A stretch of 64,000 nt of DNA from Cupriavidus basilensis. GTDB lineage: Bacteria; Pseudomonadota; Gammaproteobacteria; Burkholderiales; Burkholderiaceae. Shown here piece after piece: positions 1-64,000 of the stretch. Numbering within the stretch: position 1 is the stretch's first letter; the number at the start of each line of letters is the position of its first letter. Where the stretch lies: contig NZ_CP062803.1 of the NCBI RefSeq assembly GCF_008801925.2, forward strand, positions 992,001-1,056,000. The letters run 5' to 3'. Made by a program: the position numbers and the translations under genes. The notes beneath the pieces are model-generated. The model saw nothing but the letters and a program-made list of their open reading frames with translations, made no database searches and was not told the origin of the DNA.

Positions 1-90
1 AGGCTCGCCGCTGGATGGGTCGAATACCTTGATGCGCAAGCCGGAGTCCGGCGCGATCAGGCGGTTGGCAACGAAGTGCTGGGCGTGCAT
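1..90 (-). CDS. Partial CDS (N-terminus only), aldehyde dehydrogenase-like
   Basis: Thirty codons read leftward from an ATG at 90 and run off the window edge. The peptide contains FVANRLIAPDSG and VFDPSSGEP, which fits the start of NAD(P)-dependent aldehyde dehydrogenases, where a short strand (xGxW-ApxSG) precedes the conserved 'DPxTGE' turn. The family call rests on these few residues only. The gene is divergent from ppa, with about 190 bp between the two starts. Another semialdehyde or aldehyde dehydrogenase subtype is equally possible. Confidence 0.45.
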   Translation of the reverse strand, partial: MHAQHFVANRLIAPDSGLRIKVFDPSSGEP

Positions 91-234
91 TGGATGGCTC
101 CGGCTGGATGCGACTGCCAGGTTTTGGCTGGCAGTGCGCCTGTCGATGCGGCTTGCGGACAATCCGCCATTATCACTCACGGCGCGAGACGCGCAAGGCA
201 CGCGCGCGTCAGGCCTGGGTCAGCTTCGAAACGC

Positions 235-240
235 TATAAT
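235..240 (+). promoter_or_regulatory. -10 hexamer of the ppa promoter
   Basis: A perfect TATAAT lies 38 bp before the ppa start codon. No convincing -35 hexamer is seen 16-18 bp upstream, so only the -10 is called. The ppa ribosome binding site GGAGAG is at 268-273. Confidence 0.5.
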
Positions 241-278
241 GCCCGCCATCCTCAAACACAGGCATCTGGAGAGCAAGC

Positions 279-806
279 ATGAGCTTCAACCTCGTTTCCC
301 CCGGCAAGGACATCCCGAACGATTTCAACGTCATCATCGAAATCTCCGCCCAGAGCGACCCGGTGAAGTACGAAGCCGACAAGGAAACCGGCCTGCTCTT
401 CGTCGACCGTTTCATCGGCACCGGCATGCGCTACCCGGCCAACTACGGCTTCATTCCCCAGACCCTGTCGGGCGACGGCGACCCCGTCGACGTGCTGGTG
501 CTCTCGCCGTTCCCGATCCTGGCCGGTGCAGTGGTGCGCTGCCGCGCGCTGGGCATGCTCAAGATGACCGACGAGTCGGGCGTGGATGCCAAGCTGGTCG
601 CCGTGCCGCTGGACAAGCTGTCGCCCGCCACCGCCTTCATGAAGGGCTTGTCGGACGTGCCGCAGAACCTGCTGGACCAGATCAAGCACTTCTTTGAGAA
701 CTACAAGGCACTCGAAGCGGGCAAGTGGGTCAAGGTGGAAGGCTGGGCCGGCATTGAAGAAGCCCACAAGGAAATCACCGACGGCGTGGCGAACTACACC
801 AAGTAA
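279..806 (+). CDS. ppa: Inorganic pyrophosphatase
   Basis: This is a cytosolic family I pyrophosphatase that hydrolyses PPi to two phosphates using Mg2+ and so pulls biosynthetic reactions forward. The 175-residue product matches the usual bacterial hexameric enzyme length. The signature [11 protein letters not shown] places metal-binding aspartates at D66, D68 and D71, one residue offset from the E. coli numbering. The ATG at 279 is preceded by GGAGAG at 268-273. The gene stands alone, with a TATAAT element upstream and a strong terminator downstream, so it is probably monocistronic. Nothing looks unusual. Confidence 0.97.
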
Positions 807-863
807 GCAGCGGCATCCACGGTCAGTCGTGCCAGATTCCGGGGCGTGGCTGAACCGATGCTG

Positions 864-890
864 AAAAACCCCGCTGCGGCGGGGTTTTTT
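864..890 (+). terminator. Rho-independent terminator after ppa
   Basis: The hairpin pairs AAAACCCCGC with GCGGGGTTTT around a very short loop and is followed by a T run ending at 890. It lies 58 bp after the ppa stop and before the cytochrome b561 gene. Confidence 0.85.
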
Positions 891-985
891 GTTGCGCCAG
901 GCTTGATGGAAACCAAAGACGCCATAAAGCCGGTGGGTTAAGCTTCAATCACAGAACAACCCGGCAGGCAAACTGCCAATTCCCC

Positions 986-1540
986 ATGTCCGCTACCTTT
1001 TCGACGCCGTCCAGCCTGGCACGGTATTCCGGCCCGGCGGTGTTCTTCCACTGGGCAGTGTTCCTGCTGATCGCCACCGCGTACGCCGCGATCGAGCTCA
1101 AGGGCTTTCTGCCCAAGGGCAGCGCTTCCCGGGCGTTGTCGATGTCGGTGCACACATGGGCTGGCGCGCTGGTGCTCGTCCTGGCAGTGCCGCGTCTGCT
1201 GTGGCGCCTGGTGCGCGGCGCGCCGGCACCCGAGCCTGGTCCGCGCTGGATGCAGCTGCTCGGCAGCGCCATGCACCTTGTGCTCTATCTGTTCATCTTC
1301 GTGCAGCCCGTGCTGGGCCTGCTGGCCCTCAACGCCGGCGGCCACCTGCTGACGGTGCCAGGCCTTGGCATCGAGCTGCCCGCGCTGGTGGCGCAAAGCA
1401 AGGACCTGAAAGAGATCCTCGAGGATGTCCACGGCACACTGGGCACCGCCTTCTACACGGTGATCGGGCTGCACGCCATCGCGGCGCTGTTCCACCACTA
1501 CATGCTGGGCGACAACACGCTGCGGCGCATGTGGCGCTAG
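986..1540 (+). CDS. Cytochrome b561 family protein
   Basis: This is a 184-residue inner-membrane dihaem cytochrome b of the CybB/YodB type, which passes electrons between quinols and other carriers and is often linked to superoxide or ubiquinol oxidation. Four hydrophobic segments are visible, at about residues 17-37, 55-73, 93-117 and 145-168. Histidines suited to ligate haem sit at H22 and H56 and at H97, H149, H163, H170 and H171, in or at the ends of these helices. The length is normal for the family. It has no co-directional partner, so its electron donor cannot be inferred from context. Confidence 0.85.
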   Translation: MSATFSTPSSLARYSGPAVFFHWAVFLLIATAYAAIELKGFLPKGSASRALSMSVHTWAGALVLVLAVPRLLWRLVRGAPAPEPGPRWMQLLGSAMHLVLYLFIFVQPVLGLLALNAGGHLLTVPGLGIELPALVAQSKDLKEILEDVHGTLGTAFYTVIGLHAIAALFHHYMLGDNTLRRMWR

Positions 1541-1561
1541 ACACGCGCCGGGCAAGCCGCC

Positions 1562-2839
1562 CTAGCTGCGTGCGAACGGCGTGCGGTCGTTGAGCTCGTC
1601 CAGGTAGGCATCGATGCCCTGGCGCTCGCGCACCAGGAAACGCTCCACGGCATCGGCAAAGGCCGGGTGCGCCAGCCAGTGCGCGGAGCGGGTCGCCACT
1701 GGCAGAAAGCCCCGCGCCATCTTGTGCTCGCCCTGGGCGCCGCCTTCGAAGGTGCGGATGCCCTGGGCTATGCAAAACTCCAGCGGCTGGTAGTAAGCCG
1801 TCTCGAAATGCAGGCAGGGGTGGTGCTCGAGCGCGCCCCAGTAGCGCCCGAACAGGGTGCTGCGCGCCGGGTCGCCGTCATAGACCACCAGGGACGCGGC
1901 AATCGGCTGGCCGGCACGCTCGGCGACCACCAGCAGCAGGTTCTCCGGCATGGCGGCGCCGATGCGCTGGAAGAAATCCAGGTTCAGGTAGGGCGTGGAA
2001 TGATGCTCGCGGTACGTTTGCCGGTAGCAGCGGTTGAAAAAGCGCCAGTGCGCCTCGTCGATCTCGGGCCCGCGCAACTGGCGGAAGGTGATGCCGGCGT
2101 CGGCCACGCGGCGGCGTTCGGCGCGGATATTCTTGCGTTTCTTTTGCGAGAGCGTGGCCAGGAACGCTTCGAAGCTCTCGTAGCCCGGGTTGGTCCAGTG
2201 GAACTGCACGCCGTGGCGCATCAGCATGCCGGCGTCTTCCATCAGCGTGGCCTCGTGCTCGTCGGGAAACAGCACGTGCAGGGAGGACAGCTGGCTTTGT
2301 TCCGCCACCGCCAGCGCACATTGCAGCAGGCAGCGGCGCGCGTCTTCGTCCTCGGCCAGCAGCCGCGCGCCTTGCACGGGCGTGAAGGGAATCGCGGACA
2401 GCAGCTTGGGGTAGTAGGGCAGGCGATGCTGCGCGTAGGCGTCGGCCCAGGCCCAGTCGAACACGTATTCCCCATAAGAGTGCGACTTCGCGTACAGCGG
2501 CATGGCCGCCGCCAGGCGCTCGCCCCCCTCGGCGCGCGGCGCCCATAGCGTCAGGTAGCGCGGGCTCCAGCCGGTCTCGTCGCAGGCGCTGCCGCTGGCA
2601 TGCATGGCGTGCAGGAAGGCGTGGCGCAGGAACGGCGTGGCCCCGGGCTGGGCCGCCACCAGGGTGTCCCACTCGGCCTCGGGCAGCTCGGACAGATCGA
2701 AAACGATCTGCGTGCGATAATTCTCCATCCGCTCGTGTTCCTGCTGGGCTTGTGCCGCGGCCGCCCCCGGGGTGGCCGCGTCAGGCTGGCCGGAGCCGGG
2801 CTTGAAAGATTCAGACTGCATTGCGCTAGATTTGCTCAT
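1562..2839 (-). CDS. Predicted N-acyltransferase, DUF482/COG3146 (GNAT fold)
   Basis: The roughly 425-residue protein resembles the DUF482 (COG3146) family of GNAT-fold, FemAB-like putative acyltransferases whose substrate is unknown. Supporting features are the central KKRKNIRAERRRV stretch and the later segments GRYWG, FETAYYQ and FEGGAQGEHK, which are typical of this family. The start is uncertain. ATG codons lie at 2878, 2842, 2839 and 2728, and the recognisable domain begins only at the last of these. I chose 2839 because AGGG lies at a reasonable distance upstream and the first codons are AT-rich. The segment between 2839 and 2728 is low-complexity (Q, A, P) and may be a linker. A tandem decamer repeat lies just upstream. 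Confidence 0.8.
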   Translation of the reverse strand: MSKSSAMQSESFKPGSGQPDAATPGAAAAQAQQEHERMENYRTQIVFDLSELPEAEWDTLVAAQPGATPFLRHAFLHAMHASGSACDETGWSPRYLTLWAPRAEGGERLAAAMPLYAKSHSYGEYVFDWAWADAYAQHRLPYYPKLLSAIPFTPVQGARLLAEDEDARRCLLQCALAVAEQSQLSSLHVLFPDEHEATLMEDAGMLMRHGVQFHWTNPGYESFEAFLATLSQKKRKNIRAERRRVADAGITFRQLRGPEIDEAHWRFFNRCYRQTYREHHSTPYLNLDFFQRIGAAMPENLLLVVAERAGQPIAASLVVYDGDPARSTLFGRYWGALEHHPCLHFETAYYQPLEFCIAQGIRTFEGGAQGEHKMARGFLPVATRSAHWLAHPAFADAVERFLVRERQGIDAYLDELNDRTPFARS

Positions 2840-2880
2840 CATCGGCGCTGCCTTAGGGCGGCGCCCTTGTTCCGGCATGG

Positions 2881-2920
2881 CTGCTTATCGCTGCTTATGG
2901 CTGCTTATCGCGGCTTATGG
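2881..2920. repeat. Four tandem imperfect decamers
   Basis: Four adjacent 10-bp units read CTGCTTATCG, CTGCTTATGG, CTGCTTATCG and CGGCTTATGG. They sit immediately upstream of the acyltransferase gene on its promoter side, so copy number could affect expression. This is a sequence observation only. Confidence 0.7.
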
Positions 2921-3051
2921 CTGATCACGCCGCGCCCGCGCAGATGCGGGCGCAGCGACGGTTGAGTCTACCGGAAATGGCGCGGTGCGGCAGGGCACAT
3001 CCTGTTGCCGGCTGGCAGGCTAAAATCTCTCACTAACCAACGACTATATAA

Positions 3052-3399
<348 letters not shown>

Positions 3400-3497
3400 G
3401 CATTCGGGCGCGCAAGTCTTTTCAGCGTTCAAGCATCGGCGGACAATCCTGGCGATCCCACGGGAGGGGGCGCCTGGATTGCCGCCGTTGTCGTCGC

Positions 3498-4139
3498 CTA
3501 GCTCGGCAACTTCCAGCCGAAGCGCACGCACAGCAGGCGCGCCGCCGTGATGGTGATGGCGCCCGCCAGCAAGGCCAGTTCCTGCTCGGCCTGCAGCCAG
3601 GTCAGGCCAACATAGACACAGCAGCCGACGAAGGCACAGGTGGCATAGGGCGAGCGGTCACGCAGGATCATCGGCACCTCGTTGCACAACACGTCGCGTA
3701 CCACGCCACCGAACACCGAAGAGATGATGCCCATCATGACCGCTACGGTCGGGGTCATCTGCGCCACCAGCGCGAGCGATGTGCCGGTGACCGAAAACAG
3801 CCCCAGGCCGATCGCATCGGCCGTGATCATGGTGCGCTCGGACGCCACCCGGCTGACCACCCGCAGCACGAACGACGCGCCGAGCGACATCACGAAGATC
3901 AGAATCACATAGCCTTCGTGGTCGACCCAGTAGAAGGGGCGGCGGTCCAGCAACACGTCGCGCACCGTGCCGCCGCCGAAAGCGGTGGCGAACGCCACCA
4001 CGAAAGTGCCCACGGCATCGAAGCGCTGCTTGCGCGCATCGACCACGCCGGAGACGGCAAAGGCGAGCACGCCCACCACTTCCATGACATGCAGGATCAG
4101 GGGCAACCGCCCCATCAGGAGATCGAGCGGCAGATGCAT
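3498..4139 (-). CDS. Trimeric intracellular cation channel (TRIC) family, UPF0126
   Basis: The 213-residue inner-membrane protein has two homologous halves of about three helices each, carrying GGGTVRDVLL near residue 55 and GGVVRDVLC near residue 145. These are the pseudo-symmetric glycine-rich motifs of the YadS/UPF0126 family. Archaeal and bacterial TRIC homologues form K+-permeable trimers, and glycine transport has been proposed for some. Which applies here is unknown. The gene follows the Smr gene by 13 bp on the same strand and is likely co-transcribed with it, with no obvious functional link. Confidence 0.88.
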   Translation of the reverse strand: MHLPLDLLMGRLPLILHVMEVVGVLAFAVSGVVDARKQRFDAVGTFVVAFATAFGGGTVRDVLLDRRPFYWVDHEGYVILIFVMSLGASFVLRVVSRVASERTMITADAIGLGLFSVTGTSLALVAQMTPTVAVMMGIISSVFGGVVRDVLCNEVPMILRDRSPYATCAFVGCCVYVGLTWLQAEQELALLAGAITITAARLLCVRFGWKLPS

Positions 4140-4152
4140 CGTGCGCGCTGTC

Positions 4153-4848
4153 TCAGGCGTGCGGCTGGCGCAGCAGCACCATCAGCGCGCCGGCGCCACC
4201 CTCGGCGCCGCGTGCCTGCACGAAGGCCAGCACTTCTTCCTTCTGTACCAGCCAACTGCGCACCTTGCCCTTGAGCACGGGCGTCTTGTCCGGCGAGCCA
4301 TTGCCCTTGCCGTGGATCACGCGCACGCAGCGCACGCCACGCTTGACCGAGCGCCGCACGAACTCGGCCAGTGCCTCGCGCGCTTCTTCGCTGCGCAGGC
4401 CGTGCAGGTCGATCTTGTCCTGGGGCACCCATTCGCCGCGGCGCAGCTTCTTGACCACGTCCATGCCGATGCCGGGGCGGCGGAACGACAGGGTTTCGTC
4501 GGTATCGAGCAGGTTCTCGACGTCGAACTCGTCGGAAAGCGACGCGGCCAGCACGGCTTTGTCGTCCAGCTGGGTTTGTACCGGCACGGGTGCCGGATGG
4601 CGGGGCGCGGGAGTGACGCGGTTGCGGTCGCGCAGGGTGTTGACGTTGCCTACGCTGCTGCGGAATACGTCGGCTTCTTCGCGGGCGCGCTGCGCGGCTT
4701 CGTCCGCCGCGCGGCGCTCGGCTTCGCGCCGCTCGGTGTCGGCCTTGAGGGAGTCGCGCAAGCCGGCCAGGTCGGTCAGGCCGAAACGCTTGGGCGGGCT
4801 GGCGGCGGGGTTGGCGGGTTTGGTGGGCTTTCTGGCGCCGTGCGTCAT
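4153..4848 (-). CDS. Smr domain protein (MutS2 C-terminal-like)
   Basis: This 231-residue soluble protein has a C-terminal Smr domain, found alone in YdaL/SmrA/SmrB-type proteins that cleave RNA or branched DNA. The domain starts around residue 140 with DLHGLRSEEA and contains the catalytic-loop motif VRVIHGKGNGS. The N-terminal 60 residues are charged and alanine/arginine/glutamate-rich (RREAERRAADEAA), a likely helix. E. coli SmrB acts on collided ribosomes, but a specific role cannot be assigned from this sequence. It is the first gene of a two-gene unit with the TRIC gene. Confidence 0.88.
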   Translation of the reverse strand: MTHGARKPTKPANPAASPPKRFGLTDLAGLRDSLKADTERREAERRAADEAAQRAREEADVFRSSVGNVNTLRDRNRVTPAPRHPAPVPVQTQLDDKAVLAASLSDEFDVENLLDTDETLSFRRPGIGMDVVKKLRRGEWVPQDKIDLHGLRSEEAREALAEFVRRSVKRGVRCVRVIHGKGNGSPDKTPVLKGKVRSWLVQKEEVLAFVQARGAEGGAGALMVLLRQPHA

Positions 4849-4923
4849 GGCGAGTCTCCGGGGTGCTCGGCGTGATTATAGGGTGGCAGGGCGGGACGGC
4901 ATCACCGGCTTGAAAAAGACAAA

Positions 4924-4941
4924 GGCCGGGCAAGCCCGGCC
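4924..4941 (-). terminator. Rho-independent terminator of trxB
   Basis: The perfect 8-bp stem GGCCGGGC/GCCCGGCC with an AA loop lies 22 bp past the trxB stop. On the minus strand it is followed by TTTGTCTTTTT. Confidence 0.8.
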
Positions 4942-4963
4942 TGAGCCTTCCGTCTTTGTCTCT

Positions 4964-5920
<957 letters not shown>

Positions 5921-6081
5921 CTATGGCTGGTGCGCCTTGATGCGCACTAGCGTGAATCGAAACCAGCATTATAAGTGGACCGGCGTTTGCTCACTGTTGC
6001 AAATTCCAATGGGAGCGATAGCCCTGGCCAAGGTTAAAATGGCCGGCACCACCCTCTTCAGTTGGCAACCCAGATCCAGGC

Positions 6082-8406
6082 ATGGCCCGAGCTACTACCA
6101 CAACACGTACCGATCCTTCCGCGCTGCCCTCGCGCATCGGCAAGCTGCTGGGCGAAGTGCGCTGGTTCCTGTTGCTGGCGGTCACATTGGCCTTCGTCTG
6201 CATCCTGGCCAGCTACAGCAAGGCTGACCCTGGCTGGTCGCACGCCAACCAGGTGGCCGACATCCACAACCTCGGCGGCCGCGTGGGCGCCTGGATGGCC
6301 GATGTGCTGTTCTTTATCTTCGGCTTCTCCGCCTACTGGTGGGCCGTGTTGCTGGTGCGCCGCTGCTGGCGCGGCTGGCGTGCGCTGACCGCCGAGCTGC
6401 CCGAGCGCAACGGCGAGGCCCGGCAGGGCCTGGTGGTGAGCTGGATCGGCTTTGGCCTGACGCTGACCGCCAGCATGGGCCTGGAGGCCATCCGCATGTA
6501 TCCGCTGCGGGCTGCGCTGCCGCGCGCCCCGGGTGGCGTGCTGGGCGACCTGCTCGGTGGCTGGATGCAGATGGCGCTGGGCTTCACCGGCGCCACGCTG
6601 CTGCTCTTGCTGACGCTGGCCATCGGCTTGTCGCTGTTCTTCCATTTCTCGTGGCTGTCGGTGGCCGAGCACGTGGGCGGCTTCGTCGAGACGCTTTTCC
6701 TCGGCTTCAAGGCGCGCCGCGAAAGCAAGCAGGACCGCATCATCGGCGAGGCGGCCAAGGTCGTGCGCACCGAAACCGTGGAAGTGCAGCGGGTCAAGAT
6801 CGAGGAGGCCGCGCCGGTGCAGATCGTGCGGCCCCAGGCGGTGCCCAAGCACGAACGCGTGGAGCGCGAGAAGCAGCAGCCGCTGTTCGCCGATATCCAG
6901 GACTCCGACCTGCCGCCGCTGGCGCTGCTGGACCCCATCCCCACGCACCAGGAAACCGTCAGCGCCGAAACGCTGGAATTCACCTCGCGCCTGATCGAGA
7001 AGAAGCTCAAGGATTTCGGTGTCGAGGTCAAGGTGGTGGCGGCCTATCCGGGCCCGGTCATCACCCGCTACGAAATCGAGCCGGCCACCGGCGTCAAGGG
7101 CAGCCAGGTGGTCAACCTGGCGCGCGACCTGGCGCGTTCGCTGTCGCTGGTTTCCATCCGGGTGGTGGAAACCATCCCCGGCAAGATCTACATGGGGCTG
7201 GAGCTGCCCAACCCCAAGCGCCAGACGGTGCGGCTGTCCGAGATCCTCGGCTCGCAGGTCTACAACGAGAGCGCGTCCAACCTCACGATGGCGCTGGGCA
7301 AGGACATCGCCGGCAAGCCCATGGTTGCCGATCTGGCCAAGATGCCGCACTGCATGGTGGCGGGCACCACCGGCTCCGGCAAGTCGGTCGGCATCAACGC
7401 CATGATCCTGTCGCTGCTCTACAAGGCCAAGGCCGAGCAGGTGCGGCTGATCCTGATCGACCCCAAGATGCTGGAGATGAGCGTCTACGAAGGTATCCCG
7501 CATCTGCTGTGCCCGGTGGTGACCGACATGCGCCAGGCCGGCAACGCCCTGAACTGGGCGGTCGGCGAGATGGAGCGGCGCTACAAGCTGATGAGCAAGC
7601 TGGGCGTGCGCAACCTGGCCGGCTACAACAAGAAGATCGACGAAGCCGCCTCGCGCGAGGAGAAGCTTCCCAACCCGTTCAGCCTGACCCCGGACGCACC
7701 CGAGCCGCTTGAGAAGCTGCCGATGATCGTGATCGTGATCGACGAGCTGGCCGACCTGATGATGGTGGTGGGCAAGAAGGTGGAAGAGCTGATCGCGCGC
7801 ATCGCGCAGAAGGCCCGCGCCGCCGGCATCCACCTGGTGCTGGCCACGCAGCGTCCGTCAGTCGATGTGATCACCGGCCTGATCAAGGCTAACGTGCCGA
7901 CCCGCATCGCCTTCCAGGTCAGCAGCAAGATCGATTCGCGCACCATTCTTGATCAGCAGGGCGCGGAAGCGTTGCTCGGCATGGGCGACATGCTCTACCT
8001 GGCGCCGGGCACCGGTGTGCCGATCCGCGTCCACGGCGCCTTTGTCTCCGACGATGAAGTGCACCGCGTGGTCGAAAAGCTCAAGGAAGGCGGCGAAACC
8101 AACTACATCGAGGGCATCCTCGAAGGCGGCGTGGCCGAGGGCGACCTGGGCGGCGATGGCATGGGCGGTGGCGCGGGCATTGGCGGCGGCGGCGAGGCCG
8201 ATCCGCTCTACGACCAGGCTGTCGACGTGGTGCTGAAGAACCGCCGCGCCTCGATTTCCCTGGTGCAGCGCCACCTGCGCATCGGCTACAACCGTGCCGC
8301 GCGGCTGCTGGAGGACATGGAAAAGGCTGGCCTGGTCTCCGCCATGTCGGGCAACGGGAATCGGGACATCCTGGCCCCGGCAGGCACCGCCCGCGAGGAA
8401 GAATAA
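6082..8406 (+). CDS. ftsK: DNA translocase FtsK
   Basis: This septum-anchored hexameric DNA pump clears the chromosome terminus and activates XerCD recombination at dif. The 774-residue protein is the short-linker form. Four N-terminal membrane segments lie within residues 20-205, followed by a charged linker to about 290. The motor domain carries Walker A GTTGSGKS at 428-435 and Walker [13 protein letters not shown] near 550. A glycine-rich hinge ([12 protein letters not shown]) precedes the C-terminal winged-helix gamma domain ([12 protein letters not shown] to the end), which reads KOPS sequences. The ATG at 6082 is kept because the membrane segment follows directly. Confidence 0.97.
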
Positions 8407-8539
8407 GCCGCCGCGCGTAACATGCTGTTACGTGCGAAGCACATCGTTGCGAAATCCGGCGCCCACGCGCCGCTCTAACCGGACAGGCAGTGCAACCGCC
8501 CCGGCGGTGCGTACCCTCCAACCCAGCAAGGACAACACC

Positions 8540-9178
8540 ATGCGAATCCGCATTCTCGCGTCGGCATGCGCCGCGGCGGCCATGCTGTCGCTGACAGCGA
8601 CGGCGGCCATGGCGGCCGGCACCGACCAGCTCCAGGCCTTCGTGGCGGGCGTGAAGAGCGCCAAGGGCGAATTTACCCAGCGCCAGGTCAAGGGGCAGGG
8701 CGACAGCCTCAAGGTGGCAGGCACCTCCAGCGGCACCTTCGCTTTTTCGCGCCCGGGCAAGTTCACCTGGCGCTACGTCAAGCCGTACGACCAGTTACTG
8801 CAGGCCGACGGCCAGACGCTCTACATCTACGACAAGGACCTCAACCAGGTCACCGAGCGCAAGCTCGATGGCGCCCTGGGGTCCAGCCCCGCCGCGATCC
8901 TGTTTGGCAGCAATGACCTGGAAAAGAACTTTGTCGTGAAGAACGGCCCCACGCGCGACGGCGTGGAGTGGCTTGAACTCACGCCCAGAGCCAAGGACAC
9001 ACAGTTCGAGCGCATCGGCATCGGCTTCAAGAGCGGCAACCTGGAAGCGATGGAGCTGCGCGATGCCTTTGGCAACACGACGCTCCTGACCTTCAGCGCG
9101 ATGCAGAAGAACCCCGTGCTGCCGGCCGACACCTTCCGGTTTGCGGTGCCCAAGGGCGCCGACGTGCTCAAGCAATGA
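8540..9178 (+). CDS. lolA: Outer-membrane lipoprotein carrier protein
   Basis: LolA is the periplasmic chaperone that takes lipoproteins from LolCDE to LolB. The 212-residue product has a signal peptide ending at about AMA-AGTDQ. It also has the family segments [21 protein letters not shown] and [13 protein letters not shown]. The reading frame extends further upstream, but the ATG at 8540, preceded by AAGGA at 8528-8532, is the one that gives a signal sequence. It lies 133 bp after ftsK, the usual ftsK-lolA-rarA order, except that here about 6.9 kb separates lolA from rarA. Confidence 0.95.
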
Positions 9179-9606
9179 GGCGCGCCATGATCCCAGCATT
9201 CCTGACCCGTCCGGCCTGGCGCCGTTGCGGTGGCATTGCCGGCCTTGCCGCCGCTGCGTTGCTGGCCGCCTGCGCCAGCCCTGGCGCCAGCAAGCAGTTC
9301 GACGTGGATGCCTTCCTGCGTGCCTCCGATACGGCGCTGCCGGAAGTGCTTGCCAACCCGGATTTTCTCTCCGCCACGCAGGCCAGCGCCAACGATTGCG
9401 CCGCGCTGCTGCAGTCGGTCAACAGCGGCGTGCTGGAAGGGGTGCCGCCCACCGGCAGTGGACATGGGCCCGCCTGGCTGCTGCATCCGGCTGGCGCCCC
9501 GGCCAAGGTGTGGCTGGTGGTCAGCAAGACCGGCGGCGAGCGGACCTGCCATGGGCCGCTGCCTGCCGATGCCATGAAGGCATTGGTGGAACGCGCCAGC
9601 ACCTGA
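9175..9606 (+). CDS. Putative lipoprotein translationally coupled to lolA
   Basis: The 143-residue product begins at an ATGA overlap with the lolA stop codon, indicating coupled translation. Its N-terminus has arginines, a hydrophobic stretch and a lipobox LAAC with the lipidated cysteine at residue 33. If ATG 9187 were used, the lipobox would still be intact. The mature part has two further cysteines (in NDCAALL and RTCHG) that could form a disulfide. I recognise no domain. Position directly behind lolA is suggestive for a lipoprotein, but function is unknown. Confidence 0.75.
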
Positions 9607-9738
9607 ATGTGATTCATGGGTAACGCCGGGCGCAATCGAAGACCCGGCGGTATCTGTCATTCCGGTTCGCGCTTCTGCGTTTCAATCCGCACTTTTTTCT
9701 TCCCAGGCTTGCCGCGAGAAAAATGACAACGTTGTAAC

Positions 9739-9771
9739 TTGACCTCCAAAACGGGAATGATTATTGTTTCT
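9739..9771 (+). promoter_or_regulatory. Promoter with overlapping Fur-box-like sequence upstream of the ferric-iron binding protein gene
   Basis: TTGACC at 9739-9744 and TATTGT at 9762-9767 are spaced by 17 bp and make a reasonable sigma-70 promoter. The 19 bp at 9753-9771 match the classical Fur consensus (GATAATGATAATCATTATC) at 11 positions, including the run AATGAT, and overlap the -10. Given the iron-uptake gene downstream, Fur control is a sensible inference but the site is degenerate. Confidence 0.45.
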
Positions 9772-9849
9772 TGCTTGTCTTGTCCAGGATGCATGCATGG
9801 CATCGTCAGGACGGCATACAACAATCATCGAAGATCGAAGGGGAGAGTC

Positions 9850-10893
9850 ATGACCGTATTCCGCCGCTTGCTGCCACGCGCCACAGCGCTTGCCGCGCTC
9901 GCTGTTCTGGCACTGCCGCCCGCCGCGCACGCACAGGAAAAGGTGCTGAACCTTTACACCGCGCGCCACTACCAGACCGACGAAGCGCTCTACGCCAACT
10001 TCACCAAGCAGACCGGCATCAAGATCAACCGCATCGAAGGCCAGGAAGACCCGCTGCTGGAGCGCATCAAGAGCGAGGGTGCCAACAGCCCGGCCGATGT
10101 GTTCATCACCGTCGACATCGGCCGGCTGTGGCGGGCCCAGCAGGCGGGCGTGTTCGCGCCGCTCAAATCGAGCGTGCTGGAGTCGCGCATCCCCGCCAAC
10201 TACCGCGACCCGAACGGCGACTGGTTCGGTTTCTCGGCCCGGGCCCGCGTAATCGCCTATAACAAGGCTGCGGTCAAGCCCGGCGACATCAAGAACTACG
10301 AAGATCTCGCCGATCCCAAGTGGAAGGGCAAGCTGTGCATCCGCTCCAGCGGCCACGTGTACAACCTGTCGCTGATGTCCAGCCTGATCGCCCATGACGG
10401 CGAGGCCAAGACCGAGCAATGGACGCGCGGCGTGGTGGCCAACCTGGCCCGCGCGCCCAAGGGCGGCGACACCGACCAGCTCAAGGCCGTGGCAGCGGGA
10501 GAGTGCGATATCGCGGTGGCCAACACCTACTACATCGCCCGCATCCTCAAGTCGGCCAAGCCCGAGGACAAGGCCGTGGCGGACAAGCTCGGCGTGCTGT
10601 GGCCCAACCAGGCCAGCCAGGGTGTGCACATGAACATCTCCGGCGGCGGCATGCTCAAGCATGCGCCCAACAAGGCGTCCGCGCGCGCGTTCTTGGAGTA
10701 CCTGGCCAGCGATGACGCGCAGCGCTATTTTGCCGATGGCAACAATGAGTGGCCGGTGGTGGAAAGCGTGAAGATCAGCAATCCGGCGCTGGAAGCACTG
10801 GGCAGCTTCAAGGCGGACAAGATCAGCGTTGCCGAACTGGGCAAGCACCAGCCGCAAGCGCAAAAGCTGGCGGACAAGGCCGGCTACAAGTAA
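9850..10893 (+). CDS. Ferric-iron ABC transporter, periplasmic binding protein (FbpA/FutA type)
   Basis: This 347-residue protein captures Fe3+ in the periplasm and hands it to an FbpB-type permease. The signal peptide ends near AHA-QEKVLN. The mature start VLNLYTARHYQTDE and the later NTYYIAR carry the tyrosines that coordinate Fe3+ in the FbpA/FutA1 family. Length is typical. The start at 9850 has GGGAGAG directly upstream, and earlier in-frame codons have no signal sequence. The permease and ATPase genes lie downstream on opposite strands, so expression of the three parts must be coordinated by separate promoters. Confidence 0.9.
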   Translation: MTVFRRLLPRATALAALAVLALPPAAHAQEKVLNLYTARHYQTDEALYANFTKQTGIKINRIEGQEDPLLERIKSEGANSPADVFITVDIGRLWRAQQAGVFAPLKSSVLESRIPANYRDPNGDWFGFSARARVIAYNKAAVKPGDIKNYEDLADPKWKGKLCIRSSGHVYNLSLMSSLIAHDGEAKTEQWTRGVVANLARAPKGGDTDQLKAVAAGECDIAVANTYYIARILKSAKPEDKAVADKLGVLWPNQASQGVHMNISGGGMLKHAPNKASARAFLEYLASDDAQRYFADGNNEWPVVESVKISNPALEALGSFKADKISVAELGKHQPQAQKLADKAGYK

Positions 10894-10981
10894 GAAAGTA
10901 AGAAAGTCAGAAAGCAAGAAGACGCCTGCACGGCCTGGCTGGCGGGACGGGGATGGCGGCGCTAGCCGCCATTTCCCATGT

Positions 10982-11662
10982 CTACGGCTTGGGCACGGGC
11001 CCGGCTTTGGACCCTGGCCGCTTGGCGGCGTTGCTCTCGCCGCCTTCGCCAGGTTCAAGGCGGCGGAAGTTCAGCTTTGCGCCGCGCTCCCTGTGCTTCT
11101 CGAAGGTCACCTTCAACTGCTCGCGCCGCTTCTTGTGCGAGTGGCCCAACGTGCCTGCCGCGTATGGCAGCTTGGCCACCGCCTTGCCCGCGGTCTGGCG
11201 CGCCAGGAGCACGTCCAGCGCTTGCCGCGCGCGTACCTGGGCGTGCAGCAGCGCGTCCGTAGGATTGGCCTTGGCGCGGTTCAAGTCGTAAGGCAACATG
11301 ACCGGCCCGGCAAGCTGGCGCAGCGCAGCACGGATGTGCGGGCTGTCCAGCCCGGCCTCATGGAGCACCCATGCCGCGTCATGGCGCAGCCACGGCTCCG
11401 GGTCGCCAAGCTTGCGCAGCAGGGCAAGCGAGATATCTGCCTGGCGGTAGCCATGCGCGCGCCGCACCGCGTTGAGCGCGATGCGCCTGACATGGGAGTT
11501 CTCGTGATCGAACAGGTCCGCCACCAGGCGTTCGACCATGCCCGGTTTTTCCAGTTGCTCAGCCAGTTGGCCCGCCAGGGCGATTTCCTCGACGGCACTG
11601 ATCCGGTCATGCCGGGTCACCCGGTTCAGCTTGAACACGAGCATGCGGTAACGAAGCTGCAT
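10982..11662 (-). CDS. HEAT-repeat protein of unknown function
   Basis: The roughly 226-residue soluble protein has several alpha-helical HEAT-like units between about residues 25 and 115 (for example HVRRIALNAVRRAHG and WLRHDAAWVLHEAGL). A basic C-terminal tail follows (HKKRREQLKVTFEKHRERG). The ATG at 11662 is preceded by GGGAGTG and is preferred over the ATG at 11722. It sits between the iron-binding protein gene and the permease gene, reading with the permease and against the binding protein. HEAT repeats usually bind other proteins; a role in the iron transporter is only a guess from position. Confidence 0.65.
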   Translation of the reverse strand: MQLRYRMLVFKLNRVTRHDRISAVEEIALAGQLAEQLEKPGMVERLVADLFDHENSHVRRIALNAVRRAHGYRQADISLALLRKLGDPEPWLRHDAAWVLHEAGLDSPHIRAALRQLAGPVMLPYDLNRAKANPTDALLHAQVRARQALDVLLARQTAGKAVAKLPYAAGTLGHSHKKRREQLKVTFEKHRERGAKLNFRRLEPGEGGESNAAKRPGSKAGPVPKP

Positions 11663-11868
11663 AACACTCCCTGAAAACGCTGCGAACAGATGCCGGGCAA
11701 GGATTGCCACCGGCACAGTCATGGTGCGGCGCGAAGCACGCCAGCGGTGGGGGCGGACCGCCTGGCTCGCCAGAAAGGGTGCGGCAGGCCGGGGCGCAGC
11801 TTCGGACTAGGGGAATATCGGCAAGACGTTGAAGAACTTTAGGAAAATGCGTGGGCGACTTGGCCGGC

Positions 11869-13521
11869 CTATTCCCGCGCATCCCGCCGTATCGAGCGCG
11901 ACAGCAGGATCACCGGCAGCAGGCCCACTGCCACGATCACCAGCGAGGCGGTGGCGGCCTCGGCCAGCCGCTCGTCGGAGGCCAGGTTGTAGGCCTGCAC
12001 GGCCAGCGTGTCGAAATTGAACGGCCGCATCACGAAGGTGGCGGGCAGCTCTTTCATGACGTCGACAAAGACGATCAGCGCCGCGGTCAGCAGGCTGCCG
12101 CGCAGCATCGGCAGGTGCACGCGCCGCAGCGTGGCGCCTGGGCCATGGCCCAGGCTGCGCGCCGCCGCGTCCATGCCCGGCGTGATCTTGACCAGGCCGG
12201 CGTTGACGGTTTGCAGCGCCACGCCCAGAAAGCGCACCAGGTAGGCATAGACCAGTGCGGCAATGCCGCCCGTCAGCAGGAGCCCGGCCGACCATCCCAG
12301 ATGCTGCTGCACCCACGCCGACATGGCATTGTCCAGCCGCGCCACCGGCACCAGCACGCCGACCGCCACCACCGAGCCGGGCAGCGCGTAGCCCATGCCG
12401 CACACCCGCGTCAGCGCGCGCAGCAGCCAGCCCCGGCCGGCAGCCATGCCGCGCCCGGCATAGCCGATCACCAGCGCGGCCAGCACCGCGATCAGCGCGG
12501 TCACGCTGGCCAGCAGGAAGCTGTTGCGCACCAGGCCGATAAAGCGCGGGCCGAACTGCGCGTCGCCTTCGGCCAGCGCCATCTTGCACAGCATCAGCGC
12601 CGGGATGGCAAAGCCCAGCAGCACCGGCACCACGCATACCAGCAGCGCCAGCGCCGCGCGCCAGCCATGCAGCCGGTAAGCCGGCGCGCGGCGCTGGCCG
12701 CCGTGCACGCGGGCGCGGCCCCGGCTGGCACGCTCGGCCAGCAGGATACCGATCACGAACAGCAACATGCAGGCGGACAACTGCGCCGCCGCGTTCTTGT
12801 CGCCCAGCGAGAACCAGGCGCGGTAGATGCCCGTGGAGAAGGTCGGGATACCGAAGTAGGCCACGGTGCCGAAATCGGCCAGCGTCTCCATCAGCGCCAG
12901 TGCCGTGCCGGCCACGATGCCGGGGCGCGCCAGTGGCAGCATCACGCGCCAGACGCTGCCCCAGGTGCCATGGCCAAGCAGCCTTGCTGCTTCCAGCGTG
13001 TTCAGGGTTTGCTGCAGGAAGGCCGCGCGCGCGGTGAGGTAGACGTAGGGGTAGAGCACCAGCGTGAACAACACGATGGCGCCGCCCAGCGAGCGGATAT
13101 CCGGGAACCAGTACTCGCGCGCGCGCCAGCCGGTCAGCTCGCGCAGCCAGCTTTGCACCGGGCCGGCGAACTGCAGGGCATCGGTATAGGCGTAGGCGAT
13201 GACATAGGCCGGCATCGCCAGCGGCAGCACCAGTGCCCATTCCAGCCAGGCACGCCCGGCGAAGCGGTAGGTGCTGACCAGCCACGCGGTAGGCACACCC
13301 ACCAGCAGCACGCCGGCGCAGACGCCGGCCAGCAGCCACAGCGTATTGCCGACGTACTCGGCCAGGACCGTGTCGGCCAGATGCCGCCAGGTGTCGCCGC
13401 TGGGCTCGAGCAGGCTGCCAGCCACCTGCGCGATCGGCAGCGCGATCAGCAGCGCGGCCAGGGCGGCAACCAAGGCTAACGGGTGCAGGCGGCGGGTACT
13501 GCTAGGGCGAAGCAGGCTCAT
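11869..13521 (-). CDS. Ferric-iron ABC transporter, permease (FbpB type, two fused domains)
   Basis: This inner-membrane permease of about 550 residues has two tandem BPD-type transmembrane domains of around six helices each, as in FbpB/AfuB/SfuB. EAA-loop-like sequences occur in both halves (EAARLLGHGTWGSVWRVMLPLARPG near 226 and DAAARSLGHGPGATLRRVHLPMLRG near 470). The start at 13521 gives MSLLRPSS followed by a first membrane helix; the upstream extension in the frame looks non-coding. The gene is divergent from the ATPase gene, with 198 bp between them. Iron specificity is inferred from the neighbouring binding protein. Confidence 0.87.
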   Translation of the reverse strand: MSLLRPSSTRRLHPLALVAALAALLIALPIAQVAGSLLEPSGDTWRHLADTVLAEYVGNTLWLLAGVCAGVLLVGVPTAWLVSTYRFAGRAWLEWALVLPLAMPAYVIAYAYTDALQFAGPVQSWLRELTGWRAREYWFPDIRSLGGAIVLFTLVLYPYVYLTARAAFLQQTLNTLEAARLLGHGTWGSVWRVMLPLARPGIVAGTALALMETLADFGTVAYFGIPTFSTGIYRAWFSLGDKNAAAQLSACMLLFVIGILLAERASRGRARVHGGQRRAPAYRLHGWRAALALLVCVVPVLLGFAIPALMLCKMALAEGDAQFGPRFIGLVRNSFLLASVTALIAVLAALVIGYAGRGMAAGRGWLLRALTRVCGMGYALPGSVVAVGVLVPVARLDNAMSAWVQQHLGWSAGLLLTGGIAALVYAYLVRFLGVALQTVNAGLVKITPGMDAAARSLGHGPGATLRRVHLPMLRGSLLTAALIVFVDVMKELPATFVMRPFNFDTLAVQAYNLASDERLAEAATASLVIVAVGLLPVILLSRSIRRDARE

Positions 13522-13676
13522 GCGGCAGCGGCGTGGGTGTCGGTATTGGTGCGGGACAGGGTGAGGCCCGGCGGCGGGGCGCGGTCGGCAGGCCTTGGGG
13601 CAAGCCCTGCATTCTAGCAATGCGGATACGCCGGGCGACGCATCCGCATGTGACAGACATCCAGGGCCTGCGTCCA

Positions 13677-13682
13677 TATAAT
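13677..13682 (+). promoter_or_regulatory. -10 element upstream of the FbpC-type ATPase gene
   Basis: A perfect TATAAT lies 38 bp before the preferred ATG at 13720 and overlaps the ATG at 13681. This argues that translation starts at 13690 or 13720 rather than 13681. A GTGACA at 13650-13655 is the nearest -35-like match, but its 21-bp spacing is too long. Confidence 0.45.
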
Positions 13683-13719
13683 GCTCGGCATGCCAGGCCA
13701 CCCGCAATCCAATTCATCC

Positions 13720-14781
<1,062 letters not shown>

Positions 14782-14786
14782 GCGCA

Positions 14787-14804
14787 CCGCCAGGGTCCTG
14801 GCGG
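14787..14804 (+). terminator. Possible terminator after the FbpC-type gene
   Basis: A 7-bp perfect stem CCGCCAG/CTGGCGG with loop GGTC lies just after the stop codon. The T-rich stretch begins about ten bases later and is broken (TTGCTTATTTGTTTTT), so efficiency is doubtful. Confidence 0.4.
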
Positions 14805-14890
14805 GCTACTTGCTTATTTGTTTTTCCCCGCCGGCTTTATAGCTCCACGGCTCCACGGCTTCATTACTTCAAGATTCCAGGACTCTCATC

Positions 14891-15937
14891 ATGTTTGCTT
14901 CCCCGAAGTGCGCATCCCAACTGCTGCGCCGCCAATGCCTGCGCTGCGGCCTGCTGCTAGCCTTGCTGGCCTGCGGCGCAAACCTGGCCTGGGCCCAGCC
15001 AGCTGCTGCGGCCACCTGGAGGATGGCCACCGAATACCCGGCCAGCGCCATGCCGGGTGAAGGGCTGGCGACCTTCGCCGATGAGGTCAAGGCGCGCACT
15101 GCAGGCGCGATCGACGTCAAGCCCAGCTTTGACGCCAGCGCGGGCGTCAAGTCCGCGCAGATGCCAGCGGCGGTGAAAGAAGGGCGGCTGGAGGGCGGCG
15201 ATGCCTTCGGCGGCGCGCTGGGCGCGGTGGATCCGCTCTTCCTGCTGTCGTCGCTGCCGTTCGTCGCCACCTCGGTGGATTCGGCCAGGCGGCTGGCCGA
15301 ACTGGCCCGCGCCGACTACGCGCGCGCCTTCGAGGCGCAGGGGCAGCACCTGCTCTACGTCACGCCCTGGCCGCCCACCGGCTTGTGGTCGCGCAACGCT
15401 GTTGCCACGCTGACGGACCTGCGAGCGCTGTCGGTGCGCACCTATGACGAGACATCCACCGAAGTCATGCGTGCTGCCGGCGCGCAGCCGACCAACCTGT
15501 CGTTTGCCGACGCGATGCCGCGCCTGAAGGATGGCTCGGTCAACGCGGTGCTGTCCTCCGGCGACGGCGGCGCTGGCCGCAAGCTGTGGGACTACCTGCC
15601 CAACTTCACGGCCATCGGCTATGCAATGCCGTTGTCGTTCACCACGGTCAACGCGGCCGCGTACGCTGCCTTGCCGCCCGCTTTGCGCGCCTCGGTAGAC
15701 GCAGCCGCGCAGGCGACCGAGCAAAAGCAGTGGGCGCGCCTGGGCACACGGCTGGAAGAAAACACCACGCGCATGCGCGCCAACGGCGTGACCATCCAGG
15801 ACAATCCCGCCCCGGCGGTGCAGCAGGCGCTGCGCGATGCCGGCGCGGGCGCGGTGGCGGCCTGGCGCACGCGCGTGGGCAGCGAGCGCGCTGGCGTGCT
15901 CGATGCCTTTACGCGCAGTGAGCGCACCGCGCGCTGA
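14891..15937 (+). CDS. TRAP transporter solute-binding protein (DctP family), orphan
   Basis: The 348-residue periplasmic protein has a long signal peptide ending near AWA-QPAAA. The TRAP-type DctP fold is indicated by WRMATEYPASA at the mature N-terminus, the family segment around LSVRTYDETSTEVMRAAGAQP (residues 177-197) with its substrate-contacting arginine, and LPNFTAIGYA later. DctP proteins bind organic acids for DctQM permeases. No DctQ or DctM gene lies nearby, so the partner must be elsewhere, or the protein works differently. The ligand cannot be predicted. Confidence 0.83.
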   Translation: MFASPKCASQLLRRQCLRCGLLLALLACGANLAWAQPAAAATWRMATEYPASAMPGEGLATFADEVKARTAGAIDVKPSFDASAGVKSAQMPAAVKEGRLEGGDAFGGALGAVDPLFLLSSLPFVATSVDSARRLAELARADYARAFEAQGQHLLYVTPWPPTGLWSRNAVATLTDLRALSVRTYDETSTEVMRAAGAQPTNLSFADAMPRLKDGSVNAVLSSGDGGAGRKLWDYLPNFTAIGYAMPLSFTTVNAAAYAALPPALRASVDAAAQATEQKQWARLGTRLEENTTRMRANGVTIQDNPAPAVQQALRDAGAGAVAAWRTRVGSERAGVLDAFTRSERTAR

Positions 15938-16054
15938 TTCGCCAGCCGTAGCGGGCCGCGCGGCTGGCCGCGCGCGATGGTCTACACTGTCAGGTTCCTA
16001 GGCGCAGCGGGCACGCACCGTGCGCGCCTGACCTGACTTAAAGGCCTGAATACC

Positions 16055-17422
16055 GTGGCGGACACGCTGTTTTCCGAAGCTCCCGATCGTTCCCAACAAC
16101 CCCTGGCCGAGCGCCTGCGCCCGCGCAATATCGATGAGGTGATCGGCCAGCAACACCTGCTTGGCGCCGGCAAGCCGCTGCGGGTGGCGTTCGCGTCCGG
16201 CGAGCCGCACTCCATGATCCTGTGGGGCCCGCCCGGCGTGGGCAAGACCACGCTGGCGCGGCTGATGGCCACCGCCTTCGACGCCGAGTTCATCGCGCTG
16301 TCGGCGGTGCTGTCCGGCGTCAAGGACATCCGCGAGGCGGTCGAGCGCGCCGAGCAATACCGTGCCCACGGACGGCGCACGCTGGTGTTCGTGGACGAGG
16401 TGCACCGCTTCAACAAGAGCCAGCAGGATGCCTTCCTGCCGCACGTGGAAAGCGGGCTGTTCACCTTTATCGGCGCCACCACCGAGAACCCGTCCTTCGA
16501 GGTCAACGGCGCCTTGCTGTCGCGCGCCGCTGTCTACGTGCTCAAGAGCCTGGACGACGCCGAGCTGACGCAGCTGGCGCGGCGCGCCAGCGAAGAGCTT
16601 GGCGGCCTGCAGTGGGAGGACGAGGCGCTGCAGCTGATCGTGGCCTCGGCCGATGGCGATGGCCGCAAGCTGCTCAACAATATCGAGATCGTGGCGCGCG
16701 CCGCGCGCAGTGCCGGCGCGCCGGTCATCGACAACGCGCTGCTTGGCAGCGCCTTGTCGGAGAACCTGCGCCGCTTCGACAAGGGTGGCGATGCGTTCTA
16801 CGATCAGATCAGCGCGCTGCATAAATCCGTGCGCGGCTCCGATCCCGATGCCACTCTGTACTGGTTCTGCCGCATGATCGACGGCGGCGCCGATCCGCGC
16901 TACCTGGCACGCCGCATCGTGCGCATGGCGTGGGAGGACATCGGCCTGGCCGATCCGCGTGCCGCCCGCATCACGCTGGATGCCGCCGAGACCTACGAGC
17001 GGCTGGGCTCGCCGGAAGGCGAGCTGGCGCTGGCGCAAGCCCTGATCTACCTGGCCGTGGCGCCCAAGTCCAATGCCGGCTACAACGCCTACAACACCGC
17101 GCGCGCCTTCGTGGCCAAGGACAAGTCACGCGGCGTGCCGGTGCACCTGCGCAACGCGCCGACCAAGCTGATGAAAGAGCTGGGCTACGGCCACGCCTAC
17201 CGCTACGCGCACGACGAGCCCGAAGCCTATGCCGCCGGCGAGCACTACTTCCCCGACGACCTCAAGCGCCCGGGCTGGTACAAGCCCACGCCGCGCGGGC
17301 TGGAAGGCAAGATCAGCGAAAAGCTGCGCCACCTGCGCGATCTTGACGCGCAGTGGCTCCGGCAGCAGGGCAAAGGCAAGGGCCGGGACGAAGGCGGCGG
17401 CGAGGGCGGCGCAGCGCAATAA
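16055..17422 (+). CDS. rarA: Replication-associated recombination protein A (AAA+ ATPase)
   Basis: RarA (MgsA) is a clamp-loader-like AAA+ protein acting at stalled replication forks. The 455-residue product has Walker A WGPPGVGKTT near residue 60, Walker B LVFVDEVHRFNKSQQD near 112 and sensor 1 GATTENPSFE. The C-terminal MgsA tetramerisation region follows (YNAYNTARAF, AYRYAHDEPEAYA, YFPDDL). Translation starts at GTG 16055, since MADTLF leads directly into the conserved PLAERLRPRN. It precedes serS, the conserved rarA-serS order. The tail is glycine-rich. Confidence 0.96.
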   Translation: MADTLFSEAPDRSQQPLAERLRPRNIDEVIGQQHLLGAGKPLRVAFASGEPHSMILWGPPGVGKTTLARLMATAFDAEFIALSAVLSGVKDIREAVERAEQYRAHGRRTLVFVDEVHRFNKSQQDAFLPHVESGLFTFIGATTENPSFEVNGALLSRAAVYVLKSLDDAELTQLARRASEELGGLQWEDEALQLIVASADGDGRKLLNNIEIVARAARSAGAPVIDNALLGSALSENLRRFDKGGDAFYDQISALHKSVRGSDPDATLYWFCRMIDGGADPRYLARRIVRMAWEDIGLADPRAARITLDAAETYERLGSPEGELALAQALIYLAVAPKSNAGYNAYNTARAFVAKDKSRGVPVHLRNAPTKLMKELGYGHAYRYAHDEPEAYAAGEHYFPDDLKRPGWYKPTPRGLEGKISEKLRHLRDLDAQWLRQQGKGKGRDEGGGEGGAAQ

Positions 17423-17525
17423 CGCGCATCGCCCCAGTCCGGGGGCGTGTCCCCGCGAACAGCGGGCGATCCACCAGCCTGTTCTCCAGCCGGCGGATCG
17501 GCGTGGGCCCGGGCCAGTACAGTAA

Positions 17526-18893
<1,368 letters not shown>

Positions 18894-18910
18894 ATTTTCA
18901 CGCGAGGGGC

Positions 18911-18940
18911 TTGCAGTGGAAACAAGATTTCCTCTATAAT
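18911..18940 (+). promoter_or_regulatory. Promoter of the tRNA-Ser gene
   Basis: TTGCAG at 18911-18916 and a perfect TATAAT at 18935-18940 are separated by 18 bp. The mature tRNA begins 32 bp after the -10. Confidence 0.7.
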
Positions 18941-18971
18941 CTTGTTCTTCGCGACAAGCGACCCAGTTACC

Positions 18972-19062
<91 letters not shown>

Positions 19063-19070
19063 CAGTACGC

Positions 19071-19106
19071 AAAGCCCCACGATTCTTCACAGAGCCGTGG
19101 GGCTTT
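19071..19106 (+). terminator. Rho-independent terminator after tRNA-Ser
   Basis: An 11-bp perfect stem (AAAGCCCCACG/CGTGGGGCTTT) with a 14-nt loop starts 10 bp after the tRNA and ends in TTTT. Confidence 0.85.
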
Positions 19107-19202
19107 TGCTTTTGGGGTGCGTTCGTGTTGCCGGCGCTATGGCTGGCAAGTTGCGCGCCGAGCCTGCCAGTCCACGCAGATATACTCTGCTCATCGCCGC
19201 AA

Positions 19203-19280
19203 CCACAGAGGCCGGGATTGGCGTCCCGAACGAAAAGGCGGACAGTCGCCATCGGGCGATTTTTTACTTCCGTTATGCCT
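19203..19280 (+). ncRNA. C4 antisense RNA-like element (phage P1/P7/P4 immunity RNA family)
   Basis: The stretch has the arrangement I recall for the C4 RNA family. One hairpin is CGGGA/TCCCG with loop TTGGCG (19213-19228). Next comes AAGGCGGACAG, then a hairpin TCGCC/GGCGA (19246-19259) followed by TTTTTT (19260-19265) and ACTTCCGTTATG. In phages P1, P7 and P4 such RNAs repress an anti-repressor or downstream genes by pairing with the ribosome binding region. Here it lies 142 bp behind a tRNA-Ser, a common integration site, which suggests a remnant of a prophage or island. Family membership is from memory of the motif and not from a covariance search. A 167-codon ORF crosses this stretch and is probably not a gene. 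Confidence 0.55.
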
Positions 19281-19533
19281 CTGCCTGCTTTCATTGGGCG
19301 GGCCTGGGCAGGGAGCCTTCGGGCTCGCCGGATCCTTTTCGCCGGTACGCCAACCTTGCCTTGCGCCCGCCCACCTGCCCATCCCGACCGGTGTCGAGAT
19401 GCGGGATCGGGGCGAGCGGCGCAATCAATGACGATGGTGGCGCCTGCGAAGCGCGCCGGGCATGGCAACCTGCCGCCAGACCTCTATATTGGTTAAGTGG
19501 CAACCGCCACGTCGACCAGAATGGAGGTAAGGC

Positions 19534-19689
19534 ATGAGCCGGAACGCTCACTCCAATTCGAAGCGGCCATCCCCGAACATCCGCATTGAGAAACGGCACA
19601 GCAAGGAGAGCGAGGTGCAGGAGATGTCTCTCAAGGACCCGAAGATGGCTGAACCTGGCGCGATGCGTCAGCGCACGCATCGCAAGTAA
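19534..19689 (+). CDS. Small basic protein, 51 residues, function unknown
   Basis: The short ORF has a near-perfect Shine-Dalgarno GGAGGT at 19523-19528, five bases before its ATG, which is stronger than that of most genes in the window. The product is hydrophilic and basic with many K, R, H and S (for example SKRPSPNIRIEKRHSKESE), has no membrane segment, and ends in RQRTHRK. It lies about 250 bp downstream of the C4-like element with no other gene between them. It could therefore be a regulated cargo gene of that element or an independent small protein. I recognise no family. Confidence 0.6.
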   Translation: MSRNAHSNSKRPSPNIRIEKRHSKESEVQEMSLKDPKMAEPGAMRQRTHRK

Positions 19690-19775
19690 TGTAGCCAACG
19701 CGTAGCCAACCACGCAGTCAACCCTGCGCAACCGCGCGGGGCCCGCAAGCGGCCCCGCGTGGCCAATGCACTATC

Positions 19776-20675
19776 ATGACGCTGCTCCGATTTGAACAGC
19801 CGCTCATGACACAGTCTTCTTGCCCGCCTTCCCCGCACGCCTTGCCCGGCGCAGAGGGGTCCTCCGACTATCTCCACGGCATGCCCTATCGCCATTACAA
19901 GGGCGGCGCCTATGCCATCGTTGGCCTCGGCGTGATCGAGTCTGACCTGTCGCAGGTGGTGGTGTACGAGTCGATGCGGGACCGCTCCCGGTTGTGGGTG
20001 CGTCCGCTGAATGTGTTTGGCGAAAGCGTGGATACGCCGCAGGGCACGCAAGCGCGTTTCGCGCCGGATTGGCCGGCCGCGCTGGCTTGCCTGGACTTCT
20101 TGCCGCGCGCGACGGTGTTGCAGGTGCTGGCCTGCTACGACGCGCCTTACCGGCATTACCACGATCGCCGCCATGTGCTGGAGATGTTCGCGCTGGCGCA
20201 GGCGCGCGGCATTGCGCTCATGCCCGCGCAGGCGCTTGCCGTGTTGTTCCACGATGCGGTCTACGTGCCGGGCTGCGAGCACAACGAAGCGGCGTCGGCC
20301 GCGTTGATCGAGACCATGGTGAGCGGGGTCGATGCGGCGGTGACAGCGCTGGCCGCGCGCATCGTGATGGATACCTGTGGGCATCGTGCATCGGTGCCGG
20401 AGTCCGAAGTGGTGCTGGATCTGGATCTGTCCCGGCTGGCTGCGCCGGACGCGGAATTCGACGCCTGGACTGTCGCTGTGTTCGAAGAGAACAAGGCGCT
20501 GCTGGCCAATCGCACTGGCCTGTCTGGCGATGTTCTGTACGCGGCATTCATGCAGCGGCGGATCGCGTTCCTGCAGGCAATGGCGCAGCGGCCACACTTG
20601 TTCCTCACGCCAGCCTTTGCCGATTGCGAAGCGCCGGCGCGCGCCAATATCGCGCGCATGGCGGCGGGGGGCTGA
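19776..20675 (+). CDS. DUF1653 domain fused to an HD-superfamily hydrolase (COG4339-like)
   Basis: Two domains are visible in 299 residues. Residues 36-86 are a DUF1653 module, with YRHYKGGAYAIVG, VVVYESM and LWVRPLNVFGE. Residues 107-290 resemble predicted metal-dependent HD phosphohydrolases: a YRHYHDRRHVLEM stretch with H127, H129, D130 and H133, then LFHDAVY with H159-D160, then EHNEAASAA. DUF1653 usually occurs alone as a small protein. The start is uncertain: ATG 19776 and ATG 19806 both lack a clear ribosome binding site, and both leave the domains intact. The PAP2 gene follows after 4 bp, so the two are probably co-transcribed. The substrate is unknown. Confidence 0.8.
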   Translation: MTLLRFEQPLMTQSSCPPSPHALPGAEGSSDYLHGMPYRHYKGGAYAIVGLGVIESDLSQVVVYESMRDRSRLWVRPLNVFGESVDTPQGTQARFAPDWPAALACLDFLPRATVLQVLACYDAPYRHYHDRRHVLEMFALAQARGIALMPAQALAVLFHDAVYVPGCEHNEAASAALIETMVSGVDAAVTALAARIVMDTCGHRASVPESEVVLDLDLSRLAAPDAEFDAWTVAVFEENKALLANRTGLSGDVLYAAFMQRRIAFLQAMAQRPHLFLTPAFADCEAPARANIARMAAGG

Positions 20676-20679
20676 GCCG

Positions 20680-21810
20680 ATGGTGGCTGCTCCCGTTCAA
20701 GCGCTCGCGGCCGTTCAGCCGGCTGGCGCGTCCTGGCTCACACCGGCAACCGCGCTGGGCGTGGTGGGCCTTCTCGCTTTGTTCGTGTTGTTGCTGCTCT
20801 GTGTGGTGCGCGGCTTGCTGCTGGTGATCCGCCCGCTGGTGCGCAGGCTCGATGCCGCGCGCTTGCGTGGCCGCGATGCGCTGCGTGCGCGCGACACGCA
20901 GCCGTGGCCGCGCGTGGCCAGCATGCTGGAGCGCGACATCGTCGAGCTGCTCTTGCTGGCGGCAGGCGGTGTGTTGTTGCTGGCTTGCGCGGCCGTGTTG
21001 CTGTGGCTGGGTGAATCCATCGCCGAAGGCGCGCCGCTGGTGCAGGTGGATCAGGCGGTGTTCGCGCAGCTTCGCGCGTGGCAGCATGGCTGGCTGGATA
21101 CGGCCATGGTGGCGCTGACCGAGCTGGGCGGCGCGCGGGTGTCCGTGGCGGTGGGCGTGGCGGTCTTTGCCTGGCTGGCGTGGCGCCGTGCCTGGGTGGC
21201 GGCAGCTTACTGGGTGGGGGCGCTGGTTGGGGCGCGCGCCTGCGTGATGGTACTCAAGCTTGCCCTTGAGCGCAGCCGGCCGGCCAGCATCTACGGCGGC
21301 CTGGAGTCGTTCTCGTTTCCCAGTGGCCACGCCACCAGCAGCATGGTGACCTATGGCTTCCTGGCCTTCCTGCTGTGCCTGCGCCAGCCTTGGCGGGTAC
21401 GGATGCCGGTGGTGGCGCTGACGGCGGTGGTGGTGACGCTGATCTGCCTGTCGCGGCTCTACCTTGGCATGCACTGGCTGTCCGACGTGCTGGCGGGCTG
21501 CGCGCTCGGCTTTGCCTGGATCGTGCTGCTGGGCACCGCCTATGCCACCTTGCATGCACCGGAACGCCTGGCGCCGCTGCGCCTGGGCGCGGTTGCCGCC
21601 GCAGCGGTGGTGGTGGTTGGCACGTGGATCGTGGTGTTCCAGCTGCCCGGCACGGTTGAGCGGTATCGCCGCGCGCTCACGGCTGGAATGGCTGCGCCGA
21701 CGGCAGCCGCGAAACCAGCAACTGATCGATCTTGTGATGGTCGATGTCCAGCACTTCAAAGCGGAATCCCGCAGCCTCGATCGCTTCCGATTTCTTCGGG
21801 ATCCGCTTGA
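20680..21810 (+). CDS. PAP2 family phosphatase (membrane-bound)
   Basis: The 376-residue inner-membrane protein carries the three PAP2 catalytic signatures: KLALERSRP (C1), PSGHATSS (C2) and SRLYLGMHWLSDV (C3). At least seven hydrophobic segments are visible, two before and five around the catalytic core. Such enzymes dephosphorylate undecaprenyl pyrophosphate, phosphatidic acid or lipid A; which one applies cannot be read here. An N-terminal extension of ~130 residues precedes the usual core. The last ~45 residues are hydrophilic and read into the 3' end of the convergent CorC-type gene, overlapping it by 134 bp. This suggests the original stop was lost and the tail is recent. Confidence 0.85.
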   Translation: MVAAPVQALAAVQPAGASWLTPATALGVVGLLALFVLLLLCVVRGLLLVIRPLVRRLDAARLRGRDALRARDTQPWPRVASMLERDIVELLLLAAGGVLLLACAAVLLWLGESIAEGAPLVQVDQAVFAQLRAWQHGWLDTAMVALTELGGARVSVAVGVAVFAWLAWRRAWVAAAYWVGALVGARACVMVLKLALERSRPASIYGGLESFSFPSGHATSSMVTYGFLAFLLCLRQPWRVRMPVVALTAVVVTLICLSRLYLGMHWLSDVLAGCALGFAWIVLLGTAYATLHAPERLAPLRLGAVAAAAVVVVGTWIVVFQLPGTVERYRRALTAGMAAPTAAAKPATDRSCDGRCPALQSGIPQPRSLPISSGSA

Positions 21811-22990
21811 GCGTGTAGATGACGAGCCCGGCGGCGGTGTCGACGTAATCCTCGCCGGGCAGCTCGTCGAGCTCCAGCGCCTTCTTCAGGTCCACTAGCG
21901 GCGTGACGCCGTCGACCAGCCACGAGCTTTCGTCGCGCCGCACGATCTGTTCATCCTCGTTGGAGTAAATGATGTTGCCCATCAGCGCGCCGACGATATC
22001 GTCCAGCGTGACGATGCCCACTACCAGCCCGTACTCGTTCATGACCACCGCAAAGTTCTGGTGCATCTCGCGAAAGCGCGTGAGCGATTCGGTGAGCGTC
22101 AGCGTGTCCGGGATCACCAGCACGTTCTTGTCGTGGTGCTTGCCGATATTGCCGATGTTGCCGATCACGCCGGTGGAATCGTCGGCAAGGAACAGCTGCA
22201 GGATGTCCTTCGAATCGATGTAGCCCAGCACGTCGTCGAGGTTGTGCCCGCACACCGGATATTGCGCGTGTGGATAGTTGACCAGCTTGCGCCGCAGGCT
22301 GTCGGGTGATTCGTCCAGGCCGATGTAGACCACGTCGTCGCGCGGGGTCATCACCGCGGTGACGCTTTTCGCGTCCAGCTCGAACACGTTTTCGATCAGG
22401 TGGATCTCGTGCTTGTGGAGCACGCCGGCCTCCGCCCCGGCATCGACCATGGCGGCGATGTCCTCGGAGGTGATCTGGTCGATGTGCTTGGTAGGCACGC
22501 CGAACAGATGCAGCGTGGCATTGGCGGCACCGTTGAAGACGTAGACCAGTGGCTTGAAGATCTTGATGAGCGTGAGCATCGGCCCGATCACCGCCAGCGC
22601 GCAGGCTTCGGGAAACGTCATGGCGATGCGCTTGGGGATCAGGTCGGCGAACTGGATAAAGAGCAGGGTGACGATCAGGAAGGAGCCGACATTGGCGATG
22701 CGCTGGGTGGTGACCACGTCCAGGTAGGGCAGCAGCGCCGTCTGCATCAGGTCGGAGACATGCTTCTCGCCGACGATACCGGCCAGGATGGCCACGCTGT
22801 TGACGCCGATCTGCACGATGGTGAAGAAGTTGCCCGGCTCCTCCTTGAGCAGCATGATCTTGGTGGCGCGGCGGTCGCCACGCTCGGACAGTGTCTGCAG
22901 CTTGGTGCGGCGCGATGCGGTCAGCGCGATCTCGGAAATCGAGAAGAAGGCGCTGATCAGGATGAGGAGAAGCAGGATTAGGGCGAACAT
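21677..22990 (-). CDS. Hemolysin/CorC family protein (CNNM + CBS + CorC_HlyC domains)
   Basis: The 437-residue inner-membrane protein begins with a CNNM (DUF21) domain (FSISEIALTASRRTKLQ and about four hydrophobic segments to residue 190). A pair of CBS domains follows at about 205-330 (VMTPRDDVVYI, YPVCGHNLDDVLGYIDSKD, FAVVMNEYGLVVGIVTLDDIV). The C-terminal CorC_HlyC domain comes last (WLVDGVTPLVDLKKAL). Family members transport Mg2+/Co2+ or modulate such transport; true hemolysin activity is not expected. The gene's 3' end overlaps the convergent PAP2 gene. The name CorC versus YtfL/YfjD-type cannot be decided here. Confidence 0.9.
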   Translation of the reverse strand: MFALILLLLILISAFFSISEIALTASRRTKLQTLSERGDRRATKIMLLKEEPGNFFTIVQIGVNSVAILAGIVGEKHVSDLMQTALLPYLDVVTTQRIANVGSFLIVTLLFIQFADLIPKRIAMTFPEACALAVIGPMLTLIKIFKPLVYVFNGAANATLHLFGVPTKHIDQITSEDIAAMVDAGAEAGVLHKHEIHLIENVFELDAKSVTAVMTPRDDVVYIGLDESPDSLRRKLVNYPHAQYPVCGHNLDDVLGYIDSKDILQLFLADDSTGVIGNIGNIGKHHDKNVLVIPDTLTLTESLTRFREMHQNFAVVMNEYGLVVGIVTLDDIVGALMGNIIYSNEDEQIVRRDESSWLVDGVTPLVDLKKALELDELPGEDYVDTAAGLVIYTLKRIPKKSEAIEAAGFRFEVLDIDHHKIDQLLVSRLPSAQPFQP

Positions 22991-23075
22991 AGGTTGGTGA
23001 AAGCACCGTTCAGGCGCTTTGATGATGGTGCACGGCGCACGGTACTGTCAAATTCTGCAAGGGCTGCGGGACGTT

Positions 23076-24029
23076 TCATCTAGGTGCATGCTCAAAACTG
23101 ACCGCCGGCGCTTCCAGCCGCTGCGGCAGCGCAGCCGCCAGCTCCCGTGCGGCGGCGGCAAACTGTTCGCGCATCGCGTCGGCCAGGCTGGAACTGCCAC
23201 GGTGGCTGGCGCGCAGCAGCTGGATCTCGAAAGGCAATGCGGGCTTGACCTCGTGCAACGAAACACGCTCCGGGTTTGCGCCCAGCGCGGTGTACTGGTC
23301 GAGCAAGGTAAGGCCCAGGCCGGCATCGACCAGGGCCAGCGCCAGCGAATAGGTCTGGACTTCCAGCGTGGAGCGCGGCTCGAGCGCATTGCGCGCCAGC
23401 GTCTGGCGTACCAGCAGCCCAAGCGAGCTGTTGTCGTCGTAGGCGATGAAGGGACGCTCAACCAGCTTGTGCATCGGCACGTCGGCCCGCCGGCCGCGGG
23501 CCGCCAGCGGCTCGCCGCGCGGTACCGCCAGCAGCATCTGGCCGCCAGCTACCGGTTCGCTGGTGATGGCTTCGTGGCGCGGCGGCGAGAAGGCGAAGCC
23601 CAGGTCGATCTGGTTAGCCAGCAGCCCTTGCACGATCTCGTCGGTGTGGTGGGTCAGTACCTGCACCTGGGTGTCGGGATGGCGCGCGCAAAAGCGGCGT
23701 ACGGCTGGCACCAGCAGCGGATTGGCCAGGCTGGGCGTGGCCGCCACGCGCAGGCGGCCGGCGCCTTTGTGGCGCAGGCTTTCGGAGACTCGGCGCACCC
23801 GCTCGATCTCGCCATATAGCCGCTCGACATCGCCGTACAGCGCGCCGGCCTCCGGCGTGGCCTGCAGCCTGCCTTTTACCCGGTCGAACAAACGGAAGCC
23901 GAGCGTGGCCTCGGCATGCTGCAGCACGCGCGTGACCACCGGCTGGGAGACGTGCAGCAGGCGCGCGGCCTCGCTGACGGTGCCGGTCAGCATGACAGCG
24001 CGAAAGACTTCGATCTGACGCAATCGCAT
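23076..24029 (-). CDS. LysR-type transcriptional regulator
   Basis: The 317-residue regulator has the N-terminal winged helix-turn-helix (MRLRQIEVFRAV, then GTVSEAARLLHVSQPVVTRVLQHAE). A periplasmic-binding-like effector domain follows from about residue 90. ATG 24029 gives the family-typical start; the frame extends upstream but without homology. It is divergent from dadA with 137 bp between the two starts, the classical arrangement in which LysR regulators control the adjacent gene. The likely effector is therefore a D-amino acid or related compound, by inference from context. Residues around 160-190 resemble the amino-acid-responsive branch only weakly. Confidence 0.9.
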   Translation of the reverse strand: MRLRQIEVFRAVMLTGTVSEAARLLHVSQPVVTRVLQHAEATLGFRLFDRVKGRLQATPEAGALYGDVERLYGEIERVRRVSESLRHKGAGRLRVAATPSLANPLLVPAVRRFCARHPDTQVQVLTHHTDEIVQGLLANQIDLGFAFSPPRHEAITSEPVAGGQMLLAVPRGEPLAARGRRADVPMHKLVERPFIAYDDNSSLGLLVRQTLARNALEPRSTLEVQTYSLALALVDAGLGLTLLDQYTALGANPERVSLHEVKPALPFEIQLLRASHRGSSSLADAMREQFAAAARELAAALPQRLEAPAVSFEHAPR

Positions 24030-24166
24030 GTGGCAAGGGAGGGCGCCGCAGCAAAGCGGCACCCATAGCCTAAAGACATATTCTTGCACGTATTCGCATT
24101 GGGCAAGGCGCGCTGCGTGGTCTACCCTGTGTCGGGTCGAAAGAGAGCGGATCAACGAGGCGGGTA

Positions 24167-25429
24167 ATGAAGGTTGTGATCGTGGGGGCGGGCGTGATCG
24201 GGATGAGCACGGCGTGGCGGCTGGCGGGCGACGGGCACGAGGTGACCGTGCTGGAGCGGCGCGACGGCCCGGGCGAGGAAACCAGCTTCGCCAACGGCGG
24301 GCAGCTCAGCTATAGCTATGTGGCGCCGCTCGCCGGGCCGGGCGTGCTGGCCAAGGTACCCGGGTGGCTGCTGCGCTCCGATTCGCCGATGCGCTTCCGC
24401 CCATCGGGTGACCCGGCGCAGTGGCGCTGGCTGGCAGCGTTTGCACGGGCTTGCAATGCCTCCGCCAGCGAGGCCACCACGCGCAAGCTGCTGCGGCTGG
24501 CCTTCTACTCCCGCGACCTGATGCAGGCCTTTGTCGACAGCCAGCCGGTGGACTTCGGCTTTGCCCGGCGCGGCAAGCTGATTGTGCACCGCGACGCGGC
24601 CAGTTTCGATGCCGCTTGCCGCCTGCTCGATTACCAGGCCAGCCTGGGCTGCGAGCAGCAGGCGCTGGACGGCGACGCGTGCGTGGCGCTGGAGCCGGCG
24701 TTGGCCGGCATCCGCGGCGAGATTGCCGGGGCGATTCACACGCCGAGCGAGGAAGTGGCCGATTGCCATCGTTTCTGCCTGGCGTTGGCACAGTTGCTGC
24801 ATGACCGTCCTGGCGTGTCGCTGCGCTTTGGCACCGGCGTGATAGGCATCGAGCGCGCAGGCGATCGCGTGACCGGCGTGCGTACCGATGCCGGCATCGA
24901 GCGGGCGGATGCCGTGGTGGTGGCAGGCGGCATCGGCAGCGTGGCCTTGCTCAAGCCCCTGGGCGTGCGGGCACCGCTGTGGCCGCTCAAGGGCTACAGC
25001 ATCACGGTGCCGATTAGCGATGGCGAGAGCGCGCCGCACATCAGCGTCACCGATTTCGCGCGCAAGATCGTCTATGCCCGCATCGGCAACACCTTGCGCG
25101 TGGCGGGGATGGCCGACCTGGTGCGCGCGGATACCGTCGTCGACCGTGCTCGCATCGCCACGCTGGCCTTTGAGACCCGCGCACTGTTTGGCGACATGGC
25201 GCCGGGCATGGCGCCGGAGCAGTTGCAGCCCTGGGCGGGCCTGCGCCCGGCCACGCCGACCGGCCTGCCGATGGTGGGCCGGTCGAGCTTGCGCGGCTTG
25301 TGGCTCAACATCGGCCACGGCGCGCTTGGCTTCACGCTGGCCATGGGCAGCGCGGGCTTGCTGGCCGATGGCCTGGCCGGGCGCAAGCCGGCCATCGATG
25401 ACACGGATTTCGCCGCGATGCTGGCTTGA
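24167..25429 (+). CDS. dadA: FAD-dependent D-amino-acid dehydrogenase (DadA-like)
   Basis: The 420-residue flavoprotein belongs to the DAO family. It begins with the FAD-binding MKVVIVGAGVIGMSTAWRLA and has the DadA-typical ETSFANGGQLSYSYVAPLA directly after it. The C-terminal WAGLRPATPTGLPMVG and NIGHGALGFT complete the fold. DadA oxidatively deaminates D-amino acids to keto acids and feeds the respiratory chain at the inner membrane. It is transcribed divergently from a LysR gene and is followed by two amino-acid binding-protein genes and a permease gene, which suggests uptake and catabolism of an amino acid. Another FAD amine oxidase subtype is possible. Confidence 0.82.
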   Translation: MKVVIVGAGVIGMSTAWRLAGDGHEVTVLERRDGPGEETSFANGGQLSYSYVAPLAGPGVLAKVPGWLLRSDSPMRFRPSGDPAQWRWLAAFARACNASASEATTRKLLRLAFYSRDLMQAFVDSQPVDFGFARRGKLIVHRDAASFDAACRLLDYQASLGCEQQALDGDACVALEPALAGIRGEIAGAIHTPSEEVADCHRFCLALAQLLHDRPGVSLRFGTGVIGIERAGDRVTGVRTDAGIERADAVVVAGGIGSVALLKPLGVRAPLWPLKGYSITVPISDGESAPHISVTDFARKIVYARIGNTLRVAGMADLVRADTVVDRARIATLAFETRALFGDMAPGMAPEQLQPWAGLRPATPTGLPMVGRSSLRGLWLNIGHGALGFTLAMGSAGLLADGLAGRKPAIDDTDFAAMLA

Positions 25430-25533
25430 TAGGCAGCGTTACGGGGCAGTTTTTTCGTTTGCATTACCGCTGAGAAACACCGCTTCACGACCAGGCAGTA
25501 CTTCGAGCCATTTCCACCCAAGGAGAAAACGAT

Positions 25534-26454
25534 ATGAAATCGCAGGTCCACTCCAACCGATTTTCCCGCTGCCTGCTGGCGGTTGCCATGCTGGCTGGCA
25601 CCGCGGGCACTGTCAGCAACGCGCACGCTGCCGACGGCGATACGCTGCGCAAGATCAAGGAAACCGGCGTGATCTCGCTGGGCTATCGCGAGTCCTCCAT
25701 CCCGTTCTCCTATACCAACGGACGCGATGTGATGGGCTACTCGCACGAGATCCTGCTGCAGATCGTCGACAAGGTGAAGGCGCAAGTGCAAAACCCCAAG
25801 CTCGAGATCAAGCTGGTGCCGATCACGTCGCAGAATCGCATTTCGCTGATGCAGAACGGCACCATCGACATCGAGTGCGGCACCACCACCAACAACCTGG
25901 AGCGGCAAAAGCAGGTAGCGTTTTCCAACAGCCTGTTCGTCTACGGGCTGCGCATGCTGACCAGGAAGGATTCGGGCGTGAAAGACTTCCCGGATCTCAA
26001 GGACCGCAACGTGGTGACCACCGCTGGCACCACGGATGAGCGCCTGCTGGTCAAGATGAATGGCGAGAAGGCCATGAACATGAACCTGATCAGCGCCAAG
26101 GACCACGGGCAGTCCTTCCTGATCCTGGAGACAGGGCGCGCGGTGGCCTTCGTGATGGACGAGCCGTTGCTCTACGGCGAACTGACCAAGGCCAAGAGCG
26201 CCAATGACTGGACCGTGGTCGGCACGCCGCTGCAGACCGAGAACTACGCCTGCATGTTCCGCAAGGACGATCCGTCGTTCAAGGCACTGGCCGACGGCGT
26301 GATCGCCGACCTGATGACCAGCGGCCGTGCCGAGCAGTTGTACAAGAAGTGGTTCCAGTCGCCGATTCCGCCGCGCAACATCAACCTGAACTATCCGCTG
26401 TCGGCCGACATGAAAGATCTCTACGCCCATCCCAACGACAAGGCGTTCCAGTAA
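25534..26454 (+). CDS. Amino-acid ABC transporter binding protein (GltI-like)
   Basis: The 306-residue periplasmic protein has a signal peptide ending at AHA-ADGDT. It also has the segments of the glutamate/aspartate binding protein GltI: LGYRESSIPFSYT, GYSHEILLQIVDKVK, DIECGTTTNNLERQKQVAFS and GRAVAFVMDEPLLYGEL. Length and conserved points fit. It follows dadA by 104 bp and has AAGGAG upstream at 25519-25524. Substrate is inferred as an acidic amino acid from family resemblance, while the context suggests a compound related to D-amino acids; both remain open. Confidence 0.85.
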   Translation: MKSQVHSNRFSRCLLAVAMLAGTAGTVSNAHAADGDTLRKIKETGVISLGYRESSIPFSYTNGRDVMGYSHEILLQIVDKVKAQVQNPKLEIKLVPITSQNRISLMQNGTIDIECGTTTNNLERQKQVAFSNSLFVYGLRMLTRKDSGVKDFPDLKDRNVVTTAGTTDERLLVKMNGEKAMNMNLISAKDHGQSFLILETGRAVAFVMDEPLLYGELTKAKSANDWTVVGTPLQTENYACMFRKDDPSFKALADGVIADLMTSGRAEQLYKKWFQSPIPPRNINLNYPLSADMKDLYAHPNDKAFQ

Positions 26455-26607
26455 GCCGGGCAGGGCAGGGCGAATCGTTATTGCTGTTCGACGCGAAATT
26501 GCGCTAGGCTAAAAGCCGGCTTGCTCGCTTGGCGGACCAACGCCGGGTTGACGCTTGCCGGACCGTTGCGGACGCCGTCCGCGTCGGCTGTGCTGACTGG
26601 AGAACAT

Positions 26608-27405
26608 ATGCGATCGCTTCGTACTGGCTGTCTCAACGCCCTGTTCGCCGTTTCGCTGCTGGCGGCCGGTGCCGCCGCGCAGGCCGCCGACCTGCTCGAC
26701 ACCGTAAAGCAGGCCGGCGTGCTCAAGATCGGGCTGGAAGGCACCTATCCGCCGTTCAACTACCGGGGCAGCAATAACCAGCTGGAAGGCTTCGACGTCG
26801 ATGTGGCCAAGGGCGTGGCGGCCAAGCTGGGTGTCAAGCCGGAGTTTGTCACCACCGAGTGGAGCGGCATCATTGCCGGGCTGCAGGCCGGCAAGTTCGA
26901 CATGATCGTCAACCAGGTCGCGGTAACGCCGCAACGCAAGCAGGTGCTGGATTTCTCCACGCCTTACGTGTATTCGGCGGCGCAGCTGATCCAGCGCAAG
27001 GATGACAACCGGCAGTTCAAGTCCCTCGAGGACCTGAAAGGCAAGAAGCTCGGCGTGAGCCTGGGTAGCAACTACAACGAACTGGCCAAGTCGGTCGCCG
27101 GCATCGACGTCAAGACCTATCCGGGTGCGCCCGAATATCTGCGCGACCTGGCAGCGCAGCGGGTGGATGCCGCGCTGAACGACCGCCTGATGATCGGTTA
27201 CCTGATCAAGACGTCAAACCTGCCGCTGCGGCCCGGCGCGATTGTGGAAGGCGGCAATTCCGAGGTGGCGATCCCCTTTCGCAAGGACAATCCGAAGTTT
27301 GCACAGGCCATCGACCGCGCGCTCGACGAGATGCGCAAGGACGGCAGCCTCGGCAAGCTTTCGGCGAAGTGGTTTGGCAGCGACGTGACCAAGCCGGCCA
27401 GATAA
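26608..27405 (+). CDS. Polar amino-acid/cystine-type ABC transporter binding protein
   Basis: This is a 265-residue periplasmic binding protein of family 3 with signal peptide ending near AQA-ADLLD. Visible family segments are LKIGLEGTYPPFNYR, GFDVDVAKGVAAKLG, WSGIIAGLQAGKFDMIVNQV and PYVYSAAQLIQRKDD. These resemble FliY/TcyA cystine-binding proteins, though a general polar amino acid is also possible. The start ATG 26608 has GGAGA eight bases upstream, and upstream codons in frame lack a signal sequence. It is followed by a permease gene 30 bp downstream, so the two form a transporter unit. Confidence 0.87.
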   Translation: MRSLRTGCLNALFAVSLLAAGAAAQAADLLDTVKQAGVLKIGLEGTYPPFNYRGSNNQLEGFDVDVAKGVAAKLGVKPEFVTTEWSGIIAGLQAGKFDMIVNQVAVTPQRKQVLDFSTPYVYSAAQLIQRKDDNRQFKSLEDLKGKKLGVSLGSNYNELAKSVAGIDVKTYPGAPEYLRDLAAQRVDAALNDRLMIGYLIKTSNLPLRPGAIVEGGNSEVAIPFRKDNPKFAQAIDRALDEMRKDGSLGKLSAKWFGSDVTKPAR

Positions 27406-27435
27406 GCGCGGGCACGCCTTTCGCCAGGGCTTTCC

Positions 27436-28095
27436 ATGTCCGCTCTCCAACTCGTTGCCGCATCGCTGCCCGTGCTGCTGCAGGGCATGCTGCTGACCAT
27501 CAAGTTCGCGCTGCTGTCGATGATCTTCGGGCTGGTGATCGGCACCGTGGTGGCGTTGATGGGCATCAGCCACCAGGCCGTGCCGAAGGCCATCGCGCGG
27601 ACCTACGTCAGCATCATGCGCGGCACGCCGCTGCTGGTGCAGATCTTCGTGGTGTATTACGGCTTGCCCGGCATCGGCATCGCGCTGGAACCCACCCCGG
27701 CGGGCGTGTTGACGCTGAGCCTGAACGTAGGGGCGTATCTCTCGGAGAGCATGCGCGGCGCCATCCTCGGCATCCCGCGCGGGCAGTGGCTGGCGGCTTA
27801 CAGCCTGGGCCTGACGCAAGGCCAGACCTTGCGCTACGTGGTCGGCCCCCAGGCGCTGCGGCTGGCGGTGCCGAGCCTGTCGAACAGCCTGATCAGCCTG
27901 ATCAAGGACACCTCGCTGGTGTCTGTGATCACGGTGACCGAGCTGCTGCGCACGGCGCAGGAGGTGATTGCCGCGACCTACCAGCCGTTGCCGCTTTATC
28001 TTGCCGTGGCTGCTATTTATTGGATGCTTAGTACGGCGCTGGCGCATGTGCAGCGGTTGTTGGAGAGGAGGCTGTCGTTGCCGGGGAGGCATTAG
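27436..28095 (+). CDS. Amino-acid ABC transporter permease (HisM/TcyB-like)
   Basis: The 219-residue inner-membrane permease has about five hydrophobic helices, the family entry segment LLQGMLLTIKFALLS, TYVSIMRGTPLLVQIF, and an EAA-like loop SLGLTQGQTLRYVVGPQALR. Length is standard. It is the last gene of the unit. The expected ATPase gene (GlnQ/TcyC type) is absent: the stop is followed by a G-run and a dispersed repeat with an IS insertion. The permease may borrow an ATPase from elsewhere, or the ATPase gene was lost at this breakpoint. Confidence 0.88.
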   Translation: MSALQLVAASLPVLLQGMLLTIKFALLSMIFGLVIGTVVALMGISHQAVPKAIARTYVSIMRGTPLLVQIFVVYYGLPGIGIALEPTPAGVLTLSLNVGAYLSESMRGAILGIPRGQWLAAYSLGLTQGQTLRYVVGPQALRLAVPSLSNSLISLIKDTSLVSVITVTELLRTAQEVIAATYQPLPLYLAVAAIYWMLSTALAHVQRLLERRLSLPGRH

Positions 28096-28130
28096 GGGGG
28101 GGAGGGGGGGATTTGGGCGGCGGTGGTTTT

Positions 28131-28260
28131 TGGACCCAAATGCCGTACGACATCCCCCTGCGGGGTTGGTCGCTGTTTGTTTGAGCGGTGATGGCGCTTG
28201 CACCCAAAAGCCATACGACATCCCCCTGCGGGGGCTGCCGGTCACTCTTCTTTGCGTCGG
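28131..28260. repeat. Dispersed repeat, copy A, left part
   Basis: Two tandem modules with period 68 bp (starting at 28131 and 28199) each contain ACCCAAA, then TACGACATCCCCCTGCGGGG. After them comes the palindrome arm TCTTCTTTGC at 28246-28255. The unit continues on the far side of the IS at 29542. An inverted second copy is at 30052-30232. Such units look like REP/BIME-type intergenic repeats. Confidence 0.8.
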
Positions 28261-29541
28261 TGTATAGACCGGGGACATAGGTGACGGGTGTGCGAGGACA
28301 TGGTTGACACTTTCGGGCAATGAATCTGCCCGGAATCCGACCATGCCTTGGAGCACGCGCGACACCATGAGCCTTCGTCAAGAATTCATCCTTCTGGCCC
28401 AGCAAGAGGGCAGCAATCGCCGCGAGTTATGCCGGCGTTTCAGCATCAGTCCCCAGACCGCCTACAAATGGCTCGCGCGCTATGCCGAGCAAGGCGAGGC
28501 CGGTCTGGTCGACCGCTCTCGGCGGCCCAGTCGCAGCCCGGAACAGACCCACGCCGACCTTGAACAGGCCGTGATCGCGCTTCGCCAGCAGCATCCTGCC
28601 TGGGGCGGGCGCAAGATCAGCCGCCGCTTGCAGGACCTGGGGCATACCGAGGCGCCGGCTCCCAGCACTGTCACCTCGATCCTGCATCGCCACGGGCTAA
28701 TTACCCCGGAGGCCTCCGCCAAATCGGTGGCATGGCAGCGTTTCGAGCATCCCGAGCCCAACCATCTCTGGCAAATGGACTACAAAGGCTGGTTTGCCAC
28801 CCGAGACGGCGTGCCGTGTTACCCGCTGACAGTGCTGGACGACCATTCCCGCTTCAATATCCTGCTCACGGCCTGCACCAGAACCCAGACTGCAGTGGTG
28901 CAGCGCCATCTGCGCGAGGCTTTCCGTCGTTATGGGCTGCCGCTGCGCATCAACGCCGACAACGGTGCGCCCTGGGGCAGCCCTTCCCAACCCGGCCAGC
29001 TCACGGCCCTGGCGATCTGGTTGATTCGCCTGGGCGTACGCCTGAGCCATAGCCGCCCCGCGCACCCACAAACCAATGGCAAGGATGAGCGGTTCCACCG
29101 CACCTTTAAGGCCGAGGTGCTCACCGGCAACGACTTTGCTTCCTGCCGTTATGCGCAGCGCGCATTCGATCGCTGGCGCGATGTCTACAACCAGCAGCGA
29201 CCTCACGAAGCCCTTGGCCTGGCGACGCCCGTCACGCGGTATCGGCCCAGCCCGAGGCCATATCCGGAGCAGTTGCCGCCCATCGAATACGGCCCTGACG
29301 ACACCGTAGTGCAGGTCAAATGGCACGGCGAGCTCTGTTTCCAGGGACGTCGCTTCAAGGTTTCGAATGCCCTAGCCAAGCTGCACGTGGCGCTGCGGCC
29401 TGACGCCAGACACAGCGGCAAATACGCCCTTTACTTCGCACATCATCGCTTCGGAAGCATCGACCTAAACGACCCGAATGCCGCTTAAAATGTGTCAACC
29501 ATGTCCTCGCACATGTGTCACCCATGTCCCCGGTCTATACA
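28261..29541 (+). mobile_element. Intact IS481-family insertion sequence, 1281 bp
   Basis: The ends are inverted repeats of 50 bp, identical at 46 positions, beginning TGTATAGACCGGGGACAT (28261-28310 and 29492-29541, the latter inverted). The element is flanked by a 6-bp direct repeat CGTCGG (28255-28260 and 29542-29547), the target duplication. One full-length transposase gene fills it. Intact ends, duplication and ORF indicate recent insertion. The family is assigned from the transposase. Confidence 0.93.
28343..29488 (+). CDS. IS481-family transposase
   Basis: The 381-residue DDE transposase has an N-terminal helix-turn-helix region (QQEGSNRRELCRRFSISPQTAYKW, about residues 20-45). A catalytic rve core follows, with the first aspartate in LWQMDYKGWF, the second in RINADNGAPW and the glutamate in GKDERFHRTFK. 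The C-terminus has the IS481-type YNQQRPHEAL. The ATG at 28343 is 82 bp inside the left end. No frameshift or stop is seen, so the element may be active. It catalyses cut and strand transfer at the 50-bp inverted repeats. Confidence 0.93.
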   Translation: MPWSTRDTMSLRQEFILLAQQEGSNRRELCRRFSISPQTAYKWLARYAEQGEAGLVDRSRRPSRSPEQTHADLEQAVIALRQQHPAWGGRKISRRLQDLGHTEAPAPSTVTSILHRHGLITPEASAKSVAWQRFEHPEPNHLWQMDYKGWFATRDGVPCYPLTVLDDHSRFNILLTACTRTQTAVVQRHLREAFRRYGLPLRINADNGAPWGSPSQPGQLTALAIWLIRLGVRLSHSRPAHPQTNGKDERFHRTFKAEVLTGNDFASCRYAQRAFDRWRDVYNQQRPHEALGLATPVTRYRPSPRPYPEQLPPIEYGPDDTVVQVKWHGELCFQGRRFKVSNALAKLHVALRPDARHSGKYALYFAHHRFGSIDLNDPNAA

Positions 29542-29597
29542 CGTCGGCAAAGAAGACTAACGAGAAGAAAGCCGACCCTGCCGGGGGCAGAGCAATC
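29542..29597. repeat. Dispersed repeat, copy A, right part
   Basis: This segment continues copy A beyond the IS. It contains the second palindrome arm GCAAAGAAGA (29547-29556), then GAAGAAAGCCGACCCTGCCGGG and GCAGAGCAATC. The same order occurs uninterrupted, in inverse orientation, at 30052-30120. Confidence 0.8.
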
Positions 29598-30051
29598 GCG
29601 GGTGCGCAGGGCGCTGGTTTCGTCGTAGGGCCAGCGGTTCTGCACGCATCTGCCGGTACCGGTTTGACCGGCCACGACGCTGCCAGCCTCCGGGATACGT
29701 GGTGAGCCCCCCGGTAGCGGACATCACTTGCTTCAAGCCGTCTGTCGCTCGCGGCGTGGCCGGCCACGAAATTGCAAGCGCACCGGTTCCGTCGTGGGCG
29801 CGGTGGCACCGGATTGATATGCCCAAGACCTTCACCACCGCGCCCGCCCCACCACGAAACCATTGACGGGCGATGTGTCGTGATGGTCTGTGCCGGTAAC
29901 GGCAGATGGTCGAATGCTCACCGAGCAAAGCGATCAGGGGCACCGCCACGTGACCATAGTGTCATGTAATTACGATGACCTTTGCGCCGGTATGGCAAAG
30001 GCCAGCCAACACTCCGGGCCGTACGACGCAACCACAGCCCCACATAAGCCT
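29598..30051. other. Intergenic spacer between the inverted repeat copies, no gene seen
   Basis: About 450 bp without a credible ORF or RNA gene. It contains GC-rich palindromic bits such as CGTGGCCGGCCACG (29754-29767) but no terminator, promoter or ribosome binding site I would defend. Confidence 0.6.
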
Positions 30052-30232
30052 GATTGCTCTGCTCCCGGCAGGGTCGGCTTTCTTCTCGTTAGTCTTCTTT
30101 GCCGACGCAAAGAAGAGTGACCGGCATCCCCCGTAGGGGGATGTCGTATGGCCCTTGGGTCCAAAAACCAACGCCGCTTAAAGAAACAGCGACCAACCCC
30201 GCACAGCGATGTCGTACGGTTCTTGGGTACAA
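30052..30232. repeat. Dispersed repeat, copy B (inverted relative to copy A)
   Basis: Read on the minus strand, this uninterrupted copy has the same two TACGACAT modules. It then has the palindrome TCTTCTTTGC-GTCG-GCAAAGAAGA and the GCCGACCCTGCCGGG tail. It differs from copy A by scattered substitutions, for example TCGCTGTG in place of TCCCCCTG in one module. Copies A and B thus form a long inverted repeat around the IS and spacer. Confidence 0.8.
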
Positions 30233-30260
30233 GACATCAACGCCAATCAAAATCCGAAAG

Positions 30261-30293
30261 CAAGAAAGCCAGCCGATGAGGCTGGCTTTCTTG
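30261..30293 (-). terminator. Terminator of the cphA operon
   Basis: A perfect 14-bp stem (CAAGAAAGCCAGCC/GGCTGGCTTTCTTG) with a 5-nt loop lies 21 bp past the stop of the second cphA gene. On the minus strand the 3' arm ends in TTTCTTGCTTTC. Confidence 0.8.
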
Positions 30294-30314
30294 TTTACCG
30301 CAAGGCTACCCAAC

Positions 30315-32885
30315 TCACCCCTGAGCAATCCTCTGCTCAATATGCGCCAGCGCCTCCTCCACCTGATCCACCAAAATCAAGCAAAGATCCCCCGGCTGCA
30401 AATGCGACAACGCGGTATCGATAGCAAGGAACTCCCCACGGATCTCTTCCACCGCGCTGGCGCGCTTCGCGCCCTCCAGGCCTTCGCGCAGCAGGGCCAG
30501 CACTTCGCCGTCCTCGCGTCCGCGCTGGCACTGGTCCTGATACAGGATCACTTCGTCGAACACATCGCCAAGGATCTCCGTCTGGCGGCGGATATCGACG
30601 TCGCGGCGGTCGCCGGCGCCGCTGATCACCACCGAACGGCGCTCGGCCGGCATGCTCTCGATGGCGTTGCACAGCGCCTGGATCGCATCCGGGTTGTGGC
30701 CGTAGTCGGCGATCAGCGTCGCGCCCTTGTAGTCGAACACGTTGAAGCGGCCGGGGGCGGTGGCTGCATCGTTGACGAAGGTCGCCAGGCCGCGGCGGAT
30801 CACTTCCCAGTCGATGCCCAGCGCCCACGCTGCCGCGGTGGCGGACATGGCGTTCTCGACCTGGAAGCCGATCGAGCCGCCGCGCGTCAGCGGAATGCTC
30901 GACAGCGCGATGCGCACCTGGTTCTCGCCTTCGGCGGCCACGATATGGCCATCCTCGACGTACACCACGCGCTTGCCCTGCGCGCAGTGCGTGGCCATCA
31001 CGGGGTTGTTGAGGTCGGCCGCGAAGAACGTCACGGCGCCCGGGCAGGCGTCGGCCATGCGTACCACCATGGGGTCCGCGGCATTGAGCACGGCCATGCC
31101 GTGCGGTGCCACGTTCTGCACGATGACGCTTTTCAGCACGGCGAGGTCTTCCACAGTGCTGATAAAGGACAGCCCGAGGTGATCGCCTTCGCCCACATTG
31201 GTGACCACCGCCACGTCGCAGCGGTCGAAGGCCAGGCCTTCGCGCAGCAGGCCGCCGCGCGCGGTCTCGAACACGGCGGCGTCCACGTCGGGGTGCATCA
31301 GCACATTGCGGGCGCTGCGCGGGCCGCTGCAGTCGCCGGTATCGATGCGCTCGCCCTTGACGTAGACACCGTCGGTGCCGGTCATGCCGATGCGCAGGCC
31401 GCTGCCGGCCAGCAGGTGGGCAATCAGGCGGACCGTGGTGGTCTTGCCGTTGGTGCCGGATACCGCCACCACGGGGATGCGGCCATCGTCGCCGTCGCCG
31501 AACATCGTGGAGATGATGGCCTCGCCCACGGCACGGCCCTTGCCGTAGGAGGGTTGCAGGTGCATGCGCAGGCCCGGTGCGGCATTGACTTCGACAATGC
31601 CGCCGGCTTGTTCCTCGAACGGCTTGAGCACGGTCTCGCAGACCGCGTCGACGCCGCAGATGTCCAGGCCAACCATGCGCGCGGCCGCCACGGCGCGGGC
31701 TGCCATGTCCGGGTGCACATCGTCGGTGACGTCCGTCGCGCTGCCACCGGTGGACAGGTTAGCGTTATTGCGCAGCACCACGCGGGTGCCCTTGGGCGGC
31801 ACCGCATCCGCGGTGAGATTCTGCTTGGCCAGCGTGGCCAGCGCGATATCGTCAAAGCGGATCTTGGTCAGCGAGGTGGCGTGTCCCTCGCCGCGGCGCG
31901 GGTCGCGATTCACTTCCTCGACCAGTTGGCGCACGGTGTGCTTGCCATCGCCGGTGACCTGGGGCGGATCGCGTCGGGCCGCGGCGACCAGGTGGTTGCC
32001 CACCACCAGCAGGCGGAAATCGTGGCCGGGAATATAGCGCTCGACGATCACGTCGGAGCTGATCTCGGCGGCGACTTCATAGGCGGCGATGACTTCCTCG
32101 CGGGTGCGGATGCGCACCGCCACGCCTTTGCCCTGATTGCCGTCGCGCGGCTTGACCACCACCGGCGCACCGATTTCCTGCGCGGCGGCCCAGGCTTCGT
32201 CGGGGTCCGAGACGGAGCGGCCCATCGGCACCGGCACGCCGGCGGCGTGCAGCAGCTTCTTGGTGAGTTCCTTGTCTTGCGCGATCGATTCCGAGACCGC
32301 GCTGGTCATGTCTGTTTCGGCGGCCTGGATGCGGCGTTGCTTGCTGCCCCAGCCGAACTGGACCATGCTGCCTTGCGTCAGGCGGCGATACGGAATGCCG
32401 CGCGCCACGCCCGCATGGACGATGGAGCCGGTGCTCGGCCCCAGGCGCACGTCTTCGTCGAACTCGCGCAGGCGATGCAGCGCATCGGCCAGGTCGAACG
32501 GCATGTCGTCGCGTGCGGCGCGGCACAGCGCGGCGGCCAGTTCCATCGCCAGCTTGCCGACTTCTTCCTCGCTGTACTGCACCACCACCTGGTAGGTGCC
32601 GGGTTCGACGGTGGGTGCGGTGCGGCTGAAGCTGACCGGGCAGCCGGCCTCCGCTTGCAGGCGCATGGCCGCGCATTCGAGCGCGTGCGCCAGCGACACC
32701 ACGCCTTCGTTGTCATCGGGCCGCAGCGGGCCTACCTCGGGAAAGCGCGCGCGCAGGCGCTCTTCAAAACCGGGCAGCTGTGCCAGCGTGTGGGCCTCGT
32801 CGGAGCAAGAAACGATGGCTTCGATGGCGGTGTGGCGGCACCACAGGTTAGGGCCACGCAGGGCCCGGATACGTGAGACTTCCAT
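30315..32885 (-). CDS. cphA: Cyanophycin synthetase, second copy
   Basis: CphA polymerises aspartate and arginine into the storage polymer cyanophycin in the cytoplasm, using two ATP-dependent active sites. In this 856-residue copy the ATP-grasp domain spans about 210-460 (VVVKPRDGNQGKGVAVRI, IVEVNAAPGLRMHL). The Mur-ligase domain has the P-loop GTNGKTTT at 477-484. The start is placed at ATG 32885, giving MEVSRIRALRGPN, with AAGGA upstream. It begins 20 bp after the stop of the first copy, so the two are one operon. Burkholderiaceae commonly carry such a pair (cphA and cphA'). Both ATP sites look intact, unlike the shortened CphA2 type. Confidence 0.93.
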   Translation of the reverse strand: MEVSRIRALRGPNLWCRHTAIEAIVSCSDEAHTLAQLPGFEERLRARFPEVGPLRPDDNEGVVSLAHALECAAMRLQAEAGCPVSFSRTAPTVEPGTYQVVVQYSEEEVGKLAMELAAALCRAARDDMPFDLADALHRLREFDEDVRLGPSTGSIVHAGVARGIPYRRLTQGSMVQFGWGSKQRRIQAAETDMTSAVSESIAQDKELTKKLLHAAGVPVPMGRSVSDPDEAWAAAQEIGAPVVVKPRDGNQGKGVAVRIRTREEVIAAYEVAAEISSDVIVERYIPGHDFRLLVVGNHLVAAARRDPPQVTGDGKHTVRQLVEEVNRDPRRGEGHATSLTKIRFDDIALATLAKQNLTADAVPPKGTRVVLRNNANLSTGGSATDVTDDVHPDMAARAVAAARMVGLDICGVDAVCETVLKPFEEQAGGIVEVNAAPGLRMHLQPSYGKGRAVGEAIISTMFGDGDDGRIPVVAVSGTNGKTTTVRLIAHLLAGSGLRIGMTGTDGVYVKGERIDTGDCSGPRSARNVLMHPDVDAAVFETARGGLLREGLAFDRCDVAVVTNVGEGDHLGLSFISTVEDLAVLKSVIVQNVAPHGMAVLNAADPMVVRMADACPGAVTFFAADLNNPVMATHCAQGKRVVYVEDGHIVAAEGENQVRIALSSIPLTRGGSIGFQVENAMSATAAAWALGIDWEVIRRGLATFVNDAATAPGRFNVFDYKGATLIADYGHNPDAIQALCNAIESMPAERRSVVISGAGDRRDVDIRRQTEILGDVFDEVILYQDQCQRGREDGEVLALLREGLEGAKRASAVEEIRGEFLAIDTALSHLQPGDLCLILVDQVEEALAHIEQRIAQG

Positions 32886-32905
32886 GAAATCAGTTTCCTT
32901 GCGGA

Positions 32906-35542
32906 TCAGGCGCGGCGGCCCGGTTGGCCCATCCACTGGTGCACCAGGTCGATCGTCGGCAGGGTCGTTGCCTCATCGCATTGCAGGACCAGCAGGTCGC
33001 CGGCCACCACTTGCGCGAGCGCGGCCTCGATCGCCTGGCGGCGCGAGCCCTCGTCGATGATCTTGGTCACGCGGCGGCCTTCATACAGGCCCTGCTTGAG
33101 CAGCGCGCGTGCCTCGGCGTCCGGCAGCGCGCGCTTGACGGAAGTGTCTTCGCACAGGAAGACGCGGTCGAACGCGGCGCCCAGCACCTTGCCTTGCTTG
33201 ACCATGTCTTCGTCGCGGCGCGGCGCGCCGGCGCCGTACACGACCACGCGACGCTCGCTCGGGAAGCGTTCCAGCGATGCCACCAGCGCTTCCAGCGCGG
33301 GCGCATTGTGGGCGTCGTCGACCACCACGATGGCGCCGTTGCGCTCGAACAGCGTGAAGCGTCCTGGCACATCCACCTGGCCTACATCGAATGTCACCAC
33401 GCCAGCACGGATCAGGTCGTTGGAGATGCCCAGCGCCCAGCCGGTGGCCACGGCCGCCAGCACGTTCTCGACCTGGAAGGCCACGCGGCCCGCATAGGTG
33501 AGGGGGATCGCGGCGACATCGGCCAGCGGCACCTCGCGGCTGCCGGTGGCGAGCACCACCTTGCCGTCGCGCACGTAGACCGCGCGGCGGCCCGCCGCGC
33601 GATGCGCGGCAATGGCGGGCAGGTCGGCCGTCATGCCGAAGAAGATCACGTCGCCATCGCACAGCTCCGCCATCTCCACGACCAGCGGGTCGCGCGCGTT
33701 GAGCACCGCCACGCCGCCGTCCAGCACCACGTCGACCTGGGTGCGCAGCACGCTGTACATCTTCTCGACTTCCTCGACGTAATACTGGCCAAGGTGGTCG
33801 GGTACATCGATATTGGTCACTACGCCGACCTGGCAACGGTCGTAGGCGAGGCCTTCGGACAAGATTGCGCCGCTGTCGTTCTCGATCACGGCGGCATCCA
33901 CCGCGCGATTCATCAGGATGCGGCGGGCTGCGTCCCAGTTGGCGCGGTCGCCGCCCTGCACCTGGCGGCGGTCCAGGTAGAGGCCGTCGCTGCAAGCCAG
34001 GCCGGTGTGCTTGCCCGAGAGCTGCAGCAGGCGCGCGACCAGCTTGGCCACCACGGTCTTGCCGTTGGTGCCGGTGATGCCGACCACGGGTATGCGGCCG
34101 TTGTCGTCGCCTTCGCCAGCCGGGAACAGGTGATCCACCACGGCACGGCCCACCGGGCGGGCTTCACCGTTGGAGGGCTTCAGGTGCATCAGCAGGCCGG
34201 GGCCGGCATTGACCTCGACAATGGCGCCGCGCTGCTCGGCGAGCGGGCGCGAAATGTCCTGCGCCACCAGGTCGACGCCGGCGATGTCCAGGCCCACGAT
34301 GCGGGCGGCCAGCGAGGCATGCGCGGCCACGCTCGGGTGCACGCGGTCGGTCACGTCGAAGGCCACATTGCCGTTGCGCTGGATCAGCACATGCTTGCCC
34401 TCGGGCGGTACGGAAGTGGCGTCAAAGCCCTGGCGCTTGAGTTCCAGGCGCGCGGCCGAATCCAGCCTTACCTTGTTGAGCGGGTGGTCTTCGGTGCTGC
34501 CGCGGCGCGGGTCGGAATTGATCTGCGATTCGATCAGCTCGTCGATGGTTGACTTGCCGTCGCCGGTCACGCTGGCGGTTTCGCCCATGGCGGCGGCCAC
34601 CAGGCGGCCGCCCACCACCAGCAGGCGGTGTTCATTGCCCAGCACAAAGCGCTCGACGATGACGCCGCTGCCTTCATCGATGGCGACGCCGTAGGCGGTC
34701 TCGACTTCTTCGCGCGTGGTCAGGTTGGTGAACACGCCGCGGCCGTGGTTGCCGTCGTAGGGCTTGACCACCACCGGCAGGCCGATGTCCTCGGCGGCGT
34801 CCCAGGCGTCGGCGGCGCTTTCCACCAGCCGGCCTTCGGGCACGGGCACGCCGCAGGATTCCAGCAGGCTCTTGGTCAGGTCCTTGTCGCGCGAGATGCT
34901 CTCGGCAATGGCGGCGGTGCGGTCGGTCTCTGCGGTCCAGATGCGGCGCTGGCGGCTGCCATAGCCGAGTTGCACCAGGTTGCCCTCGGACAGGCGCAGC
35001 GCCGGGATGTCGCGGTCGTCGGCTGCGTCGACGATGCAGGCAGTGCTCGGGCCCAGGCAGTGCTTGTCCACCAGGCGGCGAAGGTGATCCACCGTCTCCT
35101 GGACGTCATAGGGGCGGTCTTCGATGGCGGCCATCACCAGGTCGCGGGCGGCGAACAGGGCGGCACGGGTGACATCCTCGTGCCAGGCCCGCACGATCAC
35201 CTTGTAGACACCCCGGATCGGGGTCTCGCGCGCCTTGCCGAAGCCGCCGGGCATGCCCGCGAGGTTCTGCAGCTCAAGCGTGACGTGTTCCAGGATGTGG
35301 CCAGGCCACGTGCCGTCCTTGAGCCGCTGCAGGAAGCCGCCGCGCTCGCCGATACTGCAGCGATGCTCGACCAGCGAGGGCAGCCATGCCGACAGGCGCT
35401 CGTAGAACCCCGGAATCTTGTTGGAGGGAAAATCCTCCAGTTCCCCGATATCGACCCACGCCTCCAGCACAGGCCGATATGTCCACATATTCGGGCCGCG
35501 CAGCGACATGACATCGAAAATCTCAATGTCCTTCTTTTTCAT
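32906..35542 (-). CDS. cphA: Cyanophycin synthetase, first copy
   Basis: The 878-residue enzyme is colinear with the second copy: an N-terminal domain (MSLRGPNMWTYRPVLE), an ATP-grasp domain at about 225-475 (VVVKPYDGNHGRGVFTNL, IVEVNAGPGLLMHLKPS), and a Mur-ligase domain with GTNGKT at 491-496 and VVDDAHNAPALEALV in its last third. It adds Asp to the backbone and Arg to side chains. Whether both copies form a heteromer or work separately cannot be told from sequence. It is the first gene of the operon; the divergent ABC transporter starts 240 bp away. Divergence between the copies is substantial, so duplication is old. Confidence 0.95.
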   Translation of the reverse strand: MKKKDIEIFDVMSLRGPNMWTYRPVLEAWVDIGELEDFPSNKIPGFYERLSAWLPSLVEHRCSIGERGGFLQRLKDGTWPGHILEHVTLELQNLAGMPGGFGKARETPIRGVYKVIVRAWHEDVTRAALFAARDLVMAAIEDRPYDVQETVDHLRRLVDKHCLGPSTACIVDAADDRDIPALRLSEGNLVQLGYGSRQRRIWTAETDRTAAIAESISRDKDLTKSLLESCGVPVPEGRLVESAADAWDAAEDIGLPVVVKPYDGNHGRGVFTNLTTREEVETAYGVAIDEGSGVIVERFVLGNEHRLLVVGGRLVAAAMGETASVTGDGKSTIDELIESQINSDPRRGSTEDHPLNKVRLDSAARLELKRQGFDATSVPPEGKHVLIQRNGNVAFDVTDRVHPSVAAHASLAARIVGLDIAGVDLVAQDISRPLAEQRGAIVEVNAGPGLLMHLKPSNGEARPVGRAVVDHLFPAGEGDDNGRIPVVGITGTNGKTVVAKLVARLLQLSGKHTGLACSDGLYLDRRQVQGGDRANWDAARRILMNRAVDAAVIENDSGAILSEGLAYDRCQVGVVTNIDVPDHLGQYYVEEVEKMYSVLRTQVDVVLDGGVAVLNARDPLVVEMAELCDGDVIFFGMTADLPAIAAHRAAGRRAVYVRDGKVVLATGSREVPLADVAAIPLTYAGRVAFQVENVLAAVATGWALGISNDLIRAGVVTFDVGQVDVPGRFTLFERNGAIVVVDDAHNAPALEALVASLERFPSERRVVVYGAGAPRRDEDMVKQGKVLGAAFDRVFLCEDTSVKRALPDAEARALLKQGLYEGRRVTKIIDEGSRRQAIEAALAQVVAGDLLVLQCDEATTLPTIDLVHQWMGQPGRRA

Positions 35543-35782
35543 TGATTTAGCTTGAGGCAGTGGGCGAGTGCCCGAGAAATAGAAGCCTAACCTTTCAGTA
35601 ACGTTACAACGGTCAGCCGGTTGACTTTCTTGATTAAAAAGCGATTGTGCAGTGCATCAGGGACGCCCGTGTGTTTGGCCTTATGTATACTGCGGGCAAA
35701 TCGGCGGGCCGCCAGGGCGCGCCCGCGCTAAATTGTTTCAAGTTATGTCCATAGCCCAAGGACGCAGCATGCCGTATCAACG

Positions 35783-38068
35783 ATGACCCAACCTTCCTTG
35801 CCCGTGATTGACAGCGACGCCCACAACGAGCCGTGGCGTAACGAACTCGGCACCCGCCTGCAAGCTGGCGAAGCCGTGCTTGCCTGGCTCGAAGTCGACC
35901 TTGACGCAAAGCTGCATTTTACCCAAGGCTGGGTACTTGTGACGGATCGTCGCTTGCTGGCGCGCATGCCGGGGCAAAAAGACTGGCAGGAATGGGCGAT
36001 CCAGCCCGGATTATCGCTGCATCACGCCGATCATGCGGGGGTTGGCACGCTGGAGTTGCAAGACAACGGGCGATTGCTGGCCAGTTGGCGCTATACGCTG
36101 GGCCACAATCCGGCCGCGTTGCGCCTGATCGACCAGTTCCACGCGCAGCGCGACCTGTCGGCCTCGGGCCGGGCCGGCCAGCTGGATCTGGATGCCGAAG
36201 CGGTCTGCCCGACCTGCAAGGCCCCGCTGCCCCCGGACGACGACCAGTGCCCACAATGCAGCCGTGACCTGGAAACGCCGCCGTCGACCTGGGCACTATT
36301 GCGCCTGTGGCGGTTTGCCCGGCCGTACCGCTTCCAGTTGCTGGCCGGTTTCCTGCTGACGCTGCTGTCCACCGCCGCGACGCTGGTGCCGCCGTACCTG
36401 ACCATGCCGTTGATGGACAACGTGCTGATTCCCTACCAGAACGGGCTGCCCATCGATTACGACCGGGTCAAGCTGTACCTGGCCGGGCTGCTGGGTGCGG
36501 CGCTGGTGGCATGGAGCCTTGGCTGGGCTCGCACCTATCTGCTGGCGCGGGTGTCCGAGCGCATCGGCGCGGACCTGCGCACGACCACCTACGAGCACCT
36601 GCTGCGCCTGTCGCTGGAGTACTTCGGCGGCAAGCGCACGGGCGACCTGATGGCCCGTATCGGCTCGGAAAGTGATCGCATCTGCGTGTTTCTGTCGCTA
36701 CATCTACTGGATTTCGCTACCGACGTGCTGATGATCGTCATGACGGCGGCCATCCTGATTTCGATCAACCCGTGGCTGGCGCTGGTGACCCTGGTGCCGC
36801 TGCCGTTCATCGCATGGATGATTCACCTGGTGCGCGACCGGCTGCGCCACGGCTTCGAGAAGATCGACCGGATCTGGTCGGAGATCACCAACGTGCTGGC
36901 CGATACCATCCCGGGCATCCGCGTGGTCAAGGCCTTCGCGCAGGAAAAGCGCGAAGTGGAGCGCTTCCGCGAAGCTAACCGGCACAACCTGGCGATCAAT
37001 GACCGGGTCAACGCGGTGTGGTCGCTCTTCACCCCGACCGTCACGCTGCTGACCGAGATCGGCTTGCTGGTGGTGTGGATCTTCGGTATCTGGCAGGTCT
37101 CGCACAACGCGATCACGGTCGGCGTACTGGTGGCCTTCCTCACCTATATCAGCCGCTTCTATACACGCCTGGATTCGATGAGCCGCATCGTCTCTGTCAC
37201 GCAGAAGGCCGCCGCGGGCGCCAAGCGCATCTTCGATATCCTCGATCACGTCTCGAGCGTGCCGGAACCCACGCGGCCGGTGCACCTGGAGCGTGTCGAG
37301 GGCGCCATCGAGCTGCGCGACCTGGGCTTCCGCTATGGCAACCGTGCCGTGATCCGCGGGCTCAACCTGTCGATCGCGCCGGGCGAGATGATTGGCCTGG
37401 TGGGGCACAGCGGGTCGGGCAAGAGCACGCTGGTCAACCTGATCTGCCGCTTCTACGACGTCTCCGAAGGCGCGATCCGGCTGGACGGCGTCGATATCCG
37501 CTCGCTGCCGGTCTCGGAGTTCCGCAGCCATATCGGGCTGGTGCTGCAGGAACCGTTCCTGTTCTTTGGCACGATTGCCGAGAACATTGCCTACGGCAAG
37601 CCGGGTGCTTCGCGCGAAGAGATCATCGCCGCGGCGCGCGCCGCCCATGCGCACGAGTTCATCCTGCGCCTGCCGCACGGCTACGACTCTCTCGTGGGCG
37701 AGCGCGGGCAGGCGCTGTCCGGCGGCGAGCGCCAGCGTATCTCCATCGCTCGCGCGCTGCTGATCAACCCGCGCATCCTGATCATGGACGAGGCCACCTC
37801 GTCGGTGGATACGACGACGGAGAAGGAAATCCAGAAGGCGCTGGATAACCTGGTGCAAGGCCGCACCACCATCGCCATCGCCCACCGCCTGTCCACGCTG
37901 CGCAAGGCAGACCGACTGGTGGTAATGGATCGCGGACGGATCGTGGAGGTTGGCAACCACGATGAGTTGCTGGCGCGCGAAGGCGCCTACTACAAGCTCT
38001 ACCAGGCGCAGGCCCGCAATGTCGATGCCGACGCGGATCTTACCTCCGCCGATGCGGTCAACGTGTAA
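35783..38068 (+). CDS. Cyanophycin-associated ABC transporter with N-terminal PH-like domain and zinc ribbon
   Basis: The 761-residue protein has three parts. Residues ~25-120 (WVLVTDRRLLARM and surroundings) look like a bacterial PH-like fold. Residues 142-159 form a zinc ribbon with C142, C145, C156 and C159. The rest is a fused exporter: about six membrane helices at 180-470, then a nucleotide-binding domain with Walker A GHSGSGKS at 541-548, LSGGERQRISIARALL and Walker B ILIMDEATSSVD. It is divergent from the cphA pair and is followed by a DUF1854 gene. I recall this pairing being linked to cyanophycin loci, but the transported substrate is unknown. TATACT at 35686-35691 may be its -10. 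Confidence 0.88.
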   Translation: MTQPSLPVIDSDAHNEPWRNELGTRLQAGEAVLAWLEVDLDAKLHFTQGWVLVTDRRLLARMPGQKDWQEWAIQPGLSLHHADHAGVGTLELQDNGRLLASWRYTLGHNPAALRLIDQFHAQRDLSASGRAGQLDLDAEAVCPTCKAPLPPDDDQCPQCSRDLETPPSTWALLRLWRFARPYRFQLLAGFLLTLLSTAATLVPPYLTMPLMDNVLIPYQNGLPIDYDRVKLYLAGLLGAALVAWSLGWARTYLLARVSERIGADLRTTTYEHLLRLSLEYFGGKRTGDLMARIGSESDRICVFLSLHLLDFATDVLMIVMTAAILISINPWLALVTLVPLPFIAWMIHLVRDRLRHGFEKIDRIWSEITNVLADTIPGIRVVKAFAQEKREVERFREANRHNLAINDRVNAVWSLFTPTVTLLTEIGLLVVWIFGIWQVSHNAITVGVLVAFLTYISRFYTRLDSMSRIVSVTQKAAAGAKRIFDILDHVSSVPEPTRPVHLERVEGAIELRDLGFRYGNRAVIRGLNLSIAPGEMIGLVGHSGSGKSTLVNLICRFYDVSEGAIRLDGVDIRSLPVSEFRSHIGLVLQEPFLFFGTIAENIAYGKPGASREEIIAAARAAHAHEFILRLPHGYDSLVGERGQALSGGERQRISIARALLINPRILIMDEATSSVDTTTEKEIQKALDNLVQGRTTIAIAHRLSTLRKADRLVVMDRGRIVEVGNHDELLAREGAYYKLYQAQARNVDADADLTSADAVNV

Positions 38069-38085
38069 TAAGGATGGGAGCCCAC

Positions 38086-38556
38086 ATGCAGCAAGTCGAT
38101 TTCAAGCTCTCCCGCAATGCCCTTGGCCGCCTGGCGATGACCACGGCGGATGGTGTCGTGCATGATGGTGTCGTTCCCGTGCGCGCCTTCCCCATCGCCG
38201 CGCCCGACGATGGTGTCGGCCTCGTCAGCGCCGATGGCCGCGAGCTGGCCTGGCTGCCTCGCCTGGATACCTTGCCCGCCCCGGTGCGCGAGATGATCGA
38301 GGCCGAACTGGCCAGCCGTGAATTCATGCCGGAGATCCGCCGCATCCGGTCGGTGTCGACCTACGCCACCCCCAGCACCTGGGAGGTGGAGACGGATCGT
38401 GGCCTCACGTCGCTGGTGCTGCGCGGCGAGGAAGACATTCGCCGCCTCGCCGGCTCCAAGCTGCTGATCTCCGACAGCCATGGCATCCATTACCTGGTGC
38501 GCAACCTGGCTAGCCTGGACAAGGGCAGCCGCAAGATCCTTGATCGCTTTCTCTAA
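38086..38556 (+). CDS. DUF1854 protein associated with the cyanophycin ABC transporter
   Basis: The 156-residue soluble protein matches the DUF1854 type (LSRNALGRLAMT at the N-terminus, IRRIRSVSTYATPSTWEVETDRG centrally, LLISDSHGIHYLVRNLASLD near the end). Translation probably starts at ATG 38086, with GGGAG five bases upstream. The ATG at 38074 would put the AGG directly against the start codon. It lies 17 bp after the ABC transporter gene and is surely co-transcribed. No catalytic motif is evident; a partner role to the transporter or to cyanophycin handling is inference from the conserved context. Confidence 0.85.
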   Translation: MQQVDFKLSRNALGRLAMTTADGVVHDGVVPVRAFPIAAPDDGVGLVSADGRELAWLPRLDTLPAPVREMIEAELASREFMPEIRRIRSVSTYATPSTWEVETDRGLTSLVLRGEEDIRRLAGSKLLISDSHGIHYLVRNLASLDKGSRKILDRFL

Positions 38557-38564
38557 GCTGCGCT

Positions 38565-39446
38565 TCAGAGCTTGCCAGTGAAGATCACCCCGACCTGGCG
38601 GTCGGGGCGCATCGCAAACAGGTAGATCTGGCCGGGCGTGGGCAAGCTATGCGTGGTGGTGGGGTCGTAGTAAGCGATGCCGCTCATGGGTGTGTTCGCG
38701 TAAGTGCAACTCGGCCCAGTCAGCTGCAGGGCGACGTTGTAGACCTTGCCCTGGCGCCGCGGCGTAGCGGTCCCGGTAAAGCTGCAGCCCGAGCTGCTGC
38801 CGTCTAGCGTGAGGTTGCCGCTGGCGTCGATGGAAAGCCTTACCGCACCCGCCTTGATTCCGGTCGTGTCGATGACGTTCGACGTGCCGTAGTAAGTCCC
38901 CTTCAGGCCGTCGGTGGTCGCGATGAAGTTGTAGTCGGTGCTGTAGGTGGCATTGACGACCGTGCTCTTGCCGTTGCGGTAGGTGACCTGCGCCTGGATC
39001 GACTTGCCCGGCACGTAGGCTGCCATCAGGTTCGCTGCGGTCAGGCTGTAGCCCGCCGCCTCCTGATTGAAATCCAGGCCGTTGTTATTGGTGGTGAGCG
39101 CGCCGCTGCCCGAGCTGTAGTTGCCGGTCAGGACTCCCTCCGATACGTCCGGTATGCCCGCCGTCGCGTAGAAGGCGTAATAGACGTTCTCGTCCAACAC
39201 CAGGATGTTGAACCGCTCGCCTGCGGCAGAGTTGCCGATGTAGAAGCCGGAGCCGAGCGCGATGGTGTCGGGTGCTGCCGGGATCACCGGGGTCGTCGGG
39301 GTTGTCGGTGTCGTAGGTGTTGTAGGTGTCGTGGGTGTGGCGGCGGGAGGCGTGCGCACAATCGCCAGTCCGTCACTGTTGTCGCCCGATCCGCCACAGC
39401 CTGCGAGGGCCAGCGCTATGCTTGCAGCCCCAATGAGTTTCTTCAT
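38565..39446 (-). CDS. Putative lipoprotein with a Thr-Pro repeat linker
   Basis: The 293-residue product has a short signal peptide with lipobox LAGC and lipidated C17. A linker of repeated T-T-P units follows (residues 37-53), then a beta-rich, glycine/asparagine/serine-rich domain of about 230 residues (for example GSGFYIGNSAAGERF, DGLKGTYYGTSNVID). I recognise no named domain. A surface-exposed or periplasmic beta-structure is likely. The gene ends 8 bp from the convergent DUF1854 gene. The repeat linker could vary in length between strains. Confidence 0.75.
   Translation of the reverse strand: MKKLIGAASIALALAGCGGSGDNSDGLAIVRTPPAATPTTPTTPTTPTTPTTPVIPAAPDTIALGSGFYIGNSAAGERFNILVLDENVYYAFYATAGIPDVSEGVLTGNYSSGSGALTTNNNGLDFNQEAAGYSLTAANLMAAYVPGKSIQAQVTYRNGKSTVVNATYSTDYNFIATTDGLKGTYYGTSNVIDTTGIKAGAVRLSIDASGNLTLDGSSSGCSFTGTATPRRQGKVYNVALQLTGPSCTYANTPMSGIAYYDPTTTHSLPTPGQIYLFAMRPDRQVGVIFTGKL
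39288..39338. repeat. Tandem repeat coding for the Thr-Thr-Pro linker
   Basis: About five 9-bp units (consensus GTCGTAGGTG-like on the plus strand, with T/C and G/A variants) lie inside the lipoprotein gene and encode residues 37-53. The period is divisible by three, so slippage would alter linker length and leave the frame intact. Confidence 0.75.
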
Positions 39447-39586
39447 TTGTACTTTGCCCGTTCTGGTGCAGATGAGCGCCTCTGGCGCCCCTTTTCTGGT
39501 TGCCGAAAAAATCTCGACTGTAACAGATGATTACAATTCGCTGATGACCTCGCGTCTGTGGCCGGGCTGAGCCTGTTCGAGCGCGC

Positions 39587-39690
39587 AAAAAAAAGACGCC
39601 CGCACAGGACTGGGCGGGCGCTGGAGGGCAACTCCAGACGGGAAGCTACGAAGGCTAGCGTCCGGAAGTCTGCCTCTGCAGAGGCAGCTT
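39587..39690 (-). ncRNA. Candidate small RNA ending in a Rho-independent terminator
   Basis: Read on the minus strand, three hairpins follow each other. These are TGCCTC/GAGGCA (39671-39686), CTGGAG/CTCCAG (39621-39637) and the terminator CGCCCGC/GCGGGCG (39597-39620), which ends in eight U. No ORF uses this stretch, and the upstream tmRNA has its own terminator at 39821-39858. No clear promoter was found, so the 5' end is unknown. This is a structural inference. Confidence 0.4.
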
Positions 39691-39820
39691 GTCAGATGAT
39701 GCAGGCTTGGGGGTGTCATGTGAATCGGACAAATCTTAATTCGGCGTAAATTGCCCACTTTTCCAGCAATTTTTTGGGGGTAGTGGGGGGACTTCGCGGC
39801 GCCCGCATTATCAAAGCCGG

Positions 39821-39858
39821 AAAAAAGAAAACCCCGGGGATGCTAATCCTCGGGGTTT
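39821..39858 (-). terminator. Terminator of ssrA (tmRNA)
   Basis: A 12-bp stem (39829-39840 with 39847-39858, one G-T pair) begins about 33 bases past the tmRNA 3' end. On the minus strand it is followed by TTTTCTTTTTT. Confidence 0.85.
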
Positions 39859-39890
39859 CGGTAGTCCCGGAAATAACCGGGGCTGAATAT

Positions 39891-40249
39891 TGGTGGAGCC
39901 GGCGGGAATCGAACCCGCGTCCGCAAGCCCTCCACAGAGAGTTCTACATACTTAGTCCTGTCATTTGATTTAACCGGTGCATCGCGGACGGACACGCTCT
40001 ACAACGGCGAGTCACTAAATTTTCGTCCCTAGGTCCGTGACAAACTCAGGGCTTATCTGGCGTGAATGACCTCGCGTAGTCTTGCGACTCTAGCCCGCCA
40101 GCGAGCCAGTGCGAGGACGGCCGCAATTAAGCGGCCAGTGCGTAACGTTCGTCGTTAGCAGTTATTGCATTCCCATTGATTAACGAGGTGACGGGTCCTC
40201 GGTATGCCCTCCACTGCTTTGTAACCCACGTCGAAACCAGGTCGGCCCC
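39891..40249 (-). ncRNA. ssrA: tmRNA (SsrA)
   Basis: The 359-nt RNA rescues stalled ribosomes. Its 5' GGGGCCG pairs with 3' CGGCTCC before the encoded ACCA, forming the tRNA-like acceptor arm. The T arm GCGGGTTCGATTCCCGC is canonical. The open reading frame GCT-AAC-GAC-GAA-CGT-TAC-GCA-CTG-GCC-GCT-TAA gives the tag ANDERYALAA. The usual pseudoknots surround it. A one-piece (not permuted) tmRNA is present. Confidence 0.96.
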
Positions 40250-40337
40250 TGCGTGAACTGTGTGAACAGTGTCAAGAAGTGAGATTGTACTCCGTTGGCG
40301 CCTTCAGGTGTAAATGCCTGTCGCGCCGCCTCCCGCA

Positions 40338-41009
40338 TCAGCGCTTTGCGCCAGGGGCCAGCAGCGCGATCAGTTCGCCGGGATGGCGCACGAGGTAGTC
40401 GGCGCCCCATGCCTCGGGCGGTTCTCCGTCGCCGCAGTAGCCGTAGGCAGCGGTGATGGTGATCATGCCGGCGGCCTTGCCGGCCTGGATGTCGCGCACG
40501 TCGTCGCCAACGTACACGCAGCGCCCGGGCGCCACGCCGCTGACTTCGGCAGCATGCAGCAGCGGTGCGGGGTGGGGCTTGGCATGCGCCGTGGTGTCGC
40601 CGCTGACCACGGCCGAGGCGCGCGGCGCCAGCCCGATGGCGGCGACCAGCGGCGCAGTGAAGCGCGTGATCTTGTTGGTGACGATACCCCAGCGGATGCC
40701 GGCGGTTTCCAGCGCGTCAAGCACCTCGGCCATGCCATCGAACAGGCGCGTATGCACCGCGATGTCGGCCTCGTAGTAATCGAGGAAGGTGTCGCGCAGG
40801 GCGGGGAACTCAGGGTCGGCCGGGCTCTTGCCGAAGGCGGCGCCAATCAGCCCGCGCGCGCCGTGCGAAGCCACCGGGCGGAGTTTTTCGTAGTCCACGG
40901 GCGGACGGCCATGCTCGGTGACGAGCCGGTTCGCGGCCGCGGCCAGGTCGGGGGCGGTGTCGGCAAGCGTGCCGTCGAGATCGAAGAAGACTGCGTCGTA
41001 GGTGCGCAT
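40338..41009 (-). CDS. gph: Phosphoglycolate phosphatase (HAD family)
   Basis: The 223-residue cytosolic HAD hydrolase has motif I FFDLDGTLADT at 8-18, motif II in IVTNK near 110, and motif III/IV with AKPHPAPLLHA and VYVGDDVRDIQAGKAAG. Gph dephosphorylates 2-phosphoglycolate arising from DNA repair and oxygenase side reactions. It follows ubiG by 2 bp and is translationally linked to it. The ubiG-gph pair is conserved in Burkholderiaceae. A pyrophosphatase or other HAD activity is possible, but Gph is the best fit. Confidence 0.9.
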   Translation of the reverse strand: MRTYDAVFFDLDGTLADTAPDLAAAANRLVTEHGRPPVDYEKLRPVASHGARGLIGAAFGKSPADPEFPALRDTFLDYYEADIAVHTRLFDGMAEVLDALETAGIRWGIVTNKITRFTAPLVAAIGLAPRASAVVSGDTTAHAKPHPAPLLHAAEVSGVAPGRCVYVGDDVRDIQAGKAAGMITITAAYGYCGDGEPPEAWGADYLVRHPGELIALLAPGAKR

Positions 41010-41011
41010 GT

Positions 41012-41761
41012 TCAGGCGGGCCGGCGAAATGCCATCATATAGTTCACATCGGTGTCCCGGCCCAGCGAGTAGACCTGGGTCAGCGGGTTGTACGTCATGC
41101 CGCGCATCTCGACCAGCTCGAGCCCGGTGTTGCGGGCGTAGCGGGCGAGCTCGGACGGCGTGATGAACTTGTCGTAGTCATGCGTGCCGCGCGGGAGCAT
41201 CTTGAGCACGTATTCGGCGCCGACCACGGCCAGCAGATAGGCCTTGAGGTTGCGGTTGATCGTGGAGCAGAACACATAGCCGCCTGGGCGTACCAGCGTG
41301 GCGCAGGCGCGCAGGACAGATTGCGGGTCGGGCACGTGCTCCAGCATTTCCATGCAAGTCACCACGTCGACGCTGGCGGGCATGCGCGCCGCCAGCGCTT
41401 CGGCAGCGATTTCTTCGTAGGTCACTGTCACGCCGGATTCCAGGCTGTGCAGGTCGGCGACCTTCAGTGCCTTGGTGGACAGGTCGATGCCGCGCACCGT
41501 GGCGCCGGTGCGCGCCATGCTCTCCGCCAGGATGCCGCCGCCGCAGCCGATGTCGACCACGTCCTTGCCCTTGAGGCTGGCGATGCCGTCGATCCAGCCG
41601 AGCCGCAGGGGATTGAGCTCGTGCAACGGCTTGAACTCGCTTTCCGGATCCCACCAGCGATGCGCCAGCTCGCTGAACTTGTCGATTTCGCGCGCGTCGG
41701 CGTTCTTGCCGATCAAGGTGGTTTCAACGGTCGGATGGAGCGGGGAGGATATCTGCGTCAT
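41012..41761 (-). CDS. ubiG: Ubiquinone biosynthesis O-methyltransferase
   Basis: UbiG catalyses both O-methylations of ubiquinone synthesis using S-adenosylmethionine. The 249-residue protein has the SAM-binding motif [16 protein letters not shown] near residue 67, and [11 protein letters not shown] and [11 protein letters not shown] further on. The N-terminal segment [25 protein letters not shown] is diagnostic of UbiG. It lies upstream of gph with 2 bp between the genes and 111 bp past the ompA stop, beyond the ompA terminator. Confidence 0.96.
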
Positions 41762-41828
41762 GGAGTTTGGCGCGCCACCAGTGCGGCAGCGTGAAGGCGG
41801 AGGGTATGCCGCGACTGTATCAAAAAAA

Positions 41829-41850
41829 AAGCCCAGCTTGCGCTGGGCTT
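41829..41850 (-). terminator. Rho-independent terminator of ompA
   Basis: The stem AAGCCCAGC/GCTGGGCTT with loop TTGC lies 22 bp past the ompA stop. The minus strand continues into nine T. Confidence 0.88.
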
Positions 41851-41872
41851 TCTTTCATCGGAAAGGTTCCGA

Positions 41873-42532
41873 TTAACGTGCGCTGCGGGTGCCGACCACT
41901 TCGACTTCCACGCGGCGATTCGGCTGCTGGCAGGCGATTTGTGCCTTGCGATTGCCCTTGCACGACTTCGGGTCAACCTTCAGCTGGCGCTTGCCCTTGC
42001 CTTCCGTGTAGACACGGTTGGCTTCCACGCCCTTGCTGACCAGATAAGCCTTGACGGCTTCAGCACGACGGATCGACAGGCGATCGTTGTACTTGTCCGA
42101 ACCGAACGAGTCGGTGTGGCCAACTGCGATAATCACTTCCAGGGTGATGCCCGACAGCTTGGAGGACAGGTCGTCCAGCTTTGCCTTGCCTTCCGGCTTC
42201 AGCACAGCCTTGTCGAAATCGAACAGGGTGTCAGCAGCGAAAGTGACCTTTTCGCTGGAAACAACCGGGGGAACAGCTGCCGGGGGTTGCGTTACCACCG
42301 GAGCGGCCGCCGGAGCCAGGGCGCCGTCGCACAGGGCGTTGGCGGTGGCCGGGGTCCACGAGCTGTCGCGCCAGCAGAGCTCGTTCGTGCCGTTCTTCCA
42401 CACGTACTCGCTCGTACCGTTGCCCCAGTTATCGTTCACAGCCTTCTTTTCGTAGGGGACGGACTGGGCTTGAGCGGATGCAGCCATTACTGCGGTAGCT
42501 GCAACGAGCGCGAGCTTGGCAAATTTTTTCAT
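41873..42532 (-). CDS. ompA: OmpA family outer-membrane protein
   Basis: The 219-residue protein has a signal peptide ending ASA-QAQ. A short N-terminal region with two cysteines follows, then a proline-rich linker (residues 74-92) and a C-terminal OmpA domain from about residue 93. The peptidoglycan-binding signature GHTDSFGSDKYNDRLSIRRA is clear. This is the short betaproteobacterial OmpA type without an eight-strand barrel, so the N-terminal half is not a classical OmpA porin. It has its own promoter (extended -10 at 42608-42616) and terminator. Confidence 0.92.
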   Translation of the reverse strand: MKKFAKLALVAATAVMAASAQAQSVPYEKKAVNDNWGNGTSEYVWKNGTNELCWRDSSWTPATANALCDGALAPAAAPVVTQPPAAVPPVVSSEKVTFAADTLFDFDKAVLKPEGKAKLDDLSSKLSGITLEVIIAVGHTDSFGSDKYNDRLSIRRAEAVKAYLVSKGVEANRVYTEGKGKRQLKVDPKSCKGNRKAQIACQQPNRRVEVEVVGTRSAR

Positions 42533-42607
42533 ATTTCTCCTCTCAGGATGAGATCACCGCAGGGTTACTGCGAGCAAATGGACGGAAACAAGTCATACAT
42601 TCTTCGG

Positions 42608-42616
42608 AGTATAACA
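42608..42616 (-). promoter_or_regulatory. Extended -10 promoter of ompA
   Basis: The minus strand reads TGTTATACT, an extended -10 (TGn plus TATACT), about 75 bp upstream of the ompA start. No clear -35 was found, which an extended -10 can tolerate. Confidence 0.5.
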
Positions 42617-42890
42617 TTCTCGATGCGGTGTATGCTCCACTTCGAACAATGTCTGGCTCTTCGCTGGGGAATTGTGCCACAAGGGTCGTTTCCTAAGAAG
42701 TAAATATATTCGATTCCATCAATGGGTTTTAGGCCTGTGGTGTTTGTGCAACATGGCCCTTGCGATGCCCGCAAACCCTTGTCAGGCCGTGCTTGCAGGA
42801 TTTTCGACCCGGCCTTGCGCGTGCTTTCCGGGCGCTGCCGAAGCCCCTGTCAAGGGGGCCGCCGCGGCTGCGGGAGAGGGCAGCCGCGCA

Positions 42891-42899
42891 TGTTAGAAT
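42891..42899 (+). promoter_or_regulatory. Extended -10 promoter of gyrA
   Basis: TGTTAGAAT fits the extended -10 pattern TGn-TATAAT with one mismatch in the hexamer, about 92 bp before the gyrA start. The remaining ompA-gyrA spacer (42617-42890) shows no gene; a CCCC-GGGG hairpin at about 42845-42858 is the only other structure noticed. Confidence 0.5.
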
Positions 42900-42990
42900 G
42901 TCACGTTGCCCACCTGTCAGACGCCGCTTTGGCGAATGGCGATTCACCTGGGTGCCTTCTGTTTAAATTCGCCGGATAACCCACGCCGCA

Positions 42991-45705
42991 ATGGATCAAT
43001 TCGCCAAAGAAACCCTTCCGGTCTCCCTCGAAGAGGAAATGCGCCGTTCCTATCTCGATTACGCCATGAGCGTGATCGTCGGGCGCGCGCTTCCCGATGT
43101 GCGGGATGGCTTGAAGCCGGTACACCGGCGTGTGCTCTATGCGATGCATGAGCTTAACAACGACTGGAACCGGCCGTACAAGAAATCGGCCCGTATCGTA
43201 GGGGATGTGATTGGTAAGTATCACCCCCACGGCGACACTGCTGTATACGATACGATCGTGCGGATGGCGCAGAATTTCTCGCTGCGCTACATGCTGGTCG
43301 ATGGCCAGGGTAACTTCGGTTCGGTGGACGGGGATAACGCGGCAGCCATGCGTTATACCGAAATCCGCCTGTCCAAGATTGCCCACGAGATGCTGCTCGA
43401 TATCGATAAGGAAACTGTCGATTTCGGGCCGAATTATGACGGCTCTGAACATGAGCCGCTGATTCTGCCGGCACGTATCCCGAATCTGCTGATTAATGGT
43501 TCGTCGGGTATCGCGGTGGGTATGGCTACCAATATCCCGCCGCATAACCTTAACGAAGTGGTCGATGGCTGCCTGCATCTGCTGCGGAATCCGCAAGCTA
43601 CGATTGACGAGCTGATCGAGCTGATTCCGGCGCCGGACTTCCCGACCGCCGGCATTATCTATGGCATCCAGGGCGTGCGCGAGGGCTACCGCACTGGCCG
43701 CGGCCGCGTCGTCATGCGCGCCAAGACGCACTTCGAGGATATCGACCGTGGCCAGCGCCAGGCGATCATCGTCGACGAGCTGCCCTACCAGGTCAACAAG
43801 CGCACCCTGCTCGAGCGCATCGCCGAGCTGGTGACGGACAAGAAGGTCGAGGGCATCTCCGATATCCGCGACGAGTCCGACAAATCCGGCATGCGCGTGG
43901 TGATCGAGCTCAAGCGCAACGAAGTGCCGGAAGTGGTGCTTAACAATCTATATAAGCACACCCAGCTGCAGGACACCTTCGGCATGAACATGGTGGCGCT
44001 GGTCGATGGCCAGCCGCGCCTGCTGAACCTGCGCCAGATGCTGGATTGCTTCCTGTCGCACCGGCGCGAGGTCGTCACCCGCCGCACCGTGTTCGAGCTG
44101 CGCAAGGCGCGCGAGCGCGGCCACGTGCTGGAGGGCCTGGCGGTGGCTCTCGCCAACATCGATGAGTTCATCGCCATCATCAAGGCGGCGCCTACGCCCC
44201 CCATCGCCAAGCAAGGGCTGATGGCCAAGGCCTGGGATTCCAGCCTGGTGCGCGAAATGCTGGCTCGCGCTGAAGGCGACACCGCCGGCGGCCGGGCGTC
44301 CTACCGCCCGGACGGCCTGCCGGCCATCTTCGGCATGCAAGCCGACGGGCTGTACCGCCTGTCCGACTCGCAAGCCCAGGAAATCCTGCAGATGCGCCTG
44401 CAGCGCCTCACGGGCCTGGAGCAGGACAAGATCGTCCAGGAATACCGCGATGTCATGGCGATCATCTCCGACCTGCTCGACATCCTGTCGCGCCCGGAGC
44501 GCATCAACACCATCATCACCGACGAGCTGACCGCCATCCGCGCCGAGTTCGGCGACCTGCGCCGCTCGCATATCGAGCTCAACGCGACCGAGCTTGATAC
44601 CGAGGACCTGATCACCCCGCAGGACATGGTGGTAACCCTGTCGCATAGTGGCTATATGAAGAGCCAGCCGATTTCCGAGTACCGCGCGCAAAAGCGCGGC
44701 GGCCGCGGCAAGCTGGCGACCACCACCAAGGAAGACGACTGGATCGACACGCTGTTCGTCGCCAACACGCACGACTACATCCTGTGTTTCTCGAACCGCG
44801 GCCGGCTGTACTGGCTGAAGGTGTACGAGGTGCCACAGGGGTCGCGCAACTCGCGCGGCAGGCCGATCGTCAATATGTTCCCGCTGTCCGATGGCGAGAA
44901 GATCAACGTCATCCTGCCGGTGCGCCAGTTCGACGCCGAACACTTCATCTTCATGAGCACCGCGCGCGGCACCGTCAAGAAGACGGCGCTGACCGAGTTC
45001 TCGAACCCGCGCAAGGCCGGCATCATCGCTGTCGACCTCGATGAGGGCGACTACCTGATCGGCGCTGCCGTCACCGATGGCCAGCACGACGTGATGCTGT
45101 TCTCGGATTCCGGCAAGGCCGTGCGCTTCGACGAGAACGACGTGCGTCCGATGGGCCGCCAGGCCCGCGGCGTGCGCGGCATGAATCTGGAAGAAAGCCA
45201 GACGGTGATCGCCATGCTGGTGGCCCCGGCCGAGACCAGCGAGCAGGCCGTCGCAGTGGGCAGTGTGCTGACCGCCACCGAAAACGGTTACGGCAAGCGC
45301 ACCCCGATCGCCGAGTACACTCGACACGGCCGTGGCACCAAGGGCATGATTGCGATCCAGACGAGCGAGCGCAACGGCCGGGTAGTGGCTGCCGCGCTGG
45401 TGTCGCCGGAGGACGAGATCATGCTGATCACGACCGGCGGCGTGCTGATCCGCACACGTGTGTCTGAAATCCGCGAGATGGGGCGTGCCACGCAAGGCGT
45501 GACCCTGATCAATGTGGACGAGGGCACCAAGCTGTCCGGCCTGCAGCGAATCGTCGAAAGCGATGCCGACAACGGTGTGGCGGGCGACGAACTCGAGGAA
45601 GGGGCCGACGTGGTGGATGCGGCGGCTCCGGCTGCCGACGGTGAGCAGGCAGGTGCGCAGGACGGCACCGACGCCGGCACGCCTGACACAGGATCAAATT
45701 CGTAA
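42991..45705 (+). CDS. gyrA: DNA gyrase subunit A
   Basis: This 904-residue subunit cuts and rejoins DNA in negative supercoiling. The winged-helix region includes [18 protein letters not shown]. Residue 83 is threonine and residue 87 aspartate; Thr83 is the usual wild-type residue in Burkholderia and Pseudomonas, so it is no evidence of quinolone resistance. The catalytic tyrosine lies in AMRYTEIRL. The C-terminal beta-pinwheel begins after ~520 with the GyrA box QKRGGRGKL. The last ~45 residues are acidic and alanine/aspartate-rich. It heads the gyrA-DUF2059-serC order. Gyrase is the target of fluoroquinolones. Confidence 0.98.
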
Positions 45706-45786
45706 GTTGTTGCAACATTGACTCGTTATCCGGAACTCGATTGCCGGCTGCGGGACTAAAACGAACATATTTACAAGGGAGTCACA

Positions 45787-46350
45787 ATGCTCAAAACCTA
45801 TCGACGTATCGCTGTTCTGGCTGCCTTCGTGCCGGCCATGATGCTGGCCAACGCTGCGCATGCCCAGGACGCCGACAAGACCGCTGCCATCAAGGAACTC
45901 CTGACCGTGATGCAAGCCGACCAGGCCGTCAAGGGCCAGGCCGAGAACTGGCAGCAAGGCGCCAAGCAGGAAGCGCCCATGGTCCTGGAGCAGGTACTGG
46001 TCGAGAACAAGACGCTCAACGACAAGCAAAAGCAAGCTGCTGTCGAGAAGCTCAAGAAGAACGGCGCGGTGCAGCGCATGGTTGATGGCGCCGGCACGGC
46101 GTTCACCACCGATGGCTTCAAGACCGATGCCATGAAGGCCCACTACGACGCCTTCGGCAAGTACTACAGCGTCCAGGAAATCAAGGACCTGACCACGTTC
46201 CTGAAGTCGCCGACCGGCCAGAAGTTCATGGCTAACCAGGGCAAGGCGACCCAGGAAATCTGGGGCTCGATGATGCAAAAGTACGGCCCGCAAGTCGGCA
46301 AGTCGATGCGCGACGCCGCCGAGAAGGAAATCGCCGCCGCGGCGAAGTAA
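45787..46350 (+). CDS. DUF2059 domain-containing periplasmic protein
   Basis: The 187-residue product has a signal peptide ending AHA-QDADK. The rest is a helical domain resembling DUF2059 (KAHYDAFGKYYSVQEIKDLTTFLKSPTGQKFM, about 118-148). Function of the family is unknown; members are secreted and small. It sits between gyrA and serC, 81 bp after gyrA, with AAGGGAG before its ATG. Lysine content is high (K-rich helices in the centre). It is probably a stable position in this lineage rather than an insertion. Confidence 0.85.
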   Translation: MLKTYRRIAVLAAFVPAMMLANAAHAQDADKTAAIKELLTVMQADQAVKGQAENWQQGAKQEAPMVLEQVLVENKTLNDKQKQAAVEKLKKNGAVQRMVDGAGTAFTTDGFKTDAMKAHYDAFGKYYSVQEIKDLTTFLKSPTGQKFMANQGKATQEIWGSMMQKYGPQVGKSMRDAAEKEIAAAAK

Positions 46351-46471
46351 TTCGCCGGCGGCCAGGCTGGGCGGGCGGGGCGCTGTCCTCGCCTCCCCAA
46401 TCCGGCGCGGGTTTGATGGATAATGGCTGCTTGGGTAATCCGGCAGCCATTTTTCATTTCCATCCCGATCC

Positions 46472-47632
46472 ATGAACGAACCCCAGAATCCAGCACTTGC
46501 CGCCATGATGCAGCGCGCCGTGGCCGAGCGTGTCTATAACTTCTCGCCGGGTCCGGCGGCCCTGCCGACCGAAGTGCTGCTGCAGGCAGCCGACGAGATG
46601 CTGTCGTGGCACGGATCCGGCGTGTCGGTGATGGAAATGAGCCACCGCAGCCGCGAGTTCGAGAGCATCCAGGCCGAGGCGCTGGCTAACCTGCGCGAGC
46701 TGCTGCAGGTGCCGAAGAACTTCCGCATCCTGTTCCTGCAGGGCGGTGCCATTGGCGAGAACGGCATCGTGCCGCTGAACCTGATGCGCCGCGTGAACGC
46801 GGATCGTCCCAAGGCGGATTTCGTCGTCACCGGCACCTGGTCTGTCAAGTCCGAGCAGGAAGCGCGCCGCTACGGCGAGGTGAATATCGCTGCCACCAGC
46901 ACCGCGCAAAAGTTCGCCCGCATCCCGGATGTGGCTGACTGGAAGCTGTCGGACGATGCTGCCTACGTGCACCTGTGCACCAACGAAACCATCGTTGGCG
47001 TGGAGTTCCAGGACGTGCCGGACATCGGCCAGCACCGCGACGGCGGGCCGGTCGTGGTCGCCGACGTTTCCAGCCACATCCTGTCGCGCCCGGTCGACTG
47101 GTCACGCGTGCAGGTAGCCTACGGCGGCGCGCAGAAGAACATCGGGCCGGCCGGCCTGACCATCGTGATCGTGCGCGAAGACCTGCTGGGCCATGCGCAT
47201 CCCCTGTGCCCATCCGCCTTCAACTGGCGCCTGGTGGCCGAGCATGACTCGATGTACAACACGCCGCCGACCTACGCCATCTATATTGCCGGGCTGGTCT
47301 TCAAGTGGCTCAAGGCACAGGGCGGCGTAGACGCCATCGAGCAACGCAATATCGCCAAGTCGCACGCGCTGTACGAGTTCCTCGACCAGAGCGCGTTTTA
47401 CCGCAACGAGATCGATCCTGGCAGCCGCTCGCGCATGAACGTGCCGTTCTTCCTGGCCGACGAATCCCGCAACGACGCCTTCCTGGCAGGCGCGCGTGCC
47501 AATGGCCTGGTGCAGTTGAAGGGCCATAAGTCGGTCGGCGGCATGCGCGCCAGCCTCTACAACGCCATGCCGATCGAGGGTGTCGCCGCCCTGATCGAGT
47601 ACATGCGCGAGTTCGAGCGGACCGCGGCCTGA
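46472..47632 (+). CDS. serC: Phosphoserine aminotransferase
   Basis: SerC converts 3-phosphohydroxypyruvate to phosphoserine and acts in pyridoxal phosphate synthesis. The 386-residue PLP enzyme starts with [15 protein letters not shown]. The PLP-binding lysine is K222 in [12 protein letters not shown]. The phosphate-contacting SHRS appears early ([11 protein letters not shown]). An N-terminal leader of about 18 residues before the core is longer than in E. coli. It opens the serC-pheA-hisC-tyrA-aroA cluster, one transcriptional direction. Confidence 0.96.
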
Positions 47633-47643
47633 GCCTTTGTTCG

Positions 47644-47670
47644 CTGCGGCATCGCGTGGCGATGCCGCAG
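47644..47670 (+). terminator. Strong hairpin between serC and pheA, terminator-like
   Basis: A perfect 12-bp stem CTGCGGCATCGC/GCGATGCCGCAG has a 3-nt loop and starts 11 bp after serC. The T7 run begins 14 nt later, so it is not a canonical terminator. It may reduce readthrough into pheA or protect the serC message. Confidence 0.45.
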
Positions 47671-47749
47671 CGGTGCCGATTCGTTTTTTTCCAGGGCCAT
47701 TTCACTGCCATTGGCACTGCGCAATGGCGTGGCGTAGCGGATTCATACA

Positions 47750-48889
47750 ATGACAAATCAAGACAAGCAAGGCGCGCAGGGGGAGGCGCAGCAGGACAAT
47801 GGCGCGGCCGAGAAAGCGCTGGGCGTTGAGCTGACGCCGCTGCGCGAGCAGATCGACACGCTCGACCGCGAGTTGCTGGCGATGCTGAACCGCCGCGCGC
47901 AACTTGCCCTCGATGTGGGCGAGGTCAAGAAAAAGTACGGCGCGCCGGTGTTCCGCCCCGAGCGCGAGCTACAGGTGATTCGCAAGGTGCAGGGGGCCAA
48001 CCCCGGCCCCCTGCTGGACGACAGCGTGGCGGCAATCTGGCGTGAAGTGATGTCGGCCTGCCGCGGGCTGGAGAAGCCGCTCGAGGTGGCATTCCTCGGC
48101 CCGGCAGGCACCTTCTCCGAGCAGGCGCTGTACGCGCACTTTGGCCACGAGGTCAGCGGCGTACCTTGCCCCAGCATCGATGAGGTGTTCCGCGCGGTGG
48201 AAGCCGGCACCGTTGAGTACGGCGTGGTGCCGGTGGAGAATTCCACCGAGGGCGCGGTCTCGCGCACGCTGGACCTGTTCCTGCAGACTTCGCTGAAGAT
48301 CAGCGGCGAGATCGCGCTGAAAGTGCACCACAACCTGATGGCGTCGTCGCCCGATATGAAGGGCGTGACCGTGGTGCGCGCGCATGCGCAGGCGCTGGCG
48401 CAGTGCCAGCACTGGCTCACGGCCAACTACCCGCACCTGGAGCGCCAGGCGGTGTCGAGCAATGCGGAAGCGGCACGCATGGCCAGCGAGGATCCCACCG
48501 TGGCGGCCATCGCCGGCGAGTCGGCGGCCAATCGCTACCACCTGCATCTGGTGCGCACGCACATCCAGGATGATCCGCATAACCGCACGCGCTTCGCCGT
48601 GATCGGCCGCTACGAGACCGAGCCCTCCGGCAGCGACCAGACCTCGATGATCCTCTCGGTGCCCAACAAGGCCGGTGCGGTCTACCAGCTGCTTGCGCCG
48701 CTGGCCGACAACGGCGTGTCGATGTGCCGGTTCGAGTCGCGCCCCGCGCGCAGCGGCGCGTGGGAGTACTACTTCTACGTCGACGTCGAAGGCCACCAGC
48801 ACGATGCTTCAGTGGCGCGGGCGCTGGAAGAGCTGCGCCGCAACGCGGCTTATTTCAAGGTGCTGGGTTCGTATCCGTCCAGCCGGTAA
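47750..48889 (+). CDS. pheA: Bifunctional chorismate mutase / prephenate dehydratase
   Basis: PheA makes phenylpyruvate from chorismate in two steps. The 379-residue protein has an N-terminal tail (residues 1-25), a chorismate mutase domain at ~26-110 (LREQIDTLDRELLAMLNRRAQLA), a prephenate dehydratase domain at ~115-295 (AFLGPAGTFSEQA, VPVENSTEGAV with the TRF-like NRTRFAVIG) and a C-terminal ACT domain from ~300 that senses phenylalanine. Feedback inhibition by Phe is therefore expected. It follows serC by 117 bp. Confidence 0.96.
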   Translation: MTNQDKQGAQGEAQQDNGAAEKALGVELTPLREQIDTLDRELLAMLNRRAQLALDVGEVKKKYGAPVFRPERELQVIRKVQGANPGPLLDDSVAAIWREVMSACRGLEKPLEVAFLGPAGTFSEQALYAHFGHEVSGVPCPSIDEVFRAVEAGTVEYGVVPVENSTEGAVSRTLDLFLQTSLKISGEIALKVHHNLMASSPDMKGVTVVRAHAQALAQCQHWLTANYPHLERQAVSSNAEAARMASEDPTVAAIAGESAANRYHLHLVRTHIQDDPHNRTRFAVIGRYETEPSGSDQTSMILSVPNKAGAVYQLLAPLADNGVSMCRFESRPARSGAWEYYFYVDVEGHQHDASVARALEELRRNAAYFKVLGSYPSSR

Positions 48890-48933
48890 CAGGATCGGCG
48901 ATCCGTGAACAACATCTCAGAGAAGGAATGAAC

Positions 48934-50049
48934 ATGGCGGAGCAGGGCAAGCAGTTCGGTCCCGAGTATGTGCGGGCGATTTCCCCGTACGTGGCGGGCA
49001 AGCCGATTTCCGAAGTGGCACGCGAATTTGGCCTGGACGAGTCCACCATCGTCAAGCTGGCCTCGAACGAGAATCCGCTCGGCATGCCCGAATCGGCCCG
49101 GACCGCCATCGCTGCCGCCGTGGCCGACCTGGGCCGATACCCGGACGCGAACGGCTTCGCCTTGAAGGGCGCGCTGTCGGCCCGCTTCGACGTGCCGGCC
49201 GACTGGCTCACGCTGGGCAACGGCAGCAACGATATCCTGGAAATCGCGGCGCATGCGCTGGTCAAGCCGGGCGAGTCGATCGTCTATGCCGAGCATTCTT
49301 TCGCGGTGTACGCGCTGGCCACGCAGGAAGTCGGCGCGCGTGCCATCGAGGTCAAGGCGCGCGACTACGGCCACGATCTCGACGCCATGGCCGGGGCCAT
49401 TGCCCCGGACACGCGCCTGGTCTTTGTCGCCAATCCCAACAACCCGACCGGCACCTTTCTGCCGGCCGCCGAGATCGAGGCCTTCCTGGCCAAGGTTCCG
49501 GCCGATGTGGTGGTGGTGCTGGACGAGGCCTACAACGAATACCTGGACGACGCGCAGCAGTACGATTCGATCGCCTGGGTTCGCAAGTATCCCAACCTGC
49601 TGGTGTCGCGCACCTTCTCCAAGGCGTATGGCCTGGCCGGGCTGCGCATTGGCTACGCCGTGGCGCAGCCTGCGCTGACCGATCTGCTCAACCGCATTCG
49701 CCAACCCTTCAATGTCAACAGCCTGGCCCAGGCAGCGGCGGTGGCGGCGCTGGGCGATACGGCCTTCCTGCAGCGCAGCGCCGAGCTCAATCGTGCCGGC
49801 AAGGCGCAACTGGTGGCGGCGTTCGACCGGCTTGGCCTGCAGTACGTGCCGTCCTCGGGCAATTTCGTGCTGGTGCGCGTGGGCCAGGACGATGGCGCCG
49901 GCGCGCGCGTCAACCTGGCGCTGCTCAAGCAGGGCGTGATCGTACGGCCGGTGGGCAATTACAACCTGCCGCAATGGCTGCGTATCACCATCGGCCTGCC
50001 CGAGGAAAACGCGGCGTTTATCGCGGCGCTGGAAAAGGCCCTCAAGTAA
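48934..50049 (+). CDS. hisC: Histidinol-phosphate aminotransferase
   Basis: HisC transaminates imidazole-acetol phosphate in histidine synthesis. The 371-residue PLP enzyme has the family N-terminus LASNENPLG, the PLP-binding lysine K230 in SRTFSKAYGLAGLRIGY, and NPNNPTGTF. The ATG at 48934 is preferred because GAAGGA lies six bases upstream; the ATG at 48928 touches that sequence. In this lineage hisC in the aromatic cluster (often called hisC2) may also act on aromatic keto acids, supporting pheA and tyrA. That broader role is inferred from position. Confidence 0.93.
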   Translation: MAEQGKQFGPEYVRAISPYVAGKPISEVAREFGLDESTIVKLASNENPLGMPESARTAIAAAVADLGRYPDANGFALKGALSARFDVPADWLTLGNGSNDILEIAAHALVKPGESIVYAEHSFAVYALATQEVGARAIEVKARDYGHDLDAMAGAIAPDTRLVFVANPNNPTGTFLPAAEIEAFLAKVPADVVVVLDEAYNEYLDDAQQYDSIAWVRKYPNLLVSRTFSKAYGLAGLRIGYAVAQPALTDLLNRIRQPFNVNSLAQAAAVAALGDTAFLQRSAELNRAGKAQLVAAFDRLGLQYVPSSGNFVLVRVGQDDGAGARVNLALLKQGVIVRPVGNYNLPQWLRITIGLPEENAAFIAALEKALK

Positions 50050-50066
50050 GCGCTGTTGCAAGCAAC

Positions 50067-50091
50067 GCCCCGGCCCTCGGCGGGCCGGGGC
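50067..50091 (+). other. Strong GC hairpin between hisC and tyrA
   Basis: A 10-bp perfect stem GCCCCGGCCC/GGGCCGGGGC with loop TCGGC follows hisC by 17 bp. There is no T run, so I do not call it a terminator. It could stabilise the hisC message 3' end. Confidence 0.5.
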
Positions 50092-50189
50092 CATGCAAGC
50101 GCGTGCAACGGCGCAATGGCGGCGCCGCCTCGCGGCGGAGAAGTTACAATATCGGATTCCCGAACTTCCTTGCCTGGCAGCGTATCCCC

Positions 50190-51098
50190 GTGACCGTTCC
50201 CGCGTCCGCTCCATTTTTTTCCCGTGTCGTCATTGTCGGCGTCGGCCTGATCGGCGGCTCGCTGGCACTCGCGCTCAAGCGCGCGGGTGCGGTCGGCACG
50301 GTGGTCGGCGTCGGCCGCTCGCAAGCTTCGCTCGAGCGTGCGCTCAAGCTGGGCGTGATCGACGAGGCGGCCACGCTGGAAGACGCCGCCAAGGGTGCCA
50401 GCATGATCGTGCTGTGCGCGCCGGTGGCGCAGACCTTTGCGCTGCTCCATGCACTTGAGCCGCATCTTGAGCCAGCGACGATCATCACGGATGCCGGCAG
50501 CACCAAGTCCGACGTCATCATGGCGGCCAAGACCGCGCTGGGCGACAAGGCGGCCCAGTTCGTGCCGGCGCATCCGATTGCCGGGCGCGAGCTGCATGGC
50601 GTGGAAGCGGCGCTGGACGATCTCTATGTTGGCAAGAAAGTCGTGCTGTGCCCGCTGCAGGAGAATACCCGCATTGATGTGGCCGCCGTGCGCGCCATGT
50701 GGGAGACCGCGGGCGCCCAGTGCAGCGTGATGTCGGCCGTGCAGCACGATGCCGTGTTTGCCGCCGTCAGCCATTTGCCGCACCTGCTGTCCTATGCGCT
50801 CGTGGCCCAGGTGGCCAACGCTGAAGACGCGGCGCTCAAGCTCGATTTCGCGGGTGGCGGCTTCCGGGATTTCACCCGGATCGCGGCGTCGTCGCCGGAG
50901 ATGTGGCGCGATATCTGCGTTGGCAACCGCGAGGCGATGTTGAGCGAGCTCAGCACCTACCAGGCCATGCTGGCGCATCTGAAGACCCTGATCGAAAACA
51001 GCAATGGCGAGGGCCTGGAACGTATTTTCCAGCGCGCCAGCCAGGTGCGGCAGCAATGGGGCGCGCAGCGTGCGCCGGCTGTCAACGCCGAGCCCTGA
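50190..51098 (+). CDS. tyrA: Prephenate dehydrogenase
   Basis: TyrA oxidises prephenate to 4-hydroxyphenylpyruvate for tyrosine. The 302-residue product has the NAD(P) fold GVGLIGGSLALALK near residue 17, DAGSTKSDV and the substrate-binding PAHPIAGRELHGVEAA. The likely start is GTG at 50190, as there is no suitable ATG just upstream and the N-terminus would otherwise become long and GC-rich. It is 141 bp past hisC and separated by a strong hairpin. It is a monofunctional enzyme without chorismate mutase domain, as expected beside pheA. Confidence 0.9.
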   Translation: MTVPASAPFFSRVVIVGVGLIGGSLALALKRAGAVGTVVGVGRSQASLERALKLGVIDEAATLEDAAKGASMIVLCAPVAQTFALLHALEPHLEPATIITDAGSTKSDVIMAAKTALGDKAAQFVPAHPIAGRELHGVEAALDDLYVGKKVVLCPLQENTRIDVAAVRAMWETAGAQCSVMSAVQHDAVFAAVSHLPHLLSYALVAQVANAEDAALKLDFAGGGFRDFTRIAASSPEMWRDICVGNREAMLSELSTYQAMLAHLKTLIENSNGEGLERIFQRASQVRQQWGAQRAPAVNAEP

Positions 51099-51182
51099 TC
51101 GCCACGCAATCCGGCGCTACACGAACGCCACGTCGCCAACGAAAGCGGCGCGCCTTTCATCGAAAGCCGCCCGCCAACTAAC

Positions 51183-52502
51183 ATGGAAACCATGGAACAT
51201 CTCACGCTCGGTCCCTTCACTCGCGCTTCGGGCACGGTTCGCCTGCCGGGTTCCAAGAGCATCTCGAACCGGGTGCTGCTGCTGGCGGCGCTGGCCGAGG
51301 GCGAGACCCGTGTGTGCGACCTGCTCGACTCGGATGACACGCGCGTGATGCTGCAGGCGCTACGCACGCTGGGCGTGGAGTGGCGCCAGGAGGAAGGCGC
51401 TTGCGTGGTGCGCGGCGTGGGCGGCAAATTCCCCAACAAGGCTGCCGAGCTGTTCATGGGCAATGCGGGTACGGCCATTCGCCCGCTGACCGCGGCGCTG
51501 GCGCTGCAGGGCGGGAGCTACAAGCTGTCCGGCGTGCCGCGCATGCATGAGCGGCCGATTGGCGATCTGGTCGATGGTCTGCGCCAGATTGGCGCGAGCG
51601 TCGCCTACCTCGGCACCGAGGGCTATCCGCCCCTGCAGATTTCTCCCGCACGGATTCGCATCGATGCGCCGATCCGCGTGCGTGGCGACGTATCCAGCCA
51701 GTTCCTGACCGCGTTGCTGATGGCCTTGCCGCTGGCCGATGCACCTGGCGACACCATCGAGATCGAAGTGGTGGGCGAGCTGATTTCCAAGCCCTATGTG
51801 GAGATCACGCTCAACCTGCTGGCGCGTTTTGGCATCGAGATCCGGCGCGAGGGCTGGTCGCGCTTCATCCTGCCGGCCCGCGCGGCATACCGCTCACCAG
51901 GTGAGATTTTTGTCGAGGGAGACGCGTCATCGGCCTCCTATTTCCTGGCTGCGGGCGCCATCGGCGGTGGCCCGCTGCGGGTCGAGGGCGTGGGCATGGC
52001 CAGTATCCAGGGCGACGTCAAGTTTGCCGAGGCGCTTAACCGCATGGGCGCCAACGTGATGGCCGGCGCCAACTGGATCGAGGTCCGCGGCACCGAGCGC
52101 GACGATGGCCGCTTGAACGGCATCGAGCTGGACTGCAACCATATTCCGGACGCTGCCATGACCCTGGCGGTGGCGGCGCTGTTCGCCGAGGGGCCTACCA
52201 CGCTAACCAATATCGCCAGCTGGCGGGTCAAGGAAACCGACCGCATCAGCGCCATGGCCACCGAGTTGCGCAAGCTGGGCGTCGAAGTGGAGGAGGGTGC
52301 GGATTACCTGAAGGTGACGCCACCGGCCCAATCCGCCTGGCAGACCCCGGCCGCCGGCATCGATACTTACGATGACCACCGCATGGCGATGTGCTTTTCG
52401 CTGGCGGCGTTCGGTCCGCTGCCGGTGCGCATCAACGAGCCAGGCTGCGTTGCAAAGACGTTCCCGGATTACTTCGAGGTGTTTGGCGCGGTGGCGCGCT
52501 GA
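51183..52502 (+). CDS. aroA: 3-phosphoshikimate 1-carboxyvinyltransferase (EPSP synthase)
   Basis: AroA makes EPSP from shikimate-3-phosphate and PEP and is the target of glyphosate. The 439-residue protein has the PEP-binding [20 protein letters not shown] near residue 20, [17 protein letters not shown] near 95 (class I sequence NAGTAxRP), and [13 protein letters not shown] late. The start may be ATG 51183 or 51192 (MEHLTLGP); both lie in the same short leader. It ends directly at the opposing DUF2061 gene. Class I sequence suggests glyphosate sensitivity, an inference from the motif. Confidence 0.96.
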
Positions 52503-52736
52503 TCACGCGGCCAGTGGCAGGTCATCGCCGCCGCGCCCGGTCTGGGGCAGGGTCTTGTGCTTCGCCCCGGGTTCGCGCCGTTCCCAGTAGCGGTCGAAGA
52601 AGTAATGCGCGACAGTGTTGACTGCCGGCTCGATGAACGTCACGGCGCCGCTGACCGCCAGATTGCCGGTCAGCGCATAAGTGACGCCAAAGGCAATCAC
52701 AACGTGCATGATGCCGAATGACAGGGTCTTAGCCAT
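52503..52736 (-). CDS. DUF2061 family small membrane protein
   Basis: The 77-residue protein has two hydrophobic helices (SFGIMHVVIAFGVTYALTG and LAVSGAVTFIEPAVNTVAHYFF) matching DUF2061. The preferred start is ATG 52736, with GAGGC nine bases upstream; the frame extends to 52775 without support. Function is unknown. It interrupts the otherwise co-directional aroA-cmk series on the opposite strand, touching the aroA stop codon exactly. A Fur-like sequence lies in its upstream region at 52816-52834. Confidence 0.83.
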   Translation of the reverse strand: MAKTLSFGIMHVVIAFGVTYALTGNLAVSGAVTFIEPAVNTVAHYFFDRYWERREPGAKHKTLPQTGRGGDDLPLAA

Positions 52737-52815
52737 GGTAGATTGCCTCGCGAAGATGTCCGTTGTTTGCTGCATAGGCCCGCGATTTTTGTCGGGTGCC
52801 TGTCATGAACTACAT

Positions 52816-52847
52816 GCTAATGATTCTCAATTGATTTAAGAAATCAA
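52816..52847. promoter_or_regulatory. Fur-like site and adjoining palindrome between the DUF2061 gene and cmk
   Basis: The 19 bp at 52816-52834 (GCTAATGATTCTCAATTGA) match the classical Fur consensus at 12 positions, including AATGAT and TCA. The site overlaps a perfect 7-bp palindrome TTGATTT-AAG-AAATCAA at 52831-52847. The stretch is AT-rich, unlike the genes around it. It could control the DUF2061 gene, cmk or both. Matching was done by eye. Confidence 0.4.
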
Positions 52848-52871
52848 TATTTTGTTCTGTCTTAATAAACA

Positions 52872-53534
52872 ATGACTATCGTCGACGTCATCACCATCGA
52901 CGGGCCCACCGCATCGGGAAAGGGCACCGTAGCGCACAAGGTGGCCGACGCGCTCAGCTTCCATTTGCTGGACAGCGGGGCGTTGTACCGCCTGGTGGCG
53001 CTCGCCAGCGAGCGTGCGGGCATCGACATGCAGGATGTGGAGGGGCTGGCCAGCCTGGCTGCCCGCCTCGATGTGAAGTTCGGGCCTGACCGTGTCTGGC
53101 TGCGCGGCGAGGAGGTCAGCCTGGCCATCCGCGCGGAAGCCACCGGCAACCGGGCCTCTTCGATCGCCGTCCACCAGCCGGTGCGTGACGCCCTGACGGC
53201 GCTGCAGCGCGGTTTTCGCAAGCTGCCCGGCCTGGTTGCCGACGGCCGCGACATGGGCACCGTGATTTTCCCGGATGCCCGGCTGAAGGTGTTCCTGACG
53301 GCAAGTGTCGAAGCGCGCGCTCGCAGGCGCTATAAACAATTGATTGATAAGGGAATTTCTGCTAATATCGAAGACCTTTTGCGAGACCTTGAGTCGCGCG
53401 ACCAGCGGGATCGTTCCCGCGCGGCCGCGCCGCTGCGTCCCGCAGAGGATGCGCACTTGCTCGATACCTCCGACATGACGGTGGATCAGGCGGTGGCGCA
53501 GGTGCTGCAATGGTATGGCGCGCCGGGTTCCTGA
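52872..53534 (+). CDS. cmk: Cytidylate kinase
   Basis: Cmk phosphorylates CMP and dCMP. The 220-residue kinase has the P-loop [16 protein letters not shown] near residue 10, [13 protein letters not shown] and the NMP-binding [15 protein letters not shown] around residue 120, then RRYKQL. Length is typical of the long NMP-binding insert form. It precedes rpsA, the conserved cmk-rpsA-ihfB order. The start ATG 52872 has no strong ribosome binding site; the AT-rich segment before it contains a Fur-like site. Confidence 0.96.
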
Positions 53535-53686
53535 CCCGCGCTGGTCCAGCCGCTGCAACACCGAAGTGCCGGCAGAGCCTGCAAGCGCAGATTCCGCCGG
53601 TATTGTTCAACCTGACCCCGCTGCCCGGTGCAGACTGAGCGCGATCCACGCGCCGGCCCGAGTACTGCGGATTGATACTCAAGTTT

Positions 53687-55381
53687 ATGTCCGACCTGCA
53701 AACTAACGAATCCTTTGCCGCACTGTTCGAGGAATCCGTCGCCCGCTCCAATATGAAGGCTGGCGAAGTGATTTCCGCTGAAGTCGTGCGCATCGACCAC
53801 AATTTCGTGGTCGTCAACGCCGGCCTCAAATCGGAAGCCTTTGTGCCGGTGGAGGAGTTCCTGAACGACCAGGGCGAACTCGAAGTGCAGGCCGGCGACT
53901 ACGTCTCCGTGGCCATCGACGCGCTCGAGAACGGCTATGGCGACACGATTCTGTCCCGCGACAAGGCCAAGCGCCTGGCATCGTGGCTGAACCTCGAGAA
54001 GGCGCTGGAAGACGGCGAAATCATCTCGGGCACGGTCACGGGCAAGGTCAAGGGCGGCCTGACCGTCATGGTCAACGGCATCCGCGCGTTCCTGCCGGGC
54101 TCGCTGGTCGACGTGCGTCCGATCAAGGACACCACGCCGTACGAAGGCAAGACCCTGGAATTCAAGGTCATCAAGCTGGACCGCAAGCGCAACAACGTGG
54201 TGCTGTCGCGCCGCGCCGTTGTGGAAGCGACCCTGGGCGAAGAGCGCCAGAAGCTGATGGAAACCCTGAAGGAAGGCGCCATCGTCAACGGTATCGTCAA
54301 GAACATCACGGACTACGGCGCATTCGTGGACCTGGGTGGCATCGACGGCCTGCTGCACATCACCGACCTGGCATGGCGTCGTGTGCGTCACCCGAGCGAA
54401 GTGCTGTCGGTTGGCCAGGAAATCACCGCCAAGATCCTCAAGTTCGACCAAGAGAAGAACCGCGTCTCGCTGGGCGTGAAGCAACTGGGCGAAGATCCGT
54501 GGGTCGGCATCTCGCGTCGTTACCCGCAAAGCACCCGCCTGTTCGGCAAGGTGACCAACCTGACCGACTACGGCGCATTCGTTGAAATCGAAGCCGGCAT
54601 CGAAGGCCTGGTCCACGTTTCCGAAATGGACTGGACCAACAAGAACGTCGCTCCGTCGAAGGTTGTCCAGCTGGGCGACGAAGTCGAAGTCATGGTTCTG
54701 GATATCGACGAAGACAAGCGTCGTATCAGCCTGGGCATGAAGCAATGCAAGGCCAATCCGTGGGACGATTTCAGCCGTAACCACAAGAAGGGCGACAAGC
54801 TGGGCGGCCAGATCAAGTCGATCACCGACTTCGGCGTGTTCATCGGCCTGCCCGGTGGCATCGACGGCCTGGTGCACCTGTCCGACCTGTCCTGGCAAGA
54901 AACCGGCGAAGAAGCCGTGCGCAAGTACAAGAAGGGCGACGAAGTGGAAGCAGTGGTTCTGGGCATCGACGTCGACAAGGAACGCATCTCGCTGGGTATC
55001 AAGCAGCTGTCGGGCGACCCGTTCAACAACTTCATCTCGGCTAACGACAAGGGTTCCCTGGTCAACGGCACGATCAAGACTGTTGATGCCAAGGGCGCTG
55101 TCGTGCAACTGGCTGATGACGTCGAAGGCTACCTGCGCGCATCCGAAATCTCGGCTGACCGCGTGGAAGATGCTCGCAACGTGCTGAAGGAAGGCGAACA
55201 AATCACAGCCCTGGTTGTGAACGTCGACCGCAAGTCGCGCAACATCAACCTGTCGATCAAGGCCAAGGACAACGTCGAGCAGCAAGAAGCCATGCAAAAG
55301 TTCGCTGCCGACACCGGCACGGCTGGCACGACCAACCTGGGCGCGCTGCTGAAGGCGAAGCTCGGCCAGGACAACCAGTAA
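53687..55381 (+). CDS. rpsA: 30S ribosomal protein S1
   Basis: S1 binds mRNA on the 30S subunit and unwinds structured leaders. The 564-residue protein has six S1/OB motifs starting near residues 20, 105, 190, 278, 365 and 450. The repeated pattern is [24 protein letters not shown] and [25 protein letters not shown]. The start is ATG 53687 ([10 protein letters not shown]). Codon use here is strikingly narrow, as expected for a highly expressed gene. The upstream 150 bp are GC-rich with no clear regulatory stem; autoregulation by S1 itself is known in the family. Confidence 0.97.
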
Positions 55382-55413
55382 GCATTGGTTCTTACGCCTG
55401 CTAGCGGATGCCC

Positions 55414-55911
55414 ATGACCAAGTCCGAGCTTGTCGAAAAACTGGCTGCCCGGTTCCCGCAGCTGTTGCTGCGGGATGCGGACATCTCGGTGAAGACGATC
55501 CTCGACGCGATGTCCGAAGCGCTGGCTGATGGCCACCGCATCGAGATTCGCGGATTTGGCAGTTTTGGTCTGAACCGGCGTCCGCCGCGCGTGGGACGCA
55601 ACCCCAAGTCCGGCGAACGTGTGCTGGTGCCCGAGAAACGGGTGCCGCACTTCAAGGCGGGCAAGGAGTTGCGTGAACGAGTCGATCGCAGCCCGGCGCT
55701 GCCGCAGGCAGGTAGCGGCGGCACCGGTGCCAATGCCAATGGAAGTCACGTTGGCAACGGCAATGCGAATGGCAGCACCCATGGCGCCAGTAATGGCCAT
55801 GGCGCTACGGCTGGTGCGGGTCATGTGACCGCGCCTGGCCCGGCGTTGCCGGCAGCCGCTGCTGGCAACGCCTTGCATGATGATGGCGGGCTGAAGCTGG
55901 CCCAGTCCTGA
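55414..55911 (+). CDS. ihfB: Integration host factor subunit beta with a long C-terminal extension
   Basis: IhfB forms the DNA-bending IHF heterodimer with IhfA. Residues 1-92 are the normal IHF-beta fold, including [19 protein letters not shown] (the DNA-intercalating beta arms with proline) and the typical ending [11 protein letters not shown]. coli IhfB is 94 residues. Here about 73 more follow, dominated by G, N, A, S and H ([19 protein letters not shown]). Such tails are likely disordered. The start is taken at ATG 55414 ([10 protein letters not shown]); ATG 55408 adds two residues. It follows rpsA by 32 bp. Confidence 0.94.
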
Positions 55912-55949
55912 ATCCGCTGCGTTTGGCTCGTGATGTGCCTGGATAGTCA

Positions 55950-55978
55950 AAAAAGCGCCCCTTATCGGGGCGCTTTTT
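55950..55978 (+). terminator. Rho-independent terminator after ihfB
   Basis: A 12-bp stem AAAAAGCGCCCC/GGGGCGCTTTTT has loop TTATC, the T run being part of the 3' arm. It ends the rpsA-ihfB unit. Confidence 0.92.
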
Positions 55979-56117
55979 CATTTTGCGAGCATACAAGACG
56001 TTACCGTTGGCGCGAGGCGATTCCGCTACAATGCCGGGAATCCACCGAGGGGGGCGCCGCCCGCCGACGTCCGCATCACCGGAGTCCGATTCATCCCATC
56101 TGCCGCATGAAACCCGC

Positions 56118-56447
56118 ATGAAACTTGTCGCCTGGATCATCCGCATCGTCCTGTTCGCGCTGCTGTTCGTGCTGGCGCTGCGCAATACCGGCGACGTCTC
56201 GCTGCAGCTCTTTTTTGATGCAGTCTGGCGCGCGCCGCTGATCCTGATCTTGCTGGCCGCGTTCGGGCTGGGCATCCTCGCCGCGCTCGCGGCACTGGCG
56301 CCCGTGCTGATGCGCCAGCGCATGGAGGCGGGCCGGCTGCGGCGTGCGCTGGGCGAGGCGCGCAGCCAGTCGGCGGAAAGTGCGCGCGACCCACAGGCCT
56401 CGGCAGGTTCCGGTATTCCTTACAACGTAGTTGGCCCGAAAGTCTGA
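56118..56447 (+). CDS. lapA: Lipopolysaccharide assembly protein LapA
   Basis: LapA (DUF1049) is a small inner-membrane protein that works with LapB in regulating LPS synthesis through LpxC degradation. The 109-residue protein has two membrane helices (WIIRIVLFALLFVLALRN and APLILILLAAFGLGILAALAAL) and a charged C-terminal tail. The ATG at 56118 gives the LapA-typical MKLVAWII start; the longer frame upstream is not supported. It is 3 bp from lapB and co-transcribed. Confidence 0.92.
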   Translation: MKLVAWIIRIVLFALLFVLALRNTGDVSLQLFFDAVWRAPLILILLAAFGLGILAALAALAPVLMRQRMEAGRLRRALGEARSQSAESARDPQASAGSGIPYNVVGPKV

Positions 56448-56450
56448 CCC

Positions 56451-57689
56451 ATGATTTTTGAAACCTGGTGGCTGCTGGCGCTGCCGCTCATTTTCGGCCT
56501 CGGCTGGATGGCTGCCCGCTTCGATGCGCGCCAGCTGATGAGCGAGCAGGGCGCGCTGCCGCGCTCCTATTTCAAGGGGCTGAATTTCCTGCTCAACGAG
56601 CAGCCCGACCAAGCCATCGACGCGTTCATCGAGGTGGTGCGCCTGGACCCCGAGACCACCGAGTTGCACTTTGCGCTCGGCGCTTTGTTTCGCCGGCGTG
56701 GGGAAACCGAACGTGCCATCCGCGTGCACCAGAACCTGGCTAGCCGCCAGGATCTTCCCGATGCCGAGCGCGAGCACGCACTCTATGAGCTGGGCCAGGA
56801 TTTCCTGCGCGCCGGCCTGCTTGACCGCGCGGAGGAATCGCTGCGCCGGCTGATGTCGGGGCCGTACGCGGCCCCGGCCAAGCATGTGCTTCTGGAACTA
56901 TACGAAGTCGAGAAAGAGTGGAAGAAAGCCATCGACGCGGCCCGCGAGCTGCAGCCGCTGGAGCAGAAGGACTACAGCGTGCAGATCGCGCAGTTCTGCT
57001 GCGAACTCGCGCAGGACGCGCTGCAGCGCAAGCAGCCCGATGACGCCATCGGCTGGCTGCAGCAGGCTGCCAAGGAAAACCCCGCCAATGTGCGTGCGCC
57101 GATGCTGCTGGGCGATGTGGCCATGGCCGCGGGCGACGCGCAAGGCGCGCTTGGCCACTGGCTGGGCATCGAGAAGCAGGATGCGTCTTACCTGCCGCTG
57201 GTGGCGGATCGCGTGGTCAAGGCGTACCGCCAGCTCGGCGACGATGGCCGGGCGCTGGAGTGGCTGCGTGGCCTGCTGAAGACGAACCTGGCTGCCGAGT
57301 TGCTTGATAGTGCCTATCGCGCCGAGCTGGAGCAGCACGGCGCGCATGCCGCGGCCGTGCTGATGCGCGAGCAACTGCGCCGGCAGCCGTCGTTGCAGGC
57401 CCTGACCAAGTATTTTGAGGCGCAGGCCGCCGAGGTCGCGCAAGCCAGCGTGGCTGTCACGGCCGATGCCGCTGATGCGGCTGACGGCGAGCCGGCAGGC
57501 TCCGCCCACGATATCGAGCATGAGCAGGAGGTGTCGGCGATTCGCGACCTGCTGCAGCACCGCACGCGTAACCTGGCGCGCTATACCTGCCGCGAGTGCG
57601 GTTTCCGCGCCCGGTTGTTCTATTGGCAGTGCCCTGGCTGCAACCGCTGGGAAACCTACGCACCGCGCCGTTCCGAGGCGCTCGGCTGA
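56451..57689 (+). CDS. lapB: Lipopolysaccharide assembly protein LapB (YciM)
   Basis: LapB is anchored in the inner membrane and, with FtsH, limits LpxC and so LPS output. The 412-residue product has an N-terminal membrane helix (WWLLALPLIFGLGWMAARF) and a series of TPR units from about 40 to 320. A C-terminal rubredoxin-type metal site has the cysteine pairs CRECGF and CPGCNRW near residues 380-402. All family features are present. It starts 3 bp after lapA. Confidence 0.95.
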   Translation: MIFETWWLLALPLIFGLGWMAARFDARQLMSEQGALPRSYFKGLNFLLNEQPDQAIDAFIEVVRLDPETTELHFALGALFRRRGETERAIRVHQNLASRQDLPDAEREHALYELGQDFLRAGLLDRAEESLRRLMSGPYAAPAKHVLLELYEVEKEWKKAIDAARELQPLEQKDYSVQIAQFCCELAQDALQRKQPDDAIGWLQQAAKENPANVRAPMLLGDVAMAAGDAQGALGHWLGIEKQDASYLPLVADRVVKAYRQLGDDGRALEWLRGLLKTNLAAELLDSAYRAELEQHGAHAAAVLMREQLRRQPSLQALTKYFEAQAAEVAQASVAVTADAADAADGEPAGSAHDIEHEQEVSAIRDLLQHRTRNLARYTCRECGFRARLFYWQCPGCNRWETYAPRRSEALG

Positions 57690-57755
57690 TGCTGGCGCCG
57701 ATGCTGATGTTGTTGCTTTAGCATCGCGCGCCAATCCCTATCTGGAGTACAAGTT

Positions 57756-59129
57756 ATGAAAGTCACCATTATCGGCAGCGGCTACGTCGGTCTAGTGACC
57801 GGGGCCTGCCTGGCTGAACTGGGCAACGACGTGTTTTGCCTGGACGTCGACGAACGCAAGATCGCGATGCTCAATGCAGGCGGCGTGCCAATCTACGAAC
57901 CGGGCTTGAAAGAGCTGATCCAGCGTAACCGCGAGGCTGGCCGGCTGACTTTTTCCACCGATGTGGCGGCCAGCGTGGAGCATGCCGACGTGCAGTTCAT
58001 CGCTGTTGGCACGCCGCCCGATGAGGATGGCTCCGCCGACCTGCAATATGTGCTGGCGGCGGCCCGCAATATCGGCAAGTACATGACCGGCTTCAAGGTA
58101 GTGGTGGACAAGTCCACCGTGCCGGTTGGCACCGGCGATCGTGTCGCCGAAGCCATTCGTGAAGAGCTGGCCGCGCGCGGCCTCGAAGACTTGCAGTTCT
58201 CGGTGGTCTCGAATCCGGAATTCCTGAAGGAAGGCGCCGCGGTAGAGGACTTCATGCGTCCCGACCGTATCGTGCTGGGCTGCAATGCCGACGTGGCAGG
58301 CCGGCATGCCAAGGCGATCATGCGCCAGCTCTACGCGCCCTTCAACCGCAATCACGAGCGTACGTTCTATATGGACGTGCGCTCGGCCGAGTTCACCAAG
58401 TACGCCGCCAACTCGATGCTGGCCACGCGCATCTCGTTCATGAACGAGCTGGCGAACCTGGCCGATGAAGTCGGTGCCGATATCGAGCTGGTCCGCATGG
58501 GCATCGGGTCCGATCCGCGCATCGGCTATAGCTTCCTGTACGCCGGTGCCGGCTACGGCGGCTCGTGCTTCCCCAAGGATGTGCAGGCGCTGATGCGCAC
58601 CGCCAGCGCGCATGGCAAGCCCATGCGCGTGCTGGAGGCGGTGGAAGCGGTCAACGACGCGCAAAAGCAGGTGCTGGCCGACAAGGTCGTGCGCCGCTTT
58701 GGCGAGGATCTCACCGGGCGCACCTTTGCGATCTGGGGCCTGGCCTTCAAGCCCAATACCGACGACATGCGCGAAGCGCCGTCACGGGTGCTGGCGCAAG
58801 CGCTGGTGTCGCGCGGCGCCTCGCTGCGCGTGCATGATCCGATCTCGATGGCCGAGGCCAAGCATGCGCTGGCCCTCGATCTCGCACACATCGATGATGG
58901 TTTTGCACGCGTGCATTTCAGCGACACGCAGATGGACACGCTCGACGGCGCCGATGCCCTGGTCATCGTCACGGAATGGAAGGTGTTCCGCAGCCCGGAT
59001 TTCAACCAGATCAAGCGCCGCCTGAAGGCACCCGTCATCTTCGATGGACGCAATTTGTACGAGCCCGAAGCCATGCAGGAAGCGGGCATCGAATATCATG
59101 CGATCGGGCGGCCGACCACGACGCGCTGA
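57756..59129 (+). CDS. ugd: UDP-glucose 6-dehydrogenase
   Basis: The enzyme oxidises UDP-glucose to UDP-glucuronate, a precursor for capsule, exopolysaccharide and aminoarabinose. The 457-residue protein has the NAD fold [17 protein letters not shown] at 7-23, the catalytic cysteine C271 in [10 protein letters not shown], and [12 protein letters not shown]. Arginine and lysine substrate contacts appear in the middle ([11 protein letters not shown]). The neighbours hldE1 and hldD concern LPS heptose. GDP-mannose dehydrogenase is less likely because of the [10 protein letters not shown] context. Confidence 0.94.
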
Positions 59130-59199
59130 AACGCAACCCAACGGGAACGACAAGCCAACGCCCCGGCTGACGGACCGGGCTGTGTTGCCAAGGATGTCC

Positions 59200-60147
59200 A
59201 TGAGCAAGAACCATATTCCGCAGCAACAGATCAATCAATCGCGCATCCTGGTGGCGGGCGACATGATGCTCGACCGCTATTGGTTCGGCGATGTCGAGCG
59301 CATCTCCCCGGAAGCCCCGGTGCCGGTGGTGCAGATCAAGCGCAGCGACGAACGCCTTGGCGGCGCTGCCAACGTGGCGCGCAATGCCGCCGCGCTGGGC
59401 GCGCAGGTGGGCATGCTGGGCGTGGTCGGCGATGACGAGCCCGGCCGCACGCTGGAGGCGCTGCTCAGCGCCAGCCACGTGCAGCCCTACCTGCATCGCG
59501 ACCCCAGCGTCAACACCACCATCAAGCTGCGCGTGGTGGCGCACCAGCAGCAGTTGCTGCGCGTGGACTTCGAGAATGCCCCGGGACATGAAGTGCTGGC
59601 CGCGGTGCAGGATCGTTTCCTGGCCCTGGTCAAGGAGTACAAGGTCCTGGTGCTCTCCGACTACGGCAAGGGCGGCCTGGCCCACGTGGGCCGCATGGTC
59701 GAGGCGGGCCGCGCCGCGGGCCGCCTGGTGCTGGTCGACCCCAAGGGCGACGATTACTCACGCTATCGCGGCGCCACGCTGATCACCCCCAACCGCGCCG
59801 AAATGCGGCACGTGGTGGGCGCCTGGAAGACCGAGTCCGATCTCACCATCCGGGCCCAGAACCTGCGGCGCGAGCTGCAACTCGAAGCGCTGCTGCTGAC
59901 GCGCTCGGAAGAAGGCATGACGCTCTACACCGAAGCCGAGGTGCTGCACGTGTCAGCGCAGGCGCGCGAAGTCTACGACGTGTCCGGTGCCGGCGACACC
60001 GTGATCGCCACACTGGCGACCATGCTGGGCGCGGGCGTGCCGCTGAAGGAAGCCGTGCAACACGCCAATCGCGCTGGCAGCATCGTGGTGGGCAAGCTGG
60101 GCACCGCAGTCGTCACCTATCCTGAATTGTTCGGCATGCCGGCGTAA
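59200..60147 (+). CDS. rfaE1: D-glycero-beta-D-manno-heptose-7-phosphate kinase (HldE kinase domain alone)
   Basis: This enzyme phosphorylates heptose-7-phosphate at C1 in the ADP-heptose pathway of LPS. The 315-residue PfkB-family kinase has RILVAGDMMLDRYWFG near the N-terminus, GGAANVARNAAALG, and the catalytic GAGDTVIATLATMLG near residue 265. The nucleotidyltransferase half found in E. coli HldE is absent, so it is encoded separately as rfaE2, outside this window. The ATG at 59200 has AAGGA five bases upstream. It is followed after 40 bp by hldD. Confidence 0.92.
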   Translation: MSKNHIPQQQINQSRILVAGDMMLDRYWFGDVERISPEAPVPVVQIKRSDERLGGAANVARNAAALGAQVGMLGVVGDDEPGRTLEALLSASHVQPYLHRDPSVNTTIKLRVVAHQQQLLRVDFENAPGHEVLAAVQDRFLALVKEYKVLVLSDYGKGGLAHVGRMVEAGRAAGRLVLVDPKGDDYSRYRGATLITPNRAEMRHVVGAWKTESDLTIRAQNLRRELQLEALLLTRSEEGMTLYTEAEVLHVSAQAREVYDVSGAGDTVIATLATMLGAGVPLKEAVQHANRAGSIVVGKLGTAVVTYPELFGMPA

Positions 60148-60187
60148 TGGCCGCGCTGCCTCCTGGCTCTATTGAGCCCATACGACC

Positions 60188-61183
60188 ATGACCATCATCG
60201 TAACCGGCGCTGCCGGCTTTATCGGCAGCAACCTCGTCAAGGGCCTGAACGAGCGCGGCGAAGACAATGTCGTCGCCGTCGACAACCTGACGCGCGCCGA
60301 CAAGTTCCACAACCTCGTCGACTGCGAGATCCGCGACTACCTCGACAAGAGCGAGTTTCTCGAGCGTTTCAAGCGCGGTGAGTTCGGCAAGGTACGCGCG
60401 GTGTTCCATGAGGGAGCTTGCTCCGACACCATGGAGACCGACGGCCGCTATATGATGGAGAACAATTTCCGCTACACCCAGGCGTTGATGGATGCCTGCC
60501 TGGAGCAGGGCACGCAGTTCCTCTACGCCTCTTCGGCAGCCACCTATGGCGCCTCGCAGGTGTTCAAGGAAGAGCGCCAATACGAGAAGCCGCTGAACGT
60601 CTACGGCTACTCGAAGTTCCTGTTCGACCAGGTGGTGCGGCGCACGTTGCCGTCCGCGTTGTCGCAGATCGTGGGCTTTCGCTACTTCAACGTGTATGGC
60701 CCGCGCGAAGCGCACAAGGGCCGCATGGCCTCGGTGGCGTTCCACAATTTCAACCAGTTCCGCGCCGATGGCACGGTCAAGCTGTTTGGCGAGTATGGCG
60801 GCTATGTGCCGGGTGGCCACACCCGCGACTTCATCTCGGTGGAGGACGTGGTGAAGGTCAACCTGTTCTTCCTGGAGCATCCGGACAAGTCGGGCATCTT
60901 CAATCTCGGCACCGGCCGCGCGCAACCGTTCAACGACATCGCCGCGACGGTGGTCAACACGCTGCGCGAGGCCGATGGCCGCCCCCAGCTGACGCTCGAC
61001 GAGATGGTGCAGGAGGGACTGGTGGAATACATCAAGTTCCCCGACGCGCTGCGCGGCAAGTACCAGTGCTACACCCAGTCCGATGTCTCGCGCCTGCGTA
61101 GCGCTGGGTACAAGGATGCGTTCTACACCGTGGAAGAAGGCGTGTCGCGCTACTGCCGCTGGCTGCTGCAGAACAAGGGCTGA
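60188..61183 (+). CDS. rfaD: ADP-L-glycero-D-manno-heptose 6-epimerase
   Basis: HldD converts ADP-D-glycero- to ADP-L-glycero-manno-heptose, the last step of the heptose donor pathway. The 331-residue SDR enzyme begins with the NAD(P) motif [16 protein letters not shown] and has the catalytic [10 protein letters not shown] (YxxxK) near residue 140. Also seen are [19 protein letters not shown] and the terminal [15 protein letters not shown]. All are typical of RfaD/HldD. The rfaE1-rfaD order matches related genomes. The epimerase is cytosolic. Confidence 0.97.
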
Positions 61184-61368
61184 AGTCGCAAAGACACGCG
61201 CGCAAAGGCGCCTTTTGCGCACCTTGCGCGCGCTGTGGAGACACCTCGGTAGCGTTGGGGTGAACTTTTGTTGCGAGGTGCGCCAAGCCGCTTGCGCGCT
61301 CCTATCCTGCGTGTTGCTTCGTCCAGCCAGGGCGAAGCGACCTTCATCAATGGATAGGAGAAACTCCC

Positions 61369-61758
61369 ATGTTCAAGCCAACTTTGACGCGCGTGTCCAG
61401 GCAGGTCCTGCTGGCCGCCGCCGTCTGGTTCTCGCTATCGGGTGCCGCGTTTGCGGCGGTCGATGTGAATACCGCCGATGAGGCCGCGCTGGTGTCGCTC
61501 AAGGGCATCGGGCCGGCCACGGCCAGCACCATTGTCAGCGAACGCAGCCGGGGTGGCCCCTTCAAGGATGCCGCGGATCTCGCCGATCGGGTCAAGGGCC
61601 TGGGGCAGAAATCTGTCGTGCGCCTGCAGGAGGCCGGCATGACCATCGGCGCAGGTGGCGCCGCGGCGCCGAAGGCCGCGGTGGCTGCGGCCCCGGCCCC
61701 GGCCCCGGTCAAGAAGGACGTCAAGACGGAGAAGCCGCCGGCCAAGGCCGTTCGCTAA
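61369..61758 (+). CDS. ComEA-like helix-hairpin-helix protein
   Basis: The 129-residue secreted protein has a signal peptide ending AFA-AVDVN. A single helix-hairpin-helix pair follows at about 25-90 (VDVNTADEAALVSLKGIGPATASTIVSERSR and FKDAADLADRVKGLGQKSV). The C-terminus is alanine/proline/lysine-rich. HhH proteins of this kind bind double-stranded DNA without sequence preference, as ComEA does in natural uptake. No other competence genes are nearby, so uptake is not shown. It stands alone with its own terminator; AGGAG precedes the ATG. Confidence 0.87.
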   Translation: MFKPTLTRVSRQVLLAAAVWFSLSGAAFAAVDVNTADEAALVSLKGIGPATASTIVSERSRGGPFKDAADLADRVKGLGQKSVVRLQEAGMTIGAGGAAAPKAAVAAAPAPAPVKKDVKTEKPPAKAVR

Positions 61759-61811
61759 CGTTGCCGCGGGCGTGCGGCGCGGCGCCCGCATCCAGCGCTA
61801 TCCGATCGTCG

Positions 61812-61838
61812 AAGCCCCGGCCGAGCCCGGGGCTTTTT
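61812..61838 (+). terminator. Terminator of the ComEA-like gene
   Basis: The stem AAGCCCCGG/CCGGGGCTT with a 6-nt loop runs into TTTTT at 61834-61838, 53 bp past the stop. Confidence 0.85.
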
Positions 61839-62036
61839 GCTGCTCGTGCACCAGCACGAGGATCCGGCGCTGGTATGGCTCGTGCTAGTGCCGTGTGGCT
61901 TATCACGAATGCGGCCGCGCGGTATCATGCGGACGCTGTTGCGGCCCGAGCCGGCCGCGCGGCCAACAAAATCCAAGATCGCGCCGGACCTGCCCGCATA
62001 CGGGGCGGCCAGGCCAATAAAAAAGGGAGCTGGACA

Positions 62037-63353
62037 ATGGGAAATAACGAGGACGCGGGATTCCTGCCCAAGTGGCGGCTAAAGACGCACGGCGTGATTG
62101 CGCCCGATGAGCGCCTGCCCGCCGGCCAGACCCTGCTGGCAGGTATCCAGCACGTGGTTGCGATGTTTGGCTCGACCGCGATCGCGCCGATCCTGATGGG
62201 CTTCAATCCCAATATCGCCATCCTGTTTTCCGGCATCGGCACGCTGATTTTCTTCCTGTGCGTGCGCGGCAGGGTGCCGAGCTACCTGGGCTCCAGCTTT
62301 GCCTTCATCGCGGTGGTGATCGCGGCGACCGGCTACGCCGGCAGCGGCCCCAACCCGAATATCCCGGTGGCGCTTGGCGGCATCATCGCCGCAGGCGTGT
62401 TGTACCTGCTGATCGGGCTGGTGGTGCAGGCGGTGGGGTATCGCTGGGTGGAGCGGCTGATGCCGCCGGTGGTGACGGGCGCCATCGTCGCGGCCATCGG
62501 CCTGAACCTCGCGCCGGTGGCGGTCAAGGCCGTGAGCGGCGCGCCGTTGGATACCTGGGTGGGCCTGGCGACCGTGCTGGCAGTGGGCGTGGTGGCGGTG
62601 CACGCGCCGGGCATGCTGCGTCGGCTGCCGGTACTGGTAGGCGGGCTGTTCGGCTACGTGCTGTACTACGTTTGCACCAACGGGCTGGGCATGGGCAAAG
62701 GCATCGACTTCTCCGGCGTGGCCGCCGCGGCCTGGTTCGGGCTGCCGGTCTTCTCCACGCCGGTGTTCCAGGCCAGCGCCATGCTGCTGATCGCGCCGGT
62801 GGCCATCGTGCTGGTGGCGGAAAACCTCGGGCACATCAAGGCCATCAGCGTGATGACCGGCCGCAATCTCGATCCATATATCGGTCGCGCCTTCATCGGC
62901 GACGGCATTGCCACCATCATTTCCGCCGGCGGCGGCGGCACGGGCGTGACCACTTACGCCGAGAACATGGGCGTGATGGCGGTGACCAAGATCTACTCCA
63001 CGCTGATCTTCGTGGTGGCGGCGGTGGTGGCGCTGGTGCTGGGCTTTTCGCCCAAGTTCGGTGCGCTGATCCTGACCATCCCGGGCCCGGTGATCGGTGG
63101 CCTGACCATTGTGGTGTTCGGCCTGATCGCCGCCACTGCCGGGCGTATCTGGGTGCAGAACAAGGTCGATTTCTCCAGTTCGCGCAACCTGATCACGGTC
63201 GGCGCCACGCTGACCGTGGCGGCTGGCGACCTGACGCTGAAGCTGGGCGGCATGACGCTGGGCGGCATCGGTACCGCCACTTTTGGCGCGATCTTGCTGT
63301 ATCACCTGCTGGGCAGCCGCAAGGCTGACGCCGGAATCGAGGCCGAAGCCTGA
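62037..63353 (+). CDS. Nucleobase:cation symporter-2 (uracil/xanthine permease family)
   Basis: The 438-residue inner-membrane permease has about 12 to 14 helices and the family motifs QHVVAMFGSTAIAPILMGFNP near residue 40 and GDGIATIISAGGGGTGVTTYAENMGVMAVTK at about 293-325. The length and both motifs match UraA/RutG/PucK-type NCS2 carriers. Uracil is the most likely substrate from resemblance to the pyrimidine-type proteins, but xanthine cannot be excluded. ATG 62037 has GGGAG nine bases upstream; the frame extends to 61761 without support. Confidence 0.88.
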   Translation: MGNNEDAGFLPKWRLKTHGVIAPDERLPAGQTLLAGIQHVVAMFGSTAIAPILMGFNPNIAILFSGIGTLIFFLCVRGRVPSYLGSSFAFIAVVIAATGYAGSGPNPNIPVALGGIIAAGVLYLLIGLVVQAVGYRWVERLMPPVVTGAIVAAIGLNLAPVAVKAVSGAPLDTWVGLATVLAVGVVAVHAPGMLRRLPVLVGGLFGYVLYYVCTNGLGMGKGIDFSGVAAAAWFGLPVFSTPVFQASAMLLIAPVAIVLVAENLGHIKAISVMTGRNLDPYIGRAFIGDGIATIISAGGGGTGVTTYAENMGVMAVTKIYSTLIFVVAAVVALVLGFSPKFGALILTIPGPVIGGLTIVVFGLIAATAGRIWVQNKVDFSSSRNLITVGATLTVAAGDLTLKLGGMTLGGIGTATFGAILLYHLLGSRKADAGIEAEA

Positions 63354-63423
63354 CACGCCACGCCGGCAACGCAGGCTTTGCGACTGGATTACAATGTCCG
63401 CCGACATTGGAATCCCGCTCACC

Positions 63424-64000
63424 ATGGCCTACAAGACGATTGAAGACACCATCGGCAATACGCCGCTGGTGCAACTGCAGCGCATCCCCGGCGCCGCCGG
63501 CACTCCGCGCGGCAACGTAATCCTCGGCAAGCTCGAGGGCAACAACCCGGCGGGCTCGGTCAAGGACCGGCCGGCGGTCTCGATGATTGCCCGCGCCGAG
63601 TCGCGCGGGCGCATCAAGCCGGGCGATACGCTGATCGAGGCTACCTCGGGCAATACCGGCATCGCGCTGGCCATGGCAGCCGCCATCCGCGGCTACAAGA
63701 TGGTGCTGATCATGCCGGAAGACCTGAGCATGGAGCGCCGCCAGAGCATGGCTGCCTACGGCGCGGAGATCATCCTGACACCGGTCAAGGGCGGCATGGA
63801 ATACGCGCGTGACCTCGCGGACTCCATGGAGCGCGACGGCCGCGGCGTGATCCTGGACCAGTTCGCCAACCCGGACAATCCGCTGGCGCACTACGAGACC
63901 ACCGGCCCGGAGATCTGGCGCGACACCGAAGGGCGCATTACTCACTTCGTCTCTGCCATGGGCACCACGGGCACCATCACCGGTGTCTCGCGCTACCTGA
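63424..64000 (+). CDS. cysM: Cysteine synthase B (partial, runs off the window)
   Basis: CysM makes cysteine from O-acetylserine and sulfide or thiosulfate. The 192 residues present begin MAYKTIEDTIGNTPLVQLQR, with the PLP lysine K47 in NPAGSVKDRPA and the substrate loop EATSGNTGIALAMAAAIRGYK. The phosphate-binding glycine loop SAMGTTGTITG is near the edge. CysM rather than CysK is preferred because of the MPEDLSMERRQSMAAYGAE segment. It follows the NCS2 permease by 70 bp. The C-terminal third lies beyond the window. Confidence 0.93.
   Translation, partial: MAYKTIEDTIGNTPLVQLQRIPGAAGTPRGNVILGKLEGNNPAGSVKDRPAVSMIARAESRGRIKPGDTLIEATSGNTGIALAMAAAIRGYKMVLIMPEDLSMERRQSMAAYGAEIILTPVKGGMEYARDLADSMERDGRGVILDQFANPDNPLAHYETTGPEIWRDTEGRITHFVSAMGTTGTITGVSRYL

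Follow-up and report, generated by a model that had tools for sequence, protein, structure and literature searches.

Two cyanophycin synthetase genes (cphA copies A and B), an ABC transporter gene and a DUF1854 gene form an exact four-gene unit in the 64,000-nucleotide stretch of Cupriavidus basilensis DNA analysed here (the window). The transporter family co-occurs with the synthetase across genomes, the two synthetase copies have complementary active sites, cyanophycinase is excluded from the cluster, and the transporter has the fold and motifs of an exporter. The host is a soil bacterium, and the same arrangement is present in many of its relatives. We tentatively propose, giving it somewhat less than an even chance, that the four genes encode a split synthetase and cutter coupled to a putative exporter, mostly in beta-proteobacteria. 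From these observations we infer that copy B cuts, that copies A and B cooperate, and that the exporter carries the polymer or oligomers of it.

Results

A four-gene unit tied to cyanophycin synthetase

The window carries the CphA pair on the reverse strand, head to head with the transporter and DUF1854 genes on the forward strand, at the coordinates given by an earlier sequence-only reading:

30315..32885, reverse strand, cphA copy A (856 aa from the conserved ATG at 32885; NF010623)
30315-32936, reverse strand, longest open frame of copy A (start GTG at 32936)
32906..35542, reverse strand, cphA copy B (878 aa; NF010623)
35543..35782, no strand, divergent intergenic region between copy B and the transporter (240 bases)
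35783..38068, forward strand, ABCB-type exporter half-transporter (761 aa; NF052233)
35870..36172, forward strand, PH-like N-terminal domain of the transporter (about residues 30-130)
36206..36259, forward strand, CPxC...CPxC zinc-ribbon-like motif of the transporter (residues 142-159)
38074..38556, forward strand, DUF1854 protein (160 aa; NF052234/PF08909)

The two CphA proteins scored 1270.5 and 1282.7 bits against the cyanophycin synthetase family NF010623 (cut-off 877). The other two proteins also lay far above their cut-offs, the transporter in NF052233, "cyanophycin metabolism-associated ABC transporter" (1473.5 bits, cut-off 880), and its partner in NF052234, "cyanophycin metabolism-associated DUF1854 family protein" (233.5 bits, cut-off 150). 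The association itself is therefore not new, being already recorded in these NCBI family names, which give neither function nor mechanism. The sequence-only reading had overlooked this record, along with the split synthetase active sites and the missing cyanophycinase. A literature search on the transporter, DUF1854 and a split-synthetase link, which did not reach any publications behind the two family names, found DUF1854 in no paper. Within the window the DUF1854 gene starts 5 bases past the transporter stop, and in 82 of 102 loci, with script-assigned start codons, the two genes overlap or have a gap of at most 20 bases. A consensus scan of the 240-base divergent region found no sigma-70-type site.

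The pair had been suggested to belong with cyanophycin genes, and this was borne out in a sample of 300 genomes from the order, 111 with CphA and 189 without. The transporter family was present in 102/111 of the former and 0/189 of the latter, a co-occurrence far beyond chance. The pair might instead have occurred mostly without cphA, which would have spoken against the link; for the transporter this was not the case, CphA being present in all 102 transporter genomes of this sample. CphA was likewise present in 26/26 transporter-positive genomes of a phylum sample, in which the search for the transporter was restricted to 38 genomes carrying CphA or DUF1854. DUF1854 as the broader Pfam domain (PF08909) is also present in the absence of CphA, as seen for Sulfolobus acidocaldarius in the control set and for one marginal match in a CphA-free genome (G304).

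All four genes were seen in 72 of 80 named loci, the remaining 8 being cut by contig ends. In 5 of these 72 the genes stand in a co-directional row (ABC-DUF1854-B-A), and in four genomes (G563, G544, G514 and G571) the B-A pair lies apart from the ABC-DUF1854 pair, yet both are kept. No further neighbour family was widely conserved, none being present in more than 6 of 22 genus groups.

The two synthetase copies divide the catalytic residues between them

Both window copies are full length and share the N-G-M three-domain plan of CphA1, for which structures have been solved (7lg5, 7wac, 7lgm, 7lgn). CphA1 holds all its sites in one chain; here, the N site is missing from copy A, which carries GNQGKG, and Arg458 from copy B, whose M motifs are altered. 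The two had been taken for complete synthetases, which is right as to length and wrong as to completeness. We rejected two redundant enzymes because the catalytic residues of A and B are complementary, a split that appears to be new. As controls, 8/8 complete CphA genes from genomes of the same order without the transporter had all sites.

Copy A of the window has lost the N-domain cutting site, keeps Arg458 and an intact Mur-ligase (M) domain, and has GNQGKG as its G-loop (His267 to Gln). Across loci, the primer-making site Cx19HxxEH was lost in 96 of 97 copies, being intact in L070 only, and the M domain (P-loop, Asp585-His586 and C lobe) was intact in 97/97. The same 97 all have Gln at position 267 and retain Arg309 and Arg458; of five A copies added later, four have Gln and the basal copy L183 has His267. 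The full N motif is also absent from 17% of CphA1 sequences in a set made non-redundant at 70%, according to PMC9262961, so copy A would be of a primer-dependent type at most. The same source describes an H267A substitution that abolishes G-site activity in an enzyme from a cyanobacterium, so the G domain of copy A may be impaired, but the residue here is Gln rather than Ala. A simply dead G domain is conceivable and was not adopted, because L183 keeps His267 and G-domain conservation is high (0.75).

Copy B of the window has an intact N-domain Cx19HxxEH, keeps His267, has Leu in place of Arg458, and shows altered ETARGG, DYAHN and GDRRD motifs in its M domain. Among the 98 scored B copies, the window's included, all four N-site residues were kept in 98/98, and both the Asp-binding Arg458 and the ETARGG Arg were lost in 98/98. 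The C-terminal lobe of the M domain was missing in 58/98 (among them L068, which a contig end truncates) and present in 40/98; six combined M-domain residues were still present in 40/98, the window's copy included. The Arg-adding M domain of copy B thus appears degenerate and is predicted to be dead. The G domain is well conserved (mean identity 0.71), so copy B may do more than cut.

Cyanobacterial CphA2 is not known to have a working Arg-adding domain, and copy B apparently resembles it in this respect. CphA2 lacks the N-domain motif, according to passages of PMC9262961, in contrast to copy B, and we rejected a cyanobacterial-type CphA2 on that ground. The same passages provide a precedent for an N domain that is active in trans when G and M are dead.

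The lost Arg458 and decayed M-domain motifs would also suit a copy B that has no catalytic activity and serves copy A as a regulatory or scaffold subunit, with the exporter carrying the polymer. Degenerate enzyme paralogues often turn into scaffolds; a mere scaffold, however, would not need the four N-site residues, and we regard this explanation as improbable.

The transporter and DUF1854 genes occupy the usual place of cyanophycinase

Storage loci of the cphA-cphB type likewise have a CphA in a small conserved cluster. They contain a cyanophycinase, whereas the window's cluster has an ABC exporter and DUF1854 instead. Among tested genomes with CphA, cyanophycinase scored over the TIGR02069 cut-off in 6 of 97 with the transporter vs 20 of 20 without; three further transporter genomes (G455, G488 and G544) had matches below it. 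In the window's own genome (G000), TIGR02069 gave no match at E 1e-5. A cyanophycinase elsewhere in that genome was considered and rejected: the sole S51 peptidase is PepE (317 bits), and its TIGR02069 match is weak and partial (20.5 bits). The transporter/DUF1854 pair thus occupies the usual place of cyanophycinase, an arrangement that appears to be new. A pump and its partner where others keep a cyanophycinase suggest that the polymer may be exported or cut here, not simply stored.

Beta-proteobacteria account for 903 of 1,614 CphA1 genomes in the survey data of PMC10206079, and only 2.8% of the beta-proteobacterial ones have a recognisable cyanophycinase, a result termed unanticipated there; unknown cyanophycinase isozymes are suggested. 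This suggestion fits an internal store in which copy B, with its invariant peptidase site, would be the cyanophycinase that beta-proteobacteria seem to lack, and the ABC/DUF1854 pair would export a by-product or tether granules to the membrane. Isoaspartyl dipeptidases, listed for 70.9% of the 903 genomes (PMC10206079 Table 2), would complete degradation inside the cell. In the cyanobacterial enzyme studied in PMC9262961, however, cleavage by the N site is slow and internal, and a store leaves unexplained a dedicated exporter that is kept wherever the synthetase pair is seen complete. We consider such a store unlikely, if the most serious competitor to export.

The transporter is predicted to be an outward pump

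The transporter had been noted for an unusual N-terminus, and this stands: a confident model of the region at about residues 30-130 matched a PH-like fold, and the CPxC...CPxC motif follows, missing in four (L056, L063, L066 and L068) of 26 aligned orthologues. Pfam places the transmembrane region (ABC_membrane) at residues 186-459 and the ATPase domain (ABC_tran) at 525-673, in one chain. Across the 26 orthologues, conservation covers the Walker A, signature, Walker B and H-loop stretches, in keeping with an ABCB-type exporter. This transmembrane and ATPase plan is common to MsbA, TM287/288 and P-glycoprotein, with about 570 residues aligning with TM288; the window transporter differs from them in the extra PH-like domain, the zinc-ribbon-like motif and the DUF1854 partner gene.

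Import of Asp/Arg, export and granule sensing had all been put forward for this protein. With its ABCB-type exporter fold, conserved ATPase motifs and PH-like domain at the N-terminus, the protein is more probably a pump than an importer or a sensor; export is the preferred option, as a prediction. Import of Asp/Arg is unlikely because of the fold, and a pure granule sensor because the ATPase motif stretches are conserved. A few exporter-fold proteins do import, and the PH-like domain could bind a granule. Uptake of Asp/Arg or beta-Asp-Arg, or sensing alone, nevertheless seems very improbable for an ABCB-type fold in one chain whose conserved unit has no binding-protein gene.

The pump might also move an unrelated substrate (lipid, glycolipid or drug), the cphA link being physiological only. 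ABCB exporters have broad substrates, and MsbA is the best NCBIfam match outside the transporter's own family (474 bits). The accumulation of foreign cyanophycin in Ralstonia eutropha, described below, also fits. Against this stand the absence of the transporter from all 189 CphA-free genomes of the order sample and the retention of both gene pairs where they are unlinked, and we give an unrelated cargo little credence.

Discussion

The preferred export model would assign each product a role. Copy A would elongate chains, adding Asp via its ATP-grasp domain and Arg via its intact Mur-ligase domain, and would be unable to produce its own primers. Copy B would be a synthetase turned cutter, whose zinc-peptidase-like N site would cleave cyanophycin; with Asp binding and Arg addition degraded, it would supply primers and limit chain length. 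DUF1854 and the PH-like/zinc-ribbon domain would let the ABC exporter dock the chain or oligomers, which it would pump from the cytoplasm, replacing the usual cyanophycinase. Points against the model are the Gln at position 267 of copy A, the M-domain residues retained in 40/98 B copies, the well-conserved G domain of copy B, and the six transporter genomes with a cyanophycinase over the cut-off together with the three that have matches below it. In its fullest form, cyanophycin would be secreted rather than (only) stored, builder and cutter making short (beta-Asp-Arg)n that leave through the ABC exporter with its PH-like receiving domain and DUF1854. We hold this fuller version to be possible but doubtful.

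Two puzzles are touched by this model: beta-proteobacterial CphA almost never accompanied by cyanophycinase, and R. eutropha (Cupriavidus necator) H16 without detectable cyanophycin. Copy B is a testable candidate for the missing chain-cutting enzyme, and export for the reason that nothing accumulates. If this is true, cyanophycin would be more than a storage granule.

H16 has two CphA homologues and no detectable cyanophycin, according to passages of PMC8560796 and PMC11362209 that both cite one study (Adames 2013), and we count this for export. Expression in E. coli also yielded no cyanophycin from the H16 genes, as stated in PMC8560796; had A and B been co-expressed in that host with the pump left out, accumulation of polymer would be expected, and the result would then count against export. 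A foreign synthetase does make cyanophycin in H16 derivatives (described in PMC11362209); if the native pump is expressed in them, it leaves this polymer in place, a further point against export.

Two minor points concern the membrane components. Residues 84-160 of the DUF1854 protein were compared with the PH-like fold; a hydrolase role for this protein was rejected, its invariant columns showing no catalytic motif by eye and its fold no convincing match. Transmembrane charges in the transporter were set aside as evidence on the cargo, because the segments rest on placement by eye and conservation extends to basic residues. At the positions of Asp310 (26/26 orthologues) and Glu425 (25/26), five other exporters encoded in the window's genome mostly have uncharged residues.

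The four-gene unit and its association with CphA

Coordinates re-derived in the window, which lies within one contig of an 8.94-Mb genome, placed the four genes as an earlier sequence-only reading had described them:

30315-32885, opposite direction to the transporter: cphA copy A, from its conserved ATG (longest frame to 32936)
32906-35542, opposite direction to the transporter: cphA copy B
35783-38068, divergent from copy B: ABC transporter (NF052233)
38074-38556, 5 bases beyond the transporter: DUF1854 gene (NF052234/PF08909)

NCBIfam names both the transporter and the DUF1854 protein "cyanophycin metabolism-associated"; the association inferred in that reading was therefore already on record. 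A text search across 5.39 million papers found no mention of DUF1854.

In a phylum sample of 397 genomes, PF08909 was detected in 27 (26 strong, and one marginal in G304) and CphA in 37. All 26 genomes with a strong match carried both CphA and the transporter, which was sought only in the 38 genomes with CphA or PF08909. In an order sample of 300 genomes, CphA was present in 111 and the transporter in 102, every one of which had CphA (102/102), while none of the 189 CphA-negative genomes had the transporter (Fisher p ~3e-70, counting genomes as independent and ignoring kinship). The proposed tie of the transporter and DUF1854 to cphA thus held. The nine CphA genomes without the transporter belonged to two genera. 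A DUF1854-like protein of Sulfolobus acidocaldarius also matches, under the NF052234 cut-off, which counts against a universal link between DUF1854 and cyanophycin.

Among the named loci (the best 80 of 580 relatives), 72 held all four genes and the other eight ended at contig ends; copy A was split over two frames in L126 and open only in part in L132. The order was co-directional (ABC-DUF1854-B-A) in five of these 72 complete loci and in one fetched later (L183). The transporter and DUF1854 overlapped or lay at most 20 bases apart in 82 of 102 loci, with start codons assigned by script. Four genomes (G563, G544, G514 and G571) kept both the B-A and the ABC-DUF1854 pair, though hundreds of kilobases apart or on separate contigs. 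No further gene family accompanied the unit in a survey of simple open frames, where the widest neighbour family reached 6 of 22 genus groups taken from record titles. The four genes almost certainly form a functional unit.

The closest named locus among the best 80 of 580 relatives, from C. basilensis OR16, has a DUF1854 protein 95 % identical to that of the window. In an OR16 locus (L084:7700-10483) the transporter and DUF1854 share a single 927-codon open frame, either a fusion or a draft-contig frameshift.

Cyanophycinase in genomes with and without the transporter

The cyanophycinase model TIGR02069 scored over its cut-off in 2/26 transporter genomes of the phylum sample versus 11/11 CphA genomes without the transporter, and in 4/71 versus 9/9 in the order sample, where the search took in 80 of the 93 new CphA genomes. 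Pooled, this gave 6/97 versus 20/20 (Fisher p ~1e-17, kinship ignored); three more transporter genomes (G455, G488 and G544) had sub-cut-off matches. By coordinates, none of the six cyanophycinases in transporter genomes sat beside the four-gene unit: that of G240 lay in a second locus, L082, and the other five were either over 150 kb away or on different contigs. In transporter-free CphA genomes the gene was within a few kilobases of cphA in 19/20, that of G465 being on another contig. A search for the wider S51 peptidase family (PF03575, E 1e-5) found no member in 22 of 26 transporter genomes, and the single one in the window's genome was PepE. Passages of PMC10206079 already describe the absence of cyanophycinase from beta-proteobacteria, terming it unanticipated, as do parts of PMC5178258 and PMC5670224; our literature searches on the transporter, DUF1854 and the split synthetase did not find the mirror relation with the transporter pair in print.

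In L082:4600-11850, cyanophycinase is followed by a CphA gene convergent with another, and both CphA have a non-intact N site, Gln at 267 and the loop ANQGKG.

Division of active sites between copies A and B

According to passages of PMC9262961 and PMC9427784, the CphA residues that matter are C59/H79/E82/H83 in the primer-cutting N site, H267, R309, R458 and D585/H586. We scored 97 A and 98 B copies, counting those of the window, all in frames of 600 aa or longer. Copy A had an intact N site in 1/97 (L070) and Gln in place of H267 in 97/97; R309, R458 and every scored residue of the Mur-ligase (M) domain were kept in all 97. Copy B kept the N site in 98/98 and H267 in 96/98, with R458 in 0/98 (Leu in 97, Met in one) and the ETARGG Arg in 0/98. 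The M C lobe was present in 40 of 98 B copies, all 40 with the six combined M residues; among the other 58, a contig end cuts only L068. Later-fetched copies (five A, six B) agreed, save for His267 kept in L183 A and Glu at 458 in L182 B. Mean identity between orthologues (1,500 sampled pairs) was 0.73 for A and 0.54 for B in the M core, 0.64 and 0.69 in the N domain, and 0.75 and 0.71 in the ATP-grasp (G) domain.

CphA of same-order genomes without the transporter kept every site in 8/8 complete genes (a ninth is cut), and solved CphA1 has GNHGRG in all five distinct sequences, one nearly copying another. Our comparison group (n=15) comprised 13 CphA genes from transporter-free loci, 11 with the N site and both exceptions in L082, plus two shorter Mur-ligase-like frames. 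When 98 N+G sequences were placed in a quick maximum-likelihood tree (midpoint root), B (SH-aLRT 100), A without L070 (99) and the other CphA genes (99) each formed one group, L183 being the first branch within A. From these site patterns and tree groups, the A/B split appears to be an old, stable division of labour and not decay within one genome; that the two copies divide the work in this way we regard as probable.

In G117, which belongs to a different class from the window's genome, the transporter pair adjoins a single visible CphA that runs into the contig end (L070:6281-11782). This CphA has kept its N site, Arg458 and the scored M residues but carries GNQGKG. In eight same-order, transporter-free loci with canonical cphA (L164 and L166-L172), a second Mur-ligase-like gene (572-720 aa frames) adjoins cphA.

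A model for the unit and its main rival

Copy A would add Asp and Arg and depend on supplied primers, and copy B, in which the cutting site alone is fully preserved, would make primers and short chains. Whereas single-chain CphA combines both activities in one enzyme, here they would fall to two genes. Passages of PMC9262961 describe an experiment in which an N domain worked in trans although its own chain had dead G and M sites, and they note that a single enzyme with both activities cannot balance them through expression. An ABCB exporter accompanying the A/B pair and replacing cyanophycinase would most simply carry polymer or oligomers out.

In the strongest rival reading, the missing internal depolymerase would be copy B itself, with the pump serving some other purpose. 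R. eutropha H16 reportedly makes no cyanophycin (passages of PMC8560796 and PMC11362209, both citing one study), which fits export. The H16 genes also gave none in E. coli (a passage of PMC8560796), which runs contrary to export if A and B were co-expressed there without the pump, a point on which the passage is silent. Foreign cyanophycin accumulates in H16 derivatives (a passage of PMC11362209), and the native pump, if expressed, thus fails to clear it. We hold export of polymer or oligomers only tentatively, at somewhat below even chances, and the full combination of functional unit, A/B division of labour and export more tentatively still.

Flanking DNA

Past DUF1854, on the other strand, 38565-39446 encodes a protein that begins like a lipoprotein and carries a Pro-Thr repeat; it has no match in NCBIfam. 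Upstream, 25534-28095 encodes a glutamate/aspartate-type binding protein, a cystine-like binding protein and an amino-acid ABC permease, genes absent from the list of widely conserved neighbours of the unit. This amino-acid transporter is separated from the cyanophycin unit by an IS481-family transposase gene (28304-29488; NF033577, 293.6 bits), flanked by a 131-base inverted repeat, 85 % complementary, at 28130-28260 and 30102-30232.
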